DNA from: Commensalibacter papalotli (ex Servin-Garciduenas et al. 2014)
Lineage (GTDB): Bacteria; Pseudomonadota; Alphaproteobacteria; Acetobacterales; Acetobacteraceae
Length of the DNA: 64,000 nucleotides
Reading direction: 5' to 3'
NCBI RefSeq assembly: GCF_000527695.1
Contig: NZ_ATSX01000001.1
Location: 930,001-994,000 of the forward strand
In this document: positions 1 to 64,000 of the stretch, piece after piece
Layout of the letters: each line of letters opens with the position of its first letter
Position numbering within the stretch: position 1 is the stretch's first letter
Translations under genes and position numbers: made by a program
The notes under the pieces: generated by a model
Told to the model about the DNA's origin: nothing
Seen by the model: only the letters and a program-made list of their open reading frames with translations
The model's database searches: none

Positions 1-1
1 T

Positions 2-79
2 TTGAAAAAACGTAATAATCAACTCATGCAAAAAAAAGATAATCTAAATAGCCAACAATGGTATTTCCAAGATTTGTAA
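2..79 (+). CDS. Possible 3' end of an upstream gene (partial)
   Basis: An open frame enters from the left edge and stops with TAA at 77-79, giving about 25 residues that end in QQWYFQDL. It could be the C-terminus of a plus-strand gene that converges on recQ. The piece is too short to recognise and could be chance. Confidence 0.25.
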   Translation: MKKRNNQLMQKKDNLNSQQWYFQDL

Positions 80-209
80 CACTTAGTTCACCATGAACAC
101 CACAATACAAACGAAAATTACATCAATAACACGAATTAAATAGTTAACTTTAAAATGAGTGAGCTCGCTAATAAATCATATCCATAGTCTAAGAATATAT
201 AAGATTTCC

Positions 210-2045
210 TTAACGGTGAATATACTCCAACAAAATCTGACCGTAACGTTCAATTTTACTGTCTCCAATTCCTTTTACATTTTTCAATGCTTCTATATTC
301 TGAGGGCACGTTATTGCTATTTCTCGTAAAACCGCATCATGAAAAATGATATAAGGAGGAACTTCTTGCTCTCTGGCCTCAGATAAACGCCACAATTTCA
401 ATTGATCAAAGATATGTTGCTGTTCTTGAGAAAGTTCTATTTGCTGTGGATAAGCATGCGTTTTCTCAGAGCGAACCTGAACAATATCCTCTCTTAAGTA
501 AAGCTGTTCGTTGCCTTTTAAAAGTGGCAACGCTTTGTCTTGATTAAGAAACAAGTTAGAATGTTCTGCACCTTGCCTTAATGCATCTTTGGCCATTAAT
601 TGTCGGATGACAGCACGCCAAAACTGATTGGGTTTATCTTTACCAATACCAAATACAGGCAACTGATCATGTTGATAATTATCAATATGATCACTCTTTT
701 TTCCTCTTAAAACATTAATAATGTGTATAGCACCAAAACGTTGGCCAGTTCTATAAACCGCTGATAACACTTTTTGTGCGGCAACCGTACCATTAAACAA
801 AGAAACAGGATACTTACAATTATCGCAATGACCACAAGGTTCTTGTAACTCTTCACCGAAACAACGCAGTAAAATCTGTGTTCGACAATCTGTTGTCTCA
901 GCGAATGCGATCATGGTATTTAATCTTGACCTAGCAATTCTTTTTTGTTCTTCATTACTGTTGGATTGTTCTAACCAATAACGAGCCTTAACTATATCCT
1001 CACCCCCATAGAGTAATACAGTTTCTGCTGGATCACCATCCCTGCCCGCACGGCCAATTTGTTGGTAATAGTGCTCTGGTCCTTTGGGCATATCCAAATG
1101 CACGACCAATCTTACATCAGGGCGATCAATTCCCATACCAAAAGCAATCGTAGCCACAATGATAACAGGCTCTCCTGAGCGAAATCGCAACAATACCGTT
1201 CGTTTTTCAAGAGCAGATAAGCCTGCATGATACGCCAAAGCCGTAAAGCCACGATCAACAAGCATAGCCGCAATGCGCTCTGCTTTATTACGGCTACCAC
1301 AATAAATAATACAGGCTTCTTCTGAATGTTTTTGTAAAATCGTTAAAAGCTGCTTTGTTTCACCTTCTTTAGGTATTGCTCTAATGAATAAATTAGTTCG
1401 ATGAAAACTAGCCTGTAAGATTTGAACATCTGGCATACCCAAAGAAACAATAATATCTTGCTTGGTTGTTGGATCTGCTGTTGCTGTTAAAGCAATTCTG
1501 GGAACGCCTGGAAATTCTTTGGATAAATTTGTCATTAATCGATATTCAGGGCGAAAATCATGCCCCCACACTGAAACGCAATGCGCCTCATCAATAGCGA
1601 TTAATGATAATGGAATTTTCTTTAAAAATCGTAACATTTCATCAGAAAGCAATCGTTCTGGTGAAATATAGAGCATATCAAGTGATCCACTGAGCATATC
1701 TTGACGAATAGTCGTCGCTTCTTGAGGCTCTAGCTCTGAGTGTAAAGCCCCTGCATTAATACCCAGCTGGCGTAAGGCAGCGACTTGATCGTTCATTAAT
1801 GCGATAAGTGGGGAAATAATTAACCCCATACCTGCTCTGCATAAAGATGGGATTTGATAACAAATGCTTTTTCCACCCCCTGTCGGCATTAACAACAGCA
1901 CATCTTGACCTTGCATAACAAAATCAATGGCTTGTTGTTGTAAACCTCTGAAATGTTCATATCCGAAAACATGTTCCAGAACCCCTTGGGGGGAGATACC
2001 CTTCCTTATTGAATCTTCGTCATTTAATAAAGAAGGTAATATCAT
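210..2045 (-). CDS. recQ: ATP-dependent DNA helicase RecQ
   Basis: This is a 611-residue 3'-5' superfamily 2 DNA helicase acting in recombinational repair and replication-fork maintenance. The Walker A motif PTGGGKS lies near residue 55, the DEAH box at 152-155 and the second RecA lobe at about 210-350, including the QIGRAGRDG motif. A zinc-binding RQC cysteine cluster (CGHCDNC) lies near residue 410, and an HRDC domain at about 530-611 carries the VKGIGDSKIERYG segment. The length matches bacterial RecQ. The ATG start is 12 bases downstream of the OmpA-like lipoprotein gene on the same strand, so the two may be cotranscribed. Identification is firm. Confidence 0.97.
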   Translation of the reverse strand: MILPSLLNDEDSIRKGISPQGVLEHVFGYEHFRGLQQQAIDFVMQGQDVLLLMPTGGGKSICYQIPSLCRAGMGLIISPLIALMNDQVAALRQLGINAGALHSELEPQEATTIRQDMLSGSLDMLYISPERLLSDEMLRFLKKIPLSLIAIDEAHCVSVWGHDFRPEYRLMTNLSKEFPGVPRIALTATADPTTKQDIIVSLGMPDVQILQASFHRTNLFIRAIPKEGETKQLLTILQKHSEEACIIYCGSRNKAERIAAMLVDRGFTALAYHAGLSALEKRTVLLRFRSGEPVIIVATIAFGMGIDRPDVRLVVHLDMPKGPEHYYQQIGRAGRDGDPAETVLLYGGEDIVKARYWLEQSNSNEEQKRIARSRLNTMIAFAETTDCRTQILLRCFGEELQEPCGHCDNCKYPVSLFNGTVAAQKVLSAVYRTGQRFGAIHIINVLRGKKSDHIDNYQHDQLPVFGIGKDKPNQFWRAVIRQLMAKDALRQGAEHSNLFLNQDKALPLLKGNEQLYLREDIVQVRSEKTHAYPQQIELSQEQQHIFDQLKLWRLSEAREQEVPPYIIFHDAVLREIAITCPQNIEALKNVKGIGDSKIERYGQILLEYIHR

Positions 2046-2057
2046 AAATCAGATCTG

Positions 2058-2447
2058 TTATTTAACTTCAATTTCAACGCGACGCGCTGCAATTTGGCTT
2101 TGTCTTTGTTCTGGTTGTTGTGCTTTGTCATCAACACGACTTTTATCAATACCCTCGGAAACGATTTGTTGTGCAACTGCTTGTGTGCGTTGAGCAGCCA
2201 TCATTTCATCCAAGGATAAATCACCATAAACTGCTGCATATCCCTCTACATAAACTTTTTTCTCTGGAAAGCTTTTTGCATATCTTACTGCTTGATCAAT
2301 TGTTGTCATTGCAGCATCATCCAATTCACTGGAAGCAAATGGAAAAAACACCACATAAGTTCTATCATTATTAGGTGTTAAATTTGATGGTTGTGAACAA
2401 GCCGCCAGCATAAAAGAGCCAAATATAATTGGTAAAAAACGACGCAT
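2058..2447 (-). CDS. OmpA-like domain outer-membrane lipoprotein
   Basis: The protein has 129 residues. It begins with a lipoprotein signal (positive n-region, hydrophobic core, lipobox LAAC with the lipidated Cys near residue 17). The rest resembles an OmpA C-terminal peptidoglycan-associating domain: a beta strand with FFPFASSELD, then VYVEGYAAVYGD, and a closing ARRVEIEV strand. Known members anchor the outer membrane to peptidoglycan. It is much shorter than OmpA or Pal, with little linker. It lies directly upstream of recQ, with an AT-rich gap before cydC. The exact role is not known. Confidence 0.8.
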   Translation of the reverse strand: MRRFLPIIFGSFMLAACSQPSNLTPNNDRTYVVFFPFASSELDDAAMTTIDQAVRYAKSFPEKKVYVEGYAAVYGDLSLDEMMAAQRTQAVAQQIVSEGIDKSRVDDKAQQPEQRQSQIAARRVEIEVK

Positions 2448-2535
2448 TTAATTTTCCTTAACTTTAAAGCACAAAGCTATAATAACTTACCTCGTAACAT
2501 ACCCACATTTTAACATAAAAAATATAAAAATTTTT

Positions 2536-4218
2536 TTAATTTAAAGAAATCAAACGAGTGTCAGATAAACGCCATACTTTATCAAGCTTTTCCACGCCCG
2601 TAAGGCGATGAGCAATCAAAATAATAGTTCGATTAGAGGCAACCTGATTTAAAATATTAAAAAATTCAGCCTCTGTATCTGCATCAAGTCCTGTTGTGGG
2701 CTCATCAAGTAACAGAATCGGTGCCTTCGATAGTAAAGTTCTGGCCAACGCAATACGACGCCCCTGCCCTCCAGAAACCTTTATACCACCTTCACCCAAC
2801 CAAGTATCCAATCCATCAGGCATAGCTTTAACAACATCAGCAACCGCAGCCTCGGACAAAGCCTGCCATAACTCATCATCAGTTGCCTGAGGATGGCTGA
2901 GTAATAAATTTTGACGAATCGTATCATCAAATAAATGCGTATTTTGTGAAAGCCAAGCAATTTTTGTGCGTACAGAATCCTCGCTTATAAGGGCAATATC
3001 TTTCCCCCCTAGGGTAATATTACCTTCTTGAGGTACGATGACCTTTAACAACAATGCTGCTAATGTCGATTTACCCGCACCTGAAGGGCCGATAATAGCC
3101 ACTCTTTGTCCTTGAAGGATTGTAAGGTTTAAATCACGATATACAAAAGGTTGATTCTTATCCCACTGAAATCCTAAATGATTAAACTGAATATCTGTTT
3201 GCTCAGGAGCTTGCTCTGTCCCTTTGGGAATATTATCAACATGATCTTGATTAACGCCAACTACACGCGTTGCAGCATTAATAATTTGACCCGTTAATCC
3301 ACCAGCTCGGGTTAAAGGAATCACGACTTCAAAAGCAGTAATAACTAAAAATAAACAAACAACAATATGAGCTGCACCTATTCCGTGAAAGCCAATATTC
3401 AAAGCTGCCGCTAAAACAAGTAAAACAGCTATTTGACTTAATACAAAAGAGATAAAACTCATCAAAGCTATTTTCTTAGCCTGATGAAATTGCTTATAAA
3501 ATAGTACCTTTTCTCTATCTTCTAATAAATCCTCAATACGGCTTTCAGCACCAAAGGCACGAATTTCCCTGAGACCGTGAATAAAATCCAAAACACTTAT
3601 TCTGAGCTGTGCGACAGAGTGCAGCAAGGTTTGTCCATGTTTTTTGGTAATTAATGCTGAAATAATAGGACAAACAAAGCCTGCCAGAAAATATAATCCA
3701 GCAACACATACAGCCAAAGGTATGTGAATAGACCCAATAATAACTAGTAAAACTATGAATGTTAATATTGACCCCGCAAAAGGTAACATTAACCGTAAAT
3801 ACAAACCATCTAACGTCTCAATATCAGAGACAAGACGGGACAAAACGTCTCCACTGTGACGAAAACCCAGGCCTGCTGCTGCCCCTTTGGATAGTTTAGA
3901 AAAAAACCAAACTCGAAGATCAGCAATCGCTTTGAACATTACATTATGAGTGTATAAACGCTCTACATAACGCATGCACAGGCGTCCGCCACCTAGCATT
4001 TTTAAGAACACAGAGCTGATAATCGCCATTCCCATCGCTGCAAATGCGATCTTACCTCCAGCAGAAGCCATTAAGGTCAAACCCAAAGCCAGTGCAATTA
4101 AAGAGAAGACAATCCCTATCATTAACGAAACGAAATGAGGTTTCCAAATTTTAAAAATTTGCTGAAAAGCTGCTTTGGGTGTTTCTTTTTGTGCCAAAGG
4201 ATCTTGAAATTCAGACAT
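2536..4218 (-). CDS. cydC: Heterodimeric ABC exporter CydC (cytochrome bd assembly)
   Basis: The protein has 560 residues. An N-terminal six-helix ABC exporter domain (about 25-310) is followed by an ATPase domain with Walker A GPSGAGKS at 377-384, signature VSGGQ near 482 and Walker B LLLDEPT near 503. CydDC is known to export cysteine/glutathione and to bind haem, and is needed to assemble the cytochrome bd quinol oxidase in the periplasm. The gene follows cydD with a one-base gap, so the pair is an operon with coupled translation. cydAB is not in this window. Confidence 0.93.
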   Translation of the reverse strand: MSEFQDPLAQKETPKAAFQQIFKIWKPHFVSLMIGIVFSLIALALGLTLMASAGGKIAFAAMGMAIISSVFLKMLGGGRLCMRYVERLYTHNVMFKAIADLRVWFFSKLSKGAAAGLGFRHSGDVLSRLVSDIETLDGLYLRLMLPFAGSILTFIVLLVIIGSIHIPLAVCVAGLYFLAGFVCPIISALITKKHGQTLLHSVAQLRISVLDFIHGLREIRAFGAESRIEDLLEDREKVLFYKQFHQAKKIALMSFISFVLSQIAVLLVLAAALNIGFHGIGAAHIVVCLFLVITAFEVVIPLTRAGGLTGQIINAATRVVGVNQDHVDNIPKGTEQAPEQTDIQFNHLGFQWDKNQPFVYRDLNLTILQGQRVAIIGPSGAGKSTLAALLLKVIVPQEGNITLGGKDIALISEDSVRTKIAWLSQNTHLFDDTIRQNLLLSHPQATDDELWQALSEAAVADVVKAMPDGLDTWLGEGGIKVSGGQGRRIALARTLLSKAPILLLDEPTTGLDADTEAEFFNILNQVASNRTIILIAHRLTGVEKLDKVWRLSDTRLISLN

Positions 4219-4219
4219 C

Positions 4220-5923
4220 TTATTTCACCTCTGTCTGAGCAATAATATGCCCATGATCAAGTTCAATATGATTTCCCTTGAGTTTTTGTCCCAAAGCAGA
4301 ATGTGTTGCCATAATAACGGTTCTGTTTTGTGCTAAATCAACCAAGCTCTTGAAAATATCTTGTTCGGTAACTGGATCTAAATGTGCTGTTGGCTCATCA
4401 AGGAATAATAAAGACGCATTTTTAAGATAGGCTCTGGCGATTGCTACTCTTTGTGCCTGCCCTCCCGACAATCCATATCCTCCCTCACCAATCACAGTAT
4501 CAAGTCCTTTTGGTAAAGATTCTAAATATTGATCAATTGCTGCGGCTTTTACGGCTTTTTGTAGTTCTTCTTGTGTTGCATCAGGTTTTGCAAATAGGAT
4601 ATTTTCTTTGATAGTTCCTAGAAATATAACAGGTTTTTGACCAATCCAAGCCGTTAAATCAGATAGTGAATTATGATTAATCAGAGAAGCATCTTGACCA
4701 TTAAATAAAATCTTGCCTGAAGTTGGTTTAATAAAACCTAGTAACATACTGATAATTGTAGATTTTCCTGCACCAGACGCCCCAATTAAAAGCGTTGTGC
4801 TATTCGGTGCAACTTCAAAACTGATCTGGTCAACTGCACGCCCTCTTTTTTTATCCCAAATATATGAGACGTTATCAAAAACAATACTAACAGGTTTATT
4901 TTTAGATAAAATTACTGTTTTTTCTACCTCATGACCAATCTCTGGCAACTCAACCGCTGAAGCCGCTGCACCTGTTAATTTCGCTTTGTCTTGGTATGCT
5001 AGGGCAAGGCTACGTAAGGGTGCAAAAAAATCAGGAATGATTAATAAAGCAAATAAAGCATGAACTACTGGAATTGTGACTGCACCTTGTTCAGCAGCTG
5101 CAAAATGTCGCACATCCATGATCGCAACCAAAATAATAGCGACAATCATAGCACAATCAATTGAGGCCGAAGATAAAAAAGCCACGCGCAACACTTTCAT
5201 CGTCCTAAACCTGAGCTCATTTGCAGATTGCGCAATCTTTTTTGCTTCATCTTCAGCTCTACCAGCCAAGACAATTGTTGCAATTCCTTGAATACGGTCC
5301 AAAAATCGAGCTTGCAAGCGTGTCATTGCTAAAAATTGTTGTCTTGCCGCAACGGCAGCGCCGATACCAAAAACTGCTTGTGCAATTGGTACCATTAATC
5401 CGCATACCCCTATTACCAAAGCTGCCCATGGTTGAACTAAATAAACACAAACTAAAATAATTAACGGGGATACTAGCCATAATACTGAAGCAGGAAGCCA
5501 TCTGGAAAAATAACCATCCAAAGACTCTACCTGATCGACAATTAAGGTTGCCAAGCCACCCCCTGATTGTCGATATAAAATCGATGGACCAATTTGCATA
5601 ATTTGTTGAACAAAATCTTTGCGTAACCGATGACGCGCTTTTAACCCAATTTTAGCACTTAATAAATCTTCGCTATAAATAATCATCCCTTTAATTATAA
5701 ATAAAATAACAAAACTAGCTAGTAATATAGATGGATCAAACCCAAGAGAAAACAATAAAGAAGGAACCAGTAAAATACCCAAGATTTGCGCAACACAACA
5801 TGCCAATGCAACAGCAATAAAGCTGGATATAATTCCCAATATTATAAGTGGCAAAACTGCCTTTTTTCCAATTTTAGTTTGCTGTTTCGTCCAATTTTTA
5901 ATTTTTGCTTTATTATTTTGCAT
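4220..5923 (-). CDS. cydD: Heterodimeric ABC exporter CydD (cytochrome bd assembly)
   Basis: This is the partner of CydC, about 567 residues from the ATG at 5923. Hydrophobic helices fill the first 330 residues. The nucleotide-binding domain has Walker A GASGAGKS near residue 380, signature LSGGQAQR and Walker B LLFLDEPT. A GTG at 5947 would add eight residues, but no clear ribosome-binding site precedes it, so I prefer the ATG. The gene is first in the cydDC operon and diverges from the glycosyltransferase at 6138. Family assignment is firm; telling D from C rests on gene order and N-terminal sequence. Confidence 0.92.
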   Translation of the reverse strand: MQNNKAKIKNWTKQQTKIGKKAVLPLIILGIISSFIAVALACCVAQILGILLVPSLLFSLGFDPSILLASFVILFIIKGMIIYSEDLLSAKIGLKARHRLRKDFVQQIMQIGPSILYRQSGGGLATLIVDQVESLDGYFSRWLPASVLWLVSPLIILVCVYLVQPWAALVIGVCGLMVPIAQAVFGIGAAVAARQQFLAMTRLQARFLDRIQGIATIVLAGRAEDEAKKIAQSANELRFRTMKVLRVAFLSSASIDCAMIVAIILVAIMDVRHFAAAEQGAVTIPVVHALFALLIIPDFFAPLRSLALAYQDKAKLTGAAASAVELPEIGHEVEKTVILSKNKPVSIVFDNVSYIWDKKRGRAVDQISFEVAPNSTTLLIGASGAGKSTIISMLLGFIKPTSGKILFNGQDASLINHNSLSDLTAWIGQKPVIFLGTIKENILFAKPDATQEELQKAVKAAAIDQYLESLPKGLDTVIGEGGYGLSGGQAQRVAIARAYLKNASLLFLDEPTAHLDPVTEQDIFKSLVDLAQNRTVIMATHSALGQKLKGNHIELDHGHIIAQTEVK

Positions 5924-6137
5924 GTAAATCCGCTTTGTCCAATCCACAAGACCAAGTGTTTATAGGCGTTTAACTATGGTTCTATCTATAATTAGCCGAC
6001 CTAACAAGTAAAATTTATTTTTTTACTGTTACTAAAATAAAACAACTAATTTACTTTCAAACATTAATGCTTTTAAAAAATAAGTCTCATGTGTTAAACA
6101 ATTATTTAATTCATAATTTAAATGAAACACAAATATC

Positions 6138-6878
6138 ATGATGAATAATAAAAAAATAACGGTTGTTTTACCTGCATATAATGCGGCTCAGACATTACAA
6201 AGAACTTTTGATGAGATTCCTCAAGATCTTATAGATGATATTATTCTAACTGATGATGCAAGCAAAGATGAAACAGCTAAAATCGCCCAAAAGTTAAATA
6301 TTTATACCATTATTCATGCCAAAAACAAAGGATATGGTGCAAATCAAAAAACCTGTTACAAAGCCGCTTTGGAAAGAGGGGCTGATGTCGTTATTATGTT
6401 ACATCCTGATTATCAATACAGCCCTAAATTATTGAGAGCTATGGTCAGTATGTTAACTTCAGGCCATTATGATGCTGTTATTGCCTCTCGTATTTTGGGA
6501 AAAGGTGCTTTGAAAGGTGGAATGCCACTTTATAAATATATTGCCAATCGTGGCTTAACATTTATTCAAAATATTTTACTTAATAGTAAGCTTTCAGAAT
6601 ACCATACAGGATACAGAGGATGGACCAAAGAAGTCCTAAAAGCCTTGCCTCTTGATCGCTGTTCAGACGATTTTATCTTCGACAATCAGATGTTAGCACA
6701 AGCTATTAATCAAAATTTTAGTATTGGGGAAATTTCTTGCCCAACTAAATATTTTAAAGAAGCTTCTTCTATTAACTTAAAACGCAGCACTATTTATGGG
6801 CTGGGCGTATTAAAGACATCAATTGAGTATCGGTTACATAAATTGGGGCTGATTTCAAATACACTATTCAAAAAATAA
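6138..6878 (+). CDS. Family 2 glycosyltransferase, polyprenyl-phosphate sugar synthase-like
   Basis: The protein has 246 residues with a GT-A fold. [12 protein letters not shown] lies at the N-terminus, then the nucleotide-binding TDDASKD, the metal site HPDYQY at about 94-99, and HTGYRGW. This layout matches the dolichol-phosphate mannose synthase (DPM1)-like branch of GT2, which transfers a sugar from a nucleotide donor to a polyprenyl phosphate on the cytoplasmic face. No C-terminal membrane helices are seen, so it would be peripheral. It is first in a plus-strand run with a VTT protein, three GT-C-like proteins and an acyltransferase, which fits supplying lipid-linked sugar to them. The sugar is unknown. 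Confidence 0.85.
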
Positions 6879-6884
6879 ATTATT

Positions 6885-7601
6885 ATGTCTCAAAAAACTT
6901 CTAAAAAATCATTTTGTTTATTTATCTTTTTTTTGGTCGCGATTAGCATAATTGGAGCCTGGATCTTAATCAGTCGTAATACAGATACTCTTCATCAATT
7001 AATAGAATTCTATCAACAAAGAAAACAAGCCTCTACCCTCAAAGAGCTTATTATCAGCGAAATTATACAAGTTATTATTGCCTTATGTGGCGTATTACCT
7101 GCATCCACTGCTGCTTTTGGTTCTGGTGCTTTGTATGGTATATTGCAGGGGTTTATCCTTTCTGCTATTGCCACCTTGATTGGCGCTTTTATTTCGTTTT
7201 ATCTTAGTCGCTCTATCTTTAGATCGTTTATAGAAAAATTTTTAAAACGATCTTCAAGAATGCAAAAACTGGATAATTTACTTCATCTTGATGGTTGGAA
7301 ACTGGTGTGCTTATTACGTATTTCACCCATTATGCCTTTTGCTTTAACCAGTTATGCTTTGGGGTTGACGTCTATTTCTGTAAGAGCTTATCTCATTGGA
7401 ACTCTTGCTTCTTTACCAGCCTTGTTTGGTTATGTCGTCATGGGGCATATCGCCAGCACAGAAGTTACTTCTTTACAAACACAACATATTGCTTCTATTA
7501 AACATCTATTATTAGCCATTGCTTTTATTGGAACAGGACTACTAATTTGGCATTTAGGAAAAATTGTCAATAAAATTATCAAACTCCCTGACCCTAACTA
7601 A
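6885..7601 (+). CDS. TVP38/TMEM64 (VTT/DedA-like) membrane protein
   Basis: The 238-residue integral membrane protein starts six bases after the glycosyltransferase stop. An N-terminal helix (about 12-32) is followed by the VTT domain, with GVLPASTAAFGSGALYG, a re-entrant-like segment, and LLRISPIMPFALTSYALGLT, the family-typical R/P-rich motif. VTT/DedA proteins are linked to transbilayer movement of lipids, including undecaprenyl phosphate carriers. In this neighbourhood a role in recycling or flipping a polyprenyl carrier is a reasonable inference but unproven. Confidence 0.85.
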   Translation: MSQKTSKKSFCLFIFFLVAISIIGAWILISRNTDTLHQLIEFYQQRKQASTLKELIISEIIQVIIALCGVLPASTAAFGSGALYGILQGFILSAIATLIGAFISFYLSRSIFRSFIEKFLKRSSRMQKLDNLLHLDGWKLVCLLRISPIMPFALTSYALGLTSISVRAYLIGTLASLPALFGYVVMGHIASTEVTSLQTQHIASIKHLLLAIAFIGTGLLIWHLGKIVNKIIKLPDPN

Positions 7602-7652
7602 ATAAATTTAAAACGTATTTTATCTTTTAGTATATAGTGAAAGTCTTATATT

Positions 7653-8975
7653 TTGTCTGGCAATATATTAGATAAACGCAGTAATCAAACCAGCCTCTTA
7701 CTATTTGTTTATATATTATTTCTTTTTATTCGTGCTCCTAATATCTTTACTCAAGGCCGCTTTTGGGCAGAAGAAGGATATATATTTTACGCTAATGCTT
7801 ATAATATGAGCCCCTTGAACGCTTTATTTGTGGTTTTTGGTGGATATATTAATCTAGGTGCCAGCGGCGCCACCTTAATTGCCAGATATTTATATATTCC
7901 TTTAGAATTCGCACCTTACTTTACAATCTTTGTTGGATTGGTTGTTCAAATCACTCCTATATATTTGTTATTAACAGCTAGAGATGAATGGCTATCCCCT
8001 TTTTACGTTCGATTACTGGCAACTTTATTGCTATTATTCGTTCCAGAATCCTCTGAAATATCTTTACAAAGCCTTCATCTTCAATTTCACCTTGCGTTGG
8101 CCTGTACAATCATAGCATTCTTAAAAACGGACATCAAAAATAAACGTTACTTTAAGCTTTTTTTACTTTTTTTTGCCCCTTTATGCGGCTTACTCCCTGT
8201 TGTTCTTATTCCAGTTTTTGTCGTAAAATCTTGGCTAGAAAAAGAAAATTTACGCAATGAACAAACTATTGCACTTGTATTAGGTAGCTCAATTCAACTT
8301 TCCTTTTACTTATTTAACTTAGTACATAAAATCGATATTGATAACTTTGCAATCGTACGTCAACGCCATTTTTCTTATAATGATTTTTGTAGTGTTCTAT
8401 ATGTTAGAGATATAATCTTTCCATTTTTAGGGCATCGTTATCACGTGTCTATAGGAATTATGGCCAATATATTTCATAAAGTTGAGGCTCATCAGATTTC
8501 AATAAAAGCCTGTTTAATTTCAAGTTTTTTTATTATTTTTATCTCCAGTATTTTCATCAAATATTCCAAAACACGCAAAGGATTACTTTTTTTTATCACA
8601 GCTATACTGATGGTTTGTATTTCCATTTATGGTGTTGTTGGTGGCACAATTCAATTAGTTAATCCTTATTTTACAGAACGCTATGCATTTCTCAGCCAAG
8701 CTTTATTTGCTCTAATGCTTCTTTATTTTTCTGTAACATTACCCAGAGCAGGAAAAATTGTAGCTAATGCTACTATTATATGGGTGCTTATCGTTGGTTC
8801 TTTTAATTTTTTTCAACTGCTTCCTGAAGCTAAAGATGGCGCTGGACATGTTTGGAGGCAAGAGTTAGAAAAATGGAGAAATGATCCTGAATATCACCCT
8901 AAAATCTGGAGTAGTGGTTGGTATATGGTTATACCTAAACAACTATCTACACACACGGCACCAAAAAATAATTAG
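7653..8975 (+). CDS. Putative GT-C-type polytopic membrane protein, tandem paralogue 1
   Basis: The 440-residue protein has about ten hydrophobic segments and is not recognised as a named family. A TTG is the only usable start after an in-frame stop at 7638. After the first helix comes RFWAEEG at 36-42; paired acidic residues in the first extracytoplasmic loop are a hallmark of GT-C glycosyltransferases that use polyprenyl-phosphate sugars. Other shared blocks are GGYINLGASGATLIARY, LLTARDEWL, an LLLLFVPES..EISLQSLH segment, and ERYAFLSQ near residue 345. It is the first of three adjacent homologues. The GT-C call is inference from motif and neighbours. Confidence 0.75.
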   Translation: MSGNILDKRSNQTSLLLFVYILFLFIRAPNIFTQGRFWAEEGYIFYANAYNMSPLNALFVVFGGYINLGASGATLIARYLYIPLEFAPYFTIFVGLVVQITPIYLLLTARDEWLSPFYVRLLATLLLLFVPESSEISLQSLHLQFHLALACTIIAFLKTDIKNKRYFKLFLLFFAPLCGLLPVVLIPVFVVKSWLEKENLRNEQTIALVLGSSIQLSFYLFNLVHKIDIDNFAIVRQRHFSYNDFCSVLYVRDIIFPFLGHRYHVSIGIMANIFHKVEAHQISIKACLISSFFIIFISSIFIKYSKTRKGLLFFITAILMVCISIYGVVGGTIQLVNPYFTERYAFLSQALFALMLLYFSVTLPRAGKIVANATIIWVLIVGSFNFFQLLPEAKDGAGHVWRQELEKWRNDPEYHPKIWSSGWYMVIPKQLSTHTAPKNN

Positions 8976-8983
8976 ACATTCTG

Positions 8984-10240
8984 ATGAAGATAACTATTCA
9001 AAATTATTATGACAAAAAAAAATATCAAACTTTTTTCCTATTATTAGTAATAGCCTGTATCCATATAACGCGCTCACCAGAAGTTATCATTGAAAGTCGT
9101 TTTTGGGCAGAGGAAGGCGGATTTTTTTTAAATGCTTGGCTAAGCAATCCTATAAAATCGCTATTTTTCTCTTATGGTGGTTATCTAAATCTTCCTGTTA
9201 ATGGAGCAACACTTCTTGCCAAATGGTGTGTACCTTTAAAATACGCGCCTTATGTCACTATGATAATAGGCCTATTATTTCAACTTTTACCAACTTTTCT
9301 GATTTTAACCGCCAAAGATAAATGGCTGAGTTCTTTTAAAATCCGTTTGTTAGCCGCTTTATTACTTCTTTTCGTTCCTGAATCCCTGGAAATTTCATTA
9401 CAAAGTTTACATATTCAATTCCAGTTAACTTTAGCAACTGCAATTATTTTAATACTAGATACCCAGCCAACACATCAAAGATGGTTTAAATTAAGTATTC
9501 TATTTTTAACCGCTCTTTCTGGTGTAATAAGCATTATTTTAATTCCTCTATATTTATGTCGCTGCCTTATTGATAAAGACCGTCCTAGAATAGAACAATT
9601 CATAACATTGCTTGTTGGTAATATCATTCAATTTTCTTTTTTTTATACCTCTTTTAATCAGCGCCAATATCATACGTCCTTTACAGATTTTCTGAGTATT
9701 TTCTTTGCTAAAGATATATATCTTCCGTTATTTGGTAATAATTCTTTATCAAATCCTTATCTATTATATTTACAATCATTAGTTAAAAATCAGCAACTAC
9801 CTATATTTGCCTGTAGTGTAAGTATATTTGTTTTGCTGCTCCTAATATATTGTTTTTATAATTATCCGAGAACAAGGCTTGCTGGCTACTTATTAATTAG
9901 CGCTTTATTGAACCTTGCACTTTCCACTTTTGGAGCAATCGGTCCAAGTTACTGGTTTTTTGAACCTTATTTTAATCAACGTTATGCTTTTATAAACCAA
10001 TCATTAATGTGTCTATTATTGGTTTATTTTATTTATTCTCTACCTAAATTGGGGAAATATTTTTGTATTACTTTAAGTATTTGGTTATTAATTGCCAATA
10101 CTTATAATTATTATCATTTTGTCTCGCATTCTTATGGTGTCCCCCCGTGGAGACAACAGATAAAATTAATAAAACAAAATCCCAATATTAATATTGCAAT
10201 ATGGCCCAAAGGGTGGTTTATAAAAATACACTCTGACTGA
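8984..10240 (+). CDS. Putative GT-C-type polytopic membrane protein, tandem paralogue 2
   Basis: The protein has 418 residues and starts eight bases after paralogue 1. It shares RFWAEEG (39-45), GGYLNLPVNGATLLAKW, LLTAKDKWLSSF, FVPES..EISLQSLHIQFQLTLA, NQRYAFINQSL and a C-terminal W..QQIKLIKQNP then IWPKGW. All hydrophobic segments fall at equivalent places, so it is intact and not a decayed copy. Base composition is AT-rich like its neighbours. Its role is inferred as transfer of a polyprenyl-linked sugar to a surface glycan; the acceptor is unknown. Confidence 0.75.
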   Translation: MKITIQNYYDKKKYQTFFLLLVIACIHITRSPEVIIESRFWAEEGGFFLNAWLSNPIKSLFFSYGGYLNLPVNGATLLAKWCVPLKYAPYVTMIIGLLFQLLPTFLILTAKDKWLSSFKIRLLAALLLLFVPESLEISLQSLHIQFQLTLATAIILILDTQPTHQRWFKLSILFLTALSGVISIILIPLYLCRCLIDKDRPRIEQFITLLVGNIIQFSFFYTSFNQRQYHTSFTDFLSIFFAKDIYLPLFGNNSLSNPYLLYLQSLVKNQQLPIFACSVSIFVLLLLIYCFYNYPRTRLAGYLLISALLNLALSTFGAIGPSYWFFEPYFNQRYAFINQSLMCLLLVYFIYSLPKLGKYFCITLSIWLLIANTYNYYHFVSHSYGVPPWRQQIKLIKQNPNINIAIWPKGWFIKIHSD

Positions 10241-10275
10241 AATTATATTCATTAAACATATTCAAAGCTTTAAAT

Positions 10276-11541
10276 ATGCCATCATTCAAACGTAACCGCT
10301 CTATCCAAACCATTGCGCTATTGTTCTTGTTTGTAATCATAATGTGCTTACGTGCACCAGACGTGTTTTTATATGGGCGCTTTTGGGCAGAAGAAGGGTA
10401 TATTTTCTTTTACAATGCTTGGACTATGTCTCCTCTACAAGCATTGTTTCATCCTTTTGCTGGCTATTTAAACCTTTCTACAAATGGGGTCACCCTGATT
10501 GCAAGATGGTGTATTCCTTTTGAGTATGCACCTTATTTGACAACAATTATTGGAATTTTATTTCAACTGTTACCTTTGTTTTTACTCTTAACTGCAAAAG
10601 ATGAATGGCTTGTCTCTTTTCAAGTAAGATTATTTTTAACTTTATTGCTGCTCTTTGTTCCTGAAACAGCAGAGACATCTTTACATAGTTTACATATTCA
10701 GTTTCAATTAACTTTGGCTTGTGGTGTTATCCTCATTCTTCAACCCAGTTACTCTTATCAAAGATGGTTAAAAATAATCATTTTACTGCTAGCAGGGCTT
10801 TCTGGTTTAATGGTTTTTGCTCTTTTACCTATTTATGCGATACGTTGCTGGATCGATAAAAATAAACTTCGGATTGAACAATTTTCAATTTTATTACTCA
10901 GTTGTTTAATACAGTATTTTTTCTTTTATGAGAAAGTAGACGGTCGCCTTCATGCGTTCTTTGTAAGTGATTTTTTGAATATTTTCTTTATTCATGAACT
11001 ATATATTCCCTTTTTAGGTAATAATTCCTACACAGTGCCATATATGGCGTTTTTACATGATCATATGCATGATCTATATGCATTCGTATTCCCTTGTGTC
11101 ATTGTGGCTTTATTCATCACAGGTATAATTTACATTTTTTATAAAAACGCAACGACAAGACCCGCTATATTCCTTTTCCTAGCGGCTTTAACACTTTTTA
11201 GCATTTCTATTATCGGATCAATCGGGGATAGAAATAGCTTTTTAATTCCATTCGCTAATCAACGTTACGTATTTATTAGCCAATCTTTATTATGTATTAT
11301 GCTTGTTTACATAACATATCATTTACCTAACGTAAGACGAAAAATTGGCAAAATCATTATTTGTTGGTTGATTTTCGTTGGTGGAATTCATTTTTTTACA
11401 CAACCAGCATTTATTGTCAAAGCACCTAAAAATTACTTATCTTGGCAACAGCAAGTAGCATTATGGAAAAAAGATCCAGATTACACTTTCCAAATATGGC
11501 CTTCTAATTGGGTCCAAATAAAACTTCCTGTAAAAAAATAA
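10276..11541 (+). CDS. Putative GT-C-type polytopic membrane protein, tandem paralogue 3
   Basis: The protein has 421 residues with RFWAEEG at 35-41, GGYLNLSTNGVTLIARW, LLTAKDEWLVSF, LLFVPETAETSLHSLHIQF, NQRYVFISQSLL and a C-terminal WQQQVALWKKDP then IWPSNW. It is colinear with the two preceding genes along its full length, so the set arose by tandem duplication. The divergent stretches lie in the middle loops, at about residues 215-300, where acceptor or donor choice might differ. Fifteen bases separate it from the acyltransferase downstream. Confidence 0.75.
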   Translation: MPSFKRNRSIQTIALLFLFVIIMCLRAPDVFLYGRFWAEEGYIFFYNAWTMSPLQALFHPFAGYLNLSTNGVTLIARWCIPFEYAPYLTTIIGILFQLLPLFLLLTAKDEWLVSFQVRLFLTLLLLFVPETAETSLHSLHIQFQLTLACGVILILQPSYSYQRWLKIIILLLAGLSGLMVFALLPIYAIRCWIDKNKLRIEQFSILLLSCLIQYFFFYEKVDGRLHAFFVSDFLNIFFIHELYIPFLGNNSYTVPYMAFLHDHMHDLYAFVFPCVIVALFITGIIYIFYKNATTRPAIFLFLAALTLFSISIIGSIGDRNSFLIPFANQRYVFISQSLLCIMLVYITYHLPNVRRKIGKIIICWLIFVGGIHFFTQPAFIVKAPKNYLSWQQQVALWKKDPDYTFQIWPSNWVQIKLPVKK

Positions 11542-11556
11542 TCAAAAGACCTAGAA

Positions 11557-12657
11557 ATGACAAAACAAACTTTTAATAGCATACAGGCACTTCGTGGTAT
11601 CGCTGCTTTATTAATATGCTGTGTACACTGCATCACATCTAAAATTGGATCTAATGAAAATACCCACTCTGTCATTTCGGAATTAGGACGTATCTTTATA
11701 TCTATTGGTAATTGGGGTGTTGATTTATTTTTTATTATTAGTGGATTTATTATAACTTTGTTAATTTTTAAAACAAATGAGTGCTCCTTTAAAAATGCTT
11801 TTTGTTTTTTAATTAAAAGATTTTTTAGAATTTATCCTCTTTTTTGGATTACTATATCTGTAGCTGCTTTTATAACATTTCTAATCGGTTACCGCGGTAT
11901 TGAATTTCAAAAATTATATGATTTCAAAGTTATATTATTATTAGCACATATTTATCCATTTTTAGGCGTAGCATGGACTCTTTCTTTTGAAGTTTTTTTC
12001 TACTTGGGTGTATTCTTATTTTTATGTTTTTTTAACAAAAAATACTTCATTCAATTTTTATTATGTTGGGGAGGAATTCTTTTTATATTTATAATCCTCC
12101 ATCATAATAATATATTCACTTTTAATTATTATACTATGACAGACCCCAGAGTCTTAGAGTTTTTTATAGGAGGCTTACTTTTACCTATTTTAATTAGAAG
12201 AAAAAATGTTTTCTATGATAAATATATAAGTATTACATTTGGAGCAATAGTAATTCTTATTGGTGCATCAAATGCTTATGTAAATGTTCCTAAACACGCT
12301 TACCTTGGATATTGGGAGATTGTATATTTGAATGGATTTGGTTCAGCATTGCTCTTATATGGTTTTGTTGGATTAGAATATCATAATAAAATATATATAC
12401 CAACATCTCTAAAAAAACTTGGTGATATATCTTACTCTATTTATTTATGGCATTTTCCGATAATAGGACTAAGTCTTCTAATAAATCTTAAGTTAAACTT
12501 CTATCAACATTTACCAATTATTTATCATTCTATTATAGAAATAATAACAACTATTTTAATTAGTATATTAAGCTATTATATGATTGAGCGCCCCAGCATT
12601 CATTACTCTCAACGACTTTCTTTTAAAATACTATCAAAAAACAAAGTTGGAAATTAA
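11557..12657 (+). CDS. Acyltransferase family 3 (OafA-like) membrane protein
   Basis: The 366-residue protein has about ten transmembrane helices. The family-3 signature is visible: IQALRGIAALLICCVHC at the N-terminus (conserved Arg and the helix-1 His), GVDLFFIISGFIIT near residue 50, KRFFRIYPLFW near 87, and SYSIYLWHFPI near 290. These enzymes move acetyl or other acyl groups across the inner membrane onto surface sugars such as O-antigen. As last gene of the glycan cluster it probably decorates the product. The reading frame is visibly the most AT-rich in the cluster, with long runs of Ile, Phe, Tyr and Asn codons, which hints at acquisition by transfer. Confidence 0.87.
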   Translation: MTKQTFNSIQALRGIAALLICCVHCITSKIGSNENTHSVISELGRIFISIGNWGVDLFFIISGFIITLLIFKTNECSFKNAFCFLIKRFFRIYPLFWITISVAAFITFLIGYRGIEFQKLYDFKVILLLAHIYPFLGVAWTLSFEVFFYLGVFLFLCFFNKKYFIQFLLCWGGILFIFIILHHNNIFTFNYYTMTDPRVLEFFIGGLLLPILIRRKNVFYDKYISITFGAIVILIGASNAYVNVPKHAYLGYWEIVYLNGFGSALLLYGFVGLEYHNKIYIPTSLKKLGDISYSIYLWHFPIIGLSLLINLKLNFYQHLPIIYHSIIEIITTILISILSYYMIERPSIHYSQRLSFKILSKNKVGN

Positions 12658-12721
12658 ATATTTCAATATAAACTTTTTACTATATTAAAAATATAATATC
12701 TGACCTTAGGTTCTATTCATT

Positions 12722-14524
12722 ATGTCCACACCTATTCTTTTGCTACAAGATGTTTCTTTTACCCTTGGGGGAAAACCGCTTATCGACAATGCAAGCTTCA
12801 GCCTTGGCGCAGGAGAGCGTGTGTGTTTAGTGGGACGTAATGGGTCTGGAAAATCAACTTTATTAAAAATTACAACAGGACAGCAACATGCTGATTCTGG
12901 CAGTATCTTTTTACAACCTGGGACGTCTGTGCAATATTTAACACAAGAGCCAGACCTCTCGGGATTTAATACGACATTAGACTATGTGTGTTCTGTGTTA
13001 CCTGACCATGAAGACCATTATCGTGCACGAATTTTACTTGATGCGCTGGAGCTAGATGGCACCGAAAATCCAAAAAATTTATCAGGTGGGGAAGCTCGCC
13101 GTTGTGCTTTGGCCAAAGCATTGGCTCCTAAACCCGATTTATTATTGTTGGACGAACCTACGAACCATTTAGATCTCCCTGCAATTGAGTGGTTGGAAGC
13201 TGAATTAAAATCACTATCATCGGCTATGATTATCATCAGCCATGATCGTCGCTTTTTGGAAAATATAGCGAATGGTATTATTTGGTTAGATCGAGGACAA
13301 ACGCGACAATTAGAGCAAAAATTCTCGCAATTTGAACAATGGAAAGAAGAATTCTTTGAACAAGAAGCCCTTGAGCAACATAAACTCAACCGTCAAATTG
13401 TTAGAGAAGAACACTGGGTTCGTTATGGTGTTACGGCTCGTCGAAAACGCAATGTTCGCCGGATGGCAGAGCTGGCTGACTTACGCACGAAACGCCAAGA
13501 GATTGTTAAAAACCCGTCTATGACTTCTATGCAAGCTACTCAAGCAGATATTTCAGGAAAATTGGTGGTAGTGGCAGAGCAAATCAACAAAGCCTATGGT
13601 GATCAGGTCATTGTTCAAAACCTTGATCTGCGTGTTTTGCGTGGAGATCGTCTGGGAATTGTTGGCCCGAATGGTGCAGGCAAGACAACTCTTTTACGCC
13701 TTTTAACAGGCTTAGAAACCCCCGATAGTGGGGAAATTAAAATTGGGGCAAACCTTGAGGTCAATACATTAGATCAACAACGCAGATTATTAGATCCCAA
13801 TAAAACGCTTGCGGATACAATGACCAGTGGCAGTGGAGATTATGTTCAAATTGGAGATGAAAAAAAACATGTCGTAGGTTATATGAAAGAATTCATGTTT
13901 AACCCAGAGCAAGCCAAAACCCCTGTTCATGCATTATCTGGTGGGGAAAAAGCTCGGTTACTTTTGGCATGTGCACTGGCAAAACCCTCTAACGTTTTAA
14001 TTCTTGATGAACCGACCAATGATCTAGATTTGGAAACTTTGGATTTATTACAAGAACTGCTTGCATCCTATCCTGGCACTGTTCTGGTTGTTAGCCATGA
14101 CCGTGATTTCTTGGATCGCGTGGCAACCTCGACTTTGATAGCCAATGGAAATGGCGAATGGCTTGAATATGCTGGTGGTTACTCAGACATGATGGCACTG
14201 CGTAAACAAAGCCAGAAAGAAGAGGAAGTTGTTAAAAAAGCTGCCTCTAAAGCTGATAATTCTGGCAAGCCAGTCAAAAGCAAGACACAGAAACTCTCTT
14301 ATAAAGATCAATATGAGCTGGATCATTTACCTGAAAAAATAGAAAAAATAGAAACTCAGATTGCGTTACTCAATGAAAAACTAGCTGATCCTGTTCTTTA
14401 TGAAAAAGATCCAAAATCTTTCCATAAATTCACAGAGCAACTGACCAAAGCCCATCAAGAACATCATCAGATGGAAGAACGTTGGTTGGAGTTGGAAATG
14501 TTACAAGAAGAATTAAAACAATGA
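12722..14524 (+). CDS. uup: ABC-F family ATPase, Uup-like
   Basis: The 600-residue soluble protein has two ABC ATPase domains and no membrane helices. Domain 1 has Walker A GRNGSGKS near residue 40, LSGGEARR and LLLLDEPTNHLD. A linker of about 80 residues rich in Arg/Lys follows, then domain 2 with GPNGAGKT, LSGGEKAR and LILDEPTNDLD. The C-terminal 80 residues form a charged coiled-coil, as in Uup, which binds DNA and ribosomes. ABC-F proteins act on the ribosome E-site or in precise excision control. Uup is preferred over EttA because of the coiled-coil tail; the symbol is moderately certain. Confidence 0.85.
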   Translation: MSTPILLLQDVSFTLGGKPLIDNASFSLGAGERVCLVGRNGSGKSTLLKITTGQQHADSGSIFLQPGTSVQYLTQEPDLSGFNTTLDYVCSVLPDHEDHYRARILLDALELDGTENPKNLSGGEARRCALAKALAPKPDLLLLDEPTNHLDLPAIEWLEAELKSLSSAMIIISHDRRFLENIANGIIWLDRGQTRQLEQKFSQFEQWKEEFFEQEALEQHKLNRQIVREEHWVRYGVTARRKRNVRRMAELADLRTKRQEIVKNPSMTSMQATQADISGKLVVVAEQINKAYGDQVIVQNLDLRVLRGDRLGIVGPNGAGKTTLLRLLTGLETPDSGEIKIGANLEVNTLDQQRRLLDPNKTLADTMTSGSGDYVQIGDEKKHVVGYMKEFMFNPEQAKTPVHALSGGEKARLLLACALAKPSNVLILDEPTNDLDLETLDLLQELLASYPGTVLVVSHDRDFLDRVATSTLIANGNGEWLEYAGGYSDMMALRKQSQKEEEVVKKAASKADNSGKPVKSKTQKLSYKDQYELDHLPEKIEKIETQIALLNEKLADPVLYEKDPKSFHKFTEQLTKAHQEHHQMEERWLELEMLQEELKQ

Positions 14525-14570
14525 TAATCTGATTTAAAATGCCTCTAAATCAGAAAGTGATTTTGTGATT

Positions 14571-14604
14571 GAATATATATGATTATTCGTATATATATAT
14601 ATTC
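14571..14604. promoter_or_regulatory. Possible ArsR operator (inverted repeat)
   Basis: GAATATATAT at 14571-14580 is the exact reverse complement of ATATATATTC at 14595-14604, centred about 35 bases upstream of the arsR start. ArsR-type repressors bind such AT-rich dyads over the promoter. Because the region is nearly all A/T the match could be chance. Confidence 0.4.
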
Positions 14605-14622
14605 GTATTAAAGGATATATCA

Positions 14623-14898
14623 ATGAACCAAACAGATTTCTTCAAATGTCTTTCTGACCCTACCCGTTTGCAAATCATAAAAATGGTAATCAGCAAGAGT
14701 AATATTTGCGTTTGCGAATTCACAGAGCAACTGGCATTTAGCCAACCAAAGATTTCTCGTCATCTAGCATTACTTCGAACTCATGCGATCTTGCTGGATC
14801 AACGCCAAGGTCAATGGGTATATTATCGTTTAAATCCAGACCTTCCCATTTGGGCAAAAGAAATTTTAACTACTCTTTCCCACCATCCCTTAGCATAA
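14623..14898 (+). CDS. arsR: ArsR-family metalloregulatory repressor
   Basis: The 91-residue winged-helix regulator starts at the ATG at 14623, with AAGGA seven bases upstream. An upstream in-frame TTG at 14569 would place AT-repeat DNA in the protein and is rejected. The metal-site helix has [11 protein letters not shown], which keeps the CxC pair of arsenite-sensing ArsR but lacks the third Cys of the E. coli-type site. The recognition helix follows with [14 protein letters not shown], then the wing with QGQWVYYRL. It heads arsR-acr3-arsH and is expected to repress that operon until As(III) binds. Confidence 0.9.
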
Positions 14899-14906
14899 AA
14901 AGCAAT

Positions 14907-15956
14907 ATGTCCCAATCAAAACTCTCTTTTTTAGATCGCAACCTGACGCTATGGATTTTTATTGCCATGGCGATCGGCATTACAATTGGAAATTTTATTC
15001 CACAAATTCCACAATTTTTAAACCAATCTAGCGTTCATAATGTCAATATTCCAATTGCTATCGGATTAATTTTAATGATATATCCACCGCTGGCTAAAAT
15101 CAATTATGCAACTCTACCAAAAATATTTAAAGATAAACGAACACTAACTTTATCTTTAATTTTAAATTGGATTATTGCGCCGTGTTTAATGTTTGTGCTG
15201 GCATTTATATTTTTACGTTATAACTATGAATATATGACAGGATTAATCCTGATCGGGTTGGCCAGATGTATTGCGATGGTATTGGTTTGGAATGATTTAG
15301 CAAAAGGAGATAATCAATATGTAGCAGCCTTGGTTGCTTTTAATAGTATTTTCCAAATTCTATTTTTCAGCACATATGCATGGTTCTTTTTAACCTACCT
15401 TCCTCCATTTTTGGGAATTAAATCAGAAGTTATTTATATTGATTTTTGGTTAGTAACCCATTCTGTATTGATCTATCTAGGTATTCCCTTTTTATTAGGC
15501 TTTTTAACCAGAGTTATCTTCATCCATATAAAAGGTGCTAATTGGTATCAAGATCAATTCTTACCAAAAATCAGCCCTATTAGCCTGATTGCACTGTTAT
15601 TAACAATTATTGCGATGTTTTCCCTTAAAGGCAACGATATCGTTCATTTACCTTTAGATGTCATTAAAATTGCTGTTCCTCTGATTATTTATTTTGTGCT
15701 GATGTTTATGATTAGCTTTTTTATCAGCAAATGGATGGGCAATACATATCCCATTACGACCTCAATTTCCTTTACCGCAGCAGGGAATAATTTTGAACTT
15801 GCTTTGGCTGTTGCAATTGCAACATTTGGGCTCAACTCACCCGTTGCATTTACAACCGTCATTGGCCCTTTGGTCGAAGTACCAGCTTTGATTTTATTAG
15901 TAAATGTTGCGTTAAGCTTTAACCGCAAATATTTTAAGAAAGAACAATCCGCATGA
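14907..15956 (+). CDS. acr3: Arsenite efflux transporter ACR3
   Basis: The 349-residue polytopic protein (about ten helices) belongs to the bile acid/arsenite/riboflavin transporter superfamily, ACR3 branch, which expels As(III) using the proton gradient. The start is ATG 14907, eight bases after the arsR stop; a longer frame from 14814 would overlap arsR and is rejected. Visible markers are [26 protein letters not shown] with the conserved Cys, [19 protein letters not shown], and [20 protein letters not shown]. The gene is sometimes annotated arsB. Its stop overlaps the arsH start. Confidence 0.94.
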
Positions 15957-16657
15957 TTCTTCCAAATATTCATATAGAACAAATTGAAAAACCTTCTTTT
16001 GACAAAGTGCAAGCTAAAAACTTAACCCATCCACCACGTTTTTTATTACTTTATGGGTCTAATCGTGAGAAATCTTATAGTCGATTGACAGTACAAGAAG
16101 CAGGCCGAATTCTAGAATATCTTGGTGGTGAGGTAAAAATATTTCATCCCAAAGGATTGCCTTTGCCCGAAAACGCCGAAAATACTCATCCAAAAGTCAA
16201 AGAACTTTATGAATTATTAGCATGGTCAGAGAGCATGGTATGGTGTTCTCCCGAACGCCATGGCTCAATGAGCTCTATTTTTAAAGCTCAAATTGATTGG
16301 ATCCCATTAGCTGCGGGAGCTATTCGAAATACTCAAGGCAAGACCTTGGCATTAATGCAAGTTTGTGGTGGATCACAATCCTTTAATACCGTGAATCAAA
16401 TGCGTATTTTGGGACGATGGATGAGGATGATTACTATTCCTAATCAATCCTCTGTTCCCAAAGCTTTTTTAGAATTTGATGAGCAAGACCGTATGAAACC
16501 ATCTCCTTATTATAATCGTATCGTCGATGTGATGGAAGAACTCTACAAATTCACATTACTAACCAGAGGACAAAGTGATTATTTAACCAACCGCTATTCT
16601 GAACGCATCGAAAGTGCAGAAGAATTGTCAAAACGAGTTAATCAGAAAGAAATATAG
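15953..16657 (+). CDS. arsH: NADPH-dependent FMN reductase ArsH
   Basis: The 234-residue flavoprotein resembles ArsH, which oxidises trivalent organoarsenicals and reduces quinones or azo dyes using NADPH and FMN. The phosphate-binding loop [13 protein letters not shown] lies near residues 32-44, and the family motifs [20 protein letters not shown] and [10 protein letters not shown] follow. Its ATG overlaps the acr3 stop by four bases (ATGA), so translation is coupled. No arsC arsenate reductase follows, so arsenate reduction must come from elsewhere or the operon handles only trivalent forms. Confidence 0.93.
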
Positions 16658-16671
16658 CTCATCAACCTATC

Positions 16672-16706
16672 TTTTAAATGGAAAGGTTAATTTCTTCCAT
16701 TTAAAA
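16672..16706. terminator. Bidirectional hairpin between arsH and the oxidoreductase
   Basis: TTTTAAATGGAA (16672-16683) pairs perfectly with TTCCATTTAAAA (16695-16706), with an 11-base loop. It lies between convergent genes and abuts the stop of the minus-strand gene, with A/T tracts on both flanks. Confidence 0.7.
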
Positions 16707-17705
16707 TCAAAAACTCATCTTCTTCGGGCTTAACAACCCTGATGCTTGCATCCGCTCTCTTGACTCTTTCACACTATTAATCACTGCCAAGGCAGCCTCC
16801 AACGCATTTCGTCCAGCCACCGCATCGACAATCACAGGTGCGCCATCGAGGCAAGACGCAGCAAAGGCGGCGTGTTCTTGTTCTAAATTATCGTGATCTT
16901 TCCATTTAACTGCTTCGCGTCTGAACCCATTCGTGCCAGGCAGAGGCAAGCCTTTTTCTCGACCAATCATGACCAATTGTTTTTCCATAAAGTCCGCTGA
17001 TAAATAGCCTTCTTCAGAGAAAATTCTCATTTTACGTTCAGTTTTTAAGGAAATCCGACTGGCCGCAATTGTGGCAACGCACCCATTGACAAAAGTCACC
17101 CTTGCATTTGCGATATCTTCGAATTCGGAAGTTACCGCAGCCCCCAATGCATCGACTTTATCTATCGGAGAATTTACAATTGCCATCACCAAATCCAAAT
17201 CATGAATCATCAAATCCAAAACCACAGAAACATCTACTCCACGAGGCTTAAACGGTGCAATACGGGTTGTTTCAATATAAAGAGGACGTTTGATCCGTTC
17301 ACTAATCGCTTTTTGTTCAGCGGAATAACGCAATAAATGTCCAACTTGTAAAACAATACCCGCCTTTTCAGAAAGCTCAATTAAGTGATCAGCCTGTTCT
17401 AGGGTGGAAGCAATGGGTTTTTCAATTAAAACATGTTTGCCTGCCTGAATAGCTTGAACTGCAAGTTTATAATGCTCCTCGGCAGGAGCCGCAATAATCA
17501 GAGCCTCGCATTGATCCAACAGCTTATCCAAAGGCATGTAAGGTGCACCACCTGCCTCTTTGCCTACTCGTTCAGCATTTTCAACAACAGGGTCATAAAC
17601 ACCAACCAACGCTTCACGTTGAGAGGCGGCCGTTTTTAATGCATGAAACCGTCCAAAATATCCTGCGCCAACAAGCCCTACTCGTAATATTGTTTTTTCT
17701 TTCAT
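16707..17705 (-). CDS. Gfo/Idh/MocA family NAD(P)-dependent oxidoreductase
   Basis: The 332-residue enzyme has an N-terminal Rossmann fold (VGLVGAGYFGRFHA near residue 10), the EKPIAST motif near 96 with the catalytic Lys, and a C-terminal alpha/beta domain containing VVLDLMIHDLDLV near 165, where the His is expected to act in catalysis. The family oxidises or reduces sugars and nucleotide sugars. The motif spacing resembles GnnA-type UDP-GlcNAc 3-dehydrogenases, which supply 3-amino sugar for lipid A, but no GnnB aminotransferase lies next door, so the substrate is open. It stands alone on the minus strand, convergent with arsH. Confidence 0.85.
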   Translation of the reverse strand: MKEKTILRVGLVGAGYFGRFHALKTAASQREALVGVYDPVVENAERVGKEAGGAPYMPLDKLLDQCEALIIAAPAEEHYKLAVQAIQAGKHVLIEKPIASTLEQADHLIELSEKAGIVLQVGHLLRYSAEQKAISERIKRPLYIETTRIAPFKPRGVDVSVVLDLMIHDLDLVMAIVNSPIDKVDALGAAVTSEFEDIANARVTFVNGCVATIAASRISLKTERKMRIFSEEGYLSADFMEKQLVMIGREKGLPLPGTNGFRREAVKWKDHDNLEQEHAAFAASCLDGAPVIVDAVAGRNALEAALAVINSVKESRERMQASGLLSPKKMSF

Positions 17706-17755
17706 GCTGCACTCTTTTAGTTTAAAAATGTTTCTTTGTTGAAGTTAATAGCTAT

Positions 17756-18838
17756 ATGAAAATAATGATGACATACCTCAAGATGAATAAAAATATCTTT
17801 CTTTATTGTGTAAGTTTTTTTCTCTTTATTACAAACCTTGGTTATACGAAATCAGTTCAAGCAAAACCAAATTGCATTCATAGCGTTCTCTCTGATCTAG
17901 CTTCTTATCCAAACAATCTTATAAATATTTTGACTGCTAAAAAATATTTCATCATCGAAGCCAATATGGACAAAGTTATTGATTATAAATTATCAAAAAT
18001 TTCTCTACAGCTCCAAAATGAAATCGATAAGCGGTCTATTCATAATATAGAAATCGCAAAAAAAAATAATGATTTAATTATTTTTTACAAAAACGCTCTA
18101 GATTCCACAAATATATTAAACATCATACAAATATTACCTAAAAATATACTTAATAATGCAGAGGTAAAAAATGAATTAATTGGTAACCAACTGCAAATGA
18201 CTTTAACAATTCCCAAACAAAGCATTGAAAAAGAATTATATTTAAAGTCTAAATGGATTATTCAAGACGTTTTGATGATCAATAATATACACGCAATAAT
18301 GTTGCCTATGGCGCTTAATAAATTCATAATTATACCAATAGAAGATAATAAAAATAATCTATCAAACCTTTTTCAAAATGTTGGAAATATAACATTCCAT
18401 CTTGTTAATGAGAATTCTATTTCTCATAACACTTCCTCTATTGATACAATCATTCTACCTTTTTTATTTTCACAACACACCTCATTGCCAATCTATGAAC
18501 AACAATTAATGAGCGGTCAGTCTATTATCAACGCAAACTCAAAATTCGACCCGTATTTAAAAAATTATTCCGTAAATATAAATTTTGATAATTCTAATAA
18601 AGAACAACTTTATAATATTACACGCCAAAATGTAGATAAAATTATAGCAACCGTTATGAACAATGAAATTATATTTGCATCACATATCAGAGCACCTATA
18701 TACGGTGGAAGGGTAATGATTGAAGGGAATTTTTCACAACAGCAAGCTAATGCAATCGCTAATTTACTTTCTTTGAACTATATTCCAATCACTTTCAAAG
18801 TCACTGAAACTGAGAGGTTAACTATTTTTCAAAAATAA
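17756..18838 (+). CDS. Secreted SecD periplasmic-domain homologue lacking the translocon membrane domain
   Basis: The 360-residue protein matches no named family I know. A signal peptide spans about residues 10-36 (hydrophobic core 14-29, likely cleavage VQA|KP), and there are no other membrane helices. Residues 210-353 align by eye without a gap to SecD 201-344 encoded 4 kb away, with about 44 identities in 144 positions. These include ITFHL, YSVNINFD, NITRQN, the NNEIIFASHIR segment and FKVTETE. The protein ends just before the first SecD core helix. The conserved GLDLRGG motif after SecD helix 1 is not present. It would be a soluble periplasmic P1-domain protein. The start among closely spaced ATGs (17756, 17765, 17768, 17783) is uncertain because none has a strong ribosome-binding site. 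Confidence 0.8.
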   Translation: MKIMMTYLKMNKNIFLYCVSFFLFITNLGYTKSVQAKPNCIHSVLSDLASYPNNLINILTAKKYFIIEANMDKVIDYKLSKISLQLQNEIDKRSIHNIEIAKKNNDLIIFYKNALDSTNILNIIQILPKNILNNAEVKNELIGNQLQMTLTIPKQSIEKELYLKSKWIIQDVLMINNIHAIMLPMALNKFIIIPIEDNKNNLSNLFQNVGNITFHLVNENSISHNTSSIDTIILPFLFSQHTSLPIYEQQLMSGQSIINANSKFDPYLKNYSVNINFDNSNKEQLYNITRQNVDKIIATVMNNEIIFASHIRAPIYGGRVMIEGNFSQQQANAIANLLSLNYIPITFKVTETERLTIFQK

Positions 18839-18919
18839 ATTGTAAGCTCGTCTTATATTTTTATTAACTCGAAATTGATATTTATATATATTCTTGCATT
18901 TTTACTTAATACAACGAAT

Positions 18920-18946
18920 AAAAGCCTGCTTTACAACAAGCTTTTT
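18920..18946 (+). terminator. Probable intrinsic terminator after the SecD-like gene
   Basis: AAAAGCCTG (18920-18928) pairs with CAAGCTTTT (18937-18945) with one mismatch and an 8-base loop. A short T run ends the 3' side. It lies in the gap before the convergent Hint-protein gene. Confidence 0.6.
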
Positions 18947-18976
18947 ATCAAGAATTAAATCAACCGAATAAATCTC

Positions 18977-21900
18977 TTAACTTGCAAGAATAATCTCATC
19001 TTCTTGAGCAATCTCTAGATAAGGGCCACCAGCCAATATCTGCATTGAAATATACAATACTGAGTTATCTGATAAGTTCTTACTATTAATTGGTAAGAAG
19101 GCCTTTCCGTTTGTCCAACGCCCTAATTGTTCTTGTCTTGCATGCCAACCCAATAACTCCTCTTGCTCTTTATGAGCTTCTATGAACTCTAGTGCACTAT
19201 CAGCATAAATTTTTATTTCATTAATCAATACACCCAGGAAATGACGGTTATCTATGAAAGGACCAATCACATCACAAAGGCGGTTTCTTCTTGAGTTAAT
19301 CCAAACAAATTGAACTGTTGATGGAAGCATAAAAGTTACATAACCATTGAAAACGCGTTTTTGACGAATGATTACACCTTGATCAGTAACCAAATAAATA
19401 TCTGGATCTTCTATTAGTTTGTAATTACGTCCTTGATACTCTGTTTTTACGATAGAGTTGCGTTCTTTGAGTTCATTATATAATGGTTCTACCACACCTC
19501 TATCAACAACAAGAGGTGCCGCAGCGTTCTTCGTCCAATCTTTTGCAGAGCATAAAGAAGTTTCTATTACTTTATGATGGTGATTAAAAGCATGACGATT
19601 ACCTGTATCTAAATAACTCTCAGTAAGCATACCATCTGCAATAATTACAGAATGTTCCTCTAATTCAACGTGATAATATTCATACGAAGTTATAGAGTAA
19701 TCATAAAAAATTGTTGATCCATTGACCAACATACGAACTGGTATGAATTTATCTTCAAAGAATAAACAATGTTCAGCGGTAATTAATAAATCTTTGTAAG
19801 GAACATTTTCAGCAATAGCCCCCTTTAATATACGTACAGGATACCCTGCCATATCATCAGGAAGATGTTTATTAACGCGACAATATTTTTGCCCAACCCA
19901 CGTAACTACACGTTCAATATATTTCTTTTTAGCCCAATCATAAGTCGTTACTAAGTCACCCGATTGCAAAGCTTCAATATTTTTAACTCCTGTTTCTGTT
20001 TGAATTTCTGTTCCCGACAAGAAACAAACTGTTAGAACTAACCCTAATCCTCCATCACTTGGTGTCTGAATTGAATATCCTGTTTGCTTAATACCAACAA
20101 TATTCAACGTAAGGGAAAAGCCTGTATCCATTGTAATGGTAATATGATCATTATCTGGGAATGTTACACCAGTTAATTTTCCAAATTCGATATCTTCATA
20201 TTCTAATAAAATACTATCTGAATGATCTGCATCTGTTCCAGAGAATCCTTGAATTTGAGTGGTAACACTTGCATCATTCCCTTCCCAGTTAATTAATGGT
20301 GGTTCACCAATAATCGTTAATCCACCATTTGTATCACCTACTAGATTAATAACCCCACCATTAGATGTTGTTATCAACGCACTGCCACCTGGATTTAATG
20401 TAACCTCGCCTTTAATATTTGTACCCATAGATACATCTAACCAACCACCATTATTAATAGTAATATTGCCTAAATTTGAACCATCACCAGCATAAATAGC
20501 ACCATTAGTCACAGTCGTATTATTTGCTGTCGCACCATCACCAACATTTTGATATCCACCACTAATAAATGTATTACTTGCAATACCTCCTGATAATATT
20601 GTTTGACTTGTTCGCCCTGTACCCTGCCCAGAACCAAGAATACTCGTATTATATACAATGGCACCAGAAGCAACTGTTTGGGAGCCACCACTAACAATAT
20701 TTGTATAATCAACAGTAGCACCAAATAAAACAGATTGAACTGCTCCAAGTGAAACCGTTGTATAGCTAATATTAGCACCAGAACTTACAAACTGTTTACC
20801 CCCATTAATAAGAGTAGTATTCTCAACAATAGCACCAGATGAAATAAATTGACTACCTAAATTTCTTACAACAGTCCTATCCACAAAAGCACCGGATGAT
20901 ACTACCTGAGATCCAACCCATATAATGGTTCCATAAGCGCTTCCTCCACCTAAAACAAATTGTGAGGCACCGTCTCCTGAATAGGAAAAACTATTACCAG
21001 ATGAAACAGAAAAATCTGCATCAAGAATTGTTCCACTCGCAACAGCACCAGATGAAATAACCTGTGTTATTCCATGCATTGTATTATTGTAAACTGCTCC
21101 ACCTGATGAAATTATTTGACTTCCAGAACCACTAACAACTGCGCCACTCAAATAAACACCTGACATAATTACTTGAGAGGCATTCGTGTATAAATGCGTA
21201 ATACCGCTGATTGCCCCACCATAAATAATTTGTGCGCCACTATTTACACTTGTGTCATAAACAGTTCCAGCTGAAACAATTTGAGATCCAATGTTAATAT
21301 TAGTGTTAGAAACAATTCCTCCAGAAATATACTGATTGCCATTGTTTATTCTTGTATTAGTAACACTTCCACCTGAAATAGTTTGATAACCACTATTAAT
21401 TTGTGTATCAACAACAATTGTGCTTTTAAGGTACCCATCAAGTTTTCCATTAGAAATAATTTGATATCCAGTATTAATACTAGTATTACTAACAACTCCA
21501 GCATGAATTATTTGAAATCCATTATCAATAAAATTATTAGTATAATTAGCTCCACCAGCTTCTTGAGATCCACTAATAAGTGTAGTATTACTAACTACTC
21601 CTGCTCCCCAATCTTTTTGCTTCCCATTACCAATTTTGGTATAAAGAACATTACCTCCCCAAATATCTTGCTCACCATTATCAATAGTAGTATTAGATAC
21701 ATATGCAAGACCACCAATCACTTGTATACCACTACCAATACTAGTATTTATAGCACTTCCTAGTATTCTTTGATATCCACTATTCATACTAGTGTTAGCT
21801 ACGAAAGCGTCTGTTGCAGAAACAACTTGATATCCGTATCCATCATAAAAAAAATTTCCGTCAGCACTACCACCTGAAGAGATAACTTGAGATCCATTAT

Positions 21901-22090
21901 AAAAACTTGTATTAATGGCTCTCCCTCCTGAAACGTACTGTGTTCCACTACTAATCGTTGTATCGCTAGCAATTTGTCCTTGATCAACATACTGATTACC
22001 TGTAATCACAGTAGCTCTGTTAAGATAAATGTTACCATTATCACTATTGGTGTTAATTATATTTCCAGAAGAAATTATCTTATCATTCAC
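18977..22090 (-). CDS. AIDA-type repeat protein with C-terminal Hint (hedgehog/intein) domain
   Basis: I place the start at the GTG at 22090, preceded by AAGGA at an 8-base spacing, giving about 1037 residues; a TTG at 22147 would add 19. Residues of about 25-545 are some 25 copies of a roughly 20-residue repeat of the type ISSGG.V.NT.I..G.Q, as in AIDA-I/autotransporter passenger beta-solenoids. A linker with a beta-rich segment follows. The Hint_2 domain begins with CFLSGTEIQTETG at Cys689 and includes GDLVTTYD, TAEH (771-774) and ESYLDTGN near 823. About 200 residues of unknown fold end the protein. No signal peptide or beta-barrel is visible, so the export route is unclear. Hint domains can self-cleave at their first Cys. 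Identity of the domains is clear; the function is not. Confidence 0.85.
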   Translation of the reverse strand: MNDKIISSGNIINTNSDNGNIYLNRATVITGNQYVDQGQIASDTTISSGTQYVSGGRAINTSFYNGSQVISSGGSADGNFFYDGYGYQVVSATDAFVANTSMNSGYQRILGSAINTSIGSGIQVIGGLAYVSNTTIDNGEQDIWGGNVLYTKIGNGKQKDWGAGVVSNTTLISGSQEAGGANYTNNFIDNGFQIIHAGVVSNTSINTGYQIISNGKLDGYLKSTIVVDTQINSGYQTISGGSVTNTRINNGNQYISGGIVSNTNINIGSQIVSAGTVYDTSVNSGAQIIYGGAISGITHLYTNASQVIMSGVYLSGAVVSGSGSQIISSGGAVYNNTMHGITQVISSGAVASGTILDADFSVSSGNSFSYSGDGASQFVLGGGSAYGTIIWVGSQVVSSGAFVDRTVVRNLGSQFISSGAIVENTTLINGGKQFVSSGANISYTTVSLGAVQSVLFGATVDYTNIVSGGSQTVASGAIVYNTSILGSGQGTGRTSQTILSGGIASNTFISGGYQNVGDGATANNTTVTNGAIYAGDGSNLGNITINNGGWLDVSMGTNIKGEVTLNPGGSALITTSNGGVINLVGDTNGGLTIIGEPPLINWEGNDASVTTQIQGFSGTDADHSDSILLEYEDIEFGKLTGVTFPDNDHITITMDTGFSLTLNIVGIKQTGYSIQTPSDGGLGLVLTVCFLSGTEIQTETGVKNIEALQSGDLVTTYDWAKKKYIERVVTWVGQKYCRVNKHLPDDMAGYPVRILKGAIAENVPYKDLLITAEHCLFFEDKFIPVRMLVNGSTIFYDYSITSYEYYHVELEEHSVIIADGMLTESYLDTGNRHAFNHHHKVIETSLCSAKDWTKNAAAPLVVDRGVVEPLYNELKERNSIVKTEYQGRNYKLIEDPDIYLVTDQGVIIRQKRVFNGYVTFMLPSTVQFVWINSRRNRLCDVIGPFIDNRHFLGVLINEIKIYADSALEFIEAHKEQEELLGWHARQEQLGRWTNGKAFLPINSKNLSDNSVLYISMQILAGGPYLEIAQEDEIILAS

Positions 22091-22147
22091 AGTTTTATTC
22101 CTTGACTTGTGTTTATTGCCATAAATCACAACGGCGAATATCGGCAA
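18977..22147 (-). repeat. Degenerate ~60-bp tandem coding repeats (AIDA-like)
   Basis: Within this gene, roughly 20390-22020 is built from degenerate units of about 60 bases encoding the 20-residue beta-solenoid repeat. Units differ at most third positions, so the array looks old and is not made of recent identical copies. Spacing is slightly irregular, and some units carry longer inserts. Confidence 0.65.
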
Positions 22148-22347
22148 CTCATAAAAAATATATACTGATAATTACATGAATACAGAAAAATATTTACCAT
22201 CACTTAACAATTAATTTTCTAAAACAATTACTCAGAAAATAATTTGATACATATTATGGTTTTTTATCAAAAATAGTGTAAAATAGGCACGAATTTAATT
22301 ATCTTATTTAATACTCTTCATTTTTGTTTTATATATCTTTAACTTTG

Positions 22348-22379
22348 ATAAAGTTTTTGTTGTATATGCAAAACTTTAT
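22348..22379 (+). repeat. 10-bp perfect inverted repeat in the secD leader
   Basis: ATAAAGTTTT (22348-22357) and AAAACTTTAT (22370-22379) are exact reverse complements around a 12-base loop, about 100 bases upstream of the secD ATG. It could be a leader hairpin or an operator; it lacks the GC-rich stem of a terminator. Confidence 0.5.
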
Positions 22380-22396
22380 TCCACACCCTGCGTCAC

Positions 22397-22411
22397 AACG
22401 ACATCGTCGTT
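22397..22411 (+). repeat. Short GC-containing hairpin in the secD leader
   Basis: AACGAC (22397-22402) and GTCGTT (22406-22411) flank a three-base loop, 65 bases before the secD start. No U tract follows. Confidence 0.4.
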
Positions 22412-22475
22412 AAGCGTTCTCATCAACCATTTTAGTCCATGATGGTCTATAAATAAGGATTTAGTCGTTACTGCG

Positions 22476-24035
22476 ATGATGTATTACAGCCGCAAGAAAC
22501 TAGCCCTGGTTATTCTTACCTGTTTTATTGGGCTATTATTATGTTTACCGAATTTTATGTCCTCTCCCTCGCCCAAAATCCCTTGGCGCCAAGTGCATCT
22601 TGGATTGGATTTGCGAGGTGGATCTTATTTATTAATGCAGATTGATTTAAATACAATTACAAAAAATCGTCTGCAAACTCTCAGCGATAATATCCGCCAA
22701 ACCCTGATTTCTAAAAATCTGGGTTATAAAGATATTCATATCTCTGATAAAACTCGTAGTGTAAACTTTACCCTACGCAGCCCTTCTGAAAAAGATGCCG
22801 TATTACAAGCTTTGCGCGCTATGCCCAAAGCTGTTGTTAATGAGTTTTCTGTTAATGACGGTGCTAATGATCAGATTTCATTAACGCTTTCAGAAACAGC
22901 CATGCAAAAGCGTGGTGCTGAAGCCATTGCACAATCTATCGAAATTATCAGAAAACGTATTGATGCCACGGGGGCCGTTGATCCATCCATTACACGTCAA
23001 GGTGAAGACCGTATTGTTGTGCAATTACCAGGCGTTGATGATCCTGAACGTATTAAGAAACTGCTGGGAACAACAGCAAAAATGACATTCCATCTATTGG
23101 ATGAAAGTGCGACAAACCCAGATTTTCCTCCTCCTGGGGTTACTTTTATGCCAATGACGGAAGATCCTTCTAGAAAACTACCGATACGTGATCATGTAGA
23201 GGTCGATGGTTCAGAATTAACCAATGCCAGTGCTGGACTAAATCAAGAAAGTGGTGAATATGCTGTCAATTTTCAATTTGATACAGCTGGTGCCCAAGCA
23301 TTTGCAAATGTAACCAGAGCAAACAAAGATAAACCTTTTGCTATTGTTTTAGATAATCAGGTTATTACTGCTCCAGTCATCAGAGGTATTATTCCTAATG
23401 GTAGAGGGGAAATTACAGGTGGCTTTACTGCACAAAAAGCAACAGATCTTGCGTTAATGTTACGCTCTGGTGCATTGCCTGCTCCTTTAAAAGTCGTTGA
23501 AGAACGTACGATTGGGGCTTCACTTGGTGAAGATGCTATTCGTGCAGGGGCTATCAGCTTAGTTGTTGGTTTCGCTTTTGTTATCGTCTTTATGTTAGTA
23601 TTTTATGGTCGTTTTGGTTTTTATGCCGATGTTGCCCTATTTGCAAACTTGATATTAATGATGGCAATCTTATCCTTATTCGAAGCCACGCTGACTTTGC
23701 CTGGTATGGCAGGTATGTTATTAACGTTGGGTATGGCCGTGGATGCAAATATCTTGATTAATGAGCGTATCCGTGAAGAAGTTCGTAATGGACGTACCCC
23801 TTTAAATGCGCTTCAAACAGGATTTGATAGAGCCCTCAGCACTATTGTTGACAGTAACGTTACAGCATTTTTATCTCATGTCATGCTTTTTGTGTTTGGC
23901 ACAGGACCAGTACGTGGGTTTGCCTTAACCATTACCATTGGTATTGTTACCACGATCTTTACGACTTTATGTTTATCTTGGATGTTGATTATCCGCTGGT
24001 ATGCGGTTACTCGTCCCAAAGAGCTACCAATTTGA
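22476..24035 (+). CDS. secD: Protein translocase subunit SecD
   Basis: The 519-residue inner-membrane protein works with SecF and the proton gradient to pull preproteins through SecYEG. Helix 1 lies at about 8-27, followed by GLDLRGG at 43-49, the large periplasmic P1 domain to about 345, and then five helices. In the core, GMAVDANILINERIREE carries the conserved Asp for proton coupling. Its length is in the short range for SecD. secF starts 10 bases after the stop. The usual upstream yajC is absent; instead the divergent Hint gene lies upstream, and a SecD-like paralogue lies beyond it. Confidence 0.97.
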   Translation: MMYYSRKKLALVILTCFIGLLLCLPNFMSSPSPKIPWRQVHLGLDLRGGSYLLMQIDLNTITKNRLQTLSDNIRQTLISKNLGYKDIHISDKTRSVNFTLRSPSEKDAVLQALRAMPKAVVNEFSVNDGANDQISLTLSETAMQKRGAEAIAQSIEIIRKRIDATGAVDPSITRQGEDRIVVQLPGVDDPERIKKLLGTTAKMTFHLLDESATNPDFPPPGVTFMPMTEDPSRKLPIRDHVEVDGSELTNASAGLNQESGEYAVNFQFDTAGAQAFANVTRANKDKPFAIVLDNQVITAPVIRGIIPNGRGEITGGFTAQKATDLALMLRSGALPAPLKVVEERTIGASLGEDAIRAGAISLVVGFAFVIVFMLVFYGRFGFYADVALFANLILMMAILSLFEATLTLPGMAGMLLTLGMAVDANILINERIREEVRNGRTPLNALQTGFDRALSTIVDSNVTAFLSHVMLFVFGTGPVRGFALTITIGIVTTIFTTLCLSWMLIIRWYAVTRPKELPI

Positions 24036-24045
24036 AAGAAAGAAC

Positions 24046-24984
24046 ATGCTAGGCCGTCCTTTATTACATTTAGTTCCTCATGGCACTAAAATTCACTTTA
24101 TGCGTGGACGCTTTATTGGGCTGATTACTTCTGCAGTTCTGTCTATTGCGTCTCTTATCTTATTTTTCCACCCAGGGTTAAATCTGGGGTTGGATTTCCG
24201 TGGCGGGGTGGTTGTCGAAGCCCAGACCCAAGGTCCTGCTGATTTTTCTAAAATTAGAATGGAGCTTAATCAAGCTCATATTTCAACGGCTGGATTACAA
24301 CAATTTGGTGCAAAAAATAATGTGTTAATTCGTTTGGATGCTCCCAAAGAAAATAATGCCGAAGCAACCCAAACACTGATTAACCAAGTTAAACAGGCTG
24401 TTACTTCAGCGCAAGATGGTACGAAAATTGTCAGAGCAGACGCAGTTGGTGCCTCTGTGTCTTCCGAATTGTTTTATCATGGTTTGCTAGCTCTTGGATT
24501 TAGTTTGCTGATGATCATGATTTATATTTGGTTTAGATTTGAGTGGGAGTTCGCGGTCAGTGCAATTATCACATTGCTTCTTGATTTAACCAAAGCAATC
24601 GGTTTCCTAGTCATTACTCGCTTTGAGTTTGATTTGGTTATGGTTGCTGCACTTTTAACTATTTTAGGCTATTCAACGAATGATAAAGTGGTTGTTTATG
24701 ACCGTGTAAGAGAGAATTTACGCAAATATCATTCCATGCCAATTCGTGAACTTATAGATATGTCGATTAATGAAACACTAAGCAGAACCCTTGCTACTTC
24801 TGCAACTGTTTTTCTAGCTGCATTGCCTTTGGCACTATTTGGAGGCGCATCCTTATCAGGTTTTGCTTGGGTTATGTTATTTGGTATTGTCGTTGGGACA
24901 TCTTCTTCGATCTTTATTGCGGCACCTTTATTACTCTTTATGGAAGAAGGAAGCCTTAAAAGAAAAGCAAAAAAGGCTTCTTAA
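24046..24984 (+). CDS. secF: Protein translocase subunit SecF
   Basis: The 312-residue protein starts at the ATG at 24046, with GAAAGAAAG just upstream; an earlier frame start at 24001 lies inside secD. Helix 1 is followed by LGLDFRGGVVVEAQ, a short P1 domain, and five helices. The family motif LTILGYSTNDKVVVYDRVREN is present near residue 205, with the conserved D/R pair. It forms the SecDF complex with the preceding gene. A strong hairpin follows, ending the operon. Confidence 0.96.
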   Translation: MLGRPLLHLVPHGTKIHFMRGRFIGLITSAVLSIASLILFFHPGLNLGLDFRGGVVVEAQTQGPADFSKIRMELNQAHISTAGLQQFGAKNNVLIRLDAPKENNAEATQTLINQVKQAVTSAQDGTKIVRADAVGASVSSELFYHGLLALGFSLLMIMIYIWFRFEWEFAVSAIITLLLDLTKAIGFLVITRFEFDLVMVAALLTILGYSTNDKVVVYDRVRENLRKYHSMPIRELIDMSINETLSRTLATSATVFLAALPLALFGGASLSGFAWVMLFGIVVGTSSSIFIAAPLLLFMEEGSLKRKAKKAS

Positions 24985-25006
24985 AACTTTGATAAATTAA
25001 CTCTAT

Positions 25007-25043
25007 AAAAAAAGGTAGTTCATTATTTGAACTACCTTTTTTT
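25007..25043. terminator. Bidirectional intrinsic terminator (secF / lipoprotein)
   Basis: AAAAAAAGGTAGTTCA (25007-25022) pairs with TGAACTACCTTTTTTT (25028-25043) around a five-base loop. The A and T runs make it work for both convergent genes. Confidence 0.9.
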
Positions 25044-25047
25044 GTTA

Positions 25048-25377
25048 TCAATGATCCTGTTTATCAGAGGATATAAAAGCAATTATCTGTTTCATCAAAT
25101 ATTGAGCTTGCTCTAGATTAGCAGAATTGGAATGCGTTAGTGCTTTTACAACAGATAATTTAGCTTGTTGATCTAACTGAGCCAAAGCCAGAAATTGCTC
25201 TTTGGTAATTGAGGAATTTTGTAAATAGCCAACACACATACCATGAACAAATAAATAATTTAACGCAACAGAGTGCGGTGTTGGCTTATCATAAGATTTG
25301 CTATTCTGATCGATTTGACACCCTAATAGTGGGGTAACCAAAATAGCTAGGACAAACAAACATTTTATTTTTTTCAT
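25048..25377 (-). CDS. Small hypothetical lipoprotein
   Basis: The 109-residue protein has a lipoprotein signal: MKKIKCLF, a hydrophobic stretch and lipobox LLGC with Cys20. The mature part is mostly helical with Gln, Leu and Ala, and a Cys in HGMCVGYL. I do not recognise a domain. It lies just downstream of mscL on the same strand and shares its terminator with secF. Probably an envelope protein; function unknown. Confidence 0.7.
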   Translation of the reverse strand: MKKIKCLFVLAILVTPLLGCQIDQNSKSYDKPTPHSVALNYLFVHGMCVGYLQNSSITKEQFLALAQLDQQAKLSVVKALTHSNSANLEQAQYLMKQIIAFISSDKQDH

Positions 25378-25417
25378 TCACTGTAATCTTTGTGTATTGG
25401 TTATACATCCTTTATCT

Positions 25418-25894
25418 TTAGCTATTATTTTTATTTTGCGCAACCAGAGCATCTCTGATTTCACTTAATAAAACTTCTTCTTTTGATGGTTTTTCAGGTG
25501 TTTTCTCTTCTTTTTTCTTGGTGCTTACATATAGCTTATTTAAACCTCTAACAAACCAAAAAACTGCAAAACCAACAATTACAAATTGAATAACGGCATT
25601 TAAAAATACACCTACATTGATCGTTACAGCCCCAATCTTTTGTGCTTCAGCCAAGGTTTGAACGTGTTGGCCTTTAAGTGTTATAAATAAATTACTAAAA
25701 TCTATTCCACCAATAATTAATCCGATTACTGGGTTTAAAATATCTTTAACCAAGCTATTAACAATAGCCGTAAAGGCTGCACCAATAATGATACCAACAG
25801 CCAAATCAATAACGTTTCCACGCATGATAAAAGCCTGAAAATCAGCTAGCCATTTAGGTGTTTTACTTTTTACTTCTGTTTGATTTTCACTCAA
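25418..25894 (-). CDS. mscL: Large-conductance mechanosensitive channel MscL
   Basis: The 158-residue protein belongs to the pentameric channel family that opens under membrane tension to release osmolytes during hypo-osmotic shock. FIMRGNVIDLAVGIIIGAAF, the first helix with its N-terminal amphipathic segment, and the second helix near residues 75-100 are clear. The C-terminal cytoplasmic helix is rich in Lys/Glu (KKKEEKTPEKPSKEE), and an extended N-terminus of about 18 residues precedes the channel. The TTG start is supported by AAGGGA seven bases upstream. Confidence 0.95.
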   Translation of the reverse strand: MSENQTEVKSKTPKWLADFQAFIMRGNVIDLAVGIIIGAAFTAIVNSLVKDILNPVIGLIIGGIDFSNLFITLKGQHVQTLAEAQKIGAVTINVGVFLNAVIQFVIVGFAVFWFVRGLNKLYVSTKKKEEKTPEKPSKEEVLLSEIRDALVAQNKNNS

Positions 25895-26010
25895 TTTATA
25901 GTCCCTTTCTAATACTGATGAAACAAAATCGTTTTAATATTATAATCATATATATTCATTACCTGTATAATAAAAAAGAGCAGAAATTAAAAAAGATTAC
26001 ATAGAATGGA

Positions 26011-26039
26011 TTGATTTCAATTTATAAACAGATTATAAG
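26011..26039 (+). promoter_or_regulatory. Sigma-70-like promoter of rpmE
   Basis: TTGATT (26011-26016) and TATAAG (26034-26039) are separated by 17 bases. Transcription would start near 26046, giving a leader of about 52 bases before rpmE. Confidence 0.6.
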
Positions 26040-26051
26040 GAAAAACTGTTT

Positions 26052-26068
26052 CTCCGTCTGTTGCGGAG
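26052..26068 (+). promoter_or_regulatory. Hairpin in the rpmE leader (possible L31 autoregulatory element)
   Basis: CTCCG (26052-26056) pairs with CGGAG (26064-26068) around a 7-base loop within the predicted 5' leader, 30 bases before the start codon. Leaders of rpmE are known autoregulation targets in several bacterial groups; whether this is one is inference. The stem also contains a GGAGG stretch, so it hides a decoy or upstream Shine-Dalgarno-like site. Confidence 0.4.
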
Positions 26069-26097
26069 GTTTATTTATAGTCTGTTAAGAGAAAATC

Positions 26098-26325
26098 ATG
26101 AAAGCCGATATTCACCCAGAGTATCACGAAATTACTGTTGTCATGACAGATGGTACTGAATTTAAAACTCGCTCTTGCTATGGTAAAAGCGGGGACACCT
26201 TACGTCTTGATGTAGACCCAAAGTCTCATCCAGCTTGGACTGGTGTGCAACGTATCAATGATTCTCGTGGTCAAGTTGCCAAATTTAATAAACGTTTTGC
26301 TGGTATTGGTCAAAAAAAAGGTTAA
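26098..26325 (+). CDS. rpmE: 50S ribosomal protein L31
   Basis: The 75-residue protein begins [12 protein letters not shown] and contains [26 protein letters not shown] and FNKRFAGIG, typical of L31. Only one Cys is present, so this is not the four-Cys zinc-binding form. It sits alone between a good promoter and a strong terminator. L31 bridges the ribosomal subunits. Confidence 0.97.
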
Positions 26326-26362
26326 TTCCTTTTTCTTTGATTTCTATTGTCAAAATAGATTA

Positions 26363-26403
26363 TCTAGAGTTAAGAGAAGGTTTTAACTTTTCTTAACTCT
26401 AGA
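26363..26403 (+). terminator. Intrinsic terminator after rpmE
   Basis: TCTAGAGTTAAGA (26363-26375) pairs exactly with TCTTAACTCTAGA (26391-26403), and a T-rich run (TTTATTTTCTTTT) follows. Confidence 0.88.
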
Positions 26404-26505
26404 TTTATTTTCTTTTGCACATATAATGATTATGTAAAATAAGGTCTGTATCATATTTTATATAATCATTAACGCTTACGCCTCTATATCATTCATAGGA
26501 TTAAT

Positions 26506-27177
26506 ATGACTTTACCTCTTATGCCAAAGGCAACCGCAGTATGGTTAATTGAAAAAACTGCATTAACCTTTACTCAAATTGCAGATTTCTGTGGAATGCA
26601 TCCTCTAGAAGTACAAGCTATTGCTGATGGTGAAGTTGCACAAAGTATCATTGGTTATGATCCTGTATCTAATGGTCAGCTAACGCAAGATGAAATTACA
26701 CGTTGTGAAGCTGATACTTCTCGTAAACTTCGTTTGTCTTCTTCCAGAATGCAAATTGTAAGACGTTCAAAAGGGGCACGATATACCCCTATTTCTAAAA
26801 GAAATGATCGTCCTGATGCTATTGCATTCTTACTTCGTAATTATCCACAATTATTGGATCAACAAATTGCTAAACTATTAGGGACAACCAAAGATACGAT
26901 TGCCAAAGTTAGAGATAAACAACATTGGAACTCTTCTAATATTAAACCTCGCGATCCAGTTATCTTGGGCCTTTGTAGTCAAATGGATTTAAATACTGCT
27001 GTCGCAGAAGGTAATGAACGCTTTGCCAAAGAAGGCATTCAAGCTCCTGCTCCCGTACAAGATTTAGAAGACGCATTTACACCACCTCATTCTTCTAGCT
27101 CTCAAGAGCCAGAATATGATGTTAATCAGATTTTTGCTGGATATGCTGATAAATCTGATACTTCAGAAGAAGAATAA
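26506..27177 (+). CDS. trcR: TrcR / DUF1013 cell-cycle transcriptional regulator
   Basis: The 223-residue protein matches the alphaproteobacterial DUF1013 family, annotated as cell-cycle regulator TrcR. The N-terminal segment KATAVWLIEKTALTFTQIADFCGMHPLEVQAIADGE looks like a helix-turn-helix. A second helical unit near 100-145 (FLLRNYPQLLDQQIAKLLGTTKDTIAKVR) also resembles a sigma-like or resolvase HTH. The tail is acidic and low complexity (SSSSQEPEYD..SDTSEEE). It lies six bases upstream of purE on the same strand, so it may be cotranscribed. Confidence 0.85.
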   Translation: MTLPLMPKATAVWLIEKTALTFTQIADFCGMHPLEVQAIADGEVAQSIIGYDPVSNGQLTQDEITRCEADTSRKLRLSSSRMQIVRRSKGARYTPISKRNDRPDAIAFLLRNYPQLLDQQIAKLLGTTKDTIAKVRDKQHWNSSNIKPRDPVILGLCSQMDLNTAVAEGNERFAKEGIQAPAPVQDLEDAFTPPHSSSSQEPEYDVNQIFAGYADKSDTSEEE

Positions 27178-27183
27178 TCAGCG

Positions 27184-27681
27184 ATGTCTTTACCCAAAGA
27201 ATCCTTCCCTCTTGTTGGAATTATTATGGGCAGCCAATCTGATTGGGATGTCATGAGCCATACGGTTAATTTCCTTGTCGAGCTTAATATCCCTCATGAG
27301 GTTAAAATCGTTTCTGCGCATCGGACTCCAGATCGGTTAAGAGAATATTCTGTATCCGCGGCCACTCGCGGTATCAAAGTTATTATTGCTGGGGCTGGCG
27401 GTGCCGCACATTTACCTGGAATGACCGCAGCCTGGACGCATTTGCCTGTTTTGGGTGTCCCTATGCAAACCCATGCGTTAAATGGTAAAGACAGTTTACT
27501 TTCTATTGTGCAAATGCCCGCTGGAATCCCAGTAGGAACTTTGGCAATTGGCAAAGCTGGTGCTATTAACGCGGCTATTTTAGCAACCTCAATTTTATCT
27601 TTATCAGACATCGAAATTGAACAACGCCTGATGCAATGGCGTAATCAACAAACCGAATCAGTTGGTTTAGAACCTGTATAA
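27184..27681 (+). CDS. purE: 5-(carboxyamino)imidazole ribonucleotide mutase PurE
   Basis: The 165-residue class I PurE converts N5-CAIR to CAIR in purine synthesis. [13 protein letters not shown] (substrate-phosphate loop), SAHRTPDRL with the catalytic His, [16 protein letters not shown] and the [10 protein letters not shown] loop are all present. It is followed by purK after 31 bases, the standard pair. Confidence 0.97.
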
Positions 27682-27712
27682 TCCCTTCATATTATTTTAA
27701 AAGAGGTCTTTA

Positions 27713-28840
27713 ATGCTTTCTTCTAATTCTACCATTGGTATAGTTGGCGGGGGGCAATTGGGACGCATGTCAGCTGTTGCCGCGTCTCGCCTTGGGTTTC
27801 AAACGCATATTTTATCCGATATTCCAAATGCTCCAGCCAGTCAAGTTGCGTCAAAAACAACGATTGGAGCTTACGATGACCCAAAAACACTGGAAATTTT
27901 TGCCAATGCAGTTGATGTCATTACATTCGAGTTCGAAAATATAAGTGCGCAAGGCATTGATCTATTATCCTCCATTCGTCCTGTTCATCCTTCTGGAAAT
28001 ATCTTACGGATCAGCCAAGATCGAATTTTGGAAAAATCTTTTTTAAATCAACATAATATTCCTACCACTCGATGGATCAAAATAGAACAACCTGCCGATG
28101 GTGAGTGTGCTGCTTTAAATTTAGGATACCCTTATATTCTAAAGACCACTCGCTTGGGCTATGATGGCAAAGGGCAGGCTGTCATTCACAACTTAGAAGA
28201 TTTTATAACCGCATTTGCTCATTTAAAGCCTCATCCTTTAATTGCTGAAAAAATGGTTGATTTTAGTTGTGAGGTCAGCGTGATGGTCGCTCGTAACATT
28301 CATGGTGTTGTACAGACATTTGACGTTACCGAAAACCGGCATAAAAATGGTATTCTCGACATCAGTCTTGCCCCTGCTCGCATTCTGCCCGAGCTTCAAA
28401 AACAAGCTCAAGAACTAGCCATGCATATAGCGAGGTCTCTCGATTTAATTGGAATTATGGGTGTAGAATTATTTATTGATTGTAACAATAAAGTATTGGT
28501 TAATGAAATTGCCCCAAGGCCTCATAATTCTGGGCACTGGACCATGAATGCTTGTCCTATTGATCAATTCGAGATGCATATTCGAGCTGTCACAGGGTTA
28601 CCTTTGCCACCCGCAATCAGGCATTCTGATGCTGTGATGAAAAATTTGATTGGCCCAGAAGATATGGCGTTATGGCCTCAAATTTTGGCTACACCAGAAT
28701 TGATTGGGCATTTATATGGCAAGGACATTGCCAAAAAGGGTCGTAAAATGGGCCATGTTAACGTTATCTTCCCTTATAACAGCTTGCCTGGTGATTTCGG
28801 TATTCAAGCTATTTTAAACGGCTTATATTCGAAGGAATAA
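27713..28840 (+). CDS. purK: 5-(carboxyamino)imidazole ribonucleotide synthase PurK
   Basis: The 375-residue ATP-grasp enzyme carboxylates AIR to N5-CAIR with ATP and bicarbonate. IVGGGQLGRM at the N-terminus, ILKTTRLGYDGKGQ (ATP-binding loop), EKMVDFSCEVSVMVAR and NEIAPRPHNSGHWT match the family. The 3' end overlaps the convergent radC gene by 32 bases, an unusual tail-to-tail overlap. There is no room for a terminator between them. Confidence 0.97.
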   Translation: MLSSNSTIGIVGGGQLGRMSAVAASRLGFQTHILSDIPNAPASQVASKTTIGAYDDPKTLEIFANAVDVITFEFENISAQGIDLLSSIRPVHPSGNILRISQDRILEKSFLNQHNIPTTRWIKIEQPADGECAALNLGYPYILKTTRLGYDGKGQAVIHNLEDFITAFAHLKPHPLIAEKMVDFSCEVSVMVARNIHGVVQTFDVTENRHKNGILDISLAPARILPELQKQAQELAMHIARSLDLIGIMGVELFIDCNNKVLVNEIAPRPHNSGHWTMNACPIDQFEMHIRAVTGLPLPPAIRHSDAVMKNLIGPEDMALWPQILATPELIGHLYGKDIAKKGRKMGHVNVIFPYNSLPGDFGIQAILNGLYSKE

Positions 28841-29513
28841 CAAGGTTATTTTCTGCAAAAGAAAAAAAACAACCATTCCCAATAATTAAATGGTCAACGA
28901 CTTGCACATTGATAACCTTTAACGCATACGTGACCATTTCAGTTAATTTTTCATCTGAACCAGAGGGAGCTGCGACCCCACTGGGATGATTATGCACCAA
29001 AATTAACGAGTGAGCATTGCATTTTAATGCACTTCTCGTCACTTCACGAATATATAAAGAAGTAGCATTAACCGTTCCATTTCCTTGCAACGTTTCTTGG
29101 ATGATTTGACCTTCTTCATCCAAAAAGTAAATTAAAAAATCCTCGGTTTGTTTACGCGACAAATGAGCAATTAAATAATCTGTCAAAAAAATTTTATTTT
29201 CTAATATGTTACAATTATATATTCTTGCTTTTAACAACCGCAAAGAGATTTCATAACATAGTTTAATATTTGCCGAATCTTTCTCTGATAAATTCAACCC
29301 TTTTTGGAGTTCATCTTTACTTGCCGTTAAAATTGCAGGAAAAGAACCAAAACGTGACAAGGTAAGACTCTGCCAATCTGTTATATTTTTATTAAGATTG
29401 ATCCATTGAGATAAATATTCCAGTAATTTTTTATCAGAAAGCACATGTTTTTCTTTTGATTTTATTCTATGTTCAATTTTAATATAAAATGATTCGTTTT
29501 TTTGTTCACACAT
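28809..29513 (-). CDS. radC: RadC-family JAB/MPN domain protein
   Basis: The 234-residue protein (ATG at 29513; a TTG at 29522 is less likely) has a helix-hairpin-helix-like N-terminal half and a C-terminal MPN domain. The metal site shows HNHPSG (H-x-H) with the distal Asp in SGSDEKLT, and GTVNATSLYIREVTRSAL precedes it. RadC was named for DNA repair, but its biochemical role is unsettled. The N-terminal half diverges more than usual from the family. Confidence 0.9.
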   Translation of the reverse strand: MCEQKNESFYIKIEHRIKSKEKHVLSDKKLLEYLSQWINLNKNITDWQSLTLSRFGSFPAILTASKDELQKGLNLSEKDSANIKLCYEISLRLLKARIYNCNILENKIFLTDYLIAHLSRKQTEDFLIYFLDEEGQIIQETLQGNGTVNATSLYIREVTRSALKCNAHSLILVHNHPSGVAAPSGSDEKLTEMVTYALKVINVQVVDHLIIGNGCFFSFAENNLVIPSNISRLK

Positions 29514-29612
29514 TTTATCCAAATGATTCTTTTTTGAAATTACCTGTTCTTATCCTTAACATAAAAGAATAATGACAGTATACTTATAAATAATTCTGGG
29601 AGCTATAACTCA

Positions 29613-31019
29613 TTGACACAAGATAAAAATAAAAATTTGGCCAATCAACAATGGGGCGGGCGTTTCGCAGAGGGGCCTTCTGCTATTATGGAGCAAATTA
29701 ATGCTTCTGTTGATTTTGATAAAAGGCTCTGGCACCAAGATATAAAAGGGTCTTTGGCACATTCTGAAATGCTTGCTAAAATGGGTATTATTTCACAGCA
29801 AGATAAAATGACTATTCACGAAGGCCTTGCACGCATTAAAACTGAAATTGAAAATGATCAGTTTCAATTTAGCCGTGCCCTCGAAGATATTCATATGAAT
29901 ATTGAAGCTCGCCTTGCTGATAATATAGGTGAAGCTGGTAAAAGATTACATACTGGACGCTCTAGAAATGATCAGGTTGCAACCGATTTTCGCCTCTGGG
30001 TTCGTGATAATATTGATGCAATGATTCTGTCTACTGAACATCTCATGTTGACTTTGGCACAACGTGCTGAGGAATATGCTGATACGGCAATGCCAGGTTT
30101 TACGCATCTTCAATCCGCACAACCTGTTACATTCGGCCATCATCTACTAGCTTATGTTGAAATGTTATCCAGAGATAAAGGACGTTTAATTGATGCACGC
30201 AACCGTCTAAATGAAAGTCCATTAGGCGCTGCGGCATTGGCTGGTACCTCCTTCCCTATTGACCGTCAAATGACAGCTAAACTATTGGAGTTTGATCGCC
30301 CGATGGCAAATTCATTGGATGCTGTTTCTGATCGTGATTTTGCTTTGGAATATTTATCTGCTTTATCCATTATGGCCATGCATTTATCCCGAATGGCCGA
30401 AGAAATCGTTATTTGGTGCTCTTCTCCATTCTCATTTATCAAATTGTCTGATGCCTATACCACTGGCTCTTCGATTATGCCACAAAAGCGTAATCCTGAT
30501 GCAGCCGAATTAGTTCGTGCGAAAATAGGTCGTGTTTCTGGCGCGTTAATTGGGTTATTAACCGTCATGAAAGGGCTACCTTTGGCCTATGCCAAAGATA
30601 TGCAAGAGGACAAAGAGCAAGTATTTGCAGCTACTGATACGATGATGTTATGCCTTGCTGCATGTTCGGGAATGATTGGGGATTTACAAGCCAACAAAGA
30701 GAATATGCGTCGTTGGGCTGGATCTGGATTTTCTACGGCAACAGACCTTGCTGATTGGCTTGTGCAAAAACTACAAATGCCTTTTCGTACAGCGCATCAT
30801 GTTACAGGTCAAATTGTAAGCCTCGCTGAACAAAAAAACCTTACTTTAGATCAAGTATCCATAGAGGATATGCAAAAAATCGAACCTAAAATTACGCAAG
30901 ATATCTTCTCCGTGCTCAGCGTCGAAGCTTCTTTGGCTTCTCGTGTCAGTGAGGGAGGCACCGCGCCAAGCAATGTCATCACTCAAGCACAAAAATGGAT
31001 AAAAATATTACAGGATTAA
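29613..31019 (+). CDS. argH: Argininosuccinate lyase
   Basis: The 468-residue enzyme cleaves argininosuccinate to arginine and fumarate. The TTG start follows [33 protein letters not shown], and the superfamily signature [12 protein letters not shown] (the flexible loop with the catalytic Ser) are visible. It heads argH-lptM, with a start divergent from radC. The length is normal. Confidence 0.97.
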
Positions 31020-31021
31020 CC

Positions 31022-31171
31022 ATGAAAAAATATATTTCTTTTTGCTTGTTAGTTAGCTGTTTAACAATGGCAACTTTACAACTCTCTGGTTGCGGACGGA
31101 AAGGCTCTCCTAAACCACCTGGACCAGCAGATAAAATAACTTATCCTCGTGGATATCCCCCTGCAGATTGA
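31022..31171 (+). CDS. lptM: Small LPS-assembly lipoprotein LptM (YifL)
   Basis: This 49-residue protein is easy to miss. It has a lipoprotein signal ending in LSGC with Cys24, followed directly by GRKGSPKPPGPAD, matching the CGxKGpL..P hallmark of LptM. LptM is known to bind the LptD-BamA complex and help LptD mature. An AGGA sits just before the start, and the gene begins two bases after argH. The argH-lptM-lysA order (here interrupted by a protease gene) is widely conserved, which supports the call. Confidence 0.85.
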   Translation: MKKYISFCLLVSCLTMATLQLSGCGRKGSPKPPGPADKITYPRGYPPAD

Positions 31172-31176
31172 TTTTC

Positions 31177-31213
31177 AAAAAGCTTGTCTTTATTAATAAA
31201 GGCAAGCTTTTAT
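31177..31213. terminator. Bidirectional hairpin terminator (lptM / protease)
   Basis: AAAAGCTTGTCTTTAT (31177-31192) pairs with ATAAAGGCAAGCTTTT (31196-31212), with one imperfection, between convergent genes. A T-rich flank lies on the plus side. Confidence 0.82.
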
Positions 31214-32004
31214 TTTTGAATCAAAGAACCAGCTATTCCACCTGATTTGCCATCAAACGCTGCCACTTGTATTCCAACAATCGTCCATTTTCCATCTGTA
31301 TTTTTAGTAAATAAAGGCGCACCGCTACTGCCATATGTTGCTTGGCACGTATGGAATAATTTAGAAGGTTTGTCAGGGTAATAAACACGTTCAGATATTT
31401 CGCAATTTTTATCAGCATATAAAACCTCCTGACGATCTTGCTCATAACCACCCAACCAAAGAGGGGTCTTTTCTACAGGCAAGTCTTTAGCAAGAGGAAC
31501 GAGTTTTGAAGCTGGCAAAATATCTTTGGATAGTAATAAATAAACACGATCTGAGACAATATCATCCAAAGGCTTATTTAAGATTAAATTATCGACCCTA
31601 TTCATCATTAAATCGCGATATGCTTCAAAAGATAAAATACGACTAACAGATGCAGCAATTTTATATTTTTGACGTTGGTACCCTAATAAAAAATGAATCG
31701 ATTGAGGTGCAAAAAACTGTTTCGTTTTTTTTATCCACAAACAATGTGCAGCCGTCACAACAATTCGAGGAGAAATCAAAAATCCAGTACATTTTTTACC
31801 TGCATTCGTTTGCACTTTTCCGATAATTTGCCAAGGCTCCTCTGAAACATCAACGGTTTGTCGATGCTCGTCTTCTTTATTTAACCCAGGTAATTTGGGA
31901 ATTTGCACATCTTGGGCAATTACTTTGTTGCTGTTTAAAATGATCATACTAGTGATAGCACAAATAAAAACATAAATTGTAAACAGATTTATTGATAATC
32001 TCAT
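31210..32004 (-). CDS. Trypsin-like (S1 family) periplasmic serine protease
   Basis: The 264-residue protein has an N-terminal hydrophobic signal (about 5-29, cleavage near VIA|QD). A chymotrypsin-fold domain follows with VVTAAHC (catalytic His near residue 86), a VDNLILNKPL segment where the catalytic Asp is expected, and GSSGAPL holding the catalytic Ser. The usual GDSGGP is replaced by GSSGAP, as in some bacterial glutamyl-endopeptidase-like members. Several Cys residues (KCTGF, AAHC, KNC, HTC) could form disulfides. It is inserted between lptM and lysA, on the opposite strand. Confidence 0.85.
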   Translation of the reverse strand: MRLSINLFTIYVFICAITSMIILNSNKVIAQDVQIPKLPGLNKEDEHRQTVDVSEEPWQIIGKVQTNAGKKCTGFLISPRIVVTAAHCLWIKKTKQFFAPQSIHFLLGYQRQKYKIAASVSRILSFEAYRDLMMNRVDNLILNKPLDDIVSDRVYLLLSKDILPASKLVPLAKDLPVEKTPLWLGGYEQDRQEVLYADKNCEISERVYYPDKPSKLFHTCQATYGSSGAPLFTKNTDGKWTIVGIQVAAFDGKSGGIAGSLIQK

Positions 32005-32140
32005 GAAATCTTCCCAAAAAATATTATGAAGCTTCTAGTTCTTGTTTGCACGTACAGTGAAGAAAAGATACACTACACGCTTATATATATTCAACTGCTT
32101 TAATAATGTTTAAGTTTTTAGAAAAAGGCTTTCTAACTAT

Positions 32141-33481
32141 ATGACTTCGTTTTTTCAATCCTTGCCTGCAACGATAGAAGCGCTTTTGCAAACTCATCCA
32201 GATTTAACCCTTGATAAAGACCAGGGGTTACTTTTTGGACAAGCTTCTTTACAATCAATTGCAACCGAATATGGCAGTCCCACATGGGTTATTAATGCTG
32301 ATATTTTAAAAGCACGTTACAACAAGCTGGACCAAGCATTTAAAGCAGAACAACTGGATGTCTCTATTCATTATGCCATGAAAGCCAATGGGCATATAGC
32401 GATTCTAGATCTGCTAGCCAAAGAAGGTGCTGGGGCTGATATCGTCAGTGGTGGTGAGCTATTAAGAGCGTTAAAAGCGGGCATCTCCCCTGCCAAAATT
32501 TGCTTTTCTGGTGTCGGAAAAACTGAAGATGAATTACGTTTAGCCATTGAGACACAAATTGCACAAATCAACGTAGAAAGCCGTGAAGAATTACATTTAT
32601 TATCAAAGATTGCTCAATCAATTGGTAAAAATGCAGCCATTTGTTTACGAATTAATCCTGATGTAGATGCCAAGACCCATCATAAAATCACAACAGGACT
32701 AGCAGAAAATAAATTTGGTATTGCTTATAAACAAGCGATTGCGGTTTATAAAGAAGCCTATGAGTTGCCAAATATTACACCTTTAGGATTTGATGTGCAT
32801 ATCGGCAGTCAAATTTCATCAACGGATCCTTATCGTCAAGCCTTTATTAAAATGGTTGCTTTGATTAAAGAAGCACGCAATCAAGGATTGGAGGTTTCCA
32901 CACTGGATTGCGGGGGTGGTTTTGGAATCTCTTATCATGATGAAAAAGAAGCTCGTCCCGATGCAATTGCAACATTGATGAAAGAAGTCCTAGGTCCTTT
33001 GAATTTAAAACTTGGAATTGAACCTGGTCGCTGGCTTATTGGCCCATCTGGCGTGTTAATCAGTAAAGTTGTTATGCATAAGAGCAATGGTCCTGATGCA
33101 GCACCTTTTATTATTATTGATGCGGCAATGAATGATTTAGTTCGCCCTGCAATGTATGATTCTTGGCATGGAATTTTGCCAATTTCCCCAGAAATCTATC
33201 AACGTCCTTGTCAATCGTTAAATATTGATGGTCCTGTTTGCGAATCAAGCGATATTTTTGCGAGAGATCGCTTATTACCGAATTTATTACCTGGAGATTA
33301 CATTGCTATCTTGGATGCTGGTGCTTATGGCAGCGTCATGAGCTCTACTTATAATGCACGCCCTTTGGCCGCACAAATTATGGTTTCTGGTAATCAATCT
33401 GCTGTTATTCAACCTCGTCAATCTATCGAAGATTTATGGAAAGATGAAATAATACCTTCTTGGTATCCTAAAAACTCTTAA
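32141..33481 (+). CDS. lysA: Diaminopimelate decarboxylase
   Basis: The 446-residue PLP enzyme performs the last step of lysine synthesis. IHYAMKANGH holds the PLP-binding Lys. Other family segments are GGGFGISY, EPGRWLIGPSG, and GPVCESSDIFARDRLLP with the catalytic Cys of the neighbouring subunit, then DAGAYGSVMSSTYNARP. It lies upstream of DUF4175 with a 16-base gap. Confidence 0.97.
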   Translation: MTSFFQSLPATIEALLQTHPDLTLDKDQGLLFGQASLQSIATEYGSPTWVINADILKARYNKLDQAFKAEQLDVSIHYAMKANGHIAILDLLAKEGAGADIVSGGELLRALKAGISPAKICFSGVGKTEDELRLAIETQIAQINVESREELHLLSKIAQSIGKNAAICLRINPDVDAKTHHKITTGLAENKFGIAYKQAIAVYKEAYELPNITPLGFDVHIGSQISSTDPYRQAFIKMVALIKEARNQGLEVSTLDCGGGFGISYHDEKEARPDAIATLMKEVLGPLNLKLGIEPGRWLIGPSGVLISKVVMHKSNGPDAAPFIIIDAAMNDLVRPAMYDSWHGILPISPEIYQRPCQSLNIDGPVCESSDIFARDRLLPNLLPGDYIAILDAGAYGSVMSSTYNARPLAAQIMVSGNQSAVIQPRQSIEDLWKDEIIPSWYPKNS

Positions 33482-33497
33482 CAAGCTTTGTAAATTA

Positions 33498-36071
33498 ATG
33501 AATATTCCCCAAGAACATAAAGCACAGATTAAAAAAGCTATTTTTCTTACCAAACTCAATGTTTGGATAGAGAAATATTGGCCTATTTTTTTATTATTTC
33601 TCTCTTTATGGGGGATATATCTTTGTTTAGGGTTGCTGGGTATTCCTCAGCGTCTACCCGATATTTTACGTATACTTATCCTTGCTATTATGTGCATTGG
33701 CAGTATTGGACTAGTAATTTACCAAATTAAACGTTTTCCTTTTACTTCTTTCAAAGAAAACTTAAACCGTATTGAACAAATTAATAAATTACCAAATCAA
33801 CCTTTACAAACGCTTTACGATACTCCTGTGCAAACGGAAAATAGAGCTGTTTGGAATATTCATATACAAAGAATTTTTAAAAACTTTCCTGATTTAAAAG
33901 TTGGTGCACCTAAAATCTTTAAAGGGCATTACCATATAAATCGCATTGCAATTGTTACGATTTGTATTTTTGCAGCACTTTTCGTATCAAACAAGCATAT
34001 TGCTTCATCTCGCTTATTATCCGCGATGCGACCAGGGTATGATGATGCCTCAATGCCATTGCCTAATTTTCAAGCTTGGGTGATTCCACCTTCTTATAGT
34101 AATGCTGCCCCCATATATATTAAATCTAGAACTGAGACGATTGCGACTGATCCCAAAGCACGGTTACATATAGCCCTTACAGATCTAAAACAACGCCCTG
34201 AACTTATTTACTCTGAAAAGAAAAATGTAATAAGCAACATTTCAATTCAACAGCCTGAGGCTAATCAATGGCAAATTGAGGCAACAATTGAAAATCCTGG
34301 AACTATCAATATACAAGCTCGTGGCAGAGAAGTTGCTTCTTGGAATATAAACTTACCTGATAACTTGCCTCCCAAAGTCACATGGACAGGCCCTATTGAA
34401 AAAAGCAACTATGACTGGAAAACTGCTTTTCCTTTTGAAGCTTCACAACATTATGGTATCCAGTCCTTTCGCTTAGTTGTAACGGTGCCTCAAAATAAGG
34501 AGCACCCCAAAGAAAAAATTCTCTCTTTAACGCAACCTTTAGGCGATCATCCAAAAAAAATTACACAAATTTTACATCAAGATTTATCTAACAATATTTG
34601 GGCTGGCAGCCAAGCACAAGCAATCATCAGTGCGACCGATGTCACAGGACAAAATACCACCAGCAAAGTGGTTACTTTTACCTTACCTAGAAGAACCTTT
34701 TCCTCTCCTGTGGCACAAAAACTAGATCAAATTCGACAAGCCTATGGAACAGATAAGCTCTCTAAAGAAAATACCCTCAATGAGCTTATTCAACTACAAA
34801 ACATCCCTAATGCGTTTCAAGATTATGATCTCTTTTTAAATTATATCAGCATTATTTATTTCCTTGATAATGCCAATAAAAATACCCCACAAGTCAAAAC
34901 AGAAACGCTATCTCGTCTTTGGGATCTTATGATTGATACCCAGGAAAGAAAAAGTAGTAACTCTGAAATTGCTAAAGCCAATATAGAGCTGCGCGCAGCA
35001 CAGGCAAGCGTACAAGAACAACTTGATAAAATGCAACGTCTTGGCAAAGATAAAATTACTAATCAAGATCGACAAGAGCTTAATAAAAGACTAGAGCGCT
35101 TGCAAAATGCAGTCGCACAAAAAATGATGGCGCTTGCAAAACAAAATGCCAAAGATAATCCTCAAGATGGTAATAGCAAAGAGTTGCAATATACCAGCAC
35201 GCGTTCCTTCGAAGATATGTTCAAAGATATGTCCAAAACCATGGAAAATGGCAATATGGACAAAGCTATGCAACAATTGGAATATACCAATCAAGTTTTA
35301 AATACGATGCGAGGTGCTACTCCTAAAGATATTAAAAAGCTGGAAGATCATCTTAAATCCCAAAAAGAAATGGAAAAACTGACCAAGGATATTGAAAAGT
35401 TAATTAAAGAACAGCAAGATTTATTAAATCAGACTTATGCCAGACTTAATCAGTCTGTCCCTCTTCTTTTGCGTCCTAGTCAAGATTTAAATAAGCTTTC
35501 TACTTCTGACCTTATCAAACAAATAACACCGCACAAAGACGAAGAGAAATCTGAACCCGCCCTGGCCTCTGTTGAACAAACAGCACAGTCTCAACAGGGA
35601 TTAATTGAAAGTTTGACCAAACTTCAAACTCAAATGCACGCAATCACAAAACAGCCTATCCAAAATCTGGATTTGGCAAAAATAAATATGCAAGATGCGC
35701 AGCAAGCTTTAGAAAATAAAGATGATAGCAAAGCTGCTGCAGCTCAACAAAAAGCGTTGATTAATTTGCAAAAAGGGAAAGATTCAGCCAAAAAAACTAT
35801 GCAACAAGAAGCACAGCGTTTTTCTAATTTTTTCCCAGTTTTTACAGCAAAAAATCCTCAAGAAGATCCCTCAGCAGACAACAAAGCTGACGTTGATAAA
35901 AAGAAAGATCCATTAGGAAGGTCTCCAAATGAAAATAATAGTCAAATTGAATTGTCTGGGAATGCATCTACTGCTCGAAAAATAGAAGAAGAACTTCGTA
36001 AACGTGCTGATGACCCCAATCGTTCAGGAAAAGATCTTGATTATATCTATCGCTTATTAAATATGTTTTAA
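33498..36071 (+). CDS. DUF4175 (TIGR02302-type) membrane protein
   Basis: The 857-residue protein carries two or three N-terminal transmembrane helices (about 28-75 and near 150-170). A predicted beta-rich extracytoplasmic region follows at 190-420. A long Gln/Lys/Glu-rich helical part then runs from about 480 to 780 with coiled-coil character, and the tail is low complexity. It matches the alphaproteobacterial TIGR02302/DUF4175 family, which typically sits behind lysA. Function is unknown; size and topology suggest an envelope scaffold. The stop overlaps the first base of the beta-lactamase-like reading frame. Confidence 0.8.
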
Positions 36072-36112
36072 TGCTGGCAATAATGTTGAATGATGATCAC
36101 AGAGAATATCAA

Positions 36113-36937
36113 ATGAAAAAAAACTGGCAGTTTTTTATACTGCTTCCCTTGATCTCTTGTGCTGGATTGGTTTCTATTCCTGCTCATGCCGAAAATAAAG
36201 TAATTCAAATAACACAACGTCAACAACTTAAAATAAAACAACTTTTTGATCAATTACATACTCAAGGCGTTATTATTATTGATAGCAATAATAAAATTAC
36301 AGCTTATGGAAATTCTTTAACACGTGCGCAAACCTATTATATCCCCGCCTCTACTTTTAAAATATTAAATGCGTTAATAGGCTTGGAAAATAACAAAGCA
36401 ACTCCTAAAACTATTTTTAAATGGGATGGCAAGAAACACTTTTTGTCTTCTTGGGACAAAGATATGACCCTTGGAGAAGCTATGCGATTATCAGCTGTTC
36501 CTGTTTATCAAGAGTTGGCTCGCCGTACGGGTTTATCCCTGATGCAAAAAGAAGTTAAGCGTGTCCACTTTGGGAATGAAAATATAGGTCATCAGGTTGA
36601 TAAATTTTGGTTATCAGGACCTTTAAAAGTAACACCCGTTCAAGAAGCACAATTTGTCTATAAACTTGCACATCAACAATTACCATTTAAGAAACAAGTC
36701 CAAGATGAAGTTCGTAACATGCTTTTTATTGACGTGATCAATGGTAATAAAATATATGCAAAAAGTGGTTTGGGTATAAATAAAACACCACAAGTGGGTT
36801 GGTTAACAGGATGGGTTGAAAAAACTAATGGAGAGAAAATTGCTTTTTCTTTGAACCTTGAAATGAAGCCAGAGTTCCCTCCATCTTTACGTCGTGATTT
36901 GATTAATAAATCCCTTAAAATTCTTGAGATTTTATAG
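36113..36937 (+). CDS. Class D (OXA-type) beta-lactamase homologue
   Basis: I place the start at ATG 36113, where a signal peptide of about 26 residues begins (cleavage AHA|EN), giving 274 residues. The active-site set is complete for a class D serine enzyme: STFK at 80-83 with the carboxylatable Lys, SAV at 127-129, FGN at 153-155 (YGN in most OXA enzymes), KSG at 217-219, and W230 in GWLTGWVE. It could hydrolyse beta-lactams or act as a carboxypeptidase or sensor-like protein. No mobile element flanks it, and it sits behind lysA-DUF4175, so it looks chromosomal and long-resident. Confidence 0.88.
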
Positions 36938-36943
36938 TCATAA

Positions 36944-36977
36944 AATCAACCCTACAAATATTCATGTAGGATTGATT
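36944..36977. terminator. Hairpin between the beta-lactamase and piuC-like genes
   Basis: AATCAACCCTACA (36944-36956) pairs with TGTAGGATTGATT (36965-36977) with one mismatch and an 8-base loop, between convergent genes. Confidence 0.65.
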
Positions 36978-36986
36978 GAATATAAC

Positions 36987-37670
36987 CTACAGCTCACACC
37001 ATATACGCATCAAATTATGATACACATTGGTTAACTCTAAAATCTGTGGGTCATTATCATCCATTCTGGTACGTAACTTAATGATTGTCATATCTAAATC
37101 AAAAAGAACTTTCCTTTTATCGGCTTCTTTAATCATCGATTGGGTCCAAAAGAAAGACGCCCAACGACTGCCTTTTGTAATTTTACTTACCGAGTGCAAA
37201 TTATATGTTGGATAAACAATCATATCCCCTGCAGGCAGTTTAATTGCCTGAGACCCACTGTGATCGTGAATTATTAACTCTCCACCCTCATATTCTTCTG
37301 GATCATTTAAAAACAAAGTCGATGATACATCTGTACGAATACGCATATTTGTCCCAGGAATAGGGCGAAGTGCATTATCAACATGATCGGGGAACTCCAT
37401 CCCCGTATCATATCGGTTAAATAAAGGGGGCACCACACGATAAGGCATAACTGCAGAATTAAAAATAGGATTACGCCCTAAAGCTTTTAAAACAATTTCT
37501 CCTAATTCTTTACTTTCAGGAGAAGATTGGTCAATTTGTACATTTTTCTTTACCTGCATCGATTGCTCACCCGCAGTGACTTTTCCATCAACAAACTGAG
37601 CTTTTGCAAAGACAGAACGCACATAAGATAATTCTTCTGAGGTCAAAACCTCTGGAATATGAATAATCAT
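36987..37670 (-). CDS. PKHD-type Fe(II)/2-oxoglutarate hydroxylase (PiuC/YbiX-like)
   Basis: The 227-residue protein belongs to the PiuC/YbiX family. The double-stranded beta-helix iron ligands are seen as HVD (in FPDHVDN) and the distal His in NLHSV, with Arg in KGSRWASFFW binding 2-oxoglutarate. These hydroxylases sit next to catecholate-siderophore receptors such as Fiu and PiuA, as here, 32 bases downstream of the TonB receptor. The substrate is not established. Confidence 0.9.
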   Translation of the reverse strand: MIIHIPEVLTSEELSYVRSVFAKAQFVDGKVTAGEQSMQVKKNVQIDQSSPESKELGEIVLKALGRNPIFNSAVMPYRVVPPLFNRYDTGMEFPDHVDNALRPIPGTNMRIRTDVSSTLFLNDPEEYEGGELIIHDHSGSQAIKLPAGDMIVYPTYNLHSVSKITKGSRWASFFWTQSMIKEADKRKVLFDLDMTIIKLRTRMDDNDPQILELTNVYHNLMRIWCEL

Positions 37671-37702
37671 GACTTAATCTTCTCCTCTAGAAAAATTGAT
37701 AA

Positions 37703-40015
37703 TTATTGTGTCATATTCAAACTAAACAAAAATGCTCTACCAGCAGAAGGTGTAACACGATTACTAAATAAAGAATCATAATTTAAACGATTGGTCACAT
37801 TATACATATTAAACGCAACCTTCCAATGTTCATCAAATTTATGAGAAAGCATTGCATCAATACTCATATTTGCAGGCGCTTTCCCCCTTGGTGCCTGACG
37901 TGTATTCACATAACTGAGCCATACATCGCCCCTCCAAGTAATTCCCCCTCCAACTTGTAAATTATAGGGGGTATTCGGTAGAATTTCATACGTTGTCCAA
38001 AGTGACCCTTGTTGTGTTGGTACATATTGAACACGAGATCCTTTCATTCCCTTTGTTTGAGAGTCTGTTACCTTACTGTGATATGCAGCAAACCCACCAT
38101 AAACGTCCCAATGTTTCGTAATATTTCCTGAAATTCCCAGCTCAATCCCCTCGTTATAAACTTGATCGCCTGAGCTGACTACTGAACCATCCAAAGGATC
38201 ACTAACTAATTGATTGTTTTTTTCAAGTCGAAATAACGACGCCGTTAAACCGAGACGTTTATCCATCAAACTCCATTTTCCACCTAATTCGTATAAACGA
38301 CTTCTTTCTGGTTTCATGCCCCCTTCGCCATCTTGCATCGGCGCATAAGAGTTAGTTAAATACATTCCAAGAGGTGTGGTCGACAAAGCCCATGTAAAAT
38401 AATACATTTGGTTATCATCTGGATTGAACATTAAACTTGCGGTGGGATTAACAACATTATTATTCGTTTTCATATTATTTGCGGTAAACGAACTTCCACC
38501 TTCAGTATTATATTTTGCTCTCCAATTATCGTATCTTACACCACCTTTGATAGACCATTGTTCGGTAAACCAGATTTGATCATAAATAAATACACCAACA
38601 TCCCGAGTATTTCCTTTTCTGGAAGCTGGATCACCTGCCCCTGTCGCACCACTGATTGATGTGTTATGAGGATTCCCAGGTAACACAACAATGTTCGTTG
38701 GAAGATAAGGGCTTGGATTTAACACATTATTATCTGGGAATGTCTCGGAAAATTCACCGTATTCTCTGCGTTCACTCGCATAGACAACGTCGACACCAGC
38801 GGTTAACTGATGTTTAAATTTCCATGTTTCAAAATTAGCAACTGTTGATAGCACATTCTGAAATGACCAAGTATCTTGATTATAAGGCGATGGCCCATCC
38901 GTATTCATCATAGCTGCGCCTGGATTATTAGAGAAAAATAATCCACTGCAAGTAGGTCTGCCATTACATCTTGGTCGTGTCACCGCAAAATAACGAGAAT
39001 AATTTCCATATCTGGTATCATTATGAATAACGATGTCAGGATTAACATCATAAGTTAATCTGCCTGTTAATTGATTATCTTGTGTCTGATCACGATCTAT
39101 TTCTTTTCTACCATACCAATTACTTCTTCTGACCCCATATTTTGTCATCGGTTTGGCAATACTGTTCCCTGGTTTAATTAATGTAGGAATTCCATAGTCA
39201 GGCATACGATCATCTTGTTGATGCATAAACTGTACAACATAGTTTATTTTGTCATTAAACTTAAAGAGAGCAGAAGGTGCTAGTCCCCAACGTTTCGAAT
39301 AGATATAATCACGGCCAACAACATTGTTACTGTTCCCCACAGCTGTCAGGCGAACAGCTATATGATCATTAATTTCTTTATTTAAATCGATTGTTCCTCG
39401 ATAATAATCCCCGTTACCTCCCGTGAAATTAACATCATAGCGATCTGTTAACATTGGTTTCTTGGTGATAACATTAATAGCTCCACCCGTCGTTCCGTTT
39501 CCGAAAACAGAAGAGGATGGTCCTTTAATCACAACAACACTGTCATAATTAAAACTATCACGGCTATAAACCCCAAAATCTCTTAATCCGTCTTCATAGA
39601 TATCATTTTGAGCTTGGAATCCCCGAATCAAGAACTGATTTCCAGACATACCACCACGTCCTTCACCCACAGATGACGTGACCCCTGGAACATTTTTTAA
39701 TGCTTCATCTAAAGATTTTATATTTTGCTCTTGAAGGATTTTTTGAGGCACGACATTGATATTTTGTGGTGTATGCATCACATCCTGAGGCATTAAATCC
39801 ACGCCTGTATCATGCGTTAAAATATTCGACGTTTTTTTTCCACGCACAAGAATATGCTCATTTGCTTTGGAACTTTCTGTATCTCCGTCTCTTGCTTCTA
39901 CTTCTTTTTTATCAGTAGAAATATCTTTCGCTAATACTGGGCTGCCAATCAAAGTAACCATCACCGTCGCCAGTGATACTGGTTTAACTATTCTTTTGAT
40001 ACCGTTTTTCTGCAT
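37703..40015 (-). CDS. TonB-dependent siderophore receptor (Fiu-like)
   Basis: The 770-residue outer-membrane receptor has a signal peptide (about 1-29, VLA|KD). The plug domain at about 60-180 contains PQNINVVPQKILQEQ, VPGVTSSVGEGRGG, FLIRGFQAQNDIYEDGLRD and KGPSSSVFGNGTTGGAINVITKKP, followed by a 22-strand barrel ending in the aromatic-terminated FLFSLNMTQ strand. The pairing with a PiuC-type hydroxylase suggests uptake of iron bound to catechol compounds. Two Fur-box-like palindromes lie just upstream. Confidence 0.95.
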   Translation of the reverse strand: MQKNGIKRIVKPVSLATVMVTLIGSPVLAKDISTDKKEVEARDGDTESSKANEHILVRGKKTSNILTHDTGVDLMPQDVMHTPQNINVVPQKILQEQNIKSLDEALKNVPGVTSSVGEGRGGMSGNQFLIRGFQAQNDIYEDGLRDFGVYSRDSFNYDSVVVIKGPSSSVFGNGTTGGAINVITKKPMLTDRYDVNFTGGNGDYYRGTIDLNKEINDHIAVRLTAVGNSNNVVGRDYIYSKRWGLAPSALFKFNDKINYVVQFMHQQDDRMPDYGIPTLIKPGNSIAKPMTKYGVRRSNWYGRKEIDRDQTQDNQLTGRLTYDVNPDIVIHNDTRYGNYSRYFAVTRPRCNGRPTCSGLFFSNNPGAAMMNTDGPSPYNQDTWSFQNVLSTVANFETWKFKHQLTAGVDVVYASERREYGEFSETFPDNNVLNPSPYLPTNIVVLPGNPHNTSISGATGAGDPASRKGNTRDVGVFIYDQIWFTEQWSIKGGVRYDNWRAKYNTEGGSSFTANNMKTNNNVVNPTASLMFNPDDNQMYYFTWALSTTPLGMYLTNSYAPMQDGEGGMKPERSRLYELGGKWSLMDKRLGLTASLFRLEKNNQLVSDPLDGSVVSSGDQVYNEGIELGISGNITKHWDVYGGFAAYHSKVTDSQTKGMKGSRVQYVPTQQGSLWTTYEILPNTPYNLQVGGGITWRGDVWLSYVNTRQAPRGKAPANMSIDAMLSHKFDEHWKVAFNMYNVTNRLNYDSLFSNRVTPSAGRAFLFSLNMTQ

Positions 40016-40035
40016 TGCATATTGCTTTATAATAT

Positions 40036-40050
40036 TAAGAATGATTCTTA
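40036..40050. promoter_or_regulatory. Fur-box-like palindrome 1
   Basis: TAAGAAT-G-ATTCTTA is a perfect 7-1-7 palindrome 20 bases upstream of the receptor start. It resembles the Fur 7-1-7 consensus TGATAAT-N-ATTATCA only partly. Confidence 0.6.
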
Positions 40051-40063
40051 TTAAAGATGTTAA

Positions 40064-40078
40064 TGAGAATAATTATCA
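40064..40078. promoter_or_regulatory. Fur-box-like palindrome 2
   Basis: TGAGAAT-A-ATTATCA differs from the Fur 7-1-7 consensus at one position. It lies 49 bases upstream of the TonB receptor start and 28 bases from palindrome 1 (start to start). Iron repression of the receptor and piuC-like gene follows by inference. Confidence 0.75.
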
Positions 40079-40082
40079 ATAA

Positions 40083-40488
40083 GAAAATAAAAAAGCAATA
40101 ACCTTAATGTATCTTATAAAAAATGTTGTTTATTTATCACAATTCATTATTACAAAGAAATTTATAAGATTTTATTTTATATATAACAATAAGTTAGAAA
40201 TAACTCTTAAACGTAATACTGTGACATAAGAAATCCTTACATCTATAATAAAAATTAATGAAAAATTGGAAAGCAAGAATACAAGCAAAATTACAAAATA
40301 ATTTTAAACATTCTTTTGTTATTCATTTTTCGTAATACACAATCGACTATTTCTTCATACTTATGATTTAAAATCACTTATCAAAATAAATTTGTTTTAA
40401 ACTGAAATTTTCATCAAACTTTATTATACAAAAAAAAGTCATAATATATAATTAAGTAACCACTATATAATGAAGAATAAGGACAAAC
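40083..40488. other. Long AT-rich intergenic region without a convincing gene
   Basis: These 406 bases between divergent genes are very AT-rich. I find no tRNA-like arms, no terminator and no coding frame with a ribosome-binding site. The right end must hold the promoter of the EVE-domain gene. Confidence 0.6.
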
Positions 40489-40920
40489 ATGATGAATTAC
40501 TGGTTAATTAAATCAGAACCTGATGCATTTTCATGGCAAGAACAAATACAAAATAATATTGAGCCTTGGACAGGTATTCGAAATCATCAAGCTAAAAAGA
40601 ACTTACAATCTATGAAAAATGGAGATTTGACATTTTTTTATCATTCTAATGTTGGTAAAGAGATTGTTGGTATTGTCCGTATTGTCAAAGAGGCATATCC
40701 TGACCCCACCGATCCAGATCAAAAATGGTCGTGCGTGGATGTACAAACAGTCTGTTCCGTTCCAACACCTGTGACCTTAAAACAAATCAAAGCAATCCCT
40801 GAATTACAAGAAGTCAGCCTGATTAAACAATCACGTCTGTCCGTTATGCCTATTACACCTGAACATTGGAAATTACTATGTAACTTGGGAGGAATTACTC
40901 AAGCTGATATAAAAAAATAA
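40489..40920 (+). CDS. EVE domain-containing protein
   Basis: The 143-residue protein starts MMNYWLIKSEPDAFSW. The EVE (PUA-like) fold markers YWLIKSEP, WTGIRNHQAKKNLQSMKNGDLTFFYHSN and the WSCVDVQTV segment are clear. EVE proteins bind modified bases in DNA or RNA, and human THYN1 is a member. AAGGA precedes either of two adjacent ATGs. The gene is alone upstream of rnd with a 71-base gap; the ligand is unknown. Confidence 0.9.
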   Translation: MMNYWLIKSEPDAFSWQEQIQNNIEPWTGIRNHQAKKNLQSMKNGDLTFFYHSNVGKEIVGIVRIVKEAYPDPTDPDQKWSCVDVQTVCSVPTPVTLKQIKAIPELQEVSLIKQSRLSVMPITPEHWKLLCNLGGITQADIKK

Positions 40921-40991
40921 TAATATTCTTATTTTATTTTATGTCTTATTATAAATCACTTTTTACTTAAAGCCTTTACTGGATTTTATTT

Positions 40992-41657
40992 ATGCCAACA
41001 AATGATAACACTGCCCTTGATTACATTCATCTTTATCAACATGATTTACCTGATCATTTAGACCTTGGGTCAATAATAGCTATTGATACAGAAGCAATGG
41101 GATTAAATCATTATCGAGATCGTTTGTGTCTGGTACAAATTTCCAGTGGTGATGGTCAAGTTCATTTAGTGCAATTTATTCCTGAATATTTAGGGGGAAA
41201 AGGCTTTACTGCGTGTCCTAATCTTAAAAAACTTTTAACCTCCCCTTCTGTAACAAAAATAATGCATTTTGCCAGATTTGATGTGGGTATTTTACAATAT
41301 GCTTTGGATATCAAACTTTCATCAGTAGTTTGTACTAAAATTGCTGCCAAACTAACAAGAACATTTACAGATAAACACGGTTTAGCTGCTTTATGTAGAG
41401 ATATTTTAAAAGTTGAGTTATGCAAGCAACAACAAAGCTCTGATTGGGGTGCACCCACCTTAACCCCAGAACAACTGGTCTATGCTGCATCTGATGTCTT
41501 ATATTTACATCGACTATGGGATGCATTAAAACAACTTTTAATTCGTGAAAACCGCTTAGAACTGGCTCAATCCTGTTTTTCTTTTCTCTCTGCACGTGCA
41601 GATCTTGATATTTTAGGATATGAAGAACCTGATATTTTTCAACATCGTAGTTCGTAA
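40992..41657 (+). CDS. rnd: Ribonuclease D-type 3'-5' exoribonuclease
   Basis: The 221-residue DEDDy exonuclease shows AIDTEAMGLNHYRDRLCLVQIS (Exo I, DxE), HFARFDVGILQ (Exo II) and YAASDVLYLHRLW (Exo III with Tyr). It lacks the C-terminal HRDC domains of E. coli RNase D, as is common for short alphaproteobacterial forms. It is just upstream of kdsD-lptCAB. Confidence 0.9.
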   Translation: MPTNDNTALDYIHLYQHDLPDHLDLGSIIAIDTEAMGLNHYRDRLCLVQISSGDGQVHLVQFIPEYLGGKGFTACPNLKKLLTSPSVTKIMHFARFDVGILQYALDIKLSSVVCTKIAAKLTRTFTDKHGLAALCRDILKVELCKQQQSSDWGAPTLTPEQLVYAASDVLYLHRLWDALKQLLIRENRLELAQSCFSFLSARADLDILGYEEPDIFQHRSS

Positions 41658-41736
41658 AAGATCTATTTGATCCCTGATGATAACTGTTTTATAGTATGAA
41701 TACTTTATAATTTATCAATTTTTAAGTGTATAATAA

Positions 41737-42729
41737 ATGGAACCTATGTCTATTTGTGATATTCAAAATGCTTGTGATGCTTTGCTTATCGAAAAGCAAG
41801 GGATTCAAGAGCTTATTGATGCCTTGCAAAATAATCATGTCCTATCAGAAGCTTTTGATCAAACCGTTCAAACATTATTTACACTCAAAGGGCGCGTTAT
41901 CTTAACAGGAATTGGTAAATCTGGTCATATTGCAAAAAAAATTCAAGCAACCCTTGCTTCTACTGGAACAGCTTCTTTTTTCGTTCATCCTGCCGAAGCT
42001 GCTCATGGCGATCTGGGCATGATACAACCTAGCGACGTCGTTATAGCGATTTCAGCCTCAGGTGAAAGTGCAGAGCTGACCAATATTATTTCACATACAA
42101 AACGATTTGATATTTTTTTAATTGCTATGACTACCAACGAGCAATCTACCTTGGCTAAAGCTGCGAATATTGCTATGATACTACCAAAATCTAAAGAAGC
42201 ATGTCCTTTTGGATTAGCACCTACAACCAGCACTATAATGCAATTAGCCCTTGGTGACGCCCTTGCAATTACATTATTAAAAAAACGCCATTTCACTGCA
42301 TCCGATTTTGGTATATATCATCCAGGAGGACGTTTGGGCAGCAAGTTAAAAGCTGTACGCGACCTTATGCATACACATCAAGAAATTCCACTGGGTACAC
42401 CTAACATGCCAATCTTAGAAGCAATTATGGAAATGACCAAAAAAGCCCTTGGATGTATTGGTATTATTTCTGAACAAGGAATATTAATCGGTTTAATTAC
42501 AGATGGTGATCTTCGCAGGACGCTTGACAAAGATATTCGCAACTTAACAGCTCAGGACGTAATGAATAAAAGCCCCATGACTGTTCATGAAGATATTCTT
42601 GCCGCAGAAGCTTTGCGGTTAATGAATAGTAAAAAACATCCCATAACATGTTTATTTGTGATAGACCAAAACCATAAACCCACTGGTGTCTTACATATTC
42701 ACGATCTTTTACGTGCAGGAATAGCATGA
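41737..42729 (+). CDS. kdsD: D-arabinose-5-phosphate isomerase (KdsD/KpsF)
   Basis: The 330-residue enzyme converts ribulose-5-phosphate to arabinose-5-phosphate for Kdo synthesis. A SIS domain (GRVILTGIGKSGHIAKKIQATLASTGT near 50-80, and the HPAEAAHGDLG loop with catalytic His) is followed by GIYHPGGRLG and two CBS domains. It heads kdsD-lptC-lptA-lptB, joining Kdo supply to LPS export. Its stop overlaps the lptC start (ATGA). Confidence 0.95.
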   Translation: MEPMSICDIQNACDALLIEKQGIQELIDALQNNHVLSEAFDQTVQTLFTLKGRVILTGIGKSGHIAKKIQATLASTGTASFFVHPAEAAHGDLGMIQPSDVVIAISASGESAELTNIISHTKRFDIFLIAMTTNEQSTLAKAANIAMILPKSKEACPFGLAPTTSTIMQLALGDALAITLLKKRHFTASDFGIYHPGGRLGSKLKAVRDLMHTHQEIPLGTPNMPILEAIMEMTKKALGCIGIISEQGILIGLITDGDLRRTLDKDIRNLTAQDVMNKSPMTVHEDILAAEALRLMNSKKHPITCLFVIDQNHKPTGVLHIHDLLRAGIA

Positions 42730-43484
42730 CTGACAATAAACAAGATCAGCCAAAAACGACTTCGCAGATTGAAAGAACTGACTTTCAAGCCAAGCAAAAA
42801 TATTTAAAGCAACGTGCAAGCTCTAATATTACGAGGCGTCAGGTACCCCATGAAAAAGATATTCTGCGTCGTAAAAAAGTAATTAAATGGACAAAATGGG
42901 TTTTACCGATCCTTGCGTTGTTTTTATTAGGCTCAATTGCTATTTGGCCAGAGATTGACCGTATGATTAATACGAATAAAGAAGTCGTTAAGCAATTATC
43001 TAGAATCAAAGTAGAAAGTGGGACAATGATCGGGGCAACGTTTCACGGCCTTGATTCTTCAGAACGACCTTACACAATTACTTCGAGTAAAGTTATTCAA
43101 AAATCCAACAACAGCGATATGATCCGTCTGGCTGATCCAAAAGCTGATATTCTATTACAAAATAATAGTTGGATAATGGTTACAGCTAATAAAGGCATTT
43201 ATATGCAGCATCTTCAAAACCTCAACCTTTACGAAAATGTTGTTTTATATAGAGACGATGGATTGTTTATGTATAGTGATATTGCTGATATTGCTTTAAA
43301 AGATTCAATCGTTACCGCTAATGACTGGATCCATGCCGAAGGTCCTTTTGGTCAACTTGATGCACAAGCTTATTTCTTGGATATGCATACTAATGTTGCT
43401 CAATTCAAAGGCCCTGGTCGTTTAATTTTAAATGATGATAAAAATTCTTCTCCTCCTTCGCAACCTTCTAAAACGTCGGAATAA
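42726..43484 (+). CDS. lptC: LPS export system protein LptC
   Basis: The 252-residue bitopic protein has a cytoplasmic N-terminal region of about 55 residues, one helix at about 60-77 (WVLPILALFLLGSIAIWP), and a periplasmic beta-jellyroll part that receives LPS from LptB2FG and passes it to LptA. Gene position between kdsD and lptA confirms the call. The cytoplasmic extension is longer than in enterobacteria. Sequence is weakly conserved, as usual for LptC. Confidence 0.88.
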   Translation: MTDNKQDQPKTTSQIERTDFQAKQKYLKQRASSNITRRQVPHEKDILRRKKVIKWTKWVLPILALFLLGSIAIWPEIDRMINTNKEVVKQLSRIKVESGTMIGATFHGLDSSERPYTITSSKVIQKSNNSDMIRLADPKADILLQNNSWIMVTANKGIYMQHLQNLNLYENVVLYRDDGLFMYSDIADIALKDSIVTANDWIHAEGPFGQLDAQAYFLDMHTNVAQFKGPGRLILNDDKNSSPPSQPSKTSE

Positions 43485-43489
43485 TCTCC

Positions 43490-44434
43490 ATGAATACTAA
43501 ACAAGCTTTATTTTTATCTTTTGCATCTTTAATAGGTATTGGATTATTCCACGTTTCCCCTGTATCAGCTCAAAACATTGATTTGTCTCATGGAGGACAA
43601 ATCACGGTTACCGCTCTTGGTGGGTTTGACTGGGATCAAAATAATAAATCTGTAACCGCCTATACTCAAGCAAAAGCTGTCAGAGGAAATGTTACTGTTA
43701 CCGCTGATCGGTTAGTTGCGTTATATCGTAAAAAAGCTGGTTCAGATCAACCTAAACCAGAAGAAAAAGCTCAAGAGAAAACTGGTGACATCACCCAAAA
43801 AGATTCTGGTTCTAACGAGATTTATCGTTTAAATGCTTATGGGCATGTACATATTTACACCAATACCGACCAAGCTTGGGGAGATAAAGCCGTTTATGAT
43901 ATTGATCAGGCTACGCTTGTCTTAACAGGTAAGAATATGAAGCTGACGACACCACAAAACTTAATGACAGCCAAAGATGCCATGGAATATCATTCCCAAA
44001 CCCGTATGTCTGTGGGGCGTGGAGATGCAACTGTTACCAATCTAAAAGATGGTCGTCGTATCACAGCAGATGTGTTAGTTGGATATAGTAAACCCACAGA
44101 TCAAAAAGATCCCAACGCAAAAAACAAACCGTCTAATAACAATGACGCTGATGATATGAGCAGATCTAGTAAGTTAGAAAAAGTGAATGCTTTTGGTAAT
44201 GTTGTTGTCAGAACACAAACAGAAACCGTCAGAGGAGATCGGGGTGTTTACGTCCCTGATTCTAGTATTGCTCGGGTTGTGGGTAATGTACATATCACCA
44301 GAGGATCTAATCAATTAAATGGTCATGCCGCCATTATTAACATGAAAACAGGTATCGCCCATATGACAGAAGCACCTGGACGACGTGTTCAGGGTCTAGT
44401 TGTTCCAAACGAATCTAATAATCAACCTAAATAA
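43490..44434 (+). CDS. lptA: LPS transport periplasmic protein LptA
   Basis: The 314-residue protein has a signal peptide (about 1-27, VSA|QN) and an OstA-like beta-jellyroll domain. Repeating strands such as ITVTALGGFDWDQNNKSVTAYTQAKAV, YGHVHIYTNTDQAWGDKAVYD and NVVVRTQTETVRGDRGVYVP bridge the periplasm. Two low-complexity, charged inserts near residues 85-105 and 205-225 make it longer than E. coli LptA (185). Confidence 0.9.
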   Translation: MNTKQALFLSFASLIGIGLFHVSPVSAQNIDLSHGGQITVTALGGFDWDQNNKSVTAYTQAKAVRGNVTVTADRLVALYRKKAGSDQPKPEEKAQEKTGDITQKDSGSNEIYRLNAYGHVHIYTNTDQAWGDKAVYDIDQATLVLTGKNMKLTTPQNLMTAKDAMEYHSQTRMSVGRGDATVTNLKDGRRITADVLVGYSKPTDQKDPNAKNKPSNNNDADDMSRSSKLEKVNAFGNVVVRTQTETVRGDRGVYVPDSSIARVVGNVHITRGSNQLNGHAAIINMKTGIAHMTEAPGRRVQGLVVPNESNNQPK

Positions 44435-44469
44435 TCACTACTGCTTTTTATACAAGGTACTATCCTATT

Positions 44470-45246
44470 ATGAATACTGATACTGGTACACCAACCCATA
44501 AGAATAATCCTCATTATGTTCCTGGAGAAGGATTAGTCGCCACCAATATTGGCAAAACCTATAAAAAGCGTTCTGTTGTTCAAAATGTTTCTTTGCGTGT
44601 TCATCGTGGAGAGGCTGTTGGATTATTAGGACCTAATGGTGCAGGAAAAACAACGAGTTTCTATATGATTGTAGGCCTTGTCCAACCTGATACAGGCTCA
44701 ATCAAATTGGATGGTGCAGATATTACAAAACTTCCAATGTATCGCAGAGCACGTCTAGGTATCGGTTATCTTCCTCAAGAAGCCAGTATTTTCCGTGGAC
44801 TTAATGTTGAGCAAAATATTATGGCTGTACTAGAGGTTGTTGAACCTGACTTTCAAAAACGTCAAGAAATTCTAGATGGCTTGCTGGCTGAGTTCGGGAT
44901 CAGTCATTTACGTCGCTCTCCATCTTTATCTTTATCTGGTGGTGAACGTCGTCGTTTGGAAATCGCAAGAGCATTAGCCAGTGACCCAAATTATATTTTG
45001 CTAGATGAACCTTTGGCTGGAATTGACCCAATTGCAGTTGGGGAAATTCGTGACCTTGTTTCCCATCTGAAGGATCGTGGAATTGGGGTATTAATTACAG
45101 ATCATAATGTTCGTGAAACATTGGAAATTATTGATCGCGCTTATATTATGAATAGTGGTCAATTACTGATGGAAGGCGCTCCGTCCGAAGTTGTTGCTAA
45201 TGAAGATGTTCGTCGCGTTTATCTTGGTGAAAAATTCTCTATGTAA
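44470..45246 (+). CDS. lptB: LPS export ABC transporter ATPase LptB
   Basis: The 258-residue ATPase powers LPS extraction. Walker A GPNGAGKT, the Q-loop YLPQEASIFR, signature LSGGERRR and Walker B YILLDEPLAGIDP, then the H-loop ITDHNV, are all present. An N-terminal extension of about 20 residues precedes the domain. The stop codon TAA lies inside a 21-base inverted repeat arm (45243-45263). Confidence 0.96.
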   Translation: MNTDTGTPTHKNNPHYVPGEGLVATNIGKTYKKRSVVQNVSLRVHRGEAVGLLGPNGAGKTTSFYMIVGLVQPDTGSIKLDGADITKLPMYRRARLGIGYLPQEASIFRGLNVEQNIMAVLEVVEPDFQKRQEILDGLLAEFGISHLRRSPSLSLSGGERRRLEIARALASDPNYILLDEPLAGIDPIAVGEIRDLVSHLKDRGIGVLITDHNVRETLEIIDRAYIMNSGQLLMEGAPSEVVANEDVRRVYLGEKFSM

Positions 45247-45296
45247 ATCAAGTTATCCCCTTAACTTTTACTGAGTAAGGGGATAACTTGATTTAC
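45243..45296. repeat. 21-bp perfect inverted repeat overlapping the lptB stop codon
   Basis: The arm 45243-45263 is the exact reverse complement of 45276-45296, with a 12-base loop. The left arm includes the lptB stop (45244-45246). The stem contains a central CCCC/GGGG block. No U run follows, so it is not a textbook intrinsic terminator; it may act by mRNA stabilisation or through another mechanism. Confidence 0.85.
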
Positions 45297-45463
45297 AAGT
45301 TGCGAATAATTTCAATTAATTTTAACTATGCTCTTTTGCTTGTTCTTGAATTCTTTCTCTAGAATTCTCTTTTATAGAATCATAATTTTAAAATATCTTT
45401 TTGTATTAAATCATATTATTCAACAAGCCTAATAAAGTCAAAAATGCCTTGATTAGAGAAAAA

Positions 45464-46312
45464 ATGCACTCATTGCAGTCTTTGGACGAAAAACTCCTGC
45501 ACCCTCCTCTTATCCCACATCTTTATGGATGGAAGCGGTTTTGTGTTGAATTTTTATTTTTTGGCGCTAAAGAAGCACGTTCTTGCCTGTTTGTGGGGTT
45601 ATTTTTTCTCTCTATTTTTATCGTCCCCAAAAGTGGTATTTGGATTATTCCACGTTATGATGTCTTATTCATTATTGCCATTACAATTCAATTATGGATG
45701 GTCTATAGCAAACTAGAAACATTAGATGAATTAAAGGCCGTGATGCTGTTTCATATTGTAGGCTTTGTGTTAGAAGTTTTCAAAACATCTGCCAATATCC
45801 AATCATGGAGTTATCCTGATTTTGCTTATACCAAAGTGCTGAATGTTCCCTTATTCTCAGGCTTTATGTATGCAGCTATTGGCAGTTATATCATCCAAGC
45901 ATGGCGCTTATTTGATCTGAAAATATATCATCATCCCCCTTATATTTTTGCAGTTATTACTTCTTTGTTAATTTATATAAATTTTTTTACTCATCACTAT
46001 TTTGGTGACTATAGATGGTATATTGCTGCTGGTGTATTGGGGCTTTATGCTCGTACAACCGTTGTCTTTACCCCTTATGACCGTGAAAGGAAAATGCCAC
46101 TTTTACTCGCATTTATTTTGATTGGTTTTTTTATTTGGCTAGCGGAAAATATTAGTACCTTCTTTGGCATATGGAAATACCCAAATCAAATTACCTCTTG
46201 GTCAATGGTACATACAGGAAAATGGAGTTCATGGGCATTGCTAGTCATTATGACATTTACCATTACTGTGTTTTTAAAACATATAAAAAAGACCGTTTAT
46301 ATTCCAAGATAA
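45464..46312 (+). CDS. DUF817 family membrane protein
   Basis: From the ATG at 45464 this is about 282 residues (a TTG at 45449 is possible). It has around eight hydrophobic helices with family-typical segments FGAKEARSCLFVGLFF, LDELKAVMLFHIVGFVLEVFK, LFSGFMYAAIGSYI and WYIAAGVLGLYARTTVVFTPYD, and a conserved W/E pair in IWLAENISTFFGIWKYP. This matches DUF817, whose function is unknown. It occupies the place between lptB and hpf where rpoN lies in many alphaproteobacteria. Confidence 0.82.
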   Translation: MHSLQSLDEKLLHPPLIPHLYGWKRFCVEFLFFGAKEARSCLFVGLFFLSIFIVPKSGIWIIPRYDVLFIIAITIQLWMVYSKLETLDELKAVMLFHIVGFVLEVFKTSANIQSWSYPDFAYTKVLNVPLFSGFMYAAIGSYIIQAWRLFDLKIYHHPPYIFAVITSLLIYINFFTHHYFGDYRWYIAAGVLGLYARTTVVFTPYDRERKMPLLLAFILIGFFIWLAENISTFFGIWKYPNQITSWSMVHTGKWSSWALLVIMTFTITVFLKHIKKTVYIPR

Positions 46313-46473
46313 TCTTTTGAAGCTCAATAGTTTATTCTCTTATCTCTGTGAATTCTATTAAATAATATAGTATCGATAATATCTTCGTCATACTTAAAAA
46401 TCAGTGTTGCACAATGATCAAGACATGAGTAACCTAACTATAAGATATTTATAAAAAAAGATGGAGAGTATTA

Positions 46474-47070
46474 ATGAAGATATCAATTTATGGAAAAAAA
46501 ATAGAAATACCCGATTGGTTTCGCCAAAAAGTTGAAGAGACATTAGAAAAAACTACACAAAAATATTTTGATAATATTAATGATATTTCTGTTACTTTTA
46601 ATAAATTACCATCTTCTTACACCTGCCAAATTCATACTCATGCATCTCGTGGTCTTTCTATTCGCAGTGAGGGTTCAGCTACAGAACTACAAATTGCATT
46701 TGACAATGCAATAGAGCATATTACAAAACGCTTACGCCGTTATAAAAGCCGTTTACTAGGACGTCGAGGTACAAAAGCTGCCTTCAATAAATTTGTTGAA
46801 GGTCGTCAATATGTTATTCGCCCTGACCAAGAAATAGAAGAGCAAGAAAACACACAACAAGAGCAACTGGAACAAGCAATCAAAGAACGTATCATTACAG
46901 AAAGAGCTACCGAGATTGACAGCCTTACTGTATATGAAGCGATTATGCATCTTGACCTTTCAGAACGTCCAGTTCTAATGTTTAAAAATTCTGAAAACGA
47001 CCGTATCAATGTTGTTTATCGCCATACAGATGGCCAAGTCGTCTGGCTTGATTCTGGTATAAGCAACTAA
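46474..47070 (+). CDS. hpf: Ribosome hibernation promoting factor, long form
   Basis: The 198-residue protein has an N-terminal RaiA/HPF domain (about 1-105) and a C-terminal dimerisation domain (about 138-198, with ERPVLMFKNSENDRINVVYRHTDGQ), joined by a Glu/Gln-rich linker. Long HPF alone makes 100S ribosome dimers in stationary phase. Expected neighbours rpoN and ptsN are missing. AAGATGGAGAG lies before the start. A strong terminator follows. Confidence 0.94.
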   Translation: MKISIYGKKIEIPDWFRQKVEETLEKTTQKYFDNINDISVTFNKLPSSYTCQIHTHASRGLSIRSEGSATELQIAFDNAIEHITKRLRRYKSRLLGRRGTKAAFNKFVEGRQYVIRPDQEIEEQENTQQEQLEQAIKERIITERATEIDSLTVYEAIMHLDLSERPVLMFKNSENDRINVVYRHTDGQVVWLDSGISN

Positions 47071-47108
47071 AGCAAAAGGGAGGATTTCATATCCTCCCTT
47101 TTGCTTTA
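47068..47108. terminator. Bidirectional terminator (hpf / DUF1150)
   Basis: TAAAGCAAAAGGGAGGAT (47068-47085) pairs exactly with ATCCTCCCTTTTGCTTTA (47091-47108), loop TTCAT, between convergent genes. Confidence 0.88.
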
Positions 47109-47126
47109 ACAATATTTGCCTTGTGT

Positions 47127-47393
47127 TTAATTTACAAAAGAAGGCACCATTTCATGCTGAACAATAGCTGCAAACGCTGTCTTTACGTTATCTGCAACTG
47201 CCATTGGGGTTCCATCAGCTGCATGAATAGCAAAAACTTGTTCACCATTAATCATAACAATTTTTACATATGCCATTTGGCTGACACCCAATGCTTTTAA
47301 TTGCCCGTCTGTCAGATTACGAACATCGATAACATTCTCATCTTCTTTAGCAGCGATTAACTTAGCCTTATCATTTATATCTTGATCATTCAT
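47127..47393 (-). CDS. DUF1150 family protein
   Basis: The 88-residue protein starts at ATG 47393, with AAAGGG eight bases upstream; an earlier TTG at 47423 is rejected. It contains VRNLTDGQLKALGVSQMAYVKIV and FAIHAADGTPMAVAD, matching DUF1150. In alphaproteobacteria this small protein typically follows an hsp20 gene, as here, so it is probably in the heat-shock operon. Confidence 0.85.
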   Translation of the reverse strand: MNDQDINDKAKLIAAKEDENVIDVRNLTDGQLKALGVSQMAYVKIVMINGEQVFAIHAADGTPMAVADNVKTAFAAIVQHEMVPSFVN

Positions 47394-47450
47394 ATTTATG
47401 ACCCTTTCCATCAATGACATCAAAAAAATATAAAACCTTGTGCTTTATCT

Positions 47451-47978
47451 CTATTTTTCGATCGTTTGAATGTTTCTCTCTAAACCAGAGCGTTCTGTAT
47501 GATGGGGTTCAGCCAGATGCCCTTTGTAAGCAGGAACTTTGGTATTGGTTTTCTTACGAGAAACTGTATTTTGTGTGATTTCAATACGCCTTACCTTCAT
47601 TTCTGGTTGAGGACGAGTAATATCGATATGTAAAAGGCCATTATCCAACCAAGCACTCTCGACTTCTATTCCTTCAGCCAATACGAAGGCGCGTTGAAAC
47701 TGTCTTGCGGCGATCCCTCTGTACAAAAAAACGCGTTCTTGAGTATTATCTTCGCACTGTCTTCCACGAATAACCAACTGGTTATCCTCTTGAGTAATTT
47801 GCAGATCTTCCATCATAAACCCAGCAACAGCCAATGTAATACGCAAACTAGAAGAATTAATTTGTTCTATATTATATGGCGGATATCCATCAGACGTAGA
47901 TTTAGCAGCACGTTCTAAAATTTGTTCCAAATGATCAAATCCCAGGAACATAGGCGACGTAAAAAGCCTTCCTGACAT
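47451..47978 (-). CDS. Small heat-shock protein Hsp20 (IbpA-like)
   Basis: The 175-residue chaperone has an alpha-crystallin domain at about 35-125 (YNIEQINSSSLRITLAVAGFMMEDL, RGRQ, FQRAFVLAEGIEVESAWLDNGLLHIDI). The C-terminal extension is about 45 residues. Its start is preceded by AGGAGGAGG that is part of a ROSE-like hairpin, and a sigma-32-type promoter lies farther upstream. Heat induction is therefore likely at both levels. Confidence 0.93.
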   Translation of the reverse strand: MSGRLFTSPMFLGFDHLEQILERAAKSTSDGYPPYNIEQINSSSLRITLAVAGFMMEDLQITQEDNQLVIRGRQCEDNTQERVFLYRGIAARQFQRAFVLAEGIEVESAWLDNGLLHIDITRPQPEMKVRRIEITQNTVSRKKTNTKVPAYKGHLAEPHHTERSGLERNIQTIEK

Positions 47979-48012
47979 GAAAGCCTCCTCCTTTAATTAT
48001 GAGCGAGACATG
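47976..48012 (-). promoter_or_regulatory. ROSE-like RNA thermometer over the hsp20 start
   Basis: On the minus strand, CUCGCUC pairs with GAGGAG of the Shine-Dalgarno region, with one G bulged. This reproduces the UYGCU:AGGA core known from ROSE elements. A CAUG at 48009-48012 can also pair with the CAUG at the start codon (47976-47979). The hairpin would hide both the ribosome-binding site and the start at low temperature. Folding was done by hand. Confidence 0.65.
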
Positions 48013-48050
48013 TATTCAAATAAGCCCACTATGGCACTTACCTCAATATA

Positions 48051-48081
48051 TAATATGGGAAAAATAGGTTGTTATGCAAGC
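48051..48081 (-). promoter_or_regulatory. RpoH (sigma-32)-type promoter of hsp20
   Basis: On the minus strand CTTG (48081-48078) is followed after 17 bases by CCCATATTA (48059-48051). The alphaproteobacterial RpoH pattern is CTTG-N17/18-CYTATNT, so there is one mismatch. The transcript would begin near 48044 and include the ROSE-like hairpin. Confidence 0.7.
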
Positions 48082-48189
48082 ATATCTTATAAAATTATGA
48101 TTTATCATCATGACAAAATATTGTAATATCAACTGTATTATATATATAAAAACGTAACAAACACCTTTTATAACGGCATAAAATTAAAC

Positions 48190-48726
48190 ATGAATACTGA
48201 AGAAAAAAATTTAGAGCTTTTACCTATTCTGGTTGCAACAGATCCTTTTTTAAGAAAAAAGGCACGACTAGTTGAAGAAAAAGACCTTGAAGAAGTCAGA
48301 AAAATCGTTCCTGTCATGTTTAATACTATGTATGATGCACCAGGCATTGGTTTGGCCGCACCTCAGGTAGGAATTGGTTTACGTTTCTTTATTATGGATT
48401 TAGCCAAAGAAGGTGACGAGAAAGAACAATATGTTATCCTAAACCCTGAGATTATCGAAGAATCAGAGGACTGTTCAGAAGCCAAAGAAGGATGCTTATC
48501 CGTTCCCGAGCAGTTTTCAGAAGTTATTCGTCCAGAGAAAATCAAGCTGCGCTATATGGATCTTGATGGTAAACAACAAGAAATGCAAGCTGACGATTTG
48601 TTGGCCAGATGTATTCAACATGAAACCGATCATCTTGATGGTATCTTGTTTATAGATCATCTTTCTTCGTTAAAACGTAATATGATTATGCGTAAGATTA
48701 TTAAAGACCAAAGAAAAAGCCGTTAA
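48190..48726 (+). CDS. def: Peptide deformylase
   Basis: The 178-residue metalloenzyme removes the formyl group from nascent proteins. All three motifs are present: GIGLAAPQVG, EGCLSVPE (metal Cys), and QHETDHLDG (HExxH). It begins the plus-strand set def-fmt-truA, with 21 bases before fmt. Confidence 0.97.
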   Translation: MNTEEKNLELLPILVATDPFLRKKARLVEEKDLEEVRKIVPVMFNTMYDAPGIGLAAPQVGIGLRFFIMDLAKEGDEKEQYVILNPEIIEESEDCSEAKEGCLSVPEQFSEVIRPEKIKLRYMDLDGKQQEMQADDLLARCIQHETDHLDGILFIDHLSSLKRNMIMRKIIKDQRKSR

Positions 48727-48747
48727 TTATATTCAAGGAAAGCCAAA

Positions 48748-49683
48748 ATGCGCATCGCCTTTATGGGGACACCTGATTTTGCGGTTCCTGCTTTACAAGC
48801 ATTACATCAAGCTGGACACGAGATTGTTGCTGTTTATTGCCAACCTGCTCGCCCTGCTGGTAGAGGACGTAAAATTCGCCCTTGCGCAGTACAACAAGCA
48901 GCCGAGCAATTAAATATTTCAGTTTATTCTCCTACAATACTGAAAAATCAACCCGAAGAATTTGAACGTTTTGCTTCTTTTGATCTTGATATAGCAATTG
49001 TGGCTGCATACGGCCTTATCCTTCCTTCTGAGATGCTTAATATACCGAGGTTAGGCTGCCTGAATATTCATGCCAGCCTTTTACCACGTTGGCGTGGAGC
49101 CTCTCCTATTCAAAGTTCTATCTGGGCTGGAGATACCCAGACTGGGGTTAGCATCATGAAAATGGATGTTGGATTAGATACTGGAGACGTTTATAAGGAA
49201 GAAATTCTACCTATTACGCATCAAACAACCGCTCAATCATTGCATGATGATTTATCTCAACTCGGTGGAAAATTAATCCTTCAAACTTTAAACGCTCTTG
49301 CTGATAATCCCTCTTTATCCCCCCATCCACAATCAGAAGAAGGGGTAATATATGCTCGTCAGCTCAACAAACAAGATGGTAAAATTAACTGGGCTTTAAC
49401 AGCCAAGGAAATAGACCAACAAATCCGTGCTTTAACGCCTTGGCCTGGAACTTTTACATTACTTGATGGGAACTTGCTGAAAATAACCAAAGCTGCAATC
49501 AGCACAGAAAAAAACACAAACACCCCAGGTTCTACTCTCGTATCTTCTAATGCGTTATTAGTAACTTGTGGGGATCATCACACTATAGAACTCTTAGAAG
49601 TCCAACTGGCTGGCAAAAAAGCCATGTCCGTACAAGATTTCCTTAGGGGTAATTCTATCAATTCTAAAGCTATACTGGGCTAG
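48748..49683 (+). CDS. fmt: Methionyl-tRNA formyltransferase
   Basis: The 311-residue enzyme formylates initiator Met-tRNA. MRIAFMGTPDFAVPAL, the folate-binding HASLLPRWRGASPIQ with catalytic His, and DVGLDTGDVY are clear. The C-terminal tRNA-binding domain begins near residue 205 (ARQLNKQDGKINW). It pairs with def, as is standard. Confidence 0.97.
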   Translation: MRIAFMGTPDFAVPALQALHQAGHEIVAVYCQPARPAGRGRKIRPCAVQQAAEQLNISVYSPTILKNQPEEFERFASFDLDIAIVAAYGLILPSEMLNIPRLGCLNIHASLLPRWRGASPIQSSIWAGDTQTGVSIMKMDVGLDTGDVYKEEILPITHQTTAQSLHDDLSQLGGKLILQTLNALADNPSLSPHPQSEEGVIYARQLNKQDGKINWALTAKEIDQQIRALTPWPGTFTLLDGNLLKITKAAISTEKNTNTPGSTLVSSNALLVTCGDHHTIELLEVQLAGKKAMSVQDFLRGNSINSKAILG

Positions 49684-49689
49684 TTGATT

Positions 49690-50472
49690 ATGGATATTCA
49701 AAGATGGGCCGTCAAAATTGAATATGACGGCACAGGACTGGTAGGTTGGCAACGTCAAAAAAAAGGCCTTTCCATTCAGCAAGTTTTGGAAGAAGCTGCG
49801 GAAAAAATCTGCAATAATCAATATAAGATCAACTCTATTACCGCGGGACGCACCGATTCTGGTGTGCATGCAATGGGACAAGTCGCCCATTTGGATTTTC
49901 CAGCGCACCTTCCCTTGACTGCAAAGAAAATATGCGATGGGTTAAATCATTATATGAAACCCCATGCCATTGCAATTTTACAAGCTGGTCAAGTCGATTT
50001 ACAATGGAGTGCCAGGTTTACAGCTGTCCAACGTAAATATCGTTATGTCATTCTTAATCGTCTCAGCAGACCTGCACTGAATACGAATTACGTCTGGCAT
50101 GTACGTAAACCACTAGATGTCGACAAAATGGTTCGAGCCGCACAATATCTATTAGGACAACATGATTTTACATCTTTTCGTGCCACAGCTTGCCAAGCAA
50201 ACTCACCTATTCGTAAACTAGATCGTTTCGATATTTATAAAAAAGATGATTATATATACTTTGAACCTGAAGCTCGCTCTTTCTTGCACCATCAGGTAAG
50301 GAATATGGTTGGCACCCTTAAAATGATTGGTGACGGCTATTGGCCAGAAGAGCAAGCATTCACTATTTTACAAGCCAAAGATCGCAAGGCCGCAGGAATC
50401 AACGCCCCTGCGACAGGATTATTTTTAACCGAGGTTATTTATCCAACAGATCCATTTATTGAGCAGATTTAG
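49690..50472 (+). CDS. truA: tRNA pseudouridine(38-40) synthase TruA
   Basis: The enzyme has 260 residues from the ATG at 49690; a TTG six bases earlier is a weaker choice. IEYDGTGLVGWQRQKKG and AGRTDSGVHAMGQVAHLD with the catalytic Asp, plus RSFLHHQVRNMVGTLKMIGDG, define TruA. It modifies the anticodon arm. Its 3' end overlaps the convergent membrane-protein gene by 17 bases. Confidence 0.96.
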   Translation: MDIQRWAVKIEYDGTGLVGWQRQKKGLSIQQVLEEAAEKICNNQYKINSITAGRTDSGVHAMGQVAHLDFPAHLPLTAKKICDGLNHYMKPHAIAILQAGQVDLQWSARFTAVQRKYRYVILNRLSRPALNTNYVWHVRKPLDVDKMVRAAQYLLGQHDFTSFRATACQANSPIRKLDRFDIYKKDDYIYFEPEARSFLHHQVRNMVGTLKMIGDGYWPEEQAFTILQAKDRKAAGINAPATGLFLTEVIYPTDPFIEQI

Positions 50473-51082
50473 CTTGATGTTGCATTTGTTGTTGTAAATC
50501 ATGTGCCATTTGCATCATGTATGGATAGTTATGCATCATAAATATACCATAAATAACCATACTTGCCGTGATTAATGTTACAACAATCACAGCAGATCTG
50601 GCCGCAGTGGTTTGTAAGCCAACCTTAATAACAAACCAATTTAACCAAAGACTATATGCCAAATATAAAATGCTGGCCAATCCAAGTAAAGCCATCAAAA
50701 TATTAGGAGAACCTGAAAATAATAAGCCAACGATCATGAAAAACAAAATACAATCGAGAATTGGCACCCAAAAACACCATAATACGGCAACAGTCGTTTG
50801 TTTCCAATAATCTTCGTGTTTCCACAAAACAGCAAAAGCATGAATAATCGCAACAGTTATCAATAACGAACAAATTTTAACTAGGAAAATAGATACACTG
50901 ATATAAACCGCATGTGTGTCTTTGAATTTCATCATCAAAAGTGGTAAAAGATTTCCAACAACTGCCAACGCGATCCATGGGGCTAACGCACTTAATACAG
51001 AATCTGAGCTGTTAGAAAATTCGTGAATACCCTCACGCTTTCCTCTTCCTAACATAAACATTCCACGAATAGTACTTTTCAC
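50456..51082 (-). CDS. Yip1-like multi-pass membrane protein
   Basis: The 208-residue protein has about five hydrophobic helices after a short basic N-terminus. The layout and the FAVLWKHEDYWKQTTVAVLW stretch resemble bacterial Yip1-domain proteins. It is the last gene of the minus-strand dapE run, 30 bases downstream. The C-terminal tail is rich in Met, Gln and His (MMQMAHDLQQQMQHQ). Function unknown. Confidence 0.7.
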   Translation of the reverse strand: MKSTIRGMFMLGRGKREGIHEFSNSSDSVLSALAPWIALAVVGNLLPLLMMKFKDTHAVYISVSIFLVKICSLLITVAIIHAFAVLWKHEDYWKQTTVAVLWCFWVPILDCILFFMIVGLLFSGSPNILMALLGLASILYLAYSLWLNWFVIKVGLQTTAARSAVIVVTLITASMVIYGIFMMHNYPYMMQMAHDLQQQMQHQAKSAQ

Positions 51083-51112
51083 TTTTACCCTCTTTATAGT
51101 TTATAGCTCAGA

Positions 51113-52249
51113 TTATTCTTTAAATAACGCTTCTATCACATTTTGATAAATCGTGGTTAACTGATTTAAATCCAGAATGGAAACTGCCTCATTTACTTTG
51201 TGCATCGTTTGTCCGACCAGACCAAATTCTGCAACAGCACAATATTGAGAAATAAAACGTGCATCAGAAGTACCTCCACCTGTATCAAGACGTGGTTTTA
51301 CCTGATTAACTTGATGAATCGCTTCACAAAGAGCCCTGACTTCTTCACCAGGCTCAGTTAAAAATGCCTCACCAGAAATGGCAACATCAATCTTACAATA
51401 CTCTGCAACACGGTGACATTGTGTGGCAATCCAACCTTTCAAGGCTGTGCCACTATGTAAATTATTAAAGCGAATATTTATACGAGCTGTTGCAGTACCT
51501 GGAATTAAATTCGTAACCACATTTCCAACATCAATAGAGGTTACTTGTACAGATGAAGGTTGAAACCATTCGTTCCCATTATCTAACACAGGTTGTGTTA
51601 ATGAGGTCAAAATCGTCATTAATTTATGAATAGGATTATCAGCCAAATGAGGATAAGCCACATGCCCTTGAGTGCCCTCGACCTCAATCACCGCGTTCAA
51701 ACTGCCTCTTCGGCCAATTTTAATAATATCTCCAAGAACCTGTGCAGAAGTAGGCTCTCCAACCAAGCAAAAATCCGGAATATGATTATGCTTTTGCATC
51801 CATTCCAAGACTTTTACCGTGCCGTTAATGCCAGGACCTTCTTCATCCCCAGTGATAAGAAAGCTCAAAGATCCTGAAAATTCAGAATGACCCTCAAGGA
51901 AATTTTCAACAGCCGATATAAAAGCAGCAATACCACCTTTCATATCACAAGCCCCACGGCCATAAATCACACCGTCTTTAAGCTCTGCTGAGAAAGGATC
52001 ACTATCCCAATTATTCTTTCCAGCTGGCACAACGTCTGTATGACCTGCAAAACAAAAATGAGGATGGCCTGAGCCTAACCTTGCAAAGAAATTCAAAATC
52101 CGATGTTCGCCTTCGCCAAATGGAAGGTCAAAGATTTCAAATCCTATTTTTTGTAATCGTGCCTTTAAAATATCTTGGGCACCAGCATCATGTGGGGTAA
52201 CCGATGGACAACGAATTAACTCTTGTAACAGAGAAACTGGATCGCTCAT
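51113..52249 (-). CDS. dapE: Succinyl-diaminopimelate desuccinylase
   Basis: The 378-residue M20 metallopeptidase-family enzyme of the lysine/meso-DAP pathway. CFAGHTDVVPAG (zinc His/Asp), GRGACDMKGG, TGDEEGPGINGT (bridging and catalytic Glu) and LDTGGGTSDARF are present. It follows dapD and argB on the same strand. Confidence 0.96.
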   Translation of the reverse strand: MSDPVSLLQELIRCPSVTPHDAGAQDILKARLQKIGFEIFDLPFGEGEHRILNFFARLGSGHPHFCFAGHTDVVPAGKNNWDSDPFSAELKDGVIYGRGACDMKGGIAAFISAVENFLEGHSEFSGSLSFLITGDEEGPGINGTVKVLEWMQKHNHIPDFCLVGEPTSAQVLGDIIKIGRRGSLNAVIEVEGTQGHVAYPHLADNPIHKLMTILTSLTQPVLDNGNEWFQPSSVQVTSIDVGNVVTNLIPGTATARINIRFNNLHSGTALKGWIATQCHRVAEYCKIDVAISGEAFLTEPGEEVRALCEAIHQVNQVKPRLDTGGGTSDARFISQYCAVAEFGLVGQTMHKVNEAVSILDLNQLTTIYQNVIEALFKE

Positions 52250-52279
52250 TGAATAGTCACCCCTTCTATATTTTGTAAA

Positions 52280-53128
52280 TTAGCTTCTTAGTAAATCATT
52301 AATAGATGTTTTAGAGCGTGTGCGTTCATCAACACGTTTAATAATCACAGCACAAGCCAATCCTGGCAATGGATTACCTTGTTCACTGGTGGCTTGTTTA
52401 GGAGGCAATGTGCCAGGTACAACCACAGAATATGCAGGAACACGTCCCATAAATACTTCGCCTGTATTACGATCAATAATCTTGGTAGATGCACCCAAGA
52501 ATACACCCATGGACAAGACACTACCTTTTTCTACAACCACACCTTCTGCAACTTCACAGCGTGCGCCAATAAAACAATCATCTTCAATAATGACTGGGGC
52601 TGCTTGTAAAGGTTCTAAAACCCCTCCAATACCAACACCACCACTGATATGACAGTTTTTACCAATTTGCGCACAGCTGCCAATAGTTACCCAAGTATCA
52701 ACCATAGTACCGCTGTCAACATACGCACCTACATTGACAAAACTGGGCATTAAAATAACATTTGGTGCAATAAATGCTGAACGGCGTACAATAGAACCAG
52801 GAACTGCACGGAAACCTGCTGTCGCAAAATCCGCATCACTCCAATTTGCAAATTTTAATGCAACTTTATCATAAGCAGGAACGCCTGCCTCACTTTTCAT
52901 GCCATAATTATCATATAAACGAAAAGACAATAGTACAGCCTTTTTAAGCCACTCATTAATCGTCCAACCACTAACACCAGGAGTTGCTACGCGTAGTTCC
53001 CCTGCATCCAACATTGATAATGCTTTTTCCACAGCATCACGTGCTGAACCAGAGGTTGATGGGGAAATATTAGTACGATCTTCCCATAATTTTTCAATTT
53101 CTGCTTGTAACATCGAATGATCAGTCAT
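52280..53128 (-). CDS. dapD: 2,3,4,5-tetrahydropyridine-2,6-dicarboxylate N-succinyltransferase
   Basis: The 282-residue hexapeptide acyltransferase gives N-succinyl-2-amino-6-ketopimelate. The left-handed beta-helix spans about 105-240 ([32 protein letters not shown], then [11 protein letters not shown]). The C-terminus matches DapD. The gene is upstream of dapE by 30 bases. Confidence 0.96.
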
Positions 53129-53167
53129 TTGTATTTCCCTCTTTCTTAAATCAATACTTAAATAATT

Positions 53168-54097
53168 TTATGAACGATTAGCACGAATTAAAGTGCCTGA
53201 CCCGCCCTCAGTAAATAATTCTAATAAACAGGCATGCGGAACACGCCCATCCATAATCACGGCGGCCTGAGCACCTGTTTTCACAGCTTCTAAACATGTT
53301 TCAATCTTTGGAATCATACCCCCTGTGATCACACCTGTAGCAATCGCCTCTTTAGCTTCTTCCTCAGTTAACTCAGAGATTAAATTCCCATCTTTATCCA
53401 AAACACCAGGCACATCCGTCAGCATAAATAATCTAGATGCACGCACGGCACCTGCAATAGCACCGGCAGCAATGTCAGCGTTAATGTTATAGGTCTGTCC
53501 TTGTTTATCCATCCCAATAGGTGCCACCACAGGGATAAGGCCAGAACCAGATAACGCATATAAAACTCTAGGATCAATACGCACAGGCTCCCCTACTAAT
53601 CCAAGATCAATAGCCCGTTCTCTTTTTAATGAATCATCCCAAACATGCTTAACCAGCTTGTGTGCTTCAATTAAGCCACCGTCTTTTCCTGATATACCAA
53701 CTGCCAAAGCCCCTGCTTGATTGATCAAAGTTGCAACTTGTTTGTTCACTGTGCCAGCCAAAACCATTTCAATAACATCAATAATTGCAGCATTTGTCAC
53801 TCGTAGCCCATCAACAAATGTTGTTTCAACGTCCATGCGTTCCAACATAGCATTAATTTGTGGACCACCTCCATGAACGATAATTGGATTGATGCCTACT
53901 TGTTTTAACAAAGCAATATCATTTCCAAATGCGTTGGACAGGCCATTATCAACCATTGCATGACCACCATATTTTACAACAATAGTATCCCCTGTATATC
54001 GTCGCAAATAAGGCAAAGCTCTTGCTAAAACGCTGGCCTGTTCGTGAGCCTCTTTTGCAGCCTTTTTTACAGAATCTAATGATTTTCGGTTGGTCAT
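53168..54097 (-). CDS. argB: Acetylglutamate kinase
   Basis: The 309-residue amino-acid-kinase-family enzyme phosphorylates N-acetylglutamate in arginine synthesis. VVKYGGHAM near residue 40, IIVHGGGPQINAML, the substrate-binding GLRVTN, and NINADIAAGAIAGA are seen. The long N-terminal helix of about 25 residues suggests the arginine-sensitive hexameric type. It sits between engB and dapD. Confidence 0.96.
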   Translation of the reverse strand: MTNRKSLDSVKKAAKEAHEQASVLARALPYLRRYTGDTIVVKYGGHAMVDNGLSNAFGNDIALLKQVGINPIIVHGGGPQINAMLERMDVETTFVDGLRVTNAAIIDVIEMVLAGTVNKQVATLINQAGALAVGISGKDGGLIEAHKLVKHVWDDSLKRERAIDLGLVGEPVRIDPRVLYALSGSGLIPVVAPIGMDKQGQTYNINADIAAGAIAGAVRASRLFMLTDVPGVLDKDGNLISELTEEEAKEAIATGVITGGMIPKIETCLEAVKTGAQAAVIMDGRVPHACLLELFTEGGSGTLIRANRS

Positions 54098-54128
54098 AAC
54101 TTTACAATCCTGATCGTTCTAATAGAAC

Positions 54129-54794
54129 TTAGTTCTTAGTAATTAAACGTGCTAAATCCGCACGCAAATCCTCAATACCAATATTTTTTTGACTGCTGGT
54201 CACACGAATAAAAGGATATGCCGCAGTATGTTCTTTAATGACGTCTAAGATTTCGCCTTGTTTCTTATCTAATTGCGCTGCAGATAACTGATCTGCTTTT
54301 GTTAAAACAACTTGAAAAGTAACCGCAGCACGATCTAATAAATCCATAATATTATGATCGCTTTGTTTCAACTCTATCCGTGCATCTAGCAACAACATTA
54401 CCCGTAACAAAGTCGGTCTGCCTCTTAAAAAAGCAAACATCATTTTCTGCCAGTCACTTTTAACATCTTTTGAGGCTTTGGCGTAACCATAACCTGGCAT
54501 ATCAACAAAAACGAGCTGATTACCAATATTAAAGAAGTTTAACTGTTTTGTACGCCCTGGTTCAGAAGATGCTCTGGCCAGCATCTTACGTCCAGTAATC
54601 GCATTAATTAAAGTTGATTTTCCAACATTTGAACGGCCAGCGAAAGCAACCTCGGGTAAAGTTGCTGGCTCTAATTGGTTTAATCGTTGAGCACCAAAAA
54701 AGAATTTGGATTCTTGGGCGAAGAGAAGTCGCCCAGCCTCTAACTTTGCTTGATGCTCTAAATCATCAGCAGATGGTGGTAATAACTCGGCCAC
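54129..54794 (-). CDS. engB: Ribosome-biogenesis GTPase EngB/YsxC
   Basis: The 221-residue GTPase has G1 GRSNVGKS, G3 DMPGYG, G4 TKAD and G5 SSQ near the end, and the YGYAKASK segment typical of EngB. It assists 50S assembly. The GTG start is supported by AAAGGA. It follows yidC with three bases between. Confidence 0.96.
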   Translation of the reverse strand: MAELLPPSADDLEHQAKLEAGRLLFAQESKFFFGAQRLNQLEPATLPEVAFAGRSNVGKSTLINAITGRKMLARASSEPGRTKQLNFFNIGNQLVFVDMPGYGYAKASKDVKSDWQKMMFAFLRGRPTLLRVMLLLDARIELKQSDHNIMDLLDRAAVTFQVVLTKADQLSAAQLDKKQGEILDVIKEHTAAYPFIRVTSSQKNIGIEDLRADLARLITKN

Positions 54795-54797
54795 AAT

Positions 54798-56567
54798 TTA
54801 TCCTTTTGCCTTTTTAAAAGATGCTTTTTTAGCTTTAGCTTCCATACGCTTTTGAATCACCAACTGTTGTAATGCGGTTAATGTATTATTCCAACTATAG
54901 TAAATCACCAAACCTGCTGGTTGTGTAGCCAAAACAACCGTAAAAATAAATGGCATAAACTGGAACATTTTCTTTTGAACTGGATCCAATACCGCAGGGT
55001 TTAACTTTTGTTGCAAGAACATTGTAAAACCAAAAATCAAAGGCCAGATACCAACATGCAAAAATGGTGAAATCGTCGATGGATCAAATGGTATTAATCC
55101 AAATAAATTTAAAATATTCGTCGGATCAGGAGCAGACAGATCATGAATCCAACCAAAGAAAGGTGCATGACGCATTTCAATTGTTACATACAAATCTTTA
55201 TACAAACACCAAAAAATTGGAATTTGAAGTAAGATTGGTAAACAACCACTGGCAGGATTAACGCCTTGCTCTTTATAAAGACGCATCATTTGTTGATTCA
55301 TCAACTGTTGATCATCTTTATAAGTTTCGCGAATTTCTTTCATTTTAGGCTGTAAAGCCTTCATTTTACCCATTGAATGAAATTGCTTTGAAGCCAAAGG
55401 ATAAAACACAGCTTTAACAATCAAGGTAAAGGTTAACAAAGCTAACCCAAAATTACCCCAAAAATTATTCAACCAATCCAAAACAATAAAAATAGGATAC
55501 GTTAAAAACGCGAACCAACCGAAATCAACCGCCTTCCAAAAATCAGGAATATGATATTGTTTTTCATATTGGTTTAAAAGTTCAACAACCTTAGCCCCAG
55601 AAAATACATGTCCAAAAGTTGAAACAGTTTCACCTGGTGCAGCAACCATTGGTTGACGTGAGGTAAAACCAACTTGATATGTTCCTTTTTCAACACCACC
55701 GGTGTTGATATTCTCAGACTGATCAGCATCTGGTGTAAAACCATAAACAACACTAACATTTTTATCTTGTTGAGGAACGATAGCCGTTAACCAATATTTA
55801 TCAGTTATACCAGCCCAACCACCAGTTGTATTCTTGCTCCAAGAAATATCAGAAGGTGCTTTTGAATCTTTACGAATCGTTTCATAAGAGTATTGTTCAA
55901 GACGCTGATCAACAATCCCAATCGGGCCATCATGTACTAAGTAACCGTTTAACTCTTTTGGTGTAAAGCCACGACTTACACGGCCAAAAAAGAAAACAGA
56001 AACAGGTTTATCTGATGAATTAACGACTTTTTGTTCAAACTTGAACATATAATTTTTATCAATTGAAATCGTTTTTTCAAACTTTACCCCTTGCCCGTTA
56101 TCCCATGTCATGGTGACAGGCTGTTCAGGGGTTAATTCTTTTTGATCAGTTTTCCAAACCGAATTGATATCAGGAAGTTTTGTTGTATCATGATCGGCAT
56201 TGACCCAACCTGTTTGCACATAATTTGCATCTTTGGATTTAGGGCCAGAAAGTACACGAACAAGTGGTGAATCTTTTTTAATCGTTTCACGATAGTTTTT
56301 TAAAACCAAATCATCTAATAAAGCACCTCTTAAATTAAGAGAACCCTTTACCTGATTTGCATTAATAGGAACCCTGATATCTGGCCCTGTTTCTGCAACT
56401 TCTTGATTTGATGATGATTCAACTTTTTGCGTTGAAAGCGGCGTTTGCTCTTGTTTCACCTGTTGTGTTGTGTTGTGTGTTTCTTCTTTTTTTGGGGTAA
56501 AATACTCAAATGCAAAAAGAAGAAAAACAGAAAGCAAAGTCGCCAGAAAAAAGCGCTTGTTATCCAT
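54798..56567 (-). CDS. yidC: Membrane protein insertase YidC
   Basis: The 589-residue insertase has helix 1 (about 5-20), a large periplasmic beta-sandwich domain (about 60-340), and the conserved core with LLTFTLIVKAVFYPLASKQFHSMGKMK, a hairpin (LQPKMKEIRETYKDDQQLMNQQMM), GCLPILLQIPIFWCLYKDL, and the final VIYYSWNNTLTALQQLVIQKR. The Arg of the hydrophilic groove is not fixed by eye. The tail is lysine-rich. Confidence 0.97.
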   Translation of the reverse strand: MDNKRFFLATLLSVFLLFAFEYFTPKKEETHNTTQQVKQEQTPLSTQKVESSSNQEVAETGPDIRVPINANQVKGSLNLRGALLDDLVLKNYRETIKKDSPLVRVLSGPKSKDANYVQTGWVNADHDTTKLPDINSVWKTDQKELTPEQPVTMTWDNGQGVKFEKTISIDKNYMFKFEQKVVNSSDKPVSVFFFGRVSRGFTPKELNGYLVHDGPIGIVDQRLEQYSYETIRKDSKAPSDISWSKNTTGGWAGITDKYWLTAIVPQQDKNVSVVYGFTPDADQSENINTGGVEKGTYQVGFTSRQPMVAAPGETVSTFGHVFSGAKVVELLNQYEKQYHIPDFWKAVDFGWFAFLTYPIFIVLDWLNNFWGNFGLALLTFTLIVKAVFYPLASKQFHSMGKMKALQPKMKEIRETYKDDQQLMNQQMMRLYKEQGVNPASGCLPILLQIPIFWCLYKDLYVTIEMRHAPFFGWIHDLSAPDPTNILNLFGLIPFDPSTISPFLHVGIWPLIFGFTMFLQQKLNPAVLDPVQKKMFQFMPFIFTVVLATQPAGLVIYYSWNNTLTALQQLVIQKRMEAKAKKASFKKAKG

Positions 56568-56610
56568 TCAAAGCCAGCCAATCATTCATTGAATTTAAAA
56601 AAATATCGCC

Positions 56611-56829
56611 TTATTTTTTAGGGGGAACAGGATCATCCCCACCCAAATTCCAAGGATTACACCGTAAAATACGCCATCCACCCATCATGATTCCTTTAAA
56701 AACACCATGTGTTTGAATAGCTTTTTGGGCATAATGACTACAAGATGGGTTAAAACGGCAATGATGCCCAAGTAATGGCCGTAAAGTCAGCTGATAAAGA
56801 TAAATCAAACCAATAAAAATTCGTTTCAT
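56611..56829 (-). CDS. yidD: Membrane protein insertion efficiency factor YidD
   Basis: The 72-residue protein contains LYQLTLRPLLGHHCRFNPSC and SHYAQKAIQTHGVFKG, with GGWRILRCNPWNLGG near the end. These Cys-containing blocks define YidD. It starts immediately after rnpA and precedes yidC, the normal gene order. Confidence 0.95.
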   Translation of the reverse strand: MKRIFIGLIYLYQLTLRPLLGHHCRFNPSCSHYAQKAIQTHGVFKGIMMGGWRILRCNPWNLGGDDPVPPKK

Positions 56830-57222
56830 TTATTTATTCAATATAACCCCAGCTTTATACAAAGCCCAACGAAAATCTTTTACAATTGCTTGGTATGGTT
56901 TTTCAAAGGTATTTTTACGACCTATCATCACCATATCAATGCCTTGAAAAGAATTTTTTTGCGCTAATTCTTGCATAACCCCTCGCAACCTTCTTTTTAC
57001 TCGGTTACGAACAACGGAATTTCCAACTTTTTTAGTAACGGTAAACCCTACTCTACCTGCTTCGCAATCATTTCTATGTAATAATTGCAAGACAACACTA
57101 GATGTAGGGACTTTCTGACCGTTTGCAGCTACATTTAAAAATTGTACCCGCTTTTTTAAACGCAAGACAGGCTGGAGCTTGTTACCTATATCAGTCACAA
57201 ACCATACTCGCTTTAACGCCAA
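56830..57222 (-). CDS. rnpA: Ribonuclease P protein component
   Basis: The 130-residue protein helps the RNase P RNA process tRNA 5' ends. The RNR motif is present as KKVGNSVVRNRVKRRLR near residues 65-80. The only in-frame start after the rpmH stop is the TTG at 57222, six bases downstream of that stop. An ATG overlapping the rpmH stop is out of frame. Confidence 0.94.
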   Translation of the reverse strand: MALKRVWFVTDIGNKLQPVLRLKKRVQFLNVAANGQKVPTSSVVLQLLHRNDCEAGRVGFTVTKKVGNSVVRNRVKRRLRGVMQELAQKNSFQGIDMVMIGRKNTFEKPYQAIVKDFRWALYKAGVILNK

Positions 57223-57228
57223 ACGCCA

Positions 57229-57363
57229 TTAAGCTGAAAGACGTTTACGTCCTTTTGCTCTACGGTTGGTAATTACTTTACGTCCACCAACAGTAGCCAT
57301 ACGTGCACGGAAACCATGACGATGTTTACGAACAATTTTTGAAGGTTGATATGTACGCTTCAC
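57229..57363 (-). CDS. rpmH: 50S ribosomal protein L34
   Basis: This short gene encodes 44 residues: [20 protein letters not shown] followed by [10 protein letters not shown] and a basic tail ending in RLSA. The GTG start is preceded by AAAGGAG. It heads rpmH-rnpA-yidD-yidC-engB and has a near-ideal promoter. L34 is a small basic 23S rRNA-binding protein. Confidence 0.97.
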
Positions 57364-57451
57364 GAAATCTCTCCTTTAAAGCCTTCTGAAAACAAATAAA
57401 TATTATAAATTGCATTCAGACTTAACAAATAATTATAGTCCTAAAGACGTG

Positions 57452-57480
57452 GTTATAATCTGAATATAGAAAATCGTCAA
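57452..57480 (-). promoter_or_regulatory. Sigma-70-type promoter of the rpmH operon
   Basis: On the minus strand TTGACG (57480-57475) and TATAAC (57457-57452) are separated by exactly 17 bases. This is the best -35/-10 pair in the window. The start would be near 57445, giving a leader of about 80 bases. Confidence 0.82.
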
Positions 57481-57556
57481 TCTAAGTCCATAGGCAGAAT
57501 TGCTTTTTTATGCTATTTAAGGAAAATAATTTGTTTTCCAAAGGATTTTTTCATAG

Positions 57557-57964
57557 ATGGCAAGCTCTCTGCCCAAACCATTACAGAAAAAAAGATTTTT
57601 TCGCTACTTTATCGGAATAAGTTCAGGAATCCTTTTATGTGTTTTAACATTTTCTCTATATGATGCAACCCTTCCTTTATGGTGCATATTTGTCCTAATG
57701 GGTCTATATATTACTACTGTAACCACCTTGATAATCACTGGGTATCAAAGAAAACTTGCAAAAATAGAAACACAACATGCCTCACAACTCTCTATTTTAC
57801 GACATGACGTCAAAGGCATATTATCACCAGCTCTTTTGATGGCTGACCGTATCTTGTTAAATAAAACAGCTGATGAAAAAACATTACAATCAGCAGAATC
57901 TATTGCACAATCTATTGAAAAAGTTGCGGAATACTTAAAAGAGACAAAAAATAAATCTATTTAG
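57557..57964 (+). CDS. Histidine-kinase dimerisation-domain-like membrane protein without ATPase domain
   Basis: The 135-residue protein has two helices (about 15-34 and 40-62), then a cytoplasmic helical hairpin (76-127). The latter carries ILRHDVKGILSPALLMADRI, an H-box-like motif with His83 followed by Asp, as in HisKA kinases. There is no catalytic ATP-binding (HATPase) domain and no sign of a downstream frame that could supply one. It could be a phosphotransfer protein or a regulator of another kinase; function is not known. The stop overlaps the convergent mmcQ-like gene by eight bases. Confidence 0.75.
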   Translation: MASSLPKPLQKKRFFRYFIGISSGILLCVLTFSLYDATLPLWCIFVLMGLYITTVTTLIITGYQRKLAKIETQHASQLSILRHDVKGILSPALLMADRILLNKTADEKTLQSAESIAQSIEKVAEYLKETKNKSI

Positions 57965-58310
57965 TTAATTTATAACTCTGCTCTAATAATAAAATAATTT
58001 CATCATCTGAAGCACTGCCATTCAATAGAATACTGACCCAGTGTTCACGATTCATATGATAAGCAGGAAAAATATAAGGCTTAAGTTGCAGAAAATAAGA
58101 AGATTCTGGGTTAACTTTGACATTCAAAATATCAACATGATCTTTAGATTTTAAACCCAGTCGATCTCCTGACACGTTCATGACTAAGCCATACCATTTT
58201 TTATTGCCTTGATGCCTTAAAACAACATATTCAGAAAATCTTAGCCATGGATAATCAGGAATGGTTTTAAAATTTTCTTTGGCATACGCAAGCAAATCTT
58301 GTCTATTCAT
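57957..58310 (-). CDS. MmcQ/YjbR family DNA-binding-like protein
   Basis: The 117-residue protein belongs to the MmcQ/YjbR (CyaY-like fold) family: KWYGLVMNVSGDRLGL, VDILNVKVNPE, FPAYHMNREHWVSILLNG and a helical C-terminus. Members have a double-wing fold thought to bind DNA; the physiological role is unknown. It is followed on the minus strand by no other gene and sits 16 bases downstream of gloA. Confidence 0.88.
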   Translation of the reverse strand: MNRQDLLAYAKENFKTIPDYPWLRFSEYVVLRHQGNKKWYGLVMNVSGDRLGLKSKDHVDILNVKVNPESSYFLQLKPYIFPAYHMNREHWVSILLNGSASDDEIILLLEQSYKLTK

Positions 58311-58326
58311 AATTATCCATGAAATC

Positions 58327-58725
58327 TTATTTGTAAGTATCGGTTTGTATTAGCTCAATCTTATATCCATCTGGGTCTTCGACAAAAGCAATCACTGTCG
58401 TTCCAAACTTTACTGGACCAGGTTCTCTGGTTACTTTTCCACCTAATTTACGAACTGCTTCTACTACAGCATTAATATCATCAACGCCCAAGGCTAAATG
58501 TCCAAAACCTGTGCCCATATCATAGGGCACATCATGTCCCCAATTATAAGTCAATTCGATTTCAGCTTCACCAGCAGCATTATCGTCAAATCCAACATAA
58601 ATCAGTGTATATTTACCCTCTGGGACTTCTTTACGACGAATTTCTCTCATTCCAAGAGATTGATAAAAAGCTAAACTTTTATCTAAATTGTGAACTCGAA
58701 TCATTGTATGAAGATAAGTTGCCAT
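58327..58725 (-). CDS. gloA: Lactoylglutathione lyase (glyoxalase I)
   Basis: The 132-residue VOC-fold enzyme isomerises the methylglyoxal-glutathione hemithioacetal to lactoylglutathione. The N-terminal [21 protein letters not shown] holds the first metal His, ELTYNWG the Glu, [11 protein letters not shown] the second His, and [14 protein letters not shown] the last Glu. The complete ligand set matches the nickel-type GloA. It is 12 bases downstream of lpxI. Confidence 0.95.
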
Positions 58726-58737
58726 TTTGTTTCTCTT

Positions 58738-59598
58738 TCATTTTATATATTTTTGTTTGAATGTATCTGGATTATAACTTAACAGAAATATTCCTTTTTC
58801 ATCAGCCAAACGAACGACCTCTTCTTGATGCACAATTAACGTACCTCCTGCCTCAAACGCTATTCCTCTTAAGCCTGACTCATATGCACCAATGACCGTG
58901 CGTGGACCAATTGTCGGCATATCCGCACGTCTTTCTTGATCAGGTTTAACTTGTTTAATTAAAATAGCACCTAAACCAGGTTGCTGACAATCCTTGGCTC
59001 TTTTTAACATAGAATCCGTTCCCTCCATCGCTTCAACAGCAATGACCAAGCCATTTTGGACTATGCACCCCTGCCCGATATCTAAACGACCCAAGACTTG
59101 ATTAACTTCTATTCCTTTATCAATATCATGCAAGCTTTGAGAATCAGGTTGTATTTTTCCAAAAACACCCTCAATCACAGGATCTAGAAACTCATGCGCA
59201 CCACGAACCTTAAAGCCTTCTTCATCAAACACACGAACCAACGCAGCTAATAAACCATCATCCCCTGCAAATAACGCTTTACCTATGCGGGCAAGGATTT
59301 TTGCCCCCTCTGCATCTGGTCGTAAATCACGCCAAGATGGACGTTTGACTGGGCCGATTAACACAATATCTTCACAATGATTTTCACGAAGCGCAGCAAG
59401 AATACGCCCAGCCGCAGCCAATCTTACATATTCATGAGGCCATTTTTCAATAATTTGCGGTTCTGCAAAATCCTGAAACCCAACAATAAATACAGAACGT
59501 CCCATAGCAAAAACAGCCTCTGCAACTTTACCTGGCAGAGGCCCTCCCCCAGCTAAAATTCCAACGGCTGTTTTGTTTTCCATTAATTGGCTTTGCAT
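58738..59598 (-). CDS. lpxI: UDP-2,3-diacylglucosamine pyrophosphatase LpxI
   Basis: The 286-residue enzyme hydrolyses UDP-2,3-diacylglucosamine to lipid X in lipid A synthesis; LpxI is the alphaproteobacterial counterpart of LpxH. GILAGGGPLPGKVAEA near the start, LIGPVKRPSWRDLRPD, and the C-terminal AVEAMEGTDSML and ADMPTIGPRTV segments match. The start may be the first ATG or the one six codons later. It lies 12 bases after lpxA. Confidence 0.93.
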   Translation of the reverse strand: MQSQLMENKTAVGILAGGGPLPGKVAEAVFAMGRSVFIVGFQDFAEPQIIEKWPHEYVRLAAAGRILAALRENHCEDIVLIGPVKRPSWRDLRPDAEGAKILARIGKALFAGDDGLLAALVRVFDEEGFKVRGAHEFLDPVIEGVFGKIQPDSQSLHDIDKGIEVNQVLGRLDIGQGCIVQNGLVIAVEAMEGTDSMLKRAKDCQQPGLGAILIKQVKPDQERRADMPTIGPRTVIGAYESGLRGIAFEAGGTLIVHQEEVVRLADEKGIFLLSYNPDTFKQKYIK

Positions 59599-59610
59599 TT
59601 AAATGATTAT

Positions 59611-60480
59611 TTATCCCTCTTTTTCTGAAGAGGAAATTGAACGTCCTACTTTTACCAATCCTCTACGGCTGGGCTGCTCAATAAAATCAATAATTTCTTG
59701 AACACGATCTATATGTCCAAATTTATCTTTTACATTTTGTAAACGTTCTTCAAAAACGCCACATAATTCTTCATCTTTAGGAAATAAAGCGCGGTATACG
59801 TTTCTTAAAATATGAATTTCTGAGCTTTGAACACCATTACGCTTCAGCCATATCCAATGCATTCCTACTAAACGCGCCCTATTTCCAAGCACACTACCAT
59901 AAGGAATAACATCTGATTCAACTCCAGTCACACCACCAACCAAAGCTGCTTTACCAATTCTAACAAATTGATGAATAGCCGCAGACCCCATTACTCTGGC
60001 ATCATCATCAATATGAACATGTCCACCTAATACAACATTATTGACAATAATAACACGGTCACCAATATAACAATCATGAGCAATATGCGCATTAACCATT
60101 ATTAAACAATCAGAACCAATCGTAGTAATCCCATTTCCTGAAGTCGTACCACGATGAATCGTTACTTGTTCACGAACTACTGTTCTACTGCCAATCACAC
60201 AACGCGTTGGCTCACCTTTATATTTTAAATCTTGTGGAGCCAATCCTATGGTTGAAAATGGATAATACACAGAATCTTTACCCAATGTAGTATGACCATC
60301 AACAATTACATTAGCAATTAACTTGACACCATCTTCAATAATAACATCTGCACCTACTGAACACCATGGGCCAATACAAACCCCACGACCTATTTTAGCT
60401 CCAGAAGCAATAATCGCAGATGGATGAATTTCGCTATTACTGACAGTAGCGTTTGAAATATCTACCAGAATTTCCTCCAT
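59611..60480 (-). CDS. lpxA: UDP-N-acetylglucosamine acyltransferase LpxA
   Basis: The 289-residue left-handed beta-helix enzyme starts lipid A synthesis by transferring a 3-hydroxyacyl group. Hexapeptide repeats cover residues 15-190; HRGT and NAHIAHDCYIGDRVIIVNNVVLGGHVHIDD contain the catalytic and pocket His, and QFVRIGKAALVGGVTGVESDVIPYG follows. It is part of lpxD-fabZ-lpxA-lpxI. Confidence 0.96.
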   Translation of the reverse strand: MEEILVDISNATVSNSEIHPSAIIASGAKIGRGVCIGPWCSVGADVIIEDGVKLIANVIVDGHTTLGKDSVYYPFSTIGLAPQDLKYKGEPTRCVIGSRTVVREQVTIHRGTTSGNGITTIGSDCLIMVNAHIAHDCYIGDRVIIVNNVVLGGHVHIDDDARVMGSAAIHQFVRIGKAALVGGVTGVESDVIPYGSVLGNRARLVGMHWIWLKRNGVQSSEIHILRNVYRALFPKDEELCGVFEERLQNVKDKFGHIDRVQEIIDFIEQPSRRGLVKVGRSISSSEKEG

Positions 60481-60559
60481 CTTTTAATTTTTTTTGATGT
60501 CATTTGTGCTTTACCAAATAAAGAAAAATCAAAATATACACGATAACGATATATTTTGA

Positions 60560-61057
60560 TTATCCCATAATCATTGCACCAAACGTTGCTTCTGCAACAG
60601 AAACACCATCCACTTTGGCAATACCACGAAATTTCCAAACATTGGCACGTTGGCGTTCTTTTACTACATCAATAAATAATTGGTCGCCAGGCCCGACTGG
60701 ACGTCTAAATTTAGCGTTTTCAATCGTCATAAAATAAACTATTTTTCCCTCAAATTCTGCGCCTAGCGTTTTAACAACTAATACAGCAGCAGTTTGAGCC
60801 ATTGCTTCGATGATTAAAACACCTGGCATAACAGGACGAGAAGGAAAATGCCCTTGAAAAAAATTCTCGTTAACAGAAACATTTTTTATACCGGTAGCAG
60901 ACAATCCTTTTTTTACATTGATCATCCGATCAATTAATAAAAATGGATATCTATGCGGAATTGCACTCATAATGCCTTCTATATCAATGACGGGAAGATC
61001 AATAGCAGAATCTTGGTCTTGAGGGGCAACATTTGTTTTATTTGTTTCTATGCTCAC
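60560..61057 (-). CDS. fabZ: 3-hydroxyacyl-ACP dehydratase FabZ
   Basis: The 165-residue hotdog-fold dehydratase of fatty acid elongation. IPHRYPFLLIDRM with the catalytic His, NEFFFQGHFP-type NENFFQGHFPSRPVMPGVLIIEAMAQ with catalytic Glu, and KFRRPVGPGDQL are clear. The GTG start and a 20-residue N-terminal extension are noted. It balances lipid A against phospholipid supply together with lpxA. Confidence 0.96.
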   Translation of the reverse strand: MSIETNKTNVAPQDQDSAIDLPVIDIEGIMSAIPHRYPFLLIDRMINVKKGLSATGIKNVSVNENFFQGHFPSRPVMPGVLIIEAMAQTAAVLVVKTLGAEFEGKIVYFMTIENAKFRRPVGPGDQLFIDVVKERQRANVWKFRGIAKVDGVSVAEATFGAMIMG

Positions 61058-61130
61058 TTTTTTTAACCACTTATAAATAATATCAGTTTTATAGTTATCT
61101 ATTAATACTTATTTTGTCAAAATCATCAAT

Positions 61131-62204
61131 TCACTTTTGACTATCTTCTTTGCCTTTTGACGATTTTGCCATCCGTCTTAAAAACGCAACGTTTTTAAAG
61201 AACTCTTTAAATGGCATTGCCGGACTACCAATCACATCTGATTTCGCCTCAACATCAGACATAACACCACATTGGGCGCCCACTCTGGCATGGTCTCCAA
61301 TATGAATATGCCCAATTAACCCAGCTTGCGCAGCAATAGTAACAAAATCACCCAATTGTGTTGAACCTGATATACCTGCCTGAGATACAACAATACAACA
61401 TCTTCCCATTTCTACATTATGGCCAATTTGAACCAAGTTATCTAGTCTGGAACCCTCTCCAATAATAGTATCTTTGACTGAACCACGATCAATTGTTGAG
61501 TTTGCACCAACCTCAACGTCATTTTTCAAAATTACTTTACCAATTTGAGGGATACTTACAAAACCTTGCTCACCAATAGCGAAACCAAAACCGTCTTGAC
61601 CAATCCTTGCGCCTGAATACAAGGTTACACGATCCCCAAGCACTGCATGACTTAAAGATACATGATTACCTATACGACAATACTGACCGATTTGCACACC
61701 TTGCTCAATTACTGAGTGAGCTCCGATAATACATTCTTTATTGATATGCACCCCATTCATCACCACTGCAAAAGCCTGCACTTCTACACTAGGATGAATG
61801 ACTGCATCAGGATGGATGTAAGCTGTAGGATGAACCCCAGGCTTTGCAGGCGTTTTAGGATAAAATAAAGTTGCAACTCTAGCCCAAGCTAAATAAGGAT
61901 TTGAGGTCACTAAAGCATGGCTGGTTTGTGGCACTTTATCTGCAAAAGCAGGGGCAACAATCACAACCCCAGCTTTGGTCTGTGCTAGTAGTGGTAAATA
62001 ACGTTTATTATCTAGAAAACTAACTTCTGAGGAACTAGCAATTTGTAAAGGAGCAATACCTGTATATTGTATATCTTTAGTAAGAACATCAGGTGAGTTG
62101 AGTTGAGCACCTGTTTCCTTAACCAAAGTTTCTATAGTATAAGGACCAGATTTAGAAAAAAAACGACTGTCACCAGGATGATGATTTTCTTGCTCAATAC
62201 TCAC
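61131..62204 (-). CDS. lpxD: UDP-3-O-acylglucosamine N-acyltransferase LpxD
   Basis: I prefer the GTG at 62204, with AAAGG eight bases upstream, giving about 357 residues; a GTG at 62213 is also possible. An N-terminal uridine-binding domain (about 20-110, with VSFLDNKRYLPLL) is followed by hexapeptide repeats (120-320). The catalytic His sits in NLVQIGHNVEMGRCCIVVSQAGISGS. It sits between ompH and fabZ. Confidence 0.95.
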   Translation of the reverse strand: MSIEQENHHPGDSRFFSKSGPYTIETLVKETGAQLNSPDVLTKDIQYTGIAPLQIASSSEVSFLDNKRYLPLLAQTKAGVVIVAPAFADKVPQTSHALVTSNPYLAWARVATLFYPKTPAKPGVHPTAYIHPDAVIHPSVEVQAFAVVMNGVHINKECIIGAHSVIEQGVQIGQYCRIGNHVSLSHAVLGDRVTLYSGARIGQDGFGFAIGEQGFVSIPQIGKVILKNDVEVGANSTIDRGSVKDTIIGEGSRLDNLVQIGHNVEMGRCCIVVSQAGISGSTQLGDFVTIAAQAGLIGHIHIGDHARVGAQCGVMSDVEAKSDVIGSPAMPFKEFFKNVAFLRRMAKSSKGKEDSQK

Positions 62205-62215
62205 GCGATACACCT

Positions 62216-63127
62216 TTATTTTTTAGGATTATTACCCTGTTGTTGCTCAGGAGCTTTTTTAACAACACTACTTGTTTCTGTTTTTGGTTCAGCCTCTGGG
62301 TTGGCTGTTGTTGGCATTGAACCACTTTTTGCTAATTCTTCAGGATCAACATCTGCTGCTGGAATAAATACAGAAGATAAATTTTTATTTAGCTCTTTAA
62401 CAACTTCATTCGTTATATCAAGCTCATTTACACTCAAAGCAACTTGCTCACGGTGTAAAACCAAATTCATATTACGACTTGCAGCAACATTTTGAATTAA
62501 CAAAATAAGTTCACGTTCTACCTGACCAAAAGCAACTTGTGCAGCTTCTTGGATGATACGACTGCGGTTACGGAAGTCCTTTTGAGCGTTAATCACGCGC
62601 GCTTGCAACTTGCGACCACGTGCTTGAAGTTGCTCATCAGTCATGGTTTTTGCTTTGGCTTGGATTTGCTGTTGCTCAGCTCGCCAAGCTTTTTGCTCCT
62701 TTTGAACATCTCTTTGCAATTGGTCACGACGCTCTACTAATATTTTTTCAGCCTCACGTGCTGCAACTGATTGACGCATCACATCTGGAACACTAATGAC
62801 CCCAATAACTGCTGTTGGTGGGGAATTAGTCTTTGGCAAAGCTGCTGGTTTAGGAACTGGTGGCAACGGCAAAACGGCCTGAGCTTGATTTTGCACGTCT
62901 CCATCTTCAGAGCCATCATCATTAGGAAGTGGTGCTGGCGCTATAGCTCTTGGAGCTGCATGCCTGACAGCTGCTTTCGGTGCAGTAGTCGCAGTTTTAG
63001 GCTGACTATTTTTGGGAATAAACCAACCACTTGACTCTTCAGCATGTGCTGGGGATGCAATCGTAATAAAAGACGGTGCTAAAAAAGCCCCAGCAACAGC
63101 AAAATATAATCCTAACTTATTAACCAT
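62216..63127 (-). CDS. OmpH/Skp-family periplasmic chaperone
   Basis: The 303-residue protein has a signal peptide (about 1-29, AHA|EE). A Pro/Ala-rich region (30-110) precedes the OmpH/Skp coiled-coil domain (about 112-235, with VIGVISVPDVMRQSVAAREAEKILVERR and ALSVNELDITNEVV). A Pro/Glu/Lys-rich C-terminal tail ends it. Both extensions make it longer than typical Skp (about 160). Its position between bamA and lpxD supports the role of escorting outer-membrane proteins to BamA. Confidence 0.9.
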   Translation of the reverse strand: MVNKLGLYFAVAGAFLAPSFITIASPAHAEESSGWFIPKNSQPKTATTAPKAAVRHAAPRAIAPAPLPNDDGSEDGDVQNQAQAVLPLPPVPKPAALPKTNSPPTAVIGVISVPDVMRQSVAAREAEKILVERRDQLQRDVQKEQKAWRAEQQQIQAKAKTMTDEQLQARGRKLQARVINAQKDFRNRSRIIQEAAQVAFGQVERELILLIQNVAASRNMNLVLHREQVALSVNELDITNEVVKELNKNLSSVFIPAADVDPEELAKSGSMPTTANPEAEPKTETSSVVKKAPEQQQGNNPKK

Positions 63128-63136
63128 TATCTACCC

Positions 63137-64000
63137 TTAAAACTGTTGTCCAAAACCAAATCTTACTAATTGCTTACGGTCATGCTTTTCTTTAACCAAA
63201 GGAAGTGCCGCATCAACGTTTAACAAACCAAATGGACTTTTCCAAGAAACACCTAAACCAGTACTGACGCGCGGTGATAAACTATCGCCATAAACACCAG
63301 TATATTTATCACCAGCCGTTGATTGGTTAGTATATTTACGTTTTACCCTTAACCCATCAAGTGCACCCATATCAACAAAATAACGTCCACTTAACCCTAA
63401 ATCTCTTGCGGCTGGCATAGGAAAATTAACCTGTGCAGAAGCTGTATACATCGTACGCCCACCCAAGAAATCTTCTTGAGTATGGGCTCTATACTTACCC
63501 CTTGCTGGAATACCCTGACTTCGTGGACCAACACCTCCGTCATAAAAACCTCTTAAGTTATTACCCCCAAGATAAAAGTTATCAATAACCATTGTGTCTT
63601 TATCACTGCCCATATCAGCAATATACCCAGCACCTGCGGTTAAGCTTAATGTCCAATCACGGTTGCCTGTAATTTCATCCAATGGAATATAGTGAGATGC
63701 GTCAATTTTACCACGAGCATATTTTGCATCACCACCAAGACCTGCAATATCTCCACCTAGTTTAACCAACGTACCAGTATGAGGATTAAATCGAGCATCC
63801 CGAGTATCATAAGCAATCGTTGTGCTTAACTGAGATAATAAAGAATGCCCTTTTTGATCCAAAATATAGTAAGAAGAATCATCCCAAATGTCATGAACAC
63901 GACGGTCTATAATTGAATATGTCCATTGTTGAGATAAAACGTTATTAAACGCATACCCCATACGGAATGAGGCCCCAAAACGATCTTCACCATAGTTCTG
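63137..64000 (-). CDS. bamA: Outer membrane assembly factor BamA (3' part, truncated by window edge)
   Basis: The frame stays open to the right edge, with 13 codons upstream of the first visible Met at 63961. The 287 visible residues are the beta-barrel part of the Omp85 family: YDTRDARFNPHTG, NFYLGGNNLRGFYDGGVGPRS (the conserved loop 6 region with RGF), GRYFVDMGALDG, STGLGVSWKSPFGLLNVDAALPL and the C-terminal RFGFGQQF. The POTRA domains lie outside the window. Confidence 0.95.
   Translation of the reverse strand, partial: QNYGEDRFGASFRMGYAFNNVLSQQWTYSIIDRRVHDIWDDSSYYILDQKGHSLLSQLSTTIAYDTRDARFNPHTGTLVKLGGDIAGLGGDAKYARGKIDASHYIPLDEITGNRDWTLSLTAGAGYIADMGSDKDTMVIDNFYLGGNNLRGFYDGGVGPRSQGIPARGKYRAHTQEDFLGGRTMYTASAQVNFPMPAARDLGLSGRYFVDMGALDGLRVKRKYTNQSTAGDKYTGVYGDSLSPRVSTGLGVSWKSPFGLLNVDAALPLVKEKHDRKQLVRFGFGQQF

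Follow-up and report, generated by a model that had tools for sequence, protein, structure and literature searches.

Why would a bacterium encode the P1 domain of SecD a second time, in an apparently secreted protein and apart from the membrane core of SecD? The question is raised by a gene of Commensalibacter papalotli found within a window of 64,000 nucleotides (the whole stretch of DNA analysed; contig NZ_ATSX01000001.1, positions 930,001 to 994,000). This gene, called here the free P1 gene, lies 3.6 kb from secD, its presumed parent, among the following features (window coordinates and strand).

16707..17705, minus: gfo, gene of a Gfo/Idh/MocA oxidoreductase, which adjoins secD in sister species
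17739..17805, no strand assigned: block common to three sister species in the gfo–secD gap (blastn), either the 5′ part of the free P1 gene or the promoter of gfo
17756..18838, plus: free SecD-P1 paralogue gene, 360 amino acids, with a possible alternative start at 17765
17756..17863, plus: apparent signal peptide, residues 1–36 (by eye), with a possible cleavage after VQA
17930..18331, plus: P1 base-like part, residues 59–192, eroded and with GLDLRGG replaced (BLASTP alignment)
18482..18775, plus: P1 head (PF22599), residues 243–340 (Pfam)
18977..22147, minus: repeat/Hint protein gene, separating the free P1 gene from secD (context)
22476..24035, plus: secD, presumed parent gene
24001..24984, plus: secF

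A SecD P1 domain apart from the membrane core

The frame 17756–18838 (GC 27%) runs over 360 codons with no internal stop, against at most 130 stop-free codons when its bases were shuffled 2000 times. A frameshift joining the gene to membrane helices, considered in the preliminary description of this DNA, did not appear. That description had aligned residues 210–353 with SecD residues 201–344 by hand, at an offset of nine residues and with about 44 identities; the ungapped count is exactly 44 of 144, far beyond chance in 10,000 shuffles (mean 8.1, maximum 19 identities), and the runner-up among 350 ungapped offsets has 17. In BLASTP, the alignment extends from residue 59 to 354 (SecD 46–344; 69 of 306 identities, E 3e-27), so that the base of P1 is also represented. 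The Pfam profile SecDF_P1_head (PF22599) matches residues 243–340 with 78.3 bits (cut-off 27; E 5e-22), and a search of PDB sequences returns five entries with an E of at most 1, each of them SecD or SecDF. The overall amino-acid identity to SecD is only about 22–26%, and the score against the SecD equivalog TIGR01129 (77.2 bits) falls below the curated cut-off of 244.4.

With the P1 domain of SecD (base PF21760, head PF22599), the protein thus shares the head match, the alignment over base and head, and the end before the core helices. It differs from SecD in the rest. Despite the BLASTP alignment of the base, SecD_1st (PF21760) is without a Pfam match up to E 1, and the same holds for the GG motif (Sec_GG, PF07549), with LTAKKYF aligned at the position of the SecD GLDLRGG, and for the six-helix core (SecD_SecF_C, PF02355). 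The loss of GLDLRGG and the stop before the core, both already noticed by hand, are thereby borne out. Beyond residue 40, the highest Kyte–Doolittle mean over 19 residues is 1.45, hence no membrane helix is evident. The protein therefore belongs with free P1 proteins having base and head (the base by alignment alone) and a frame that ends before the core.

In place of the first SecD helix, residues 1–36 show, by eye, the marks of a signal peptide: a lysine-bearing start, a hydrophobic run and VQA ahead of K37. The reading as a secretion duplicate stands in both its parts, a secD copy without the membrane-coupling part and, from this apparent signal peptide, a periplasmic location. The idea of a replaced helix is to be refined. 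An ATGATG at 17765 is kept in the related blocks of three sister species (see below), in which the ATG at 17756 is not kept, and it may be the true start; the protein would then begin with MMTY, similar to the MMYY of SecD itself, and the signal peptide could have arisen by remodelling of the first SecD helix, not as a foreign piece. In BLASTP, the signal region of two counterparts from another genus (g129, below) aligns with the N-terminal end of the host SecDF, which fits such a remodelling.

The two parts of P1 have not been kept alike. Among columns nearly fixed in the genus, 36 of 88 are retained in the head vs. 18 of 103 in the base (p 0.0003). Within the head, widely conserved columns are kept at 22 of 43 vs. 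10 of 31 for the others, a difference that is not significant (p 0.08); within the base, the corresponding counts (4 of 38 vs. 10 of 51) indicate no excess. The GC content at codon positions 2 and 3 (0.236 and 0.247) is near that of the flanking intergenic DNA (0.260). An AlphaFold2 model of the mature protein, made with four SecD rows, has a pLDDT of 57.7 (about 70–87 for mature residues 30–130, below 50 for 135–219 and about 45–66 in the head), so that the early base scores above the head; a model of the head with five relatives has 52.7 (about 58–77 for residues 67–170). In Foldseek against the PDB, SecD or SecDF occupy ranks 1–10 and 1–9, with TM-scores of at most 0.5 for these low-confidence models. 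A fold unlike P1 did not appear in this structural check; the models agree with a P1 fold without proving one, since they are weak and built on SecD alignments.

The locus and its history in Commensalibacter

Among nine Commensalibacter genomes, the gene is intact in this one and absent from all eight sisters. PF22599 matches occur in 240 of 249 genomes of Acetobacteraceae, with a second match in two only, the present genome and another (G201) where a single secD is split over two contig ends and no free P1 is involved. The orthologues that the preliminary description proposed to look for in the family were thus not found among these 249 genomes.

In seven sisters (G001–G004 and G006–G008), gfo and secD are divergent neighbours, 240–528 bp apart. 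The corresponding interval of the window contains the free P1 gene and the repeat/Hint gene. The block at 17739–17805 recurs next to gfo in G002, G004 and G007 over 67, 44 and 54 aligned positions (79.5–81.5% identity, blastn), with none of 500 shuffles as good in each of the three. Residues 2–45 match G002 in frame (E 1e-6, vs. 0.017 for the best of 20 shuffled queries). Synonymous sites of the secD P1 region differ at 61% (G004) and 69% (G007), which means that the block has been kept under constraint. It is the stump of a lost P1 gene or else the gfo promoter, and we lean slightly to the stump. The matches are spread across codon positions and show no coding signature; a promoter scan of 17600–19000 gives 11 sites for 9.3 expected, none of them on the minus strand inside the stump. 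No mid-gap remnants of a P1 gene were detected in the gfo–secD gaps of the sisters, by a weak test with lenient gap scoring.

In C. intestini A911 (G005), Hint genes are present on the same flank of secD, and the assembly, with contigs that break there, yielded no free P1 gene. Its gfo is on another contig (L056, at the end of C22), with a match that starts at residue 5 and an upstream sequence unlike that of the sisters; the sequence past gfo is similar to the DNA behind the P1 stop codon in the window (score 50, 0 of 500 shuffles). With the caveat of the contig break, a deletion that removed the P1 gene together with the start of gfo would fit. The flank of secD in this species (L050:2-4625, at the start of C20) contains two tandem matches to the Hint protein, the longer one split near 3144, perhaps by a frameshift.

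As to the parent, the eight Commensalibacter SecDs compared rank 1–7 and 9 of 31 when the window P1 protein is searched by BLASTP. (One locus, L004, is a near copy of L003 and was left out of this ranking, of the SecD trees, of the AU tests and of the column counts.) In a tree of 20 rows, the protein falls in one set with seven of the eight Commensalibacter SecDs (98/98), a ninth member of the genus group joining at 91/92. With these closest relatives, the gene is most likely a duplicate of secD made within Commensalibacter, as far as sequence can tell. A tree from six proteins, in which W is the window genome, is (G021,(G001,((G003,(G006,G008)),(G007,((G004,G002),(G005,W)))))), with two inner branches not starred.

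As to its place in the genus, an early duplication with later losses and a transfer within the genus fit about equally. That the gene came from another Commensalibacter lineage, and not from a duplication of this lineage's own secD, we regard as unlikely, with evidence on both sides. Among the genomes of the genus, only that of the window has the gene; the nearest SecDs in the trees are those of G003 and G006 (a set of three at 100/98 in one tree and 74/99 in that of 20 rows), and AU tests speak weakly against grouping the window P1 protein with the SecD clade of its own lineage (p 0.023; p 0.049 for the window SecD alone), as well as against a genus clade that excludes it (p 0.043). Against a transfer, the gene lies beside secD and the three sisters share the 5′ block at the same place; moreover, the protein's own branch carries 5.5 to 10 changes per column in two trees, a saturation that makes its placement inside the genus unreliable, and an older duplication, before the lineages split, fits equally.

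Free P1 proteins in other Proteobacteria

The preliminary description knew of no free SecD P1-domain protein. Such proteins do exist in other Proteobacteria, two alphaproteobacterial genera among them (13 of 51 genomes of g129 and 21 of 50 of g126, both counted at an E limit of 1e-40). Over the phylum, PF22599 matches 297 of 299 genomes, and 46 besides the window's have more than one match. These 46 were sorted as follows. Two frames of at least 554 amino acids occur in 21 (classed by frame length alone). A free P1 with base and head is present in seven (G301, G320, G373, G402, G408, G529 and G557), in G301 as the end of a longer open frame, and a free head only in nine (G319, G323, G327, G395, G429, G473, G496, G513 and G515). 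In two (G420 and G422), the head ends a frame of 507–521 amino acids; two others (G362 and G371) have fragments at contig ends. The last five are without a class, G348, G359, G407 and G497 having no SecD-profile match and G478 being left out; three of these score under the Pfam threshold.

Short P1-head proteins (L077, L078, L083 and L079) are found away from a full SecD in the stretch examined, with, by eye, lipoprotein-like starts (LLAACAG, LLGACAG, LLAGCAS). In L097:605-2167 and L098:1738-3258, the P1-head-like stretch is C-terminal in otherwise different frames of 507–521 amino acids.

In g129, all 13 genomes have the free P1 frame just upstream of secDF, with yajC on its other side, and a DUF815 gene upstream (tblastn; L100 and L102–L113; Pfam names of the neighbours checked in one genome). 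Like the window protein, these have an N-terminal signal or anchor, base and head, and a stop before the core, next to secDF; they differ in being directly adjacent to secDF, in their 50–62% identity to their own SecDF and, for the one tested, in matching SecD_1st, which the window protein does not. In G560, G567 and G583 (L110, L112 and L113), a second copy of the final 34 to 45 YajC residues stands right before secDF, as left by a tandem duplication that took in the end of yajC and the start of secD. The free P1 of these three genomes keeps the GG motif and may be membrane-anchored. In g126, none of the free P1 genes is listed near SecD. The five translated have, like the window protein, an apparent signal peptide, base and head, and no core; unlike it, they are 40–44% identical to the SecDs of the genus, keep GG in part and lie away from secD.

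For the free P1 proteins, dN/dS is 0.21–0.34 in five of five pairs, with 0.05–0.21 for the P1 of SecD in four of those pairs; dN is above that of SecD P1 in three of the four and lower in G529–G557 (0.067 vs. 0.099). From these ratios, the counterparts tested are under purifying selection. By tree position, the two g129 proteins included group with the SecDFs of their own genomes (97/95), and that of the window with Commensalibacter, which suggests separate origins; in AU tests, neither a single clade of all free P1 proteins (p 0.074) nor one of g126 with g129 (p 0.22) is rejected.

Searches with a reach limited to close relatives found no free P1 relative in named genomes or viral contigs, and a plasmid search with the window protein found none either. 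Of 22 plasmid records with a match, the five inspected are each annotated with a full-length secD. Three rhizobial plasmids (L085:3932-6448, L086:3428-5941 and L087:3425-5938) are annotated with a full-length secD, two of them with genes for cation/H+ antiporters close by. Among phages, one record alone gave a match; it is an unverified scaffold with a SecD-like frame of 515 amino acids and not a free P1.

Secreted SecD-P1 proteins are thus a recurrent class. It is apparently undescribed; no title or abstract start on a free SecD-P1 protein was found among the open-access papers searched. The class, rather than the gene of the window, is the stronger finding; the latter is a divergent member of uncertain health, possibly a decaying relict.

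Possible roles and competing explanations

For the SecD head, a substrate-binding pocket is described, together with a proposal that it pulls substrates, driven by cation influx (PMC11470409); the head is reported as critical by mutagenesis (PMC9508474), and a hydrophobic head pocket is marked in the figure legend of a review (PMC8669966). From the observed homology, the truncation, the retention of head over base, the nearest relatives within the genus and the selection on counterparts, we tentatively prefer, at somewhat below even chances, a soluble secreted P1 that binds polypeptides beside SecDF. A partial duplication of secD within Commensalibacter would have produced its gene; the signal peptide would bring the protein to the periplasm, where, with no six-helix core, it would be uncoupled from the proton gradient. 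Since it would keep the binding part and lose the drive, its head may capture polypeptides, either unfolded or just emerging, close to the Sec exit and so act as a holdase or a passive ratchet.

The main rival is an old secD duplicate without function, the frame of which is still open in one species, and we give it a substantial if lesser place. Intactness in a single genome of the genus, the stump-like 5′ blocks in G002, G004 and G007, the base without its GG motif and with so few of its conserved columns, and a base composition near intergenic all agree with decay, and the extreme divergence together with the absence from eight sister genomes suggests that this copy may be on its way out. 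What speaks for constraint, at least until recently, is the length of the frame relative to its shuffles and a head kept above the base after a divergence that saturates the branch. A free P1 could also rival the P1 of SecD for substrates or for contacts with YidC or SecY and so damp SecDF. A retained head without drive and the position of the g129 counterparts between yajC and secDF suit such a decoy or inhibitor, which we nevertheless find improbable; helper and inhibitor cannot be separated from sequence alone. A dedicated chaperone of the neighbouring repeat/Hint protein, close to the partnership first imagined from the adjacency of the two genes, is very improbable: the genes are convergent and form no operon, the g129 counterparts adjoin yajC and secDF instead, and Hint genes also accompany secD in C. 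intestini A911, where no free P1 was found (its contigs break there), which weakens the partnership. The repeat/Hint gene is probably not part of the P1 system. The secretory protein encoded upstream of the Vibrio secD2–secF2 pair offers a further likeness (PMC11470409). That protein, VemP, monitors secretion by means of an arrest peptide and shares an operon with secD2F2, whereas the window protein is a P1 homologue split from secD. The VemP-like identity was set aside, because an opposed gene of 3.2 kb lies between the frame and secD.

For the class as a whole, a bolder reading, which we consider rather doubtful, is that secreted SecD-P1 proteins would be an overlooked Sec accessory: a free polypeptide-binding clutch, derived by repeated partial tandem duplication of secD, that would aid or tune late translocation without the proton gradient, highly divergent in Commensalibacter and, in another genus, retained between yajC and secDF. 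Whether P1 acts as a substrate binder by itself or depends on the proton-driven core bears on the mechanism of late translocation. Natural detached P1 proteins, under selection beside yajC and secDF, would allow such a test with existing parts, the window gene being an extreme and possibly dying example. Elsewhere in the window (7653–11541), three consecutive open reading frames of 440, 418 and 421 amino acids are alike by eye and probably encode tandemly duplicated membrane proteins.
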